Shown here one piece after another: positions 1 to 32,934 of a stretch of 32,934 nt of DNA. The DNA is from Candidatus Thalassarchaeum sp. (GTDB lineage Archaea; Thermoplasmatota; Poseidoniia; Poseidoniales; Thalassarchaeaceae). The stretch lies in assembly GCA_022451235.1 (NCBI GenBank), contig JAKUOA010000013.1, forward strand, positions 1-32,934, in the 5' to 3' direction. The position numbers and the translations under genes were made by a program. Under the pieces are notes generated by a model. That model saw nothing but the letters and a program-made list of their open reading frames with translations. It did no database searches and was not told where the DNA came from. Position 1 is the first letter of the stretch, and every line of letters begins with the position of its first letter.

Positions 1-1764
1 TGCGTCGTATGCTTCTGCGGTGAAGATACCAGTTGAACAGACTGAGTCTGCTGCACAAGCGTCAGTGAAAGCGGTTGTACCGCCAGCTGCGGCTGCTCGA
101 GGTCGTGTGACCTGAATGCCGTTAGCTGCTGCAGGCTGTGTGTAGTCGTTCAGTGCTGCTTCTCCAGCCATACCGTCTGCGCTGAAGATTGGGATTGTTG
201 CGCCCATTACAGCCATTGTCTCTACGATCATTGCACCATCAGAGGAGTACGATCCTAGGAATACTGAGTCACATCCAGCATCCACGACTGCCTGAACAGC
301 AGCTTGGAAGTCAGTTGCGGTCTCTTCGTATCCGGACTGTAGGCAGACGTTGTCTGCGCCTAGGTTGGCTGCAACTGCATCTGCTAGACCTGCACCGTAG
401 CTGTTGGTCATGTGAACAATAGCGGTGTTGGATACTCCGCTTGCTCCAATCATATCAGCTGCGGCTTGGCCCTGTAGTGCGTCACTTGGTACGATTCTGT
501 AGAAGTGAGGGTATGCAGTGGCGTCGCTTAGTGCTGGCGATGTGCTAGCGTAGGATACCATTGGGATTCCTGCAGCCGAAAGGACTGCGTTTGCACCCAT
601 TGATGCTCCCGAGCAAGCTGCACCAGCTACTGCAACAACTCCAGCGTCCACAAGGGACTGAGCTGCTGTACCAGCCATTGTACCGTCACATCCGGAATCC
701 GCCTCAATAACTTCGAAGACGTAATCGTCTCCCATTGCATTGAGGTCAGCCATTGCTGCTCCCCACGCGAAGGTGAATGGAGCTGCGAACTGGGAAATTG
801 GACCAGATGCATCGTTAAGGAATCCTAGCTTGATAGTTACAGCAGGGTCTTCTGGGGCGACGAACATTGGGTTGTCGGTTCCCATGTAGAAAGCTGCGAT
901 TTCATCAACTAGAGCGTTTGCAATATCGACATCGAATCCTACAGCGTTACCGTTCTCATCCAAGTTCTCGAATGGAGGGTATGCTGTGTCTGAGCAGAAT
1001 TGTAGAGATCCTGACTCAAGGACCGAAGATAGTGTTGAGCCCTCGCTAGGTGAAGCTGGGTAAGCTACTGCGGTGTTCTCGTCACGGTCGTCTGTTAGGA
1101 CAACAGATCCCTCGAACCAAGCACCAAAGATAGCGTCGTACTCACCGGAGTCAACAATTGCAGTAATAGCAACGTTGAGTGCGGCGAGTAGCTCGCCTGA
1201 ATCTTCACGAACTGCGATTCCGAAGGTCTCGTCAGAGAATGTGGTCATCAAGTCTCCTTGAAGTGCCAATACTGGGGAATCTCCCATAGCATAGTCAGCT
1301 TCGCCGTTGGATACTGCTGCAGTTACTGATGGGAAATCATCGTAAGCAACAATTGTAGCCATAGCCAAATTATCCTGAGCATAAAGATCGGATGTAGTTC
1401 CAGACTGAACTGCGATGGTTGTACCAGCAGCATTCAGTTCTGAGACGTCCGAGATTGACGCGGAACCAGCTGCTCCGATTACACCTTGGCTACTTGTGTA
1501 GTAACCACGAGTGAAATCGACTACTTGGTCGCGCTCATCCGTCTTTGTCATGGCAGAGATAATGGCATCACACATCTCACCGTCATTCAAGTTTGGAATG
1601 ATAGGGTCCCAAGCGGAAGTGACTATGTCAGCCGTAATATCGGCGGCTGGCATTAATTCCCACTCCTCTACTGGGTCCTCATCGTCCCCACCCAGACAAC
1701 CTGCGAGTGATGCCGCAAGCATACTGAGTGTCATCAGCATTGCAATCATTTTCTTATCTAACAT
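1..1764 (-). CDS. Lipoprotein solute-binding protein: rearranged PBP2 domain fused to LivJ-like PBP1 domain (partial)
   Basis: This is a probable cell-surface substrate-binding lipoprotein for amino-acid-like solutes; its C-terminus lies beyond the left edge, and 588 codons are visible without a stop. The start ATG at 1764 is followed by a signal peptide with a lipobox (ASLAGC, lipidated Cys23). Residues about 43-225 match the middle and C-terminal parts of a PBP2 (HisJ/GlnH-type) domain, with WDPIIPNL, DAIISAMTKT and DERDQVVDFT. Residues about 250-290 match the N-terminal end of the same fold (AYPPFE, then GNAVGFDVDIANALVDEIA). Residues from about 310 onward match a LivJ-type PBP1 domain (IKLGFLNDASGP; GAACSG; PMVSYASTSP). 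The PBP2 halves are therefore in swapped order. No transporter permease or ATPase is visible in the window. The class is confident; the ligand is unknown. Confidence 0.85.
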   Translation of the reverse strand, partial: MLDKKMIAMLMTLSMLAASLAGCLGGDDEDPVEEWELMPAADITADIVTSAWDPIIPNLNDGEMCDAIISAMTKTDERDQVVDFTRGYYTSSQGVIGAAGSASISDVSELNAAGTTIAVQSGTTSDLYAQDNLAMATIVAYDDFPSVTAAVSNGEADYAMGDSPVLALQGDLMTTFSDETFGIAVREDSGELLAALNVAITAIVDSGEYDAIFGAWFEGSVVLTDDRDENTAVAYPASPSEGSTLSSVLESGSLQFCSDTAYPPFENLDENGNAVGFDVDIANALVDEIAAFYMGTDNPMFVAPEDPAVTIKLGFLNDASGPISQFAAPFTFAWGAAMADLNAMGDDYVFEVIEADSGCDGTMAGTAAQSLVDAGVVAVAGAACSGASMGANAVLSAAGIPMVSYASTSPALSDATAYPHFYRIVPSDALQGQAAADMIGASGVSNTAIVHMTNSYGAGLADAVAANLGADNVCLQSGYEETATDFQAAVQAVVDAGCDSVFLGSYSSDGAMIVETMAVMGATIPIFSADGMAGEAALNDYTQPAAANGIQVTRPRAAAAGGTTAFTDACAADSVCSTGIFTAEAYDA

Positions 1765-2037
1765 AGCGTTCTACGCTCCTTAGCCCTCTTTCGTGGTAAT
1801 GTGGCCGTTATAGTAGTTCTCTTATTGGATTCGAAAGATTATGTTTCCGATAGTTTTTGTAAAATGGCTCACTACTCCCCTTTTTCGTAATTTTTGGACT
1901 AAAATTTAGCAAATACTAGAAAAAATAACAAAATCCGCCCATACGTAGTATGTATAGAATCAATAGAAAAATTGAGTTTCGAATAATGGTAGTTTTGATA
2001 CCGATTTAATCATCTACCTTGAACTACTGGTTATACT
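1765..2037. other. AT-rich divergent intergenic region
   Basis: These 273 bases separate the binding-protein gene (minus) from purM (plus) and form the longest gene-free stretch in the window. The region is clearly richer in A and T than its flanks, especially about 1850-1980, and should hold both divergent promoters. I see no RNA gene, open reading frame or mobile-element end in it. A short near-palindrome around ATACGTAGTATGTAT (1940-1954) is the only notable local symmetry. Confidence 0.6.
2003..2010 (+). promoter_or_regulatory. Possible TATA box for purM
   Basis: The sequence GATTTAAT lies about 28-35 bases before the ATG at 2038, which would put transcription start a few bases before the start codon and give a short or leaderless mRNA. 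This rests only on spacing and AT content. Confidence 0.3.
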
Positions 2038-3156
2038 ATGGATGACATTCCGATGGACTACGCAACCAGCGGGGTCGATATCGAGGCTGAAGGGGCTGCG
2101 ATTGCTAGCCTAATCGGTTCTCTAGGCGGTTCTGTCAGAAAGCCGGGGACTAGAGGCGCTCCTGTGCCTTTGCCGGGTGGATTTGGAGGTATAATCGAGT
2201 TTGGAAACTCTCGATTAGCCTTGGCGACGGATGGAGTTGGATCTAAACTTCAATTGGCGAATAAACTTGGTCGATATCAAGGAGTTGGGATTGATTGTGT
2301 GGCAATGAATGTGAATGATTTGCTTTGTGTGGGAGCAGAACCTCTAGCATTTGTAGATTATATCGCAGTGCCAGAAACCGACCCAGAAACTCATTCCGTT
2401 ATCGGTGGCTCCCTTGCAGAAGCATGCCGTCGAGCACGGATTACTCTTGCAGGAGGGGAGACGGCAACGCTTCCAGGCATAGTAACTGAATTGGATCTCT
2501 CAGGTACTGCTCTTGGATGGTTCCCAGCTGGTGAGGCAATAACCGGTGAAAATCTAGAGGCGGGTGATGTCATAATCGGTCTACCGAGCAGTGGAGTTCA
2601 TTCCAATGGCTACACATTGCTGAGAGCAATTGTCGAGAAGTCTGGTTTGTCACTAGGTGATACTGCGCCATTCGATACGAATCTTCTGGGAAGAGAAATC
2701 GAAGGCGCGAGTGAATCCGGTGCAACCTTGGGAGAAGTTTTGTTGAATCCCACTAGAATCTACGTTGACCCAATCATCGATTTGATTGATTCATGTCGGA
2801 AAGGGGCTGGCCCTTGTGCCTCTGGAGATCTCAAGGCAATTGCACACATTACAGGTGGTGGCCTATCGAATTTATTGCGATTACACGATAGTTTGGGGTG
2901 GCATATTTCGAACCCATTACCTATTCCACCTGAATTCAATTGGATGGCTGAAACTGGACCTGTTGAAAAATTGGAAATGCATAGAGTATTCAACATGGGA
3001 ATGGGTATGTGTATCGCTGTATCTGCAGAGGTTGCTGAAACCGTTGAAAATTGGCTTACTGAGAGGCTGTCTGGCACTAGAATAGTAGGGGTTGTATGCG
3101 ATGATGGTCATCGAGTAACTCACGCTGATTCTGAGATTGTTTTCGAGCACTACTGA
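2038..3156 (+). CDS. purM: Phosphoribosylformylglycinamidine cyclo-ligase (AIR synthetase)
   Basis: PurM closes the imidazole ring in purine synthesis, converting FGAM plus ATP to AIR in the cytoplasm. Motifs typical of the family are visible: the N-terminal GVDIEAEG, the nucleotide-binding segment LATDGVGSKLQLANK, then GIDCVAMNVNDLLCVGAEP, GGETATLPG, GLPSSGVHSNGYTLLRAIV and AHITGGGLSNLLRL. At 372 residues it is slightly longer than the usual roughly 340-350. A second ATG at 2053 aligns better with the family N-terminus, so the true start could be five codons later. The next gene, trm1, begins 33 bases downstream on the same strand and may be co-transcribed, although the two have no obvious functional link. 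Confidence 0.96.
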   Translation: MDDIPMDYATSGVDIEAEGAAIASLIGSLGGSVRKPGTRGAPVPLPGGFGGIIEFGNSRLALATDGVGSKLQLANKLGRYQGVGIDCVAMNVNDLLCVGAEPLAFVDYIAVPETDPETHSVIGGSLAEACRRARITLAGGETATLPGIVTELDLSGTALGWFPAGEAITGENLEAGDVIIGLPSSGVHSNGYTLLRAIVEKSGLSLGDTAPFDTNLLGREIEGASESGATLGEVLLNPTRIYVDPIIDLIDSCRKGAGPCASGDLKAIAHITGGGLSNLLRLHDSLGWHISNPLPIPPEFNWMAETGPVEKLEMHRVFNMGMGMCIAVSAEVAETVENWLTERLSGTRIVGVVCDDGHRVTHADSEIVFEHY

Positions 3157-3189
3157 TTCACATGCGAGAGTAGTCAAGCCAATGTGTGA

Positions 3190-4536
3190 GTGTTGACTCG
3201 CGATGTCGTGGAAAACAATCTACCACCCGATTTGCCGGGCCTTGTACACAGGGAAGGAAGGACTCTGACAAGGGTCACTGATTTACCCGATTCGAACAAA
3301 AAGGGGCCAAGTTCGAAAAATGCTGGCTTTGTATTTCATAATCCTGCGATGGCGGGGTCGAGAACTCGTAGCGTACTCTTGATGGCGCATGCGATTGAAT
3401 CTGGAATTCTAGGGGATTCCAAAGTTCGAGCTCTTGACGGATTGAGTGCTTCTGGTTTGAGAGCCAGAAGATGGTTGAACGAATTGCCAGAAGAGGCATC
3501 ATCCCGTCTTATCGCAACAGTCGGTGATATGGACCAAAATGCATTGGATTGGGCTATGGCCACCGAGTCAGAATTTTCATCTGAAAATGGAGAATTGGTT
3601 CCTCTCCTAGGAGATCTACGAACCAGTGTTTTATCTCAAGGATGGCACTGGATTGATATCGATCCTTTTGGCTCACCGGTTCCTTTCTTAGATACCGCGA
3701 TTCAGGCTCTTGCTCGACGTGGGGTATTGGAAGTTAGTGCAACCGATACCGCTGCATTGAGCGGCTCTTCAAAGAACCCACTAATGCGCAGATATGGTGC
3801 TAGGGTGCGTCTTGACAAACTCAAGCACGATTCTGGTCTGCGGGTTCTGATGGCAACAGTCGCGCGCGCTGCTGCGCGACACGACCGTAGTATCGAACCT
3901 CTTCTTTCAATCTGGGATTCGCACCATCTTCGGGTCTCGGTTCGAGTGAGGAAGGTTATGCAGGGAGCGAATGATGTGGAGACCTCTTTGGGTTGGCGAA
4001 TTTTCTCTCCTAAAAAAGATGAAGTTGAGGCGTCTATTTCAGCTGGATTATTGCCGCCAGAAGATTCCGGTGAGTTGCCGATTCGTTGTTTCCTTCCACT
4101 TTCACACCCAGTTGGTCGAGAAGATTCCAGGGTATCGGGTCCGATGTGGATTGGCCAAATGGGTGATGCTGAAACTATGGCTTCCATGACTGAAGAAAGC
4201 GTTTTACAAATGTGTGCACCAACTTTCGATGAGGCTGATATTGTTGGTTGGTCTGAAAAGGATTTTGAGGCTGAAAATCGAAGGCTCGTAAGAGCAATTC
4301 GTCATATCTCAGAAGAAGCAACCGCGATTTCTGGGCATCATCTGATAGCGGTCGATGAGTTGGCGAGTTGGCAAGAAAAGGGATCCCCGCCCAGCCCTAG
4401 GAGAATGGTAGAATTACTACAAGAAAAGGGGCACAATGCGGCGATTTCTCATTATGCAGAGCCCTCATTGAGGACAGACGCTCCTTGGGCTGATATCGTC
4501 GCCGCATTGAGGGAAGTTTCAGCCACCAATGTATGA
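3190..4536 (+). CDS. trm1: tRNA (guanine26-N2)-dimethyltransferase
   Basis: Trm1 uses S-adenosylmethionine to methylate N2 of guanosine at position 26 of tRNA and is typical of archaea and eukaryotes. Visible marks are FHNPAMAGSRTRSVLLM near the N-terminus, the SAM-binding region ALDGLSASGLRARRW, and the catalytic block IDIDPFGSPVPFLDTAI followed by SATDTAALSGS. The length of 448 residues is somewhat longer than most archaeal homologues. The chosen start is GTG at 3190; no in-frame ATG lies nearby that would keep the N-terminal family region. The 3' end overlaps the end of the convergent moaA gene by 18 bases. Confidence 0.95.
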   Translation: MLTRDVVENNLPPDLPGLVHREGRTLTRVTDLPDSNKKGPSSKNAGFVFHNPAMAGSRTRSVLLMAHAIESGILGDSKVRALDGLSASGLRARRWLNELPEEASSRLIATVGDMDQNALDWAMATESEFSSENGELVPLLGDLRTSVLSQGWHWIDIDPFGSPVPFLDTAIQALARRGVLEVSATDTAALSGSSKNPLMRRYGARVRLDKLKHDSGLRVLMATVARAAARHDRSIEPLLSIWDSHHLRVSVRVRKVMQGANDVETSLGWRIFSPKKDEVEASISAGLLPPEDSGELPIRCFLPLSHPVGREDSRVSGPMWIGQMGDAETMASMTEESVLQMCAPTFDEADIVGWSEKDFEAENRRLVRAIRHISEEATAISGHHLIAVDELASWQEKGSPPSPRRMVELLQEKGHNAAISHYAEPSLRTDAPWADIVAALREVSATNV

Positions 4537-5526
4537 CATCTCAATCCTTGGCAAGACCGACGTTTCCTCTGAGCGTAACTCGGAATATCTGTCAGCGCGG
4601 CGTTGCCATATCGCAGCAATCGCCGCCGTAAGATCTCCTCCATCTACGTCGTGTATTAGTGCCCGTAGGTCATGCCCTCCCGAAGCGAAGAGGCAAGTGA
4701 AGAGGCGTCCGTCAGCAGAAATCCTAGCGCGAACGCAATCTCCACAGAATGGTTCACTGACTGATGAAATCAAACCAATTTCTCCTGAACCATCTGAGTG
4801 ACCCCAACGTACTGCTACGTCGGAAGGCCTTTCAGATTCCATCGGGACTAAATCAAACTCTTTTTGCAGATGATTCAGAAGATCTCTGCTAGGGATTACT
4901 TCCCCTAGTGTCCAACCATTCGTACGGCCAACATCCATGAATTCAATGAAGCGAACGATTACTCCTGTATCTCTGAAATGATGTACCAATTTACTCGCTT
5001 GTTCTTCATTTACCCCTCTCCTGATTACGCAATTTACCTTGATTGGCGACAAGCCCGCCTCTCTTGCCGCTTCTATTCCATCTAGAATATGAGCAACGGT
5101 TACTGAAGAGTCACTCATCTGCTGATGAACGTCTTCGTCAATAGCGTCTAAGCTGATTGTAACTCGTTTCAAACCTGCCTTTGAGAGGTCCTGAGCATGA
5201 CGCCGTAGAAGTGAACCATTCGTAGTTAATGCAAGATCGACTCCTGCATCAGAAAGTCGAATCACTAAATCTGAAAGGTTTGGTCTTAGCAATGGTTCTC
5301 CACCAGTTAACCTGACTTTATCCAAACCAAGAGGTACACAAGCCCTCACGACCTTTTCTATTTCATCAAATGAAAGAAATGCTCGACGAGGAAGGAAAGT
5401 ATGTTCCTCGCCGAATCTCTCTCGGGGCATACAATATGGACAACGAAAGTTACACCTGTCGGTCACCGAAATACGCAGATCGCGAAGTTGTCTTCCTAGA
5501 CGGTCGGTGACCTCCTCCTGCGCCAT
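4519..5526 (-). CDS. moaA: GTP 3',8-cyclase (molybdenum cofactor biosynthesis protein A)
   Basis: MoaA is a radical-SAM enzyme that, with MoaC, turns GTP into cyclic pyranopterin monophosphate, the first step of molybdenum cofactor synthesis. The radical-SAM cluster motif is CNFRCPYC (Cys25, Cys29, Cys32), followed by LTGGEPLLRP. The second cluster is visible near the C-terminus as FCGDCVRARISADGRLFTC (CxxCx13C). The protein ends in Gly-Gly, the conserved MoaA tail. The length of 335 residues is normal. No moaC, moaE or mogA lies in this window, so the pathway must be completed elsewhere. The gene converges on trm1 and overlaps its last 18 bases. Confidence 0.97.
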   Translation of the reverse strand: MAQEEVTDRLGRQLRDLRISVTDRCNFRCPYCMPRERFGEEHTFLPRRAFLSFDEIEKVVRACVPLGLDKVRLTGGEPLLRPNLSDLVIRLSDAGVDLALTTNGSLLRRHAQDLSKAGLKRVTISLDAIDEDVHQQMSDSSVTVAHILDGIEAAREAGLSPIKVNCVIRRGVNEEQASKLVHHFRDTGVIVRFIEFMDVGRTNGWTLGEVIPSRDLLNHLQKEFDLVPMESERPSDVAVRWGHSDGSGEIGLISSVSEPFCGDCVRARISADGRLFTCLFASGGHDLRALIHDVDGGDLTAAIAAIWQRRADRYSELRSEETSVLPRIEMSYIGG

Positions 5527-5671
5527 GACTTATGCTCACACCTAATGTCTCAAAGGCTTGCTGATGGAGTTAGGAGACTTAGCGGGTTGATTTCTGCTTT
5601 AGTTTCAGTTTGTTTACGACCGTCTCGCCCGCAGGTTGAAGACGGGTGGGCGTCTGAAAGGGTCGAAGGAC

Positions 5672-6232
5672 ATGTTAGCCATCACGCCAAAAGCTCGTGA
5701 GATGCTTGACTCGTTCGCCGAGCAGGCTGACCAAGCAGATTTGTCTTTACGTGTTGAAATCGTTGGCAGGGGGCCGAAAGGTTTCCAGTATGATTTACAG
5801 TTTGTTGGAGCTGAGGGGGGCTCTGAAGATGATTACATCAACGAGGTTGATGGAATAACTGTTCGAATAGCAGCTAGGAGTGTTCAGTATCTCGACGGTG
5901 CAACCCTCGACTTCAAGGAGACCTTGATGGGTGGAGGATTCGCGTTTGATAATCCCAACCCCATGTGGGTTGACGAATTGTCTCAGAAAGTCGCTGAAAT
6001 CATCAACAGTGAAGTCAATCCGGCGGTTGCCAGCCATGGTGGTGTTGTCGAGCTCGTAGGTGTTGATGAAAATAAAGCAATAATTGCCTTTGGGGGCGGA
6101 TGCCAAGGTTGTGGTATGGCTGATGTCACACTAAAGCAAGGTGTTGAGGTGATGATTAAGGAAAAGGTCCCTCAGATTATCGAGGTTATCGATTCAACAG
6201 ATCATGCAGCAGGGACCAATCCGTTTTACTGA
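5672..6232 (+). CDS. nfuA: NfuA-like iron-sulfur carrier protein
   Basis: NfuA-type proteins carry a [4Fe-4S] cluster and deliver it to client enzymes. Residues 1-95 resemble an A-type (IscA/ErpA-like) domain that has lost its cysteines, as in Escherichia coli NfuA. The C-terminal NifU-type domain carries GGGCQGCGMADVTLKQG with Cys144 and Cys147 as cluster ligands, and the tail ends in aromatics (NPFY), again like NfuA. I chose the ATG at 5672 because MLAITPKAREML aligns with the NfuA N-terminus; an in-frame TTG at 5636 would add 12 residues. At 186 residues it matches the bacterial family (191 in E. coli). The two-domain form is best known from bacteria, so acquisition by transfer is plausible. 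Confidence 0.92.
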   Translation: MLAITPKAREMLDSFAEQADQADLSLRVEIVGRGPKGFQYDLQFVGAEGGSEDDYINEVDGITVRIAARSVQYLDGATLDFKETLMGGGFAFDNPNPMWVDELSQKVAEIINSEVNPAVASHGGVVELVGVDENKAIIAFGGGCQGCGMADVTLKQGVEVMIKEKVPQIIEVIDSTDHAAGTNPFY

Positions 6233-6238
6233 ATGGAA

Positions 6239-7009
6239 TCAGTAGACCATCCTGACTTCATCGTCATCGTCTTGGTCTTCGGGTGCAGGTAGAGCGTTTG
6301 CTTGTGCTCGTTCGAATGCCTCACGTACTCTCTCTTCTATAGCCCGAGCATCTTCGAGGAGTCCTTTTACTGGTATCTCCATATCTATCAGATCACAAAC
6401 ACCCTCGATTGCTAGTAATGCGGCTCGTGCATCGGGGTACATTGGGTTACATTCTGCCAAAAGCGCAGTGACATCTAGGCCTCTGCGCTCGCCTTCAGCA
6501 ATTAGGTAGCCGGAGATTCCGGAGACTATTCCTTGTTGGATTCGCTGAATGTTGGAGTTGTCTAGTGCATCTCGCCCTATTGCGGTTGAGGAAACACCCC
6601 ACAAATCGCTTTCTTCCTTGATTCCCAAGTCGTTACTCACGACCCCGTCAATTACGATTAACCTGTCAAAGCCTCCCTTGGTGAACCATTCTAGGACTGT
6701 CTCTCCAAAGTGGACATCGTTCTGAGGAGGAAATTGAATTTCTGCAATAAATATCCCTAGTCCAGCGCCCTGATAGACTCGCACTGGATGTTTTGGTACT
6801 GATTCATGAATAAGAGCGATTGCAGGAAACTCTGGATGGAGGACGGTTCCCATAGGGTCGAGATCAAGTGTCTGAATGATGTGAGACATTGCAATTACTC
6901 CCACAGAACCGACTGTAGAAAAGCCACAAATTGCTGTACCACCAAGGGTTGTTGGGTCTGCATTAGAGTGCAGAACTAATGGGTAACCCGAGTTGTCGTG
7001 TGTGGCCAT
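6239..7009 (-). CDS. PAC2-family protein (proteasome assembly chaperone-like), paralogue 1
   Basis: This belongs to the PAC2 (COG2047-like) family, whose archaeal members include the proteasome-assembly factors PbaA and PbaB. The family signature is visible as the N-terminal GTAICGFSTVGSVGVIAMSH, a central LIVIDGVVSN, GIVSGISGYLIAEGERRG followed by ALLAECNPMYPDARAAL, and a helical, acidic C-terminus. The product is 256 residues and should be cytoplasmic. Its C-terminus, RMVY, places Tyr last, so it does not carry a proper HbYX proteasome-docking motif, unlike the second PAC2 gene at 13803. It converges on nfuA with only 6 bases between them. The exact client or partner cannot be told from sequence. 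Confidence 0.88.
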   Translation of the reverse strand: MATHDNSGYPLVLHSNADPTTLGGTAICGFSTVGSVGVIAMSHIIQTLDLDPMGTVLHPEFPAIALIHESVPKHPVRVYQGAGLGIFIAEIQFPPQNDVHFGETVLEWFTKGGFDRLIVIDGVVSNDLGIKEESDLWGVSSTAIGRDALDNSNIQRIQQGIVSGISGYLIAEGERRGLDVTALLAECNPMYPDARAALLAIEGVCDLIDMEIPVKGLLEDARAIEERVREAFERAQANALPAPEDQDDDDEVRMVY

Positions 7010-7108
7010 CGAACATCGGCTGATGTCGAAGAGCCTTGAACCAAACGGTCGCGAGTGGTAGAAAGAAGGAGAAGTATAACGACTGATTATATTGATATTA
7101 TTTTGAGG

Positions 7109-7119
7109 TTTATTTTATC
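7109..7119 (+). promoter_or_regulatory. Possible TATA box for the gene at 7149
   Basis: The sequence GTTTATTTTAT lies roughly 30-40 bases before the ATG at 7149, within an AT-rich stretch (7085-7120). At normal archaeal spacing it would start transcription close to 7142, which supports the ATG rather than the upstream GTG at 7125. No experimental support exists. Confidence 0.35.
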
Positions 7120-7148
7120 AATCAGTGATTAATCGGCGACTTGGTAGT

Positions 7149-7694
7149 ATGTCAGAGGAAGATAACGGTGACATTGGAAGAATCATAATCAGAGTCGGCT
7201 CAACTGAAGTGGATTTGACTGGATCATCTCGCGAAGTCAATGATTCATGGCTGAAACTCAAGGAGCAGGATACCTGGGCTTCTGCACTATCAAAAATTCG
7301 AACCGCTAGACAAGACGCCATTGAAGCCGCGCGTAAATCCCTCAGCGAAACTGGGGTGCCAGAGCGAGGTTCTGCATTTAGAAGACTCCTTGACAATTGT
7401 AATATCTACAGAACTGGAGATGTAATTCTGGCTGCAATTCACTATCTTCGCTCGGTCGAAAAAGAGGATAATACTCCTCCTCGAGAAGTGAAGAAATTGA
7501 TTGAGGATTCTGGTCGTTGGACAGATGAGGAATTAGAGAAGTGGAACGTCTCACTATACATCAATAGAATGTTGGATGATTCCTCAACCAAAGGGCGACC
7601 GCCCTTGTTGAGCTTTCCACAAGGCACCGATAAGAACAGATTTGTGATACTTACAGACGCTGGTAGAGATCATCTGGAGAGGCTATCGACTTGA
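7149..7694 (+). CDS. Unknown protein with winged-helix-like C-terminal half
   Basis: I do not recognise this 181-residue protein. The first 60 residues are polar, with a short beta-like start (GRIIIRVGSTEVDLTG); residues about 65-80 are helical (KIRTARQDAIEAARKSL). The last 100 residues alternate helices and a short strand pair ending in FVILTDAGRDHLERL, which resembles the end of a winged helix as in many archaeal transcription regulators; this is only a fold guess. No membrane segment or signal peptide is seen. The ATG at 7149 is preferred over GTG at 7125. Its stop overlaps the TTG start of the pentapeptide-repeat gene (TTGA at 7691-7694), so the two are probably translated from one mRNA. 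Confidence 0.75.
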   Translation: MSEEDNGDIGRIIIRVGSTEVDLTGSSREVNDSWLKLKEQDTWASALSKIRTARQDAIEAARKSLSETGVPERGSAFRRLLDNCNIYRTGDVILAAIHYLRSVEKEDNTPPREVKKLIEDSGRWTDEELEKWNVSLYINRMLDDSSTKGRPPLLSFPQGTDKNRFVILTDAGRDHLERLST

Positions 7695-8101
7695 GCGATG
7701 AAAATTCGGAAGTAGGGCCAAAGGATTGGTCTTTCACCTCCCACGTTGGAGCTGACCTTCGTGGAATTGACCTGTCGGGAGCTAATCTTCGTCGAGCCGT
7801 TTTTGATGGAGCTGATTTGGAAGGTGCTGATTTGTCGGGTGCTGATCTTCGCAGGGCCTCCTTCAAGCGCGCCAATTTGATGAAGGCCGCGTTTGATGAT
7901 GCAGATATGCGGGATGCGAGTTTCGTCAAGGCTCGAATGAATTTGTCAAATTTCCAAAGGTGTCGTCTCGATGGTGCTGACCTACGTGGAATTCGAGGCC
8001 GCTACGCCATCTGGAGAGAAGCGAATTGGTGGGAGGCGACTATGGATGATGGTCTACGCAATGCGCTGGAAAAGAAGTGGCCCAAACCAGGAACGGATTA
8101 A
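7691..8101 (+). CDS. Pentapeptide-repeat protein
   Basis: This 136-residue cytoplasmic protein contains tandem pentapeptide repeats of the A(D/N)LXX type over residues about 18-100 (for example GADLRGIDLSGANLRRAVFD, then GADLEGADLSGADLRR). Such repeats fold into a right-handed quadrilateral beta-helix; some members mimic DNA and bind gyrase, but most have no known role. The short C-terminal tail carries Trp-rich segments (WREANWWEA). The TTG start is supported by its overlap with the preceding stop codon (TTGA), suggesting translational coupling with the unknown gene at 7149. The 3' end overlaps the convergent thioesterase gene by 4 bases. Confidence 0.88.
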   Translation: MSDENSEVGPKDWSFTSHVGADLRGIDLSGANLRRAVFDGADLEGADLSGADLRRASFKRANLMKAAFDDADMRDASFVKARMNLSNFQRCRLDGADLRGIRGRYAIWREANWWEATMDDGLRNALEKKWPKPGTD

Positions 8102-8514
8102 TTGAGAGTCAATTTGGAAAGGCCTTCTCGCATCCAGTCAGGGACTGTTATCTTCTTCTTCACATCACTCATATCAACACATACAGTAACTTGATCTGCA
8201 GACCAACAAAGAGTTCCGTTTTGATTTCTAAATTCAATTCTCCAAGTGATTGAAGTTTCTCCAATTTTTGGAACTGTAATTGTACAATCTACTGTGTCGC
8301 CATATGCTAATGGGTGGCGGAAATTTGCTTCTGAGTGAACAAGTGGAAATCCTATCTTGTGCTCTCTCAGAATTTCGTTGTAATGCATACCGCAGGAGTA
8401 CTCCCAAGATTCTTCGTAAAATCTGTGAGCTAGGTCCCAAAATTGAGGATAGTAGACTATCTTGGCCATATCGACCATCGGGAAGTCGATTCGCCTACTC
8501 GAGGTAAAAGCCAT
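8098..8514 (-). CDS. Hotdog-fold acyl-CoA thioesterase (4HBT/YbgC type)
   Basis: This 138-residue protein fits the 4-hydroxybenzoyl-CoA thioesterase family, which hydrolyses acyl-CoA thioesters. The N-terminal block IDFPMVDMAKIVYYPQFWDL corresponds to the family's catalytic loop and helix, with Asp15 at the usual catalytic position. Later segments (FPLVHSEANFRHPLAYGDTV, then ITWRIEFRNQNGTLCW) match the typical strand pattern. The substrate cannot be assigned. It is cytoplasmic and of normal length. The start ATG lies 23 bases from the divergent start of the small membrane protein at 8538, so the two share a short promoter region. Confidence 0.88.
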   Translation of the reverse strand: MAFTSSRRIDFPMVDMAKIVYYPQFWDLAHRFYEESWEYSCGMHYNEILREHKIGFPLVHSEANFRHPLAYGDTVDCTITVPKIGETSITWRIEFRNQNGTLCWSADQVTVCVDMSDVKKKITVPDWMREGLSKLTLN

Positions 8515-8537
8515 GTATCGCCATAGGTGCCAGAGAG

Positions 8538-8822
8538 ATGAATATGCCGACTAATACGAAGTTTAAGACATCTACAATTAGTGCCGTAATTCTTGCACTA
8601 ATTTCAGGAATTATTCTAATCTCTTCGATTGTTGCTATTTCTTCTTCCAATGATGAAACTCCTTCTGCGGGGCCGATGGCGATAACCGATGGTTGTTGTT
8701 ATGGTGGGCTAGGATTAATTCTATCTTGCTTTATTTTTTCAATTGCGGCGCTCGTTCAAATTGGTGGACTATTCTTTTTGAATAATCAGAACGAAGTTGA
8801 AATGATACCACCGAAAGAGTAG
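8538..8822 (+). CDS. Small two-helix membrane protein, unknown
   Basis: This 94-residue protein has two hydrophobic segments, about residues 13-34 (AVILALISGIILISSIVAI) and 55-80 (GGLGLILSCFIFSIAALVQ), joined by a short polar loop containing a Cys-Cys pair (GCCYGG). The tail is polar. It is probably an integral membrane protein, but I do not recognise a family. The ATG at 8538 is preceded by CAGAGAG, a weak Shine-Dalgarno-like stretch. It ends 4 bases before the stop of the convergent esterase gene. Confidence 0.65.
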   Translation: MNMPTNTKFKTSTISAVILALISGIILISSIVAISSSNDETPSAGPMAITDGCCYGGLGLILSCFIFSIAALVQIGGLFFLNNQNEVEMIPPKE

Positions 8823-8826
8823 CTGC

Positions 8827-9882
8827 TTATTCTCCCCTAGTGTGAGAAAGCATCCATTGCATTATTTCCGGATCAGAATAGATTGCAAACCAACCCCCAT
8901 GTTCCCCGCCAACCACTGTTTGGAATTCAATCTCTGCACCAAGATTACTCAAATTTTCAGCCATCTGGGCGGCCATACTGTATTCTGAGGTGCTGTCATT
9001 TGTGCCGTGGCTCATCCATACCGGCAGATGAGCAATATCCTCTGCTAATGGTAAATATGAATATGGCTCATGATGAGGAGTCAGTGGCATAATTGCTGCA
9101 AAATAATCTGGAAGTGCAGCGGCTACGATGAATGTGCCTCTTCCTCCCATACTCAAACCAGTAAGGTACACTCTATCATCGTCGACATTCATATTTGCTT
9201 TAACGTCTTCAAGGACATCCAATGCCTTTTTTGGATCCCAGTCAATTTCCAATTTCGAGGGTCTAACGATGATGTATCTGTCATCATCCGGGATATGGAA
9301 ATTATTTGTCATCATGTTGTTGAAAAATACCGAATCAAGCAATTGACCGTGGAGATAAAGGAATAACGGATACTCATTGCTCGCATTATATCCAGCTGGA
9401 ACTTTTACCGAGTAAGTGTAGCCACACTCGTAATCAAGGCGATCATCAACGACTACTTCTGACTCATTGTCTAACTCTATTGAGGCGTATGAAATATCTG
9501 TCAAACCGTCGACAGCGAGCCATTGTCCGGCTTGAATCTCGGACCAAGATGAGGGGTTGACTGTCGAATTAAGACCCTCGGTAGCGGTTACATTACATGG
9601 AGGAACAGAGATTGGTCCGGTCTCTTCTCTTGGCCGCTCAGTCTCTTCTTCTGGTCTATCTGAATCAAAGGAACACTCTTCTCTTTCCTCAATCCATGTT
9701 CCTCCTCTCTCTTCACAATCCTCTGATGTGATTGACGTTGATTCATTGGTCTCTTCTAGTATATCTTCCCTATCAATATCTGAAATTGGGTCTGCGGATT
9801 CTTCTGGTTCGTCTTCTGAAGCACAGCCAACAAAACTGCAAGATAGTAGTAGAATAGTTAGAGCGAACGCTATACTTCGCAT
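8827..9882 (-). CDS. Secreted lipoprotein alpha/beta-hydrolase (esterase/peptidase-like)
   Basis: The protein is predicted to be exported and lipid-anchored: residues 1-20 form a signal peptide with lipobox SFVGC (Cys20), followed by an acidic Ser/Glu-rich linker to about residue 100. The catalytic part resembles phospholipase/PHB-depolymerase-like esterases, with an oxyanion segment FLYLHGQ, nucleophile motif GLSMGG (Ser244), a candidate acid in SHGTND (Asp296) and a candidate His in GGEHGGW (His328). The family cleaves esters or peptides; the natural substrate is unknown. I chose ATG at 9882 (351 residues) because an upstream in-frame start at 9993 would run through the tRNA-Arg gene and push the signal peptide inward. 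Confidence 0.88.
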   Translation of the reverse strand: MRSIAFALTILLLSCSFVGCASEDEPEESADPISDIDREDILEETNESTSITSEDCEERGGTWIEEREECSFDSDRPEEETERPREETGPISVPPCNVTATEGLNSTVNPSSWSEIQAGQWLAVDGLTDISYASIELDNESEVVVDDRLDYECGYTYSVKVPAGYNASNEYPLFLYLHGQLLDSVFFNNMMTNNFHIPDDDRYIIVRPSKLEIDWDPKKALDVLEDVKANMNVDDDRVYLTGLSMGGRGTFIVAAALPDYFAAIMPLTPHHEPYSYLPLAEDIAHLPVWMSHGTNDSTSEYSMAAQMAENLSNLGAEIEFQTVVGGEHGGWFAIYSDPEIMQWMLSHTRGE

Positions 9883-9949
9883 GTGTAGACGTGAATAATT
9901 TCCGTTATGTAGTATTGTATCGTGAAAAGTTCCCACATTTCGGTGAAAA

Positions 9950-10026
9950 TGGCGGACCCACCGCGATTCGAACACGGGTTTGAGGCTCCGCAAGCCCCAG
10001 TGATATCCAGGCTACACTATGGGTCC
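9950..10026 (-). tRNA. tRNA-Arg (anticodon GCG), CCA encoded
   Basis: Read on the minus strand, the sequence forms a cloverleaf: acceptor GGACCCA pairs with TGGGTCC, anticodon stem GGGGC pairs with GCCTC around loop TTGCGGA (anticodon GCG, codon CGC), and the T arm is CCGTG-TTCGAAT-CGCGG. The D stem is short (3 pairs). The discriminator base is G and the 3' CCA is encoded at 9950-9952. No intron is visible. It decodes one of the arginine CGN codons. Confidence 0.93.
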
Positions 10027-10050
10027 AGCGTGTTTTCGACCGATGACTTC

Positions 10051-10058
10051 TGTATAAC
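10051..10058 (-). promoter_or_regulatory. Probable TATA box for tRNA-Arg
   Basis: On the minus strand the sequence GTTATACA is centred about 27 bases before the first base of the tRNA (10026), the expected distance for an archaeal TATA box that starts transcription at or just before the mature 5' end. Confidence 0.55.
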
Positions 10059-10075
10059 CCCGACGGTGGGTAAAA

Positions 10076-10426
10076 TCACATTGAAAGGGGCAGAACAGTC
10101 TTCCAACGAGGCTCTGCGAGTTTCTTTGCATTAGGAGCAATCCTAGTATTCTTGGTCTTGTGAGTAAGAATTCCATGCATCCCCTCGACCGAAAATTTAA
10201 CTCTCAACTCGACCATTCTATCTCGCTCGGCTGCATTCATCTGGTCGTCATCTAAGTCTATGCTAGCGCCGGCTTCGTCTCCGGCATTTGTAATGCTCAA
10301 ACTGTTACCTTCCATACTCGCTCGAGGAGAGAAGTCGAAGTCGTCTGGATCGTTCATCAAAACATCGACGTCGACAATCAGTCGATTCCTTACCGAGGCC
10401 TTCTTGACTTCGATTGAACGTACCAT
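10076..10426 (-). CDS. Unknown small soluble protein
   Basis: I do not recognise this 116-residue protein. It begins with a short basic beta-like segment (MVRSIEVKKASVRNRLIVDV), has an acidic middle (DAGASIDLDDDQMNAAERDR) and ends with a second strand-rich block (MVELRVKFSVEG) and a basic tail. There is no signal peptide or membrane helix. The ATG at 10426 is preferred to the TTG just upstream; GGAAGG lies 7-8 bases before it. A perfect 7-pair inverted repeat (10427-10447) abuts the start codon. It follows the PKD lipoprotein gene by 54 bases on the same strand and may be co-transcribed. Confidence 0.62.
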   Translation of the reverse strand: MVRSIEVKKASVRNRLIVDVDVLMNDPDDFDFSPRASMEGNSLSITNAGDEAGASIDLDDDQMNAAERDRMVELRVKFSVEGMHGILTHKTKNTRIAPNAKKLAEPRWKTVLPLSM

Positions 10427-10480
10427 CAAAGCCTTCCAATGGCTTTGGGTTGAAAGGCCTTCTCCATCGAAAATGAGAGA

Positions 10481-11665
10481 TTATACGGTGACTTCACTGA
10501 CCCTTGGAATCATAATGATGTAATCTATAGTTAGAGTCCAGTCATTTCCTGGGTCTGGATCTACTTCGTCAATTAGAATATCTGGATCGCATTCATCGGC
10601 CGTAATTACCCAAATCCATTCACCTTGCCCGAACCTCGCTCCGGCCTCGTTGAGAAGCGACTGTTCTAGGCTATCCGAACTATCGGCACTTACCGTATAT
10701 CCGCTATCAGGCCAAGGATTCAAGTCGCCTCTGTCTATACTCGCTGTTGCATTTATTGTGACATTGTCATGGGAGGTCTGAGCACTTGTGGTCCAACCGG
10801 TCATTGGAATATTTAGTCGGAGTGTGAAATTATCTTCTGGCCATTGAATTGGTAGTAAATCTCGGTCGAGAACCAAGGTTGCATTGACCTGCATAATTCG
10901 AGCCCCATTGGTACGGGAACCAACTTCTCCGGGAATATGTTGGTGAGTGGTACTCTCGCCCTGTTCAGTATATCCTGACCATTCATAGGTTAGGTGTTGT
11001 TCTTCCCAAACCACATTGAACATTCGACTTACAACCATCAGGCTCCATATTTCTGTGCTTGTGGCGCCGTTATCGTCTACTACGGTTAGCGAACCTGTTT
11101 GGTTTCCAGAATCTGCATACATCACTTGAACAGAAGAAGACGTGGAATCTGCATCATTTGTTGGATCGCCATCGCCATTTCTGTCGAATCCAAGATCTAG
11201 GTCCCAGATGAATTCAACACCCCCTCCTTCTGAATCAAAGGATGCTGAGGCATCGATAGTCGCAGTCTGATTGGTACGAACATAGCCAGGTTTGTCGATT
11301 ACGATGGTTGGAGGCGAATTAACGAATATGGTTATCGATGCCCTATCGCTTTCTCCACGATCGTTGAAAACAACAACTTCAACGTCGTGGTTTCCGGCTT
11401 GAGTAAAAGTGTGGAAGGCGATGCCGGTGGTGGTCGTTCTCGTTTCTCCGTCTCCAAAGTCCCAAACATATTCGTCGATAATTGTCGGCGATGGTGTGCT
11501 TGAAGACCTGGCGTCAAAATTAACTGATTCACCTAGATTAATCGAGTTTTGATCTGCGGAAATTTCGGCAATAGGAGTCGTTGAAGCCAAGCCAGTGCAT
11601 CCTGCTAAAGAGGTAAGTAAGAGCAGGATGGATAGTGATACGGCTCGTCCGGCTTCTAACCCCAT
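10481..11665 (-). CDS. PKD-domain surface lipoprotein
   Basis: This 394-residue protein is predicted to be exported and anchored outside the membrane. It starts with a signal peptide and lipobox SLAGC (Cys23). Residues about 32-115 form a PKD domain with the signature WDFGDG at 68-73, and about 117-215 form a second, less regular PKD-like domain with a Ca-loop-like segment (DRNGDGDPTNDAD). The C-terminal 180 residues are strand-rich and unrecognised. PKD domains usually serve in adhesion or spacing on the cell surface. I chose ATG at 11665, because an ATG at 11719 would put 18 extra residues before the signal peptide. Its role and ligand are not evident. Confidence 0.87.
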   Translation of the reverse strand: MGLEAGRAVSLSILLLLTSLAGCTGLASTTPIAEISADQNSINLGESVNFDARSSSTPSPTIIDEYVWDFGDGETRTTTTGIAFHTFTQAGNHDVEVVVFNDRGESDRASITIFVNSPPTIVIDKPGYVRTNQTATIDASASFDSEGGGVEFIWDLDLGFDRNGDGDPTNDADSTSSSVQVMYADSGNQTGSLTVVDDNGATSTEIWSLMVVSRMFNVVWEEQHLTYEWSGYTEQGESTTHQHIPGEVGSRTNGARIMQVNATLVLDRDLLPIQWPEDNFTLRLNIPMTGWTTSAQTSHDNVTINATASIDRGDLNPWPDSGYTVSADSSDSLEQSLLNEAGARFGQGEWIWVITADECDPDILIDEVDPDPGNDWTLTIDYIIMIPRVSEVTV

Positions 11666-11756
11666 TATACAAATGGGGTAGAGAGAGACAAATAGGTATG
11701 ACGGATTTATTCCTGTCACCGATGAAGTTCAAGGAGGGTCTCCCATCCGTGAAGTC

Positions 11757-12572
11757 ATGGTCGGAGGTATGCTAACCGGATACAGGGTTCTCGGCTTCGA
11801 CCTAGAGACTACAGGATTGAACCCTCGAAGCGACCGAATTGTGCAATATGCATTGATTGGTAGTGACGTTGATGGTTCACATATTAACCAAACAGCTCTG
11901 GTAAATCCTCGTCGCTCAATACCTCCTGAATCTTCTCGAGTGCACGGCATTACTGACGAGGATGTGAAGGGAGAAAGTGAGTTTTCTGAACATCTTCCTG
12001 AATTAATCAAATTGATTTCTGACGCCGTTATAGTTGGGCATAATGTTTCAAGATTTGATTGGAGATTTCTTGAGTTGGAGTGTATGAGGGCGGGGTTCGA
12101 AGTCCCTGTGCCAAGAGCAATTATTGACACCCTGACCTTGGCTAGGAAACTGAAAATCCCTGGTCGTCACGCATTGGGATCTCTTTGCGCGCGTTACGAT
12201 ATCAACATCGCCCGCGCGCACAGTGCCGATGCGGACGCGGGTGCAACCCTGCTGTTACTTTGGTCGATGATGCAAAGTCATCCGAAGGAATTCAGAGGCG
12301 AACTGGATGAATTACAAGATATGCTATCTGGAAATCGAGGTAATAATGACAGGTTAGGCCCTAGTTTGGTTGATTTGGAGCCGGTCCAAGGTACAAATGG
12401 GAGATTACGCCATTCAGATCAAGGAATTGTCATCGCCTTCGGAAAGCACAAGGGCAGGACCTTACAAGAACTGAAGAAGGTCGACAAACGCTACTTGGAC
12501 TGGTTATCTTCGCCGTCTTCGCCAATTTCTTCAAAAACCGTATCAGAATTACTTCGTAACCAACGTGAGTAA
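11757..12572 (+). CDS. DnaQ-like 3'-5' exonuclease with ExoX-type C-terminal domain
   Basis: The protein is a DEDD-superfamily exonuclease, which removes nucleotides from 3' ends of DNA using two metal ions. Exo I is FDLETTGL (Asp15, Glu17), Exo II is VGHNVSRFDWRFL, and Exo III is AHSADADAGA with the HxxxxD spacing of the DEDDh group. The last 60 residues (IAFGKHKGRTLQELKKVDKR, then YLDWL) match the small domain found at the C-terminus of exodeoxyribonuclease X-like proteins. It is cytoplasmic and 271 residues long; an ATG at 11769 is an alternative start. The 3' end overlaps the convergent RecB-like nuclease gene by 82 bases, an unusually long overlap here. A repair role is inferred. Confidence 0.92.
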   Translation: MVGGMLTGYRVLGFDLETTGLNPRSDRIVQYALIGSDVDGSHINQTALVNPRRSIPPESSRVHGITDEDVKGESEFSEHLPELIKLISDAVIVGHNVSRFDWRFLELECMRAGFEVPVPRAIIDTLTLARKLKIPGRHALGSLCARYDINIARAHSADADAGATLLLLWSMMQSHPKEFRGELDELQDMLSGNRGNNDRLGPSLVDLEPVQGTNGRLRHSDQGIVIAFGKHKGRTLQELKKVDKRYLDWLSSPSSPISSKTVSELLRNQRE

Positions 12573-13783
12573 TCGCGGGCGTGCCCTTCGTTCATTGGAT
12601 TCCACGGTAATACCTCGCACCAATCACCAAGATGTGCAATTCGTCCATCCATTCTAGCGCTGCCAAGAAAAATAGCTCCTTCATGCCCAGAGTCAAGGAG
12701 TTCGGACAGATGTGCTAGGGCTTGATCACGAAGAACTGCGCCGAATTTATGATCTGAAGGGGCTAATTCCCCTTCATTGCCGATAGGTGGCATTCGTTGG
12801 AATAGAGCCGCTCCAGCCTCACGGTCAAATCGAATGACTTGGACCACCTCATCACGAAACATATGACCTGGTGAGAGTGTACCGTCACGACGAGCGGCCC
12901 ACCAAATTGGGCACCACGCTTTCCACTCACACCAGCCACACTGCTGGTCGCCAGGTGTGGCGGGAAGAGGTGTCTTGGAAGGGCGCATTCCTTCCCATGC
13001 CTCTAATGCCGATTCCAATACATCTGGGCCATCGGCTTGGTGAACTGTTTGGTTTGCAGAGTACCAGCCTTCTGCGACTACGGTTGGGTGATTGGGATTA
13101 TTCTGTTTCAATAAATCTCGATAGAACCTTAGTTGTCGACTAACTTTTTCATTTAGTGTGGGAGATGGTGGTTTACCGGTTTTCAAATCGGCTACAACCC
13201 AACCCCGCGACTCCCCATTTTCATCGATATCGGCTACCAATAAATCGAGTCGCCCCATTAACCGTCCACATTCTGAAACTAAAGTTCCTTCATTCGCCAA
13301 AACGATTGACTGTACCTCTTTCCAAGTTGCTACGCTAACTTCTGATAGGTTTTGAACTTCAACGTTGGATTTGCTAAATAGGATATTCAAGGCTCCGATA
13401 AGTCCGTCGTGGGCCTTGGTTATTTGTTCCTCCTTCCAACGAGGATGTCGAGGAGTTTCTAGAAAGTTATCTTTCTCGATTTGCCAATGTCTATCCAATA
13501 CTGCTTTGGCAGTGGCAGGAAGCCAGTCTGATTCATCATCTTCACGATCGGCTAAATCGAGATTACAGAGGTCTTCTACCGAATTGTGGACAGCATTACC
13601 CAAGGCCGCTGGCATGCTCGCCTTTCGAGGAAGGCCTTGACGAGAAAGCCAGTATTTTCGTGGACATTCTTCGTACCTATTCCAGGATGATGGAGACAAT
13701 TGGTGAGCGATAAAACCCTCTTCCGGTTCAGGGCTTGATTCGCTTCCTTCACCCGATGATTGCACCTCCTCTACCTCCGACAT
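12491..13783 (-). CDS. RecB/Cas4-like PD-(D/E)XK nuclease with Fe-S cysteines
   Basis: This 430-residue protein fits the RecB-type nuclease fold. The fold begins at LSPSSWNRYEECPRKYWL (Cys40). The catalytic core is GRLDLLVADI, then VVADLKTGKP (acidic-x-Lys), followed by RQLRFYR (the QxxxY-type motif). A downstream cysteine group CGWCEWKAWC (about Cys282, 285 and 291), together with Cys40, would bind a [4Fe-4S] cluster as in AddB and Cas4. No helicase domain and no CRISPR array accompany it here, so a repair or processing nuclease is more likely than a CRISPR one. The first 25 residues are acidic and disordered. Its start codon lies 20 bases from the divergent PAC2 start, and its end overlaps the exonuclease gene. 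Confidence 0.88.
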   Translation of the reverse strand: MSEVEEVQSSGEGSESSPEPEEGFIAHQLSPSSWNRYEECPRKYWLSRQGLPRKASMPAALGNAVHNSVEDLCNLDLADREDDESDWLPATAKAVLDRHWQIEKDNFLETPRHPRWKEEQITKAHDGLIGALNILFSKSNVEVQNLSEVSVATWKEVQSIVLANEGTLVSECGRLMGRLDLLVADIDENGESRGWVVADLKTGKPPSPTLNEKVSRQLRFYRDLLKQNNPNHPTVVAEGWYSANQTVHQADGPDVLESALEAWEGMRPSKTPLPATPGDQQCGWCEWKAWCPIWWAARRDGTLSPGHMFRDEVVQVIRFDREAGAALFQRMPPIGNEGELAPSDHKFGAVLRDQALAHLSELLDSGHEGAIFLGSARMDGRIAHLGDWCEVLPWNPMNEGHARDYSRWLRSNSDTVFEEIGEDGEDNQSK

Positions 13784-13802
13784 GCTATATCGAGAGAGGC
13801 CA

Positions 13803-14645
13803 ATGATTAACAGTATCTCGGTCGGTTACGGTTCAATGAGTGGGACACCCGTGGTCGCGGTAGATGATGAGTTGAATGCTGAGGGTGCTTTGGTAGTGAC
13901 ATGTTTTCCTTCTGCTGGATTCGTCAGTAGTATCGTTGCCCACTACCTAGTCGACCGTTTAGGACTGACCTTTGTAGGAGGGGCAAGAGGCGCCGGACTT
14001 CCTCCGGTTTGCCTAGTTCAGGAAGGGAAACCTTTGCCACCACTGCGATTCTATGCAGGTGAGCCAATCTGTCATATGGATAGGTGTGACAAAGTGGTAT
14101 TAATCGCCTCTGAAATTCAAGTAAACGCGGATTTGACACTTTCACTTGCGGATTCAATACTCGATTGGGTCGAGGCTAGCGGAGCGAGTCAGGTGATGAT
14201 GATTGATTCATTTTCACATGGCCCAGACCAAGCACATTCTATCTTTGATGATGATGAATCTGACGAATCGATGTTGGGGATTGGTTCTACAGATTCAGCA
14301 CAAGAAACACTTGAGCAACTCGGTGTTTCAAAACTCAAACACGGCGTCGTTGGAGGTATGAGTGGAGTAATGTTAGGTGAATGCCGAAGGAGAAGAATCG
14401 ACGCTATGGCCATCCTAGCAGAGTCCGGCGGTGATTTAGCAAATGGTGCAATACCAGATGCTCGAGCCGCAGCTCGAATTATCGAGAGGCTTGATGGTCT
14501 ACTTCCTGCAATCAAGTTAGATACAGAACCTCTACTAGAAGAAGCCCAGAGAATAGAAGAACAAATCAGGGAAATGATGGCAACTCAACTCAACCAATTG
14601 AAGATGGATAAACCTGGTGTTGAAAGCTCTGGAATGTACGGTTAA
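13803..14645 (+). CDS. PAC2-family protein (proteasome assembly chaperone-like), paralogue 2 with HbYX-type tail
   Basis: This is a second PAC2-family member, 280 residues, sharing the family pattern with the gene at 6239: GALVVTCFPSAGFVSSIVAH, QVMMIDSF, GVVGGMSGVMLGECRRRRID, AILAESGG and a PDARAAARIIE helix. The protein ends in Met-Tyr-Gly, which fits the hydrophobic-Tyr-X (HbYX) motif used by proteasome activators and by the archaeal PbaB-type factor to dock on the 20S core. A direct proteasome interaction is therefore a reasonable inference. I prefer the ATG at 13803, preceded by GAGAGG, over the ATG at 13782, which overlaps the divergent nuclease start. It converges with ligA, separated by 5 bases. 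Confidence 0.87.
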   Translation: MINSISVGYGSMSGTPVVAVDDELNAEGALVVTCFPSAGFVSSIVAHYLVDRLGLTFVGGARGAGLPPVCLVQEGKPLPPLRFYAGEPICHMDRCDKVVLIASEIQVNADLTLSLADSILDWVEASGASQVMMIDSFSHGPDQAHSIFDDDESDESMLGIGSTDSAQETLEQLGVSKLKHGVVGGMSGVMLGECRRRRIDAMAILAESGGDLANGAIPDARAAARIIERLDGLLPAIKLDTEPLLEEAQRIEEQIREMMATQLNQLKMDKPGVESSGMYG

Positions 14646-14650
14646 ATGCC

Positions 14651-16789
14651 TCAATAGTCCCCTAATGACATCTGCTGTGGCCCAGCATCTCCGAGTATCT
14701 CGCCGGAGTTTTCTTCGGCCGGATCTGCTCCTCTACCGGAGATTTTCGACTCTAGTTCCGACTCGCTCAAAACGGTCACTGAAAGCCTGGTTGCTTTGTC
14801 TAACTTAGATCCTGAGGATTCTCCAGCAACTAAGAAATCCAACTTTCCTGAGACGGATGAAACAACTTTACCACCGGCGGCCTTGATCATCAATGCGATT
14901 TCCTTCCTTGACCTACTCAAACTTCCAGTAATACAGAATGTTTGTCCGGTAAGCGGTCCTTCTGATTCTTGTTTTGCTTCTTCAGTAGTTATTTCAATCA
15001 CTGCGGCTAATCCTTCCACCATCTCCCTACGTTCTGACAGACCTTCTAGGAAGGAGCGAGCAACAGTCTCACCAACTCCTTCCAATGTGACTAATCTAGA
15101 GATTGCAATTTCATGGTCATTTAGCAGATTAAACATAGTCTCAGAATTTCCTAATTCTTCTGCAAATCCGGTCGCTAACTCAGGCCCAATACCCGGTAGG
15201 CCTAGAGCAGAGAGGAAGGCTGAGAGGCTGATTGACCTTGTTGAATCTAATTGGGAAATTATGTTGTTTGCAGATTTCTCGCCCATTCGTTCCAAACTGA
15301 CAATGTCAGAGTGAGTCAACGAGTAAAGGTCTGGTAGAGTGTTGACTAACCCCTCATCGCACAATTGTTCGGCTAATTTCTCGCCTATCCCATCCATCTC
15401 TAGAGCTCGGCACCAATACAGAATTGCTCTTTCTAGTCGAGAAGGACAATTTAGATTGAAGCAACGAATAAACGCGCCATCTTGTTGCAGATTAGTTTCA
15501 CATCTGGGGCATTGCTCTGGAATCAGGACTTCTGCGCGCAGAGGTAATGGGTCGTTGAACGGAGTTCCGTCGGCGTGAAGTCGATTCTCTAAGTCCGAAC
15601 TCTTAGCTTCACCCAAAACTTCGATAATCTTCGGGATTACATCTCCCCGACGAACTATTCTGACTCTATCTCCGATACATATCCCTAACCTTTCAATCTC
15701 GCCGGCATTGTGTAGAGTAGTGTTCTCAACTGTTACTCCTGATACCGTTACTGGTGCTACTCTTGCAACGGGAGTCACCGTGCCGGTCCTTCCAACCTGC
15801 CAATCTACGCCCATGACAACCGTAGAGGCTTCTTCTGGAGGGAATTTCCAGGCCAAAGCCCAACGAGGGTGATGTGCAGTTTGGCCAAGGAGTTCTCTCT
15901 TTGCTAAATCATCCAATTTGATTACTACTCCATCTATCTCCCATTGTGCATTATCGCGATTCTGTGTCCACTGCTTTGTTACCTCAAGAATTGCCTGGGT
16001 TACTTCCTCGTCGTCCTCTCCTTCGACTACTTCATTTCCAGCTGCGGCAATCTGGTTTGATTCGAGCCAGTCGATTGCCTCTGAGTCATTTGTGAAGGCC
16101 GGAGGTGTTGGGCTGTCAGGATGTCGATTTTCGGTACTTGGGAACATTACACCATAGGCATGAAATGCTAAATCGGCTGCATCCCCCTTGCCTGCATCCG
16201 TGGTTTTCTGACGTAAACTTCCAGCGGCGAGGTTTCGGGGATTAGGGGCGATAGAGGCATATTTTTTTCGAAATATATCCAATGGCATTACCACTTCACC
16301 TCGAACGTGAGCATCTCCTTCCCAATCTATTGACTCGGGAATATTTGGTATCCTACGAGCATTGGCAGTAACATCCTCGCCTCGCTCACCATTTCCACGA
16401 GTGGCTGCACGAATCAAACGTCCTCGGCGATATTCTAGAGATAATGCAGAGCCGTCCAATTTTGGTTGGCATACGAAACGACGCCCGTGGGCTGTTGTTT
16501 CTGCGACAAAGTGTGCAACTTCTTCTTCCTCGGTAGCCTTGTCTAGACTTCTCATTGGGAATAGATGATCGACTTTCTCTGAGCCAGGAACTGGATCCGA
16601 ACCGACTTTGGAAAGTTGTGGGTGTTCAGGTGCAAGTTGCTGTAATTCATCAAATAAAGCGTCATACTCGGCATCGGTTATCTCGGGAGAAGCCTCATTG
16701 TAATAGAGGTTGGAATGATGTGCAAGTAGCCTTGCAAGCTCCTCGATGCGGGCGTTGTTCGCCCACTCATCCATAGCCTCCGGAACCAT
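14651..16789 (-). CDS. ligA: NAD+-dependent DNA ligase
   Basis: LigA seals nicks in DNA using NAD+. The whole bacterial architecture is present in 712 residues: domain Ia (NLYYNEASPEITDAEYD), adenylation domain with active-site Lys110 in PKLDG, VRGEVVMPLDIF, NPRNLAAGSLRQ, EIDGVVIKLDD and ALAWKFPPEE, OB fold (VGRTGTVTPVARV), zinc finger (CPRC with CFNLNC; Cx2Cx12Cx4C), helix-hairpin-helix region (LPGIGPELA, LEGVGETVA) and a C-terminal BRCT domain (GQTFCITGSLSRSRKEI). The residue two before the lysine is Gln (QPK) where bacterial enzymes usually have Glu. A tail of about 27 residues after BRCT ends in QMSLGDY, resembling a PCNA-binding box. Archaea normally use ATP-dependent ligases, so the gene was probably acquired from bacteria. 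Confidence 0.97.
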   Translation of the reverse strand: MVPEAMDEWANNARIEELARLLAHHSNLYYNEASPEITDAEYDALFDELQQLAPEHPQLSKVGSDPVPGSEKVDHLFPMRSLDKATEEEEVAHFVAETTAHGRRFVCQPKLDGSALSLEYRRGRLIRAATRGNGERGEDVTANARRIPNIPESIDWEGDAHVRGEVVMPLDIFRKKYASIAPNPRNLAAGSLRQKTTDAGKGDAADLAFHAYGVMFPSTENRHPDSPTPPAFTNDSEAIDWLESNQIAAAGNEVVEGEDDEEVTQAILEVTKQWTQNRDNAQWEIDGVVIKLDDLAKRELLGQTAHHPRWALAWKFPPEEASTVVMGVDWQVGRTGTVTPVARVAPVTVSGVTVENTTLHNAGEIERLGICIGDRVRIVRRGDVIPKIIEVLGEAKSSDLENRLHADGTPFNDPLPLRAEVLIPEQCPRCETNLQQDGAFIRCFNLNCPSRLERAILYWCRALEMDGIGEKLAEQLCDEGLVNTLPDLYSLTHSDIVSLERMGEKSANNIISQLDSTRSISLSAFLSALGLPGIGPELATGFAEELGNSETMFNLLNDHEIAISRLVTLEGVGETVARSFLEGLSERREMVEGLAAVIEITTEEAKQESEGPLTGQTFCITGSLSRSRKEIALMIKAAGGKVVSSVSGKLDFLVAGESSGSKLDKATRLSVTVLSESELESKISGRGADPAEENSGEILGDAGPQQMSLGDY

Positions 16790-16832
16790 GCTGTACGAGG
16801 GGGGGCTGTCCCCTAAAAGGTGCTCTTTTTTT

Positions 16833-16842
16833 CTAATAAAAC
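16833..16842 (-). promoter_or_regulatory. Possible TATA box for ligA
   Basis: On the minus strand the stretch GTTTTATTAG lies about 44-54 bases before the ligA ATG (16789). At normal spacing this gives a transcription start near 16811 and a leader of about 20 bases. A second AT-rich candidate (ATAATTTA, 16846-16853) lies just upstream, so the assignment is uncertain. Confidence 0.3.
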
Positions 16843-16873
16843 TCGTAAATTATGGCTCTCGCATGCAAGAATA

Positions 16874-16951
16874 TGGTGGGCCAGCCAGGATTTGAACCTG
16901 GGTCGCGCGGCCCCCAGCCGCGAAGTATAGGCCAAGCTAACCTACAGGCCC
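16874..16951 (-). tRNA. tRNA-Pro (anticodon GGG), CCA encoded
   Basis: On the minus strand the acceptor GGGCCTG pairs with CTGGCCC (one T-T mismatch at the sixth pair). The anticodon stem CGCGG pairs with CCGCG around loop CTGGGGG (anticodon GGG, codon CCC), and the T arm is CCAGG-TTCAAAT-CCTGG. The discriminator is A and the 3' CCA is encoded at 16874-16876. It lies 53 bases after the RpoN stop on the same strand and may be processed from the ribosomal-protein transcript; I see no strong TATA box of its own. Confidence 0.92.
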
Positions 16952-17004
16952 CTTGTGTGATTCTCTCGTGAGGAGTTTCTCCCAAAGCCTTGACGGATGA
17001 AAAA

Positions 17005-17211
17005 TCAATCCTGTCGAGCGATGCTGAAGGGTGCTATCTCATCGATTAATTCGATGTGGCCAACGTACATTCTTCGGCAACAATATTTGTCTAACCCGAG
17101 ATCGTCAAGTACCGCCCCTGCATCTTCTCCCTCTTGGGTTCTTTGTTTGAACTGCTCATACACATGAGCTACGACTTTTCCGCAGCTCCAACAACGTACT
17201 GGAATTAACAT
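17005..17211 (-). CDS. rpoN: DNA-directed RNA polymerase subunit N (Rpb10 homologue)
   Basis: RpoN is a small zinc-binding subunit of archaeal RNA polymerase, equivalent to eukaryotic Rpb10, that helps assemble the Rpo3-Rpo11 platform. The zinc ligands are visible as VRCWSCGK near the N-terminus and YCCRRM in the second half, as in the family. At 68 residues it has the normal length. The ATG at 17211 is preceded by AGGTGA (17218-17223) at 6-base spacing, overlapping the S9 stop codon. The order L18e-L13-S9-RpoN is a classic archaeal operon order. Confidence 0.97.
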   Translation of the reverse strand: MLIPVRCWSCGKVVAHVYEQFKQRTQEGEDAGAVLDDLGLDKYCCRRMYVGHIELIDEIAPFSIARQD

Positions 17212-17217
17212 CTTTCA

Positions 17218-17655
17218 TCACCTATACGACTTCTGCCACTTCTTGCGAGCACCTCGCCCCATTTGGTGCTTCGGCTCCTTGCGTCTTGGATCGTTAACAA
17301 GTAGGCTACGGTCGAATCTTAGGTACTCATCGCGGAGTTCCTCATCAATTCCCTCAGCCCCACCGTTGTAGTGAACTAGTCCGCGAGCAATTGCGGTTCG
17401 GATAGCATCAACTTGACCCATCTGTCCACCACCTTCTACGCTGACAGAAATGTCAACGTCCTGGAGACGTTTCATCGCCTCAGCAATCTGAACAGGCTCC
17501 AGAGCTTTGCGGCGTGCAAGAGCGGGTTCCATGATGTGGATTGGCTTGTGGTTTACACGAACTCGTCCCGCGCCTTTACGGACTGTTGCTCGGGCTATTG
17601 CGGTCTTTCTCTTTCCACTAGTTTCGACCGTTTCCTTCTTCTTTTTCTTAGCCAT
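17218..17655 (-). CDS. rps9: Small ribosomal subunit protein uS9
   Basis: uS9 is part of the 30S head, and its C-terminal tail reaches toward P-site tRNA. Family blocks are [42 protein letters not shown], and the basic tail ending in KSYR. The N-terminus carries a Lys-rich stretch. At 145 residues the length is typical of archaeal S9. I chose ATG at 17655, which overlaps the L13 stop by one base (TGATG) and has an excellent Shine-Dalgarno GGAGGTGA six bases upstream; the GTG at 17658 adds only one residue. It is translated as part of the ribosomal operon. Confidence 0.97.
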
Positions 17656-18143
17656 CACTGCTCACCTCCCCAACGGGCGCTATCGATACCTAGATGTTCA
17701 CTAATTTGACCGAGGCGAACAAACTTTTGCGGTAAATCCCGGTCAAAGGAGCTGGAATCGCCCCAAGCATGACCATCTGGTAAATCATCACCAGATAGGT
17801 TTGCCGGAGTGCCAATCATCACTCGTAGATCGCGTACGGCATTGCGGCCAGTACTATTCTTCTGGTATGGCAACATACCTCGGACGGTTCTCTTGAGAAT
17901 CTGATCCGGCATGCGTGGGAAGAAAGGCCCCTTTCTAGGGTGGTTCAACTTGTACTTGTGATCGTATTTGGCAAAGACTGCTGTCTTTGGCCCGGTAACG
18001 ATAGCTTTCTCGGCATTCACGATAATCACGCGCTTCTGATTGCCCGCTTTGCGAGCTGTCAGTAATTCGCTAGCCACATGGCTAGCAAGGCGTCCGAGAA
18101 CCTTGTTGGATGCGTCGAAGACGAGGGTGCTTGCTTCAGCCAA
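17655..18143 (-). CDS. rpl13: Large ribosomal subunit protein uL13
   Basis: uL13 is an early-assembling 50S protein. The sequence shows [34 protein letters not shown] and [18 protein letters not shown], all typical of the archaeal/eukaryal L13 family. The length of 162 residues is close to normal. The start is a TTG at 18143: it lies four bases after GGGGGTGAGG and overlaps the L18e reading frame by 8 bases, and no ATG fits the N-terminus. The 3' end overlaps the S9 start by one base. Confidence 0.97.
17662..17669 (-). promoter_or_regulatory. Shine-Dalgarno site of rps9
   Basis: GGAGGTGA on the minus strand is a full match to the 16S 3'-end complement and lies six bases before the rps9 ATG, inside the end of rpl13. 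It decides the S9 start. Confidence 0.8.
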
Positions 18144-18501
18144 GTATCCTCACCCCCTTTCCATCTGGGTTCTCGTTCATCAATTCGCGGATCGTGAGGA
18201 CACGTCCGCCTGCTGCTTCAATCTTTGAGCGGGCACCGATGCTAACACTGTAGGCGGCGACGCTCGGCTTACCGGCCACGTCGCCACTGCCAAGAAGCTT
18301 GCCAGGAACGAGGACTACATCCTCTTCGGCAGCGTATCGGCTCAGGCGGCTCAGGTTCGGTTCAGCCCAATTGCTTCGGCTCTTTTCGAGCCTAAGAGCG
18401 ACGTCTCGCCATAGTGCAGAACCGGTTGACCTGCTCTGGTCCTTGAGATCGCCGATTAGGGCGATTAGGGCCTGGTTGGTCTTTCTCATGTTCTTACTCA
18501 T
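18136..18501 (-). CDS. rpl18e: Large ribosomal subunit protein eL18 (L18e)
   Basis: L18e is an archaeal/eukaryal 50S protein. Visible blocks are MRKTNQALIALIGDLKDQSR, SALWRDVALRLEKSRSNWAE, VVLVPGKLLGSGDV, and the C-terminal SKIEAAGGRVLTIRELMNEN. I chose ATG at 18501 (121 residues, the usual length), which is preceded by GAGGGAG (18506-18512); the upstream in-frame start at 18546 adds 15 residues not expected in the family. It is the first gene of the string L18e-L13-S9-RpoN. Confidence 0.96.
   Translation of the reverse strand: MSKNMRKTNQALIALIGDLKDQSRSTGSALWRDVALRLEKSRSNWAEPNLSRLSRYAAEEDVVLVPGKLLGSGDVAGKPSVAAYSVSIGARSKIEAAGGRVLTIRELMNENPDGKGVRILG
18148..18157 (-). promoter_or_regulatory. 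Shine-Dalgarno site of rpl13
   Basis: GGGGGTGAGG on the minus strand ends four bases before the TTG at 18143, inside the end of rpl18e. It is the main reason for accepting a TTG start for L13. Confidence 0.65.
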
Positions 18502-18548
18502 ATGACTCCCTCGACGTATGCTTGGGTAGCGCGCCCACCTGACCACCT

Positions 18549-18557
18549 GTTATGAAT
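18549..18557 (-). promoter_or_regulatory. Possible TATA box of the L18e operon
   Basis: On the minus strand TTCATAACA lies about 48-56 bases before the L18e ATG, which would give a leader of roughly 25 bases containing the Shine-Dalgarno site. A nested inverted repeat (18559-18592) lies just upstream of it. Confidence 0.35.
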
Positions 18558-18558
18558 G

Positions 18559-18592
18559 CTGCGGGTTGCCCCTACGGGGCATCGACTCGCAG
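18559..18592. repeat. Nested inverted repeat upstream of the L18e operon
   Basis: An inner perfect stem TGCCCC-TAC-GGGGCA (18567-18581) sits inside an outer pair CTGCG (18559-18563) and CGCAG (18588-18592). It lies between the stop of the giant surface-protein gene and the ribosomal operon, and could be part of a transcription end or an upstream control element. Confidence 0.6.
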
Positions 18593-18650
18593 TACATCGA
18601 GAAGAGGATAGGGCGGGCTTTACACGCCCCTTTTCCTCAACTCTATGTAA

Positions 18651-21600
18651 TCATATTCGGAATCCGCTATCGTCCTCTGAACCATCATCGATTCCTGCGA
18701 TTCTCTCCTGGCCTTCTGAGTCTACGAATGAACCCGCTTTCACAACCGAGCCATATAGGCCGGATTCATTGACTGTGGTTCGGTTAAGCATTCCATCACC
18801 AAGAGAGGCACTGATGTGGTTGATAATCGACTGCAATGCATTGATTGCTCTGTCTCGCTGATCCGCGCCTATCTCATGGTCGGAATATCTGGCTTCTTCA
18901 AAGAGCGAGAAGAAGACGTCCAAATCCTCAGGAGGTGCGATGCCTGCTAACATTCCTGTTACCGCATCCTCGAATTCTCTGGTTGTTTCGTAGACCTTCT
19001 TCATCGCGCCTCTACTGCGGAAGAATCTCACCAACTCCTTGTAACAATTGAAAATCGTATCAATGTACTCATTGGATGCCTTTAGAGACATTAGGGAGTC
19101 TGTTAGAATACCGCGCAGAATCTCGATTCTGCGGCGCTCTACGTAGTTCCGATACATGATTGCCCCCACCAAGACTGCGAAGGCTAATGCAATTCCAATA
19201 ATCGTAAGCACTTGGAATGTGAAGAAGCTCGCTTCTGCCTTGGTTACGGGCTCTCCTAGGTAAATCGCTGGAGTATTATTGAGGAACTCTTCTTCAAATT
19301 CGTGAGAACCCTTGAAGTGAATAGTCACTTGCCATTCTCCTTCAGATATACAATATCCTCCTTGATCACAGTCCAATTCTCCAGGAACGTTGACACCTGA
19401 GTAAGGGAAGCTAAACGAAGCAACTCCCAACTCATTAGTAGTCGCGAAAACTACGTTGTGAGGAATCCACTCGCCTTCTTCTGCATTCCAAAATTGGTAG
19501 GTGAAAATCACGGTTTGAGATTCTACAGATAGGTCTAATCGGTCTCGTAGAATCGCCACTGAACCATTGATGTAATCTCCCTCTTGGTAACCATCTGGGT
19601 TTGACCAGTGGTCCTTCAGCAAGATGTCTACACGACTTCGAACAAGCACTTCTATATCGATGAATGAACCATTCACTACAGGTGTTGTCTCAGCCCTACA
19701 ACCACCTGGTAATTCCTTATTTGGTTCATAGGCTATTCTTACGATTCTGAAACCTTCCATCTTGTCTGAAGTAGGTTCAACACCGCGTCGACTCGGATTA
19801 TCATCCGGGTCGCCGCTAAACCACTCAATTTCACCGGTCCCATCCTGTGTTATGGACGTAGCAATCGGTCGAGTATTCACCTCTGGATCCAAGTAAATAT
19901 TCAGACACTTGCCTCCAATCGGATTGCCATTTGTTTGAGTCAACCTTGCATCCAAGTGGAAGGATTCCTTTAGGTAAAGAACAGGGAATACAGAACCATT
20001 CTGGAATGTGTATGAATCAATATCATTTCGGAATGGCCCGATCTCTTGCACAGCCAGGGTTGAATTAGAGAATACTGGGAACAAGCGTGTTGTGCTAGCA
20101 TTGTGGTATCGATAGCGATCGTTGTTCTCGTAAGAATTGAATTCGACCTTGACAAGAGCTTGCCCTGCCTGTACATCTGTAAGTGGGCAGGTTATCTCGT
20201 AGAATCCATTAGCATCGCTCGTGCCAGGCAGACAACCAACTACCCCAGTTTCTGAACCAACCATTTCGTAGGTGACTCTGATTGCTCTATTCGATAGATT
20301 GGTTCCTAATTCATCAATCAACTGTCCAGTTACCACCATCGGCTTCTCGATAGGTTGACCAGTCGTTGGATCAATCTCGGAGGTGTAAACAATCTGATCG
20401 TCAACATTGAGAGTTGTGTATCCTATCAAACTAAATCCATCCACTTGGAACTGCATAACTCTTCGATAGTGGTCGCTGTTCACTACTTGCACACATGGGT
20501 CCCATGCTCCAGATGTACTGAGTGCTTCAGCGTCTAGCGGCCCACATCCCTCGTGAGGTAAGTTCTCCTCAAATCGTAGAATCACGTTAACAGGCCCAAA
20601 TCCATCTGGAAGGAAGGATTGTGGGTCATCGCGGAGTAATTGTGGGTCTAAGACCATCTCATGATGGATGGTGCCAGCGTTCGGACATTGGGTATCTACA
20701 ATCTGGCGGTGGGTGCGGTCTTCAAAGTCCGTACCTTCCATTATTATCAGAATCTCGCCACCATTTGCTCCACAACCATCCAATGCTTGACCTGAATCCT
20801 TGATGACTGCAGTACGGTTGTCATCGGTCACCTGTGCAGTGAATTCCCAAATATCTCCTGTAGAACGAATATTTGGGGTCGTATCTTGCAGTGTGATATA
20901 CGTTCGCGAAACTACCCAAAGGTCCATCGTACCCGATGTTCCTTGGTGTCGAGGATCCCCGGGGTATGTGTAGTCCAAGGTGAAGTTACCTAATTCGTGG
21001 TCTTCCTCTATTGTCAGGTTAACACTGAACCAACCGGTACTATCTGTCTCTGCGATTCCGTTGGTGCCATCAGCCTCCCAGACGTAATTTACCTGAGCGT
21101 TCTTCAGTGGTTGGAGAGAATTATCCAGCAACTGAACATCTATGCTACGATTCTGGCCACGATATAGACGTGGCTGGATTAATTCCTTGAATTCACTGGT
21201 ACCAATAACCGAGACATTGAGATATGCTCCAGTTGGAGCAAGCACGTTACTCTGATTTCCAGTAAAGTAGAAATTTGAGTTGGTGAAGTCGGCTCGAATA
21301 CCATAGAATCCGGCAGCATATTGAGAGTACCATGTCCAATTGTAATCGAAGGTTGCCACACCATTGATCATCTGAGGTGCTCTGGCGAATCCTGTTTCTT
21401 GCGAACCAGCAAAAATTCCATTCCTATCTAGGTCGACTTGCAGAGTCATAGGATCGTGCGGCCATGGAACCATGGTTCTATTCCACACACTACCAATGAC
21501 TCGTAACTCCTCGCCCGTGAACATTTCAGGAATGATTTCACAGCGTATTGCACTGTCTGGATCTGTTGGCTCAACAGGACCACAAGGAGGTGCATTGAAG

Positions 21601-24600
21601 TCCCCGCCATTTTGCATCGCGATTCTCCAATGAGTACCGTTGGAGGAAAGGAATGGCCGTAGTCTAGCACTTTCACCAGTTAGACCTTCAGGAGTTCCGT
21701 CCCAAGACATCGCGTATGGCTTACCAAGACTGACATCGGCATAATTCAATCCAGCAGCATCAAGGCTTGGTTGGTGGAAAAGAGCTCTCCAAGCCCCGAA
21801 TGAAGAGCCGGTAAACTGGGTTGCATCCCAGAAGAAGACTGGTCTAACAGAAGAGACGTACATATCAGCTTCAATGTACATCCTGTGCATGGAGCGAATG
21901 GTGAATGCCTCAGTCTCTGCACCCTCAAGATAAGGGAATGGCAATTCATCGCCTAAATCCGGTCTGGCATAGCCAATCAATGAGTAATCACCAATTGGTA
22001 AGCTAGTATTGGTGTAATCATAACGTCCTAAAACATAGTGATTCTTTGCGTTATCATCCCAGATTATTTCCTCGTATCCTCCTTGTGGAATTCCAACGCC
22101 ATTATCCATTGTTGAATTCCATTGAACTTGCTTCCATTGTCCTTGAGCCCCGGCGGTTTGTACGAAGGTCAATGATGCCCAGCCGCCCGAATCCGCGCGA
22201 TATCCATATCCATATCCATCAAATATCGTAGGGTGTGTATAGTTCCCAAATGGACCACCGTGGACACGGAAGGAAATCGGTGCATGAGTAATTCTGTTGT
22301 CGAATATACCACGGTCCCAATCTGCTTCGTAGTGGACCTTATAATCAACGAAGAGAGGTTGTTCGTCACTTCGGAAATACGTCCAAGAGACATAATCAAT
22401 AGTGGTGTTTGCTCTGATTTCTACAGGTATTGGTTCGGTTTGAGAGCTGTCGTGGTAGAACATCTCAGTAACCTCTGCATAGACATTGTAGGTTGTATTT
22501 GGGCCTACAATTAGGTCCTCAGGCAATAGGAATTGCCCCACCACGAAGGCCCCAGCAGCGTCTGTCAATACGTCTACTGTTTCAAGGGCGAGAGTCCCAT
22601 TTCGCGCCCATTCAATTGTTATCTGGACTGGTAGGTCGGGAGCTGGTTCGAAAACACCTGTATCTGGATCTAACCAATTCACTGTACCTTTGAATATCGC
22701 TGGATTAACCGCATCTAACCAAAGCACGTTACTGGAATTCATGGTGATTCGGGTTGGAACCTTGTCGTCCTCGTCTAGGACTCCATCATTATCATGGTCC
22801 CAATCTGATGTTCCAGAGTGATCCTCTTCTACTTGGTCCCAATCTCTGTCTGGTCGCTCGTCGGTGTCGTCGTCCTCGTCAATTGCATCCGGGCCGGTGA
22901 ATGGATCAGTTGGATTGGCGATTCCTGTTCCATTACCATAATCGTCGTGATCCCAGGGGTTTGTTGATGGTTGATCAAATCGAGATGGCCACAGCATGAT
23001 TTCGTCCTTATCTAACATCCCATCCGAGTCGTCGTCGAGGTCAACGTCGTCTCGAAGACCGTCATTATCGTGATCCCAAGGGGAGATGAATGGAGTGGCT
23101 GAATTTAATTCAAGAGTATTGACTATTCCATCAGCATCCCAATCGTCATCAGCCCAATCTAGAACCCCATCGTTATCGTGATCCCAGACGCTCTGTTCCT
23201 CACCGGTGAAACATAGAGTTTCTTGCACTTCATCAAGTACGCCGTTATTGTCATCGTCGGGGTCTTCACCGTCTGGTACTCCGTCGTTATCGTTGTCAAC
23301 GTCGTAGTAGATTGGGAATAGTAATCCTTGACCCAATACACCTTGGTCCCAAACAGATTGATACCAGCCATCATTGTCTGGATCTGTATCGGTTCCATCG
23401 TCATCTTGGTCGACACAATTTGAACCGATGAAGAAATTACCTGGTTCTGTTCCACTATCGTCATCTAAGTCATCGTTACTATCGAGTTCGAAATAATCCC
23501 AGATACCGTCGTTATCATCATCTATATCCCAATGGTCGTATACACCGTCGAAGTCATCATCTAAATCAGCGGTATCATTTACCATACATGATGGATTCAT
23601 ATTACCAGGAATTGGAGCCCCGCAGTCGTCATCTGGGTCTACGTCGTTATCAAGTAAATCCGCAACTTCATCGGGGAACATGTTAGCGTTTTGGTCGGAA
23701 GTCCATTGGAAGAATCCGTAAGTTATCCCGATCCAAGCCGTGAATAAATCACGATTGTTTTTCATCTGGTCGTAGGTTACTGCGGCCGTAGGGTCGGGAG
23801 TATCGGTTGTGAAATCAAAGTGGAAACAGTTCGAGTCACAGCTCGGTGCTGGGCTATTATCTGGTGCGTCTGTTCCATCGTATGGGCCATCATCATATTC
23901 AGGATCCGGCCGAGTTGAGTAAGGTACGGTGAAGATAATTTGACCTGTTTGAGATGCCTGATTAATTGGCCATCCGTAAAGGAAGGACAAAGGAAGTCCA
24001 CAGGCTATTGGTTGGAATCCAAGTTGGTAATACATGTAGAAGATTGAAAGATCGCATTCACCATCATCAGTGCTTCCACCAAACTGAGGATTATTAACAT
24101 CTAATCTGCCATCTGAACCTTCGTCTTGATCCCACCAGTCGGGCATTCCATCTGCGTCCATATCTACGTCTATACCATTAATTAGAGAATCTCCATCCAT
24201 ATCAATATCAAAGTAATTATTCCCATTCCAAGGACTCCACTTCATCATAACAAACCAGTACATTTCAGGGACTACTCCATTTGAGACCATTTCAGGGACT
24301 TCAGTATCTGTTGTTTCCTCGTACCCATTGTACGGAAGAATAAATCCATGTTCTTCGGCGAAAAACGGGCTGAAATGCCAAAATTGATCCCATCTTAAGG
24401 GTTGAAGCATGGTGTAGGTAGTGCTGTCATCACTACCATCGATTATATCGCCATCTCCGTGAGAGTAGCCATTTGAGGTAGAGAATTGGTCTGAGTTGTC
24501 GTTGTCGACTATTCCACAATTTCCATCATCGGGGTCATAGAGATCTGGTATGCCATCGTTATCGTCATCCCAATCCTCGTCATTTGGTAGGCCGTCGCCA

Positions 24601-26663
24601 TCAATATCCGTATCGATATCATTAGGCCCGTCGTCTCGGAATCTTGAACCATTTAGAAGATGAAGATCGTTATCATCATCCAAATCGCAATTTGGATCTA
24701 TATCTAGCCAATCTAAAACGCCGTCATTATCATCATCCACGTCTTCCCAATTATTGATTCCGTCATTGTCCCAATCGTTGTTGCCTGTGTACGACTTTCG
24801 AGTCACGGTACAATTCATATCGGAGTTTTGTGGATTTGGATTCGTTAAGGTAGCACAATTCCAATCCTCAACTTGAGCTATAGTTGCCATCATGAAGGGG
24901 TCGTCTTCATTCAAAATACCGTCATTATCTAAATCATAAGGGATATCGAGTTCATTTATTCCAGGCTCTCCTAGTAAGTTATCGGCAGGCCAAGCGCCTC
25001 CAACATCTGTGTCCATCCAATCCCAGACTAAATCGTAATCTGAATCAATCGCTCTATAGATATCATCATCGGCGTCTCTATCGTAATCGATTTCGCAGTC
25101 GATACCGGGGATTTGAATTGGATGATCATTTGGATAATCTCCAATACCATCTAGGTTGGTGTCTAACTGCAGGCAAGAATCTGGTATTCCATCGTTGTCA
25201 TCATCAACATCATACATGTCCAGCAATCCATCGTTGTCGTCGTCAGTATCGGATGAATCCGGAGAGCCATCATTATCGTTGTCTGGGTCTATGAAATTTG
25301 GAATCCCATCGCCGTCAAGATCTCCGTCAATCATTTGAGTAAATGTTGGATTTCTTGGGTGCCAGATATTCTGTTCTTTGGTTGCAAAGTTGAGTTTGAC
25401 GCTTCCGCCGTAGACGTCAGGATTGAGGTCAAATGCGGCTGGCAGTGATTGGCTGGTTTCTGGTCCTACTGATATACTACCTGACCACAATGGGGACGCA
25501 GAAGATGGATCTGAAAACAGCCAATTGCCTTGCTCGTTAAAAGTAAATGAAAATGAGTCACCTGGGGCTATTGCTCCACTATCAAAAGTACCATCATCAG
25601 CAGTGACATTGTGAGATCTACTATCGTCATTGACCCATACCACAGTATCTCCAACTTCGATATTGTAAAATTGAGGATTGATTCCAGTAGGCGCCAATGA
25701 TATTGTAATCGTCTCTTTTGCGTCCCAAGGAAGTGGGTTATCCCACATTGATGCAGTATCAGTAATGTTGGTGGTGACCGTAGAATCCCAAGGATGTGAG
25801 TCCCAGAGGTCGACTACTCCATCATTATCATCGTCGTCATCAAAATAATCCTGCGCGCCATCGCCATCGAAATCGCAAGGCCATGTGAACTGGTCTATTC
25901 TGCCATCGTTATCATCATCCTCGTCATACGAACCTCGACCGCTGCCGTCTATGTCCTCATCAGTTACGCCATCATTATCGTGATCCATTGGATTCTGATC
26001 TATTCTGTACCCTGTTCCAACCGGAGTGCCCGTCCAAGGGTGCACTGTGTTTGGCTCAACATATCGGTCTGCACTAACATTCCATGGATCGGCTCCTTGG
26101 GTGTAGTCAATTGGACCTTCTAGGATTCCGTCGTTATCGTCATCCCAATCGTCCTCGTCGGAAATTCCATCGTTATCATGGTCGAATGGATCGGTTCCAT
26201 AGCAACCATCGAAACGCTCGATAAGGTCGCTAATTCCATCGTTATCGTCATCCAGATCATCTAGGTCATTGATACCATCATTATCGTGATCTTCGGTATT
26301 TGTTTGTTCAAGGAAAAAGCCATACCCGGGGTTAGTGAGCAGAACTGATGGGTCGGTAATCTTGCCTTGGTACGAGGCCGGATCTACCCAACTTGGATCG
26401 GTAAAGGCGTCATGGTCGAAATTACCCATTACAGCGGGTTGCCCTTGTGTGGCTCCTGTTGTTTGACCCTCGGCCTGGTAGAACTGCTGATATGCCGTCC
26501 TAGCGGGAGTCTCCTCGACCGTTTCGAGGTTGGGTCTTTCTTCCTCAACACCCATGAAATTATACATCTGTGTACTCATTAACATCAGTACTACCATCAT
26601 TAGCGCTGAGCCGCTCTTCTTTCTGTTCTCTCGACTGTACCAAGTCTGTTTCAATTCGTTCAT
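18651..26663 (-). CDS. Giant surface protein: thrombospondin type 3 repeats, cupredoxin-like insert, Ig-like region, C-terminal membrane helix and cytoplasmic DUF4129-like domain
   Basis: This 2670-residue protein is probably anchored in the membrane with most of its mass outside. Residues about 17-40 are a hydrophobic signal/anchor segment. Residues about 121-289 and 443-1306 carry many Asp-rich calcium-binding repeats (DxDNDGxxD; about twenty DNDG cores), typical of thrombospondin type 3 repeats. Residues about 313-400 look like a cupredoxin domain (YNIEVGDTVVWVNDD, SHNVTADD), but the Cys-His-Met copper ligands are missing. Residues about 1310-2470 are strand-rich Ig/CNA-B-like domains. A transmembrane helix (TIIGIALAFAVLVGAIM, about 2477-2500) is followed by basic residues and a domain with YKELVRFFRSRG and LFEEARYS, resembling DUF4129. 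ATG at 26663 is preferred to GTG at 26672. Its function, perhaps adhesion or surface processing, is unknown. Confidence 0.9.
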   Translation of the reverse strand: MNELKQTWYSRENRKKSGSALMMVVLMLMSTQMYNFMGVEEERPNLETVEETPARTAYQQFYQAEGQTTGATQGQPAVMGNFDHDAFTDPSWVDPASYQGKITDPSVLLTNPGYGFFLEQTNTEDHDNDGINDLDDLDDDNDGISDLIERFDGCYGTDPFDHDNDGISDEDDWDDDNDGILEGPIDYTQGADPWNVSADRYVEPNTVHPWTGTPVGTGYRIDQNPMDHDNDGVTDEDIDGSGRGSYDEDDDNDGRIDQFTWPCDFDGDGAQDYFDDDDDNDGVVDLWDSHPWDSTVTTNITDTASMWDNPLPWDAKETITISLAPTGINPQFYNIEVGDTVVWVNDDSRSHNVTADDGTFDSGAIAPGDSFSFTFNEQGNWLFSDPSSASPLWSGSISVGPETSQSLPAAFDLNPDVYGGSVKLNFATKEQNIWHPRNPTFTQMIDGDLDGDGIPNFIDPDNDNDGSPDSSDTDDDNDGLLDMYDVDDDNDGIPDSCLQLDTNLDGIGDYPNDHPIQIPGIDCEIDYDRDADDDIYRAIDSDYDLVWDWMDTDVGGAWPADNLLGEPGINELDIPYDLDNDGILNEDDPFMMATIAQVEDWNCATLTNPNPQNSDMNCTVTRKSYTGNNDWDNDGINNWEDVDDDNDGVLDWLDIDPNCDLDDDNDLHLLNGSRFRDDGPNDIDTDIDGDGLPNDEDWDDDNDGIPDLYDPDDGNCGIVDNDNSDQFSTSNGYSHGDGDIIDGSDDSTTYTMLQPLRWDQFWHFSPFFAEEHGFILPYNGYEETTDTEVPEMVSNGVVPEMYWFVMMKWSPWNGNNYFDIDMDGDSLINGIDVDMDADGMPDWWDQDEGSDGRLDVNNPQFGGSTDDGECDLSIFYMYYQLGFQPIACGLPLSFLYGWPINQASQTGQIIFTVPYSTRPDPEYDDGPYDGTDAPDNSPAPSCDSNCFHFDFTTDTPDPTAAVTYDQMKNNRDLFTAWIGITYGFFQWTSDQNANMFPDEVADLLDNDVDPDDDCGAPIPGNMNPSCMVNDTADLDDDFDGVYDHWDIDDDNDGIWDYFELDSNDDLDDDSGTEPGNFFIGSNCVDQDDDGTDTDPDNDGWYQSVWDQGVLGQGLLFPIYYDVDNDNDGVPDGEDPDDDNNGVLDEVQETLCFTGEEQSVWDHDNDGVLDWADDDWDADGIVNTLELNSATPFISPWDHDNDGLRDDVDLDDDSDGMLDKDEIMLWPSRFDQPSTNPWDHDDYGNGTGIANPTDPFTGPDAIDEDDDTDERPDRDWDQVEEDHSGTSDWDHDNDGVLDEDDKVPTRITMNSSNVLWLDAVNPAIFKGTVNWLDPDTGVFEPAPDLPVQITIEWARNGTLALETVDVLTDAAGAFVVGQFLLPEDLIVGPNTTYNVYAEVTEMFYHDSSQTEPIPVEIRANTTIDYVSWTYFRSDEQPLFVDYKVHYEADWDRGIFDNRITHAPISFRVHGGPFGNYTHPTIFDGYGYGYRADSGGWASLTFVQTAGAQGQWKQVQWNSTMDNGVGIPQGGYEEIIWDDNAKNHYVLGRYDYTNTSLPIGDYSLIGYARPDLGDELPFPYLEGAETEAFTIRSMHRMYIEADMYVSSVRPVFFWDATQFTGSSFGAWRALFHQPSLDAAGLNYADVSLGKPYAMSWDGTPEGLTGESARLRPFLSSNGTHWRIAMQNGGDFNAPPCGPVEPTDPDSAIRCEIIPEMFTGEELRVIGSVWNRTMVPWPHDPMTLQVDLDRNGIFAGSQETGFARAPQMINGVATFDYNWTWYSQYAAGFYGIRADFTNSNFYFTGNQSNVLAPTGAYLNVSVIGTSEFKELIQPRLYRGQNRSIDVQLLDNSLQPLKNAQVNYVWEADGTNGIAETDSTGWFSVNLTIEEDHELGNFTLDYTYPGDPRHQGTSGTMDLWVVSRTYITLQDTTPNIRSTGDIWEFTAQVTDDNRTAVIKDSGQALDGCGANGGEILIIMEGTDFEDRTHRQIVDTQCPNAGTIHHEMVLDPQLLRDDPQSFLPDGFGPVNVILRFEENLPHEGCGPLDAEALSTSGAWDPCVQVVNSDHYRRVMQFQVDGFSLIGYTTLNVDDQIVYTSEIDPTTGQPIEKPMVVTGQLIDELGTNLSNRAIRVTYEMVGSETGVVGCLPGTSDANGFYEITCPLTDVQAGQALVKVEFNSYENNDRYRYHNASTTRLFPVFSNSTLAVQEIGPFRNDIDSYTFQNGSVFPVLYLKESFHLDARLTQTNGNPIGGKCLNIYLDPEVNTRPIATSITQDGTGEIEWFSGDPDDNPSRRGVEPTSDKMEGFRIVRIAYEPNKELPGGCRAETTPVVNGSFIDIEVLVRSRVDILLKDHWSNPDGYQEGDYINGSVAILRDRLDLSVESQTVIFTYQFWNAEEGEWIPHNVVFATTNELGVASFSFPYSGVNVPGELDCDQGGYCISEGEWQVTIHFKGSHEFEEEFLNNTPAIYLGEPVTKAEASFFTFQVLTIIGIALAFAVLVGAIMYRNYVERRRIEILRGILTDSLMSLKASNEYIDTIFNCYKELVRFFRSRGAMKKVYETTREFEDAVTGMLAGIAPPEDLDVFFSLFEEARYSDHEIGADQRDRAINALQSIINHISASLGDGMLNRTTVNESGLYGSVVKAGSFVDSEGQERIAGIDDGSEDDSGFRI
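22745..25335 (-). repeat. Coding block of thrombospondin type 3-like repeats (main block)
   Basis: This part of the giant gene encodes degenerate repeats built on Asp/Asn-rich loops such as DDDNDGIPD and WDHDNDGVLD, interrupted by several longer non-repeat inserts. At DNA level the plus strand shows recurring ATCGTTATCATC-like words. The repeats are variable in length and sequence and lie in one open frame, so they are protein repeats and not a DNA array. Confidence 0.85.
25795..26302 (-). repeat. Coding block of thrombospondin type 3-like repeats (N-terminal block)
   Basis: This first block of Asp-rich repeats (DHDNDGINDL, DDDNDGISDL, DHDNDGISDED and similar) lies near the protein's N-terminus and is separated from the main block by the cupredoxin-like insert (about 25460-25725). 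Confidence 0.85.
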
Positions 26664-26697
26664 TCCGACCACCGAAGTAGCCTTGCAAAATCGGCCT

Positions 26698-26706
26698 GCT
26701 TATCAA
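26698..26706 (-). promoter_or_regulatory. Possible TATA box for the giant surface-protein gene
   Basis: On the minus strand TTGATAAGC lies 35-43 bases before the ATG at 26663, which would place transcription start about 12 bases upstream of the start codon. It is a spacing-based guess only. Confidence 0.3.
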
Positions 26707-26818
26707 CGAAACCCCTCGTATGCGCGCGCGAGTATCACGGAAGCCTCCGAGTATCATACTTCGATACAATCGTTATTGCCGGAGATAGTTTGATGCTTTC
26801 GACCAATTTCTGAGTATC

Positions 26819-27046
26819 ATGGCAGAGGCAGGTTCAGTCGCCACCTTGACATTACTCGGTGCTTGTGGCTTTGTAGTTCTGATAGTCTTGAATCTAGTTT
26901 TTTTCCTCAATCAGGAAGAGCGTTTTTCAGTTTGGTTAAAAAATGCTACTTCAAAACAGAGATTTCTCGCAGTCCTTGATGTACTTGTTACGATTTTCAT
27001 GGGGTTAGAATTTCTCGAGATTTTATTCCTATTGATATTAATCTAG
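26819..27046 (+). CDS. Small two-helix membrane protein, unknown
   Basis: This 75-residue protein has two hydrophobic segments, about residues 8-30 (TLTLLGACGFVVLIVLNLVF) and 50-75 (LDVLVTIFMGLEFLEILFLL), joined by a short polar, basic loop (NQEERFSVWLKNATSKQR). Both ends would face the same side of the membrane. I do not recognise a family. The ATG at 26819 lies at the end of a TGAGTATCAT sequence that recurs upstream. It ends by overlapping the convergent rlmH gene by 4 bases. The divergent neighbour is the giant surface-protein gene, 155 bases away. Confidence 0.65.
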   Translation: MAEAGSVATLTLLGACGFVVLIVLNLVFFLNQEERFSVWLKNATSKQRFLAVLDVLVTIFMGLEFLEILFLLILI

Positions 27047-27477
27047 GCCCTATGATAGGGCAATCCTTTGATGATTGTTGAGGCCCGATATAATTGCTCT
27101 AACAAAACAACTGCGGCCAATTCATGGGGTAGTGTGATCAGCCCAAGAGACAAGGATGACATTCCCTCGCTATAGTCTCCAAAACCACCAGGTGGACCAA
27201 CAACTAGGTGGACATCATGGCTGGAGAGGCGCCATTGTTTCATTTTCTCTGAATACCCCATCGAATCAAGATTCTCGCCTTTTTCCTCGAGCACGATTAC
27301 ATTGTCCTTACCTGCTTTGGAGACAATCGAGGAAAGGTAAGTTTCGGGGTCTGTACGATTTCTATGCTCAGAAAGTGAAACGCCTTCTCCTGAAAGACGA
27401 TTTGCGTAATCTGAGATGGCCATACTGAATGCTGCGTCCTTTGCTCTGCCATGTAGGTGTACAACGATGCGTCCCAT
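27043..27477 (-). CDS. rlmH: 23S rRNA (pseudouridine-N3)-methyltransferase RlmH
   Basis: RlmH is a SPOUT-family methyltransferase that in bacteria methylates pseudouridine 1915 in helix 69 of 23S rRNA with S-adenosylmethionine. The knot region is visible as VHLVVGPPGGFGDY followed by LGLITLPHELAAVVLLEQL and the conserved C-terminus YRASTIIKGLPYHRA. The length of 144 residues is close to the bacterial 155. The N-terminal third is less conserved (GRIVVHLHGRAKDAAF). The target base in this organism is inferred from the family. It overlaps the convergent small membrane protein gene by 4 bases. Confidence 0.92.
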   Translation of the reverse strand: MGRIVVHLHGRAKDAAFSMAISDYANRLSGEGVSLSEHRNRTDPETYLSSIVSKAGKDNVIVLEEKGENLDSMGYSEKMKQWRLSSHDVHLVVGPPGGFGDYSEGMSSLSLGLITLPHELAAVVLLEQLYRASTIIKGLPYHRA

Positions 27478-27557
27478 AGTACGATGGGGGGTATCGGCAT
27501 TCTTTGATTAATTCGTAAGCATCAAGGGTAACGGCTTGCGCCCATCGATTGAGAGAC

Positions 27558-27887
27558 ATGAGTTGGTGGCCATTCAATCGCAAGGAAAAGCCCTTGCAAG
27601 ATGACCTACATATTCGTGGAACAAGAATTTGGTTACAAGATCTTAGAGAGTCCTGTGAAAGAAATTTCGACAATCCAGAGGAAGGTAGAAGGTTGGTTCG
27701 CCAGATGCAAATCGAGTGGACGGATGCACACTCAGAAGGAGAGGTAGATGATGCCCTTCTTGATGGCTTGGATAGGCGCGCACTACGTCTTTTACGGGCC
27801 TCTGATGATGAATGGTTAAAGTGGCTGGATGATGATGACTTTTGGAAGCCTGGATGGCGTGATGAACCACGGGGTGAAGTTGAATGA
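27558..27887 (+). CDS. Unknown small acidic protein
   Basis: I do not recognise this 109-residue protein. It begins with a Trp-rich basic segment (MSWWPFNRKEKP) and continues as a largely helical, charged chain (RLVRQMQIEWTDAHSEGEVD) ending in an acidic Trp-rich stretch (EWLKWLDDDDFW). No signal peptide or membrane helix is seen. I chose ATG at 27558; a TTG at 27549 would add three residues. Its stop overlaps the start of the next membrane-protein gene in ATGA (27884-27887), so the two are probably co-translated and may work together. Confidence 0.7.
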   Translation: MSWWPFNRKEKPLQDDLHIRGTRIWLQDLRESCERNFDNPEEGRRLVRQMQIEWTDAHSEGEVDDALLDGLDRRALRLLRASDDEWLKWLDDDDFWKPGWRDEPRGEVE

Positions 27888-28618
27888 GCACAACCGAATT
27901 AGATTACTGGATAGTGCTATTTTTGGCTCTTGGCGCGGTTTCATTGTATTACGCACGGTTACAACCTTTCCCCGAGTTTGGAAATAGATTCGGATGGTGT
28001 AGTATAGCTTTGGGTTTAATCTTCCTAATCAGCAGAAATGCGCCAAGAGATACTGCGATATTGGCGCCCACAGTTACCGCAGCTATTTTTGGCGGACTAG
28101 CTGTTGTGTACGGCGTTAGACACATGGTGGTGACGCAACAAGACGTGTTAGTGGCACCCTTTGGAGGAATATTACTGTGTATAGGAACTGTAACTTTGAT
28201 GGCCGATTCATGGGACGGAATGAATGCAACTTATCACCTAATTTCATTCGTTACAGCATCGGTTGTGATTATGCTAGAAATCTATCTTTCATTCAGAGGT
28301 TTAGTTGTGGGTGTTCAAGGAATAACTTGGTCAAAATCTGGTCTTAGACAAGTAAGTAGAGGGCTATTACTAGGGCCGAGAGGAGCGATTTCTCACTTTG
28401 AGCGATCTTGGGACATGGATGATCAGTGGCTCAATGCGATGAGTCATGCCGCTCTCGCTTTAATCCACAAGCACCTTGGCGATGAACCCGCTGAAAAAGA
28501 GCATATAGAGGAGTTACAAGCCATTGGCGGATGGGATGCAGTAGACAAAAATTGGATCCAGACGATTGAGAATGGATTAGGAAAATTGAACGTTTCTAGA
28601 GGAATTGAAGAAGAGTGA
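27884..28618 (+). CDS. Unknown multi-pass membrane protein with soluble C-terminal tail
   Basis: This 244-residue protein has about five hydrophobic segments: residues 7-25, 36-50, 60-78, 90-107 and 118-142. They are followed by a soluble helical tail of about 95 residues (LRQVSRGLLLGPRGAISHFE, then SHAALALIHKHLG). I do not recognise a family. The start overlaps the stop of the preceding unknown gene by 4 bases (ATGA), indicating an operon. The gap to the adenosyltransferase gene downstream is about 50 bases, so it may belong to the same transcript. Confidence 0.72.
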   Translation: MSTTELDYWIVLFLALGAVSLYYARLQPFPEFGNRFGWCSIALGLIFLISRNAPRDTAILAPTVTAAIFGGLAVVYGVRHMVVTQQDVLVAPFGGILLCIGTVTLMADSWDGMNATYHLISFVTASVVIMLEIYLSFRGLVVGVQGITWSKSGLRQVSRGLLLGPRGAISHFERSWDMDDQWLNAMSHAALALIHKHLGDEPAEKEHIEELQAIGGWDAVDKNWIQTIENGLGKLNVSRGIEEE

Positions 28619-28667
28619 ATGACTCCAGCACGATTCAAAGCGATGAACCTACTCGGAAGTGAATAAC

Positions 28668-29261
28668 ATGGTTCGGATAACCAAGGTTCACACCGGCGGC
28701 GGGGATGGAGGTGAAACCTCTCTTGTCGACGGTACTCGTGTTGGTAAGGAGCATCCGAGGGTTGCGATTTATGGCACTATTGATGAGGCGAATTCAGCGA
28801 TTGGGATTGTCAGAATGGAGCTTGGCAGAGCGTCCTTTCCGATGGTTGAGACTCGAGATTATGCAGACAAATTGCTTGGGCTAATCCAACAGGAATTATT
28901 CGACGTTGGGGCTGAGTGTGCTTGCCCTCCCGGCGGCGTTCCTGAACAGATGACCATTATCGGATCGGATGCTGGAGAACGATTAGTTTCAGAAATGGAT
29001 TCTATGCTAGAAGATTTGGAACCACTGTCCTCATTCATTCTACCAACTGGAAGCCCCGCTGTAGCAAATTTACACATGGCTCGCACCATTGTTCGAAGAG
29101 CAGAAAGAGAAGCCTGTGCCCTCCGTGAAGAAGTGAGGCCCGAGGTAATTAGCTATCTGAACAGGCTCTCAGACCACTGTTTTGTACTTGGTCGTTGGAT
29201 TACTGCAAATACTGGAGAAAAAGAAACATTGTGGACCCCATTAGGTAAGCGTGAGGAGTGA
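28668..29261 (+). CDS. Cob(I)alamin adenosyltransferase, PduO type
   Basis: The enzyme transfers the adenosyl group of ATP to cob(I)alamin or its precursors, giving coenzyme B12. The PduO/MMAB family is recognised from TKVHTGGGDGGETSLVDG (N-terminal ATP-binding segment), VAIYGTIDEANSAIG, FILPTGSPAVANLHMARTIV followed by RRAEREAC, and the C-terminal YLNRLSDHCFVLGRW. At 197 residues it has the usual length. I chose ATG at 28668; a GTG at 28659 would add three residues. No other cobalamin genes are nearby in this window. Confidence 0.95.
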   Translation: MVRITKVHTGGGDGGETSLVDGTRVGKEHPRVAIYGTIDEANSAIGIVRMELGRASFPMVETRDYADKLLGLIQQELFDVGAECACPPGGVPEQMTIIGSDAGERLVSEMDSMLEDLEPLSSFILPTGSPAVANLHMARTIVRRAEREACALREEVRPEVISYLNRLSDHCFVLGRWITANTGEKETLWTPLGKREE

Positions 29262-29267
29262 ACTCCT

Positions 29268-29456
29268 GTGTTTTTTTTTACCAAGTATTTTGAAGGCTAT
29301 AAAGAGGTCATCAGAGGTATTGATAATTCGGGAATGCCTTGGATTCTCAAGTTTATGGGTAAGTCTCTGACAACTTTAAAATTATTATTTGATATGTTAC
29401 CTCTAATTGTAATTATCATTGGTGGAATAGCTTTCTTGTTTGGATGGAGACCGTAG
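29268..29456 (+). CDS. Small membrane protein, unknown
   Basis: This 62-residue reading frame starts with GTG at 29268, 6 bases after the adenosyltransferase stop. Its C-terminal part is a clear membrane helix (LPLIVIIIGGIAFLFGW, about residues 44-60); the N-terminal half is amphipathic with aromatic and basic residues (FFFTKYFEGYKEVIRG). The start lies next to a run of nine T, so the exact N-terminus is uncertain. It converges with the Nudix gene, leaving 3 bases between stops. Its position suggests a real gene, but no family is recognised. Confidence 0.5.
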   Translation: MFFFTKYFEGYKEVIRGIDNSGMPWILKFMGKSLTTLKLLFDMLPLIVIIIGGIAFLFGWRP

Positions 29457-29459
29457 AAA

Positions 29460-29870
29460 TCAGACTGCCTTACCCATCTTCTGCATGTGTTCTCTAGCTG
29501 AGCGTAGGACATCCTGTTCCTGAGCGAAAGTGAGTTGTTCCTCGGCTTCATCTAAACTAAGCCAGAGATAGTTAGTGTGTTCATGAGATAATTTAACCTC
29601 AAGTTGATCGGTTGAAGCAATGTACCAATATACCTGCTTATCGATCGTTCGTCCTCTGCTTTGGAAGGAATATTCTGTTCTGTAGTTCCAACCGGAATCA
29701 ATCTCTATGTCGCTAATTCCGGTTTCTTCTTTCAACTCCCTCATAGCGGTTTGGTAATGGTTCTCATCTCCTTCGACATGGCCCTTGGGATACGACCAAT
29801 GTCCTTGCGGGTATTGCAATAGGAGAACGCTGTCATAATTGACAAGGACGAAGCCGCAGGACGTCTCCAT
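29460..29870 (-). CDS. Nudix hydrolase, probable diadenosine tetraphosphatase type
   Basis: The complete Nudix box is visible as GHVEGDENHYQTAMRELKEE followed by TGI, fitting Gx5Ex7REUxEExGU, which binds the catalytic metal ions. The surroundings (GFVLVNYDSVLLLQYPQGHW, SYPKGH) resemble the asymmetric Ap4A hydrolase (NUDT2-like) branch common in archaea, so the likely substrate is a dinucleoside polyphosphate; this is inferred. The 136-residue protein is cytoplasmic and of normal length. It stands convergent to the small membrane gene and divergent from the DHH phosphoesterase, with 127 bases between the starts. Confidence 0.92.
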   Translation of the reverse strand: METSCGFVLVNYDSVLLLQYPQGHWSYPKGHVEGDENHYQTAMRELKEETGISDIEIDSGWNYRTEYSFQSRGRTIDKQVYWYIASTDQLEVKLSHEHTNYLWLSLDEAEEQLTFAQEQDVLRSAREHMQKMGKAV

Positions 29871-29997
29871 AGGGTTGGGATAGGCATCTTACATTTCTCC
29901 ATTCTCCTGCTCCCATCAAGTGTAAACCTAGTGATTTAGGAGGATGAGCGAAAACTATCGAGCCAAACAAATGATAGGTAAGTTCTAGCGCAGTCAA

Positions 29998-30984
29998 ATG
30001 ATGACTCACCCCGCCCTGTCGCTCGATATTCATCGAATTGTGACGGATTCAGATCTTGACGGAGTGGTGACTGGTGCTATTTTGAGAAGATGGTGGAAGG
30101 AGGCGGATGTCGTTTTTGGTCATCCAGGAGCACTTCGGGCAGGAATGCTGGATGAAGTAATTGACAGGCATACTGCGGTTTGTGATTTGCCTAGACATTC
30201 TCAATGCGGATTAAGTATTGACCACCATCAATCAAATGCACCAATTAATACTGAAGAAGATTCTGAGATGGTAGTGGTTTGGAAGCCTACTCCCTCAGCA
30301 GCAAGAATTGCCTTTGATTTAGTTGGTGAAGTTGTCGATGTTTCCGATTTGACTGACCTTATGAAATGGGTCGACAAACTCGATGGAGGCTCTGTTAGCA
30401 AAGAGGAATTTCTCTCAGATCATCCCGTGGTATGGCTAGGAAGAATCATCGGAGGTAATGACGTAATATCTCTAGAAATTTTAGAGGCTTTGAGCCGTGG
30501 TGACTCTGTCGAGGAGATTCTTTCTTCTGAAAATATATCATCTGTAGTTGCTGAAAAGCAAGAATATCTTACTCGTGCAAATACGATAATTGCGGAGCGA
30601 TTAGAAGTAGTTGATAGGCTAGCAATTGTCCGATTAGAAGATATGGGTGTCCGCTCGAACGGTTATCGTGTAACTGCCTTGGCAGGCGATGATTGCGATG
30701 CTTGTATGGTAATTCATGGAGATGTTGGTGCTGGATTTGGAGAGGAAGATCGCTATCCAGTTTCGGCTTCGTTTTACACCAACTCTTTCCTACATACAGA
30801 AGGAGGGATATTCGACCTAACTCAGTTGGCAACAAGATTCGATCCCGACGGAGGAGGCCATGCCAATGCATGTGGTTGTAGAATTCAATCACTAGAAAAT
30901 GGCCAAAGGGTTGAGAGAAACGTTGTCCACGAAGATATTGATAAGAATATTCGAGAGTGGTTGAAAATGTGGGCGAATCGCTAG
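29998..30984 (+). CDS. DHH-family phosphoesterase (RecJ/NrnA-like)
   Basis: DHH proteins are metal-dependent phosphodiesterases that act on nucleic acids or small nucleotides. Motif I is VTDSDLDG (Asp19, Asp21), motif III is IDHHQSN (75-77), then WVDKLDGG, and the DHHA1-type C-terminal domain shows FDPDGGGHANACGCR. In motif I an Asp (residue 17) occupies the place where many relatives have His. At 328 residues the protein matches short DHH-DHHA1 enzymes and lacks the extra domains of bacterial RecJ. The exact substrate is not evident. Two adjacent ATGs (29998, 30001) are possible starts. It overlaps the convergent DUF4079-like gene by 4 bases. Confidence 0.9.
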   Translation: MMTHPALSLDIHRIVTDSDLDGVVTGAILRRWWKEADVVFGHPGALRAGMLDEVIDRHTAVCDLPRHSQCGLSIDHHQSNAPINTEEDSEMVVVWKPTPSAARIAFDLVGEVVDVSDLTDLMKWVDKLDGGSVSKEEFLSDHPVVWLGRIIGGNDVISLEILEALSRGDSVEEILSSENISSVVAEKQEYLTRANTIIAERLEVVDRLAIVRLEDMGVRSNGYRVTALAGDDCDACMVIHGDVGAGFGEEDRYPVSASFYTNSFLHTEGGIFDLTQLATRFDPDGGGHANACGCRIQSLENGQRVERNVVHEDIDKNIREWLKMWANR

Positions 30985-31469
30985 CCGATTAATTGTAGAA
31001 GATAGAGGAAGCCAAGGAAGGCATGAATGGCAATCAATCCCATCATTACATCACTAAGTCGACCGTGTAATTCTCTGATTTTCGCGAATGATTCCCCTGC
31101 TCTTTTTTTGGCGCTTGTCTTTCTTCCTGAAATCCAGAGGTAAGTCATCAGCGCTAGCCCAAGTAATCCCCCCCATCCATGGAAATGTCCTGGCATTAGT
31201 ACGTCAGCTGCGAAATCTTCTCCTGAGATTATGGCAGATGTTACTTTGGCAACGAATGCTAAAGCGATAACAATCAGTACCCAGCGAAATAATCGCTCGC
31301 CCTGAATCTCATGATTATCGAGTTCTGCGGCCCTCTCGGATCCCTTTAGTGAAATGCTCAACTTGCGCCAATTTCGTTGCCTAACGAATTCTCGAATTAC
31401 AACCAATGCCGCGATTGGATGCAACAAGAGGATTAGCACTTGGGTGATTTCCACATTGCTTCGCCACAC
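30981..31469 (-). CDS. DUF4079-like four-helix membrane protein
   Basis: This 162-residue protein has four hydrophobic segments, about residues 8-26, 62-84, 95-114 and 138-161. His residues lie in or beside several of them: His17 in LLLHPIAAL, the pair in GHFHGWGGLL, LHGRLSD and AIHAFLGFLY. This His pattern is reminiscent of DUF4079 / cytochrome b561-like proteins, in which histidines may hold heme; the match is by pattern only. The chosen ATG at 31469 gives a short N-terminal lead; other starts nearby cannot be excluded. It overlaps the DHH gene's end by 4 bases. Confidence 0.7.
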   Translation of the reverse strand: MWRSNVEITQVLILLLHPIAALVVIREFVRQRNWRKLSISLKGSERAAELDNHEIQGERLFRWVLIVIALAFVAKVTSAIISGEDFAADVLMPGHFHGWGGLLGLALMTYLWISGRKTSAKKRAGESFAKIRELHGRLSDVMMGLIAIHAFLGFLYLLQLIG

Positions 31470-31496
31470 TCTAGAGGTCTTGAGGTCTCCTTCTCA

Positions 31497-31556
31497 CGCC
31501 TTGCATAGCAAGGCGATGTGTTGATGTAGGCAGGGATGGGGCGATGTGCCTACCGG
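31497..31556. repeat. Two consecutive perfect inverted repeats in an intergenic region
   Basis: CGCCTTGC-ATA-GCAAGGCG (31497-31515) is a perfect 8-pair hairpin. It is followed by GTAGGCA ... TGCCTAC (about 31526-31553), a 7-pair stem with a 14-base loop. The word GGCGATGTG occurs twice (31512 and 31540). The region lies between two divergent genes and contains no reading frame that I would accept. Confidence 0.75.
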
Positions 31557-31567
31557 AGTGATTCGAT

Positions 31568-32934
31568 TTGGAGGATTATCTTCTTGATTGCGTCGAACAA
31601 CTGCAGAGAGCAGGTGACGATTCAGGGAGGAGGAAATCGGAAATCCAGCGGCCAAAGGCGTGGAATTTACTCAATAAGGAATGGAAAGCTTTGGCCTTCT
31701 TAGCGGTCAATCAGGCGGCGCCGGAATCTATCGATCCGGATTCATCGAATGGAAAATCCGCTAGACCAAATCGGCGTATAGGTCGAAGAGGAGGAAGAGG
31801 TGGCCGATCTGGATTACAAGATCGTTTGGAATCGCCACAATCAATAATCCGCTCAAAGGAGTCAGCGGCATACAGATTGGCGGTTTTTATTGCCCAGAAG
31901 CATAAGATGGGGGCTTCGTGGAAAGATGAATGGGATGAGTATTTTCAATCATTAAGGAAAGAGTGCGAAACTGGTGTTCATCCAGTTTGGGAGCGCATGG
32001 CTAGGGAGGCCCCTTTGATTGCGGAGCTAGGTAGATTTCCGATATCAGAAAAAGAACAAAATATTGATGCAGAGGATTGGTTGAGTCAAGCCGATTTCGA
32101 TCCTCGTGATTCATCCGCATTACTCAGTTGGCTGGAATCCTGCACTCTACAATTAGATGTCCATCAGGCATCATCTCTTCAGAAAATAACTCGCGACTTG
32201 CGTTCTGGAAAACCTCGTCCCCAGAAATGGAAGTTATGGATGAATCCTTCTTTGACAGATATGGCAGGAGATTATGCCCTCTTAGAATTCATGTTATTAG
32301 CGGCTGGAAGCAATGAACAATCAGATTCGATATTTGATAACATAGGCTCTGAAAATTTGCAAGACTTAGTGAAGTCACAATCAGACCTCCTTTCGTTAAG
32401 GGCCGGTTCAACTGAAAATTGGCAAGAAGCCGTTTCTAATGTTGGAGAAGATAGGCTCTCTAAGGCAATTCAAATTGAGGCGTGGAAGAATTTTCAAACC
32501 GGAAATATAACTGATGCTGACCCGCTGTTAATTGGTATCGAAATACTCGAAAATGCTGGTATCGAGCCTATGGACTCGCTCCGTTGGGCAGTAATTTCGG
32601 GCCTCGCGTCGGCGAATCGAGAGGCTGAAACCATCGCGATACTCAGGGGCCTGGAAATTAGTAATGAAGAAGAAATGAGTATTGCTATCGGCCTAATTTC
32701 TGAAACTGGGAATTCAAGTATTCAGGAATTAATTTTGAAGGGGCTTGCAAAGTCATCGGATGAACTAACTCTGAGTGTAATGCGGAATGCTTCCGCGCCT
32801 CTAAGTATCAGGAAGGAAGCTGCGAAGAAACTCTCGACAAAAGGCCTAGGTATAGAGGAAGAAGTACTCGATATTTACACATTATCCGCAGATGTGGAGG
32901 GGCTCAGTGGTGAATTCCTAAGTCACCCTGAATT
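31568..32934 (+). CDS. Unknown large helical protein with Arg-Gly-rich segment (partial)
   Basis: An open frame of 455 codons runs from TTG at 31568 to the right edge with no stop; the C-terminus lies outside the window. An in-frame stop at 31559 limits the start, and the TTG is the first start-like codon after it. Residues about 75-90 are rich in Arg and Gly (RRIGRRGGRGGRSG), often seen in RNA- or DNA-binding tails. The rest is predicted to be helical and acidic, with a C-terminal part that alternates short helix pairs (LRWAVISGLASANREAETIA; ELILKGLAKSSDELTLSVM), reminiscent of HEAT-like repeats. No signal peptide is visible. I do not recognise a family; the function is unknown. Confidence 0.7.
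   Translation, partial: MEDYLLDCVEQLQRAGDDSGRRKSEIQRPKAWNLLNKEWKALAFLAVNQAAPESIDPDSSNGKSARPNRRIGRRGGRGGRSGLQDRLESPQSIIRSKESAAYRLAVFIAQKHKMGASWKDEWDEYFQSLRKECETGVHPVWERMAREAPLIAELGRFPISEKEQNIDAEDWLSQADFDPRDSSALLSWLESCTLQLDVHQASSLQKITRDLRSGKPRPQKWKLWMNPSLTDMAGDYALLEFMLLAAGSNEQSDSIFDNIGSENLQDLVKSQSDLLSLRAGSTENWQEAVSNVGEDRLSKAIQIEAWKNFQTGNITDADPLLIGIEILENAGIEPMDSLRWAVISGLASANREAETIAILRGLEISNEEEMSIAIGLISETGNSSIQELILKGLAKSSDELTLSVMRNASAPLSIRKEAAKKLSTKGLGIEEEVLDIYTLSADVEGLSGEFLSHPE

Follow-up and report, generated by a model that had tools for sequence, protein, structure and literature searches.

The DNA analysed here, which we call the window, comprises positions 1 to 32,934 of contig JAKUOA010000013.1 in the Candidatus Thalassarchaeum sp. 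assembly GCA_022451235.1. It is the start of its contig (C5:1-32934) in a 1.48 Mb genome, and the nearest named assemblies belong to Marine Group II (Poseidoniales, Thalassarchaeaceae). At its very edge lies the 5' part of a receptor gene, an open frame of 588 codons (1-1764 (-), 588 aa) that is still open when the contig stops. Because the contig ends inside the gene, the protein lacks its C-terminal part. Intact homologues have about 1,030-1,060 residues with two PBP1 domains, and the full-length relatives are lipoproteins of the arrangement permuted PBP2, PBP1, PBP1. Further along, this archaeal genome encodes within the window a DNA ligase of the NAD-dependent, bacterial type (14651-16789 (-)), a 2,673-residue open frame (18651-26672 (-)) in which Pfam matches at E 1e-5 just DUF4129, close to the end, and two open frames (29998-30984 (+), 328 aa, and 31568-32932 (+), 455 aa) with no Pfam match at that threshold. 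An Rfam search of the window returned no matches. The features of the receptor gene are listed in Table 1.

Table 1. Layout of the receptor gene at the contig end
Feature	Residues	Position in the window (strand)	Basis
Signal peptide with lipobox LAGC (residues 20-23; Cys23)	1-23	1696..1764 (-)	Sequence reading
Acidic, variable tether	24-42	1639..1695 (-)	Alignment gapped and variable
PBP2 segment I: lobe 1 strand 2 and helix B, the whole of lobe 2, C-terminal helices	43-225	1090..1638 (-)	SBP_bac_3 positions 38-131; conservation
Linker between the former C- and N-termini	226-253	1006..1089 (-)	Rotation plateau; related linker in a second permutation
PBP2 segment II: strand 1 and helix A	254-299	868..1005 (-)	SBP_bac_3 positions 1-35; conservation
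First PBP1 (LivJ-like) domain, cut by the contig end	310-588	1..837 (-)	Peripla_BP_6 and ANF_receptor matches

The lipobox residues G22 and C23 are invariant among the aligned homologues. One homologue (L053:3819-7709 (+), the contig region of G110) has no lipobox; in its place stand a zinc ribbon, an apparent membrane helix and repeats of the calcium type. Its PBP2 domain nevertheless starts at about the same place as in the lipobox-bearing proteins, and this helps to mark the true start of the domain. The PBP1 domain matches the leucine-specific binding protein 1usg (E 6.5e-21). The sequence-only reading had described one lipoprotein with two binding folds, and this holds: a permuted PBP2 domain is joined to PBP1. 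The LivJ-like domain that it saw after the PBP2 part is indeed present, but it is the first of two, the protein being incomplete in the window.

How are the pieces of the PBP2 domain arranged? The Pfam profile SBP_bac_3 (PF00497, 132 positions) matches residues 43-218 with its positions 38-131, at 93.4 bits against a curated cut-off of 26.4. The downstream piece (window 901-1005, residues 254-288) matches positions 1-35 with 27.6 bits (E 2.1e-6). The two pieces are complementary, with no overlap and no block absent, and the N-terminal unit occurs a single time, after the rest of the domain, so the domain departs from the natural N-to-C order of the PF00497 fold. This bears out the earlier assignment of residues 43-225 to the middle and end of a PBP2 domain and of the stretch around 250-290 to its N-terminal unit. 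An HMM of the natural-order domain built from the window protein's clade gave a similar picture: the window protein follows positions 62-251 and then 2-63, and nearly all complete window-type homologues follow about 62-251 and then 1-63.

We then rotated the domain and scored it on an independent profile of 22 natural-order domains from other families (16 single proteins and 6 tandem units). The native sequence scores 149.7 bits on this profile and shuffled sequences at most 4.2. Rotation lifts the score of the best single stretch from 120.6 bits in the native sequence to 157.6 bits, the match then being one stretch. The gain forms a plateau for cuts at positions 180-212 in the tested domain, about residues 220-252, which correspond to the linker. 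The rotated sequence also yields a single contiguous SBP_bac_3 match (positions 1-131, 97.9 bits) and aligns with AncCDT-1 over its full length.

The sequence-only reading had proposed predicting the structure of about residues 40-300 to see whether the two parts close into one fold. An AlphaFold2 model of residues 29-305, built with 30 homologues, has a mean pLDDT of 79.9 and a pTM of 0.73. When residues 29-225 were modelled alone with the same homologues, leaving out residues 226-305, these values fell to 54.5 and 0.46, some loss being expected of any truncated domain. Most of the loss falls on lobe 1: model residues 1-65 drop below 50 and the strand 2 block from 92 to 41. The returning C-terminal part is lower too, and the core of lobe 2 (residues 81-130) stays at about 76-87. 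A loss centred on lobe 1 is the pattern expected if strand 1 and helix A complete that lobe. The two segments are thus predicted to close into one two-lobe fold, their contacts being read from confidence values. The deletion control supports closure; residues 21-60 score just 45-65 in the full model. The best Foldseek matches are PBP2 structures of family-3 receptors (2.4-2.7 A over about 177 columns), and identity to solved members of that family (GlnH, LAO, ArgBP, GlnP SBD1/2) is about 25-33% over the structurally aligned part.

The putative ligand residues are divided between the segments. Segment II carries Asp259, Tyr262, Glu266 and Asp280 together with Cys257; segment I carries Ser70, Thr73, Arg78, Thr123, Thr124 and Asp162 together with Cys65. 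The four of segment II and those of segment I (Thr124 aside) are present in every one of 36 diverse rows of the window type, and we take them to be the equivalents of the ligand site of the LAO/GlnH family (Tyr, Ser/Thr, Arg and Asp of LAO). On this conservation, a putative ligand cleft would be built from both segments. Cys65 and Cys257 occur together in 54 rows, are both absent from 28 and never occur singly, a co-occurrence that fits a disulfide between neighbouring strands. It is statistically weak because the tree shows few changes of the pair, and we use it as supporting evidence only.

Could the unusual order be an artefact? The gene sits at a contig end, where a misassembled or chimeric contig might be suspected. 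Yet of 244 genomes of the class, 55 keep this order at E below 1e-100, every one of them from the window's own family (f1), and the contigs of three single-cell genomes agree on it, AG-404-A19 (98%), AG-457-A01 and AH-287-M04 (together contigs L031, L044 and L052). As these independent assemblies keep the order, it does not stem from misassembly, and the chance of a chimera is close to nil. None of the homologues found for the window gene has the PBP2 N-terminal unit at its start, the arrangement that would have spoken against the earlier reading. A different concern is whether the fold closes within one chain. Receptors might instead swap domains to form dimers or chains, lobe 1 of one molecule being completed by strand 1 and helix A of its neighbour. 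Sequence evidence looks the same for intramolecular and intermolecular closure, and the connection from helix A into PBP1 is short (about 10-15 residues), which would suit a swap. The linker of about 28 residues between the two parts and the pTM reached by the monomer prediction argue against it, and we consider a swap unlikely.

It is also conceivable that the first domain is a decayed remnant of a tandem PBP2 protein that no longer binds anything and acts as a spacer. Such decay has a parallel in a related stand-alone subfamily (L137-L153, L071 and L072), which keeps the Cys pair and has lost Arg78, Glu266 and, mostly, Asp162; going by these residues, its members are possibly non-binding accessory proteins. 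Window-type proteins, however, keep every putative ligand residue invariant or nearly so, and we consider a relic very unlikely. Because the parts are complementary, the rotation tests agree, the order recurs in the 55 genomes and three single-cell assemblies, putative ligand residues are conserved in both parts and the deletion control behaves as described, our results support the circular permutation that the sequence-only reading had suggested; the domain is a complete PBP2 domain whose chain is opened in the loop from helix A to strand 2.

What would such a receptor do? Downstream of the receptor gene, relatives encode LivHM as a fused permease with two BPD_transp_2 matches, and then LivG. 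In one of them (L031), a PBP1 domain and neighbouring LivHM and LivG, the combination that marks a LIV-type (HAAT) importer receptor, are found together. LivHM falls outside the window because the contig ends on that side. The receptors of family f2 consist of PBP1 or PBP1-PBP1 and lack this PBP2. We infer that the window protein serves a LIV-type amino-acid importer as its receptor, with three binding domains. In its entirety, the explanation that we regard as very likely is a lipid-anchored receptor of a LIV-type ABC importer, with a circularly permuted family-3 (PBP2) first domain followed by two PBP1 domains. In the permuted domain, the linker would connect the former C- and N-termini, and the chain would be opened in lobe 1, in the loop from helix A to strand 2. 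Strand 1 and helix A, the C-terminal segment, would pack back on the N-terminal one and complete lobe 1, both segments would form the ligand cleft, and the two PBP1 domains (one of them, cut, visible in the window) would come next. The receptor would then bind an amino acid and deliver it to LivHM.

The same PBP2 lineage has been opened elsewhere as well. In family f3, from another order of the class, six genomes encode stand-alone proteins of about 320-350 aa that follow HMM positions 133-253 and then 1-133: the chain is opened at the start of lobe 2, lobe 2 comes first and a C-terminal membrane helix follows the domain. These proteins retain nearly all putative ligand residues. Their fused C-to-N junction is clearly related to that of the window protein (IVVLTDDTDADTATAYP in L159 vs SVVLTDDRDENTAVAYP in the window protein). 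In L159, the stand-alone receptor adjoins an ABC ATPase and a permease fused to a YCF48-type beta-propeller. PAAT-type permeases with an N-terminal propeller of this type lie divergent from the stand-alone permuted receptor at L159:1144-2958 (-) and L071:2199-3500 (+); in L071 the permease piece is cut and only the propeller is matched. Some f1 genomes also have a diverged stand-alone group, cut as in f3, in which most putative ligand residues are gone. Natural-order PBP2 copies are present in two f1 genomes, inside proteins that have LDL-receptor class A repeats (L157:3-2684 (-) and L158:2035-5640 (+)), and begin with the same YPxPSEGSSL-like motif as their permuted relatives. The window type, the stand-alone permuted proteins and these two copies form one clade as opposed to the natural-order receptors of the phylum (support 99/97). 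Tree tests on whether the two copies fall inside the permuted group gave a p-AU of 0.068 for the permuted forms as one clade and 0.225 for the stand-alone forms as one clade. Two candidates were rejected: PF00497 proteins of 400-430 aa, considered as a second permutation, are natural-order AapJ-like receptors, and duplicated segments in L134/L135 (HMM 43-78 twice), considered as a tandem relic, are tether and PBP1 residues on sequence reading. Open frames in another family of the phylum hold four tandem PBP2 units (L201:1059-4913 (+)) and two (L200:876-3080 (+)).

How did the permutation arise? Duplication into a tandem PBP2 protein followed by trimming is plausible, since family f17 of the phylum has proteins with two to four PBP2 units in tandem, in natural order. 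One junction common to two different openings is, moreover, the trace expected from duplication and trimming. These proteins and the shared junction make the tandem ancestor proposed from the sequence alone plausible, but no intermediate was found in the window protein's clade. On balance, we lean towards a permutation series of a single PBP2 lineage within one archaeal class: the natural order, a form opened in the helix A-strand 2 loop that is fused to two PBP1 domains and belongs to a LIV importer, and a stand-alone form, opened at the boundary of lobe 2, that is anchored by its C-terminus and encoded beside a PAAT importer, the shared C-to-N junction having arisen once.

Compared with family-3 binding proteins (PF00497; GlnH, LAO, ArgBP, GlnP SBD1/2), the window protein has all profile positions and the putative ligand-site residues; it differs in being permuted at the helix A-strand 2 opening, in the two PBP1 domains that follow and in its place beside a LIV permease. 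The closest natural precedent that we found is TpMglB-2 of Treponema pallidum, a type I glucose receptor with a natural circular permutation, for which a 'type Ic' class was proposed; according to its authors, most organisms having it possess tethered receptors (PMC4990184). Both are tethered ABC-importer receptors, naturally permuted, with first-lobe strands shifted to the C-terminus. However, TpMglB-2 has a type I (PBP1) sugar fold with three strands moved, whereas the archaeal domain, which matches PF00497 and type II structures rather than a type I fold, has moved one strand and one helix. Permutation of the type II fold itself has been engineered: a LAO-binding protein permuted for FRET sensors, with one inter-domain linker removed, still binds lysine, the affinity of the sensor being reported as 36-fold lower (PMC5087393). 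There, too, the old termini are linked, and the cut in the inter-domain linker is much like that of the stand-alone archaeal relatives; it is man-made and its cut site is unlike that of the window protein. In the literature that we searched, with partial coverage, natural circular permutation of ABC-importer receptors was reported for the type I fold only, and we found no report of a natural permutation of the type II (PBP2) fold.

The archaeal receptors would thus extend natural permutation to the type II fold, with two different cut sites and a relative in natural order, and the series would allow tests of how permutations originate and how they affect lobe closure and docking. A branched-chain amino-acid receptor of the Thalassarchaeaceae, livK, is described in the accessible part of a published report as highly transcribed, among the most transcribed genes of the family, collocated with its transporter and not common in Poseidoniaceae (PMC9723583). 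That part presents the gene as livK alone and mentions no PBP2 domain or permutation. The window gene is probably this livK. If so, its true architecture bears on uptake by the uncultured Thalassarchaeaceae, abundant archaea of the ocean.
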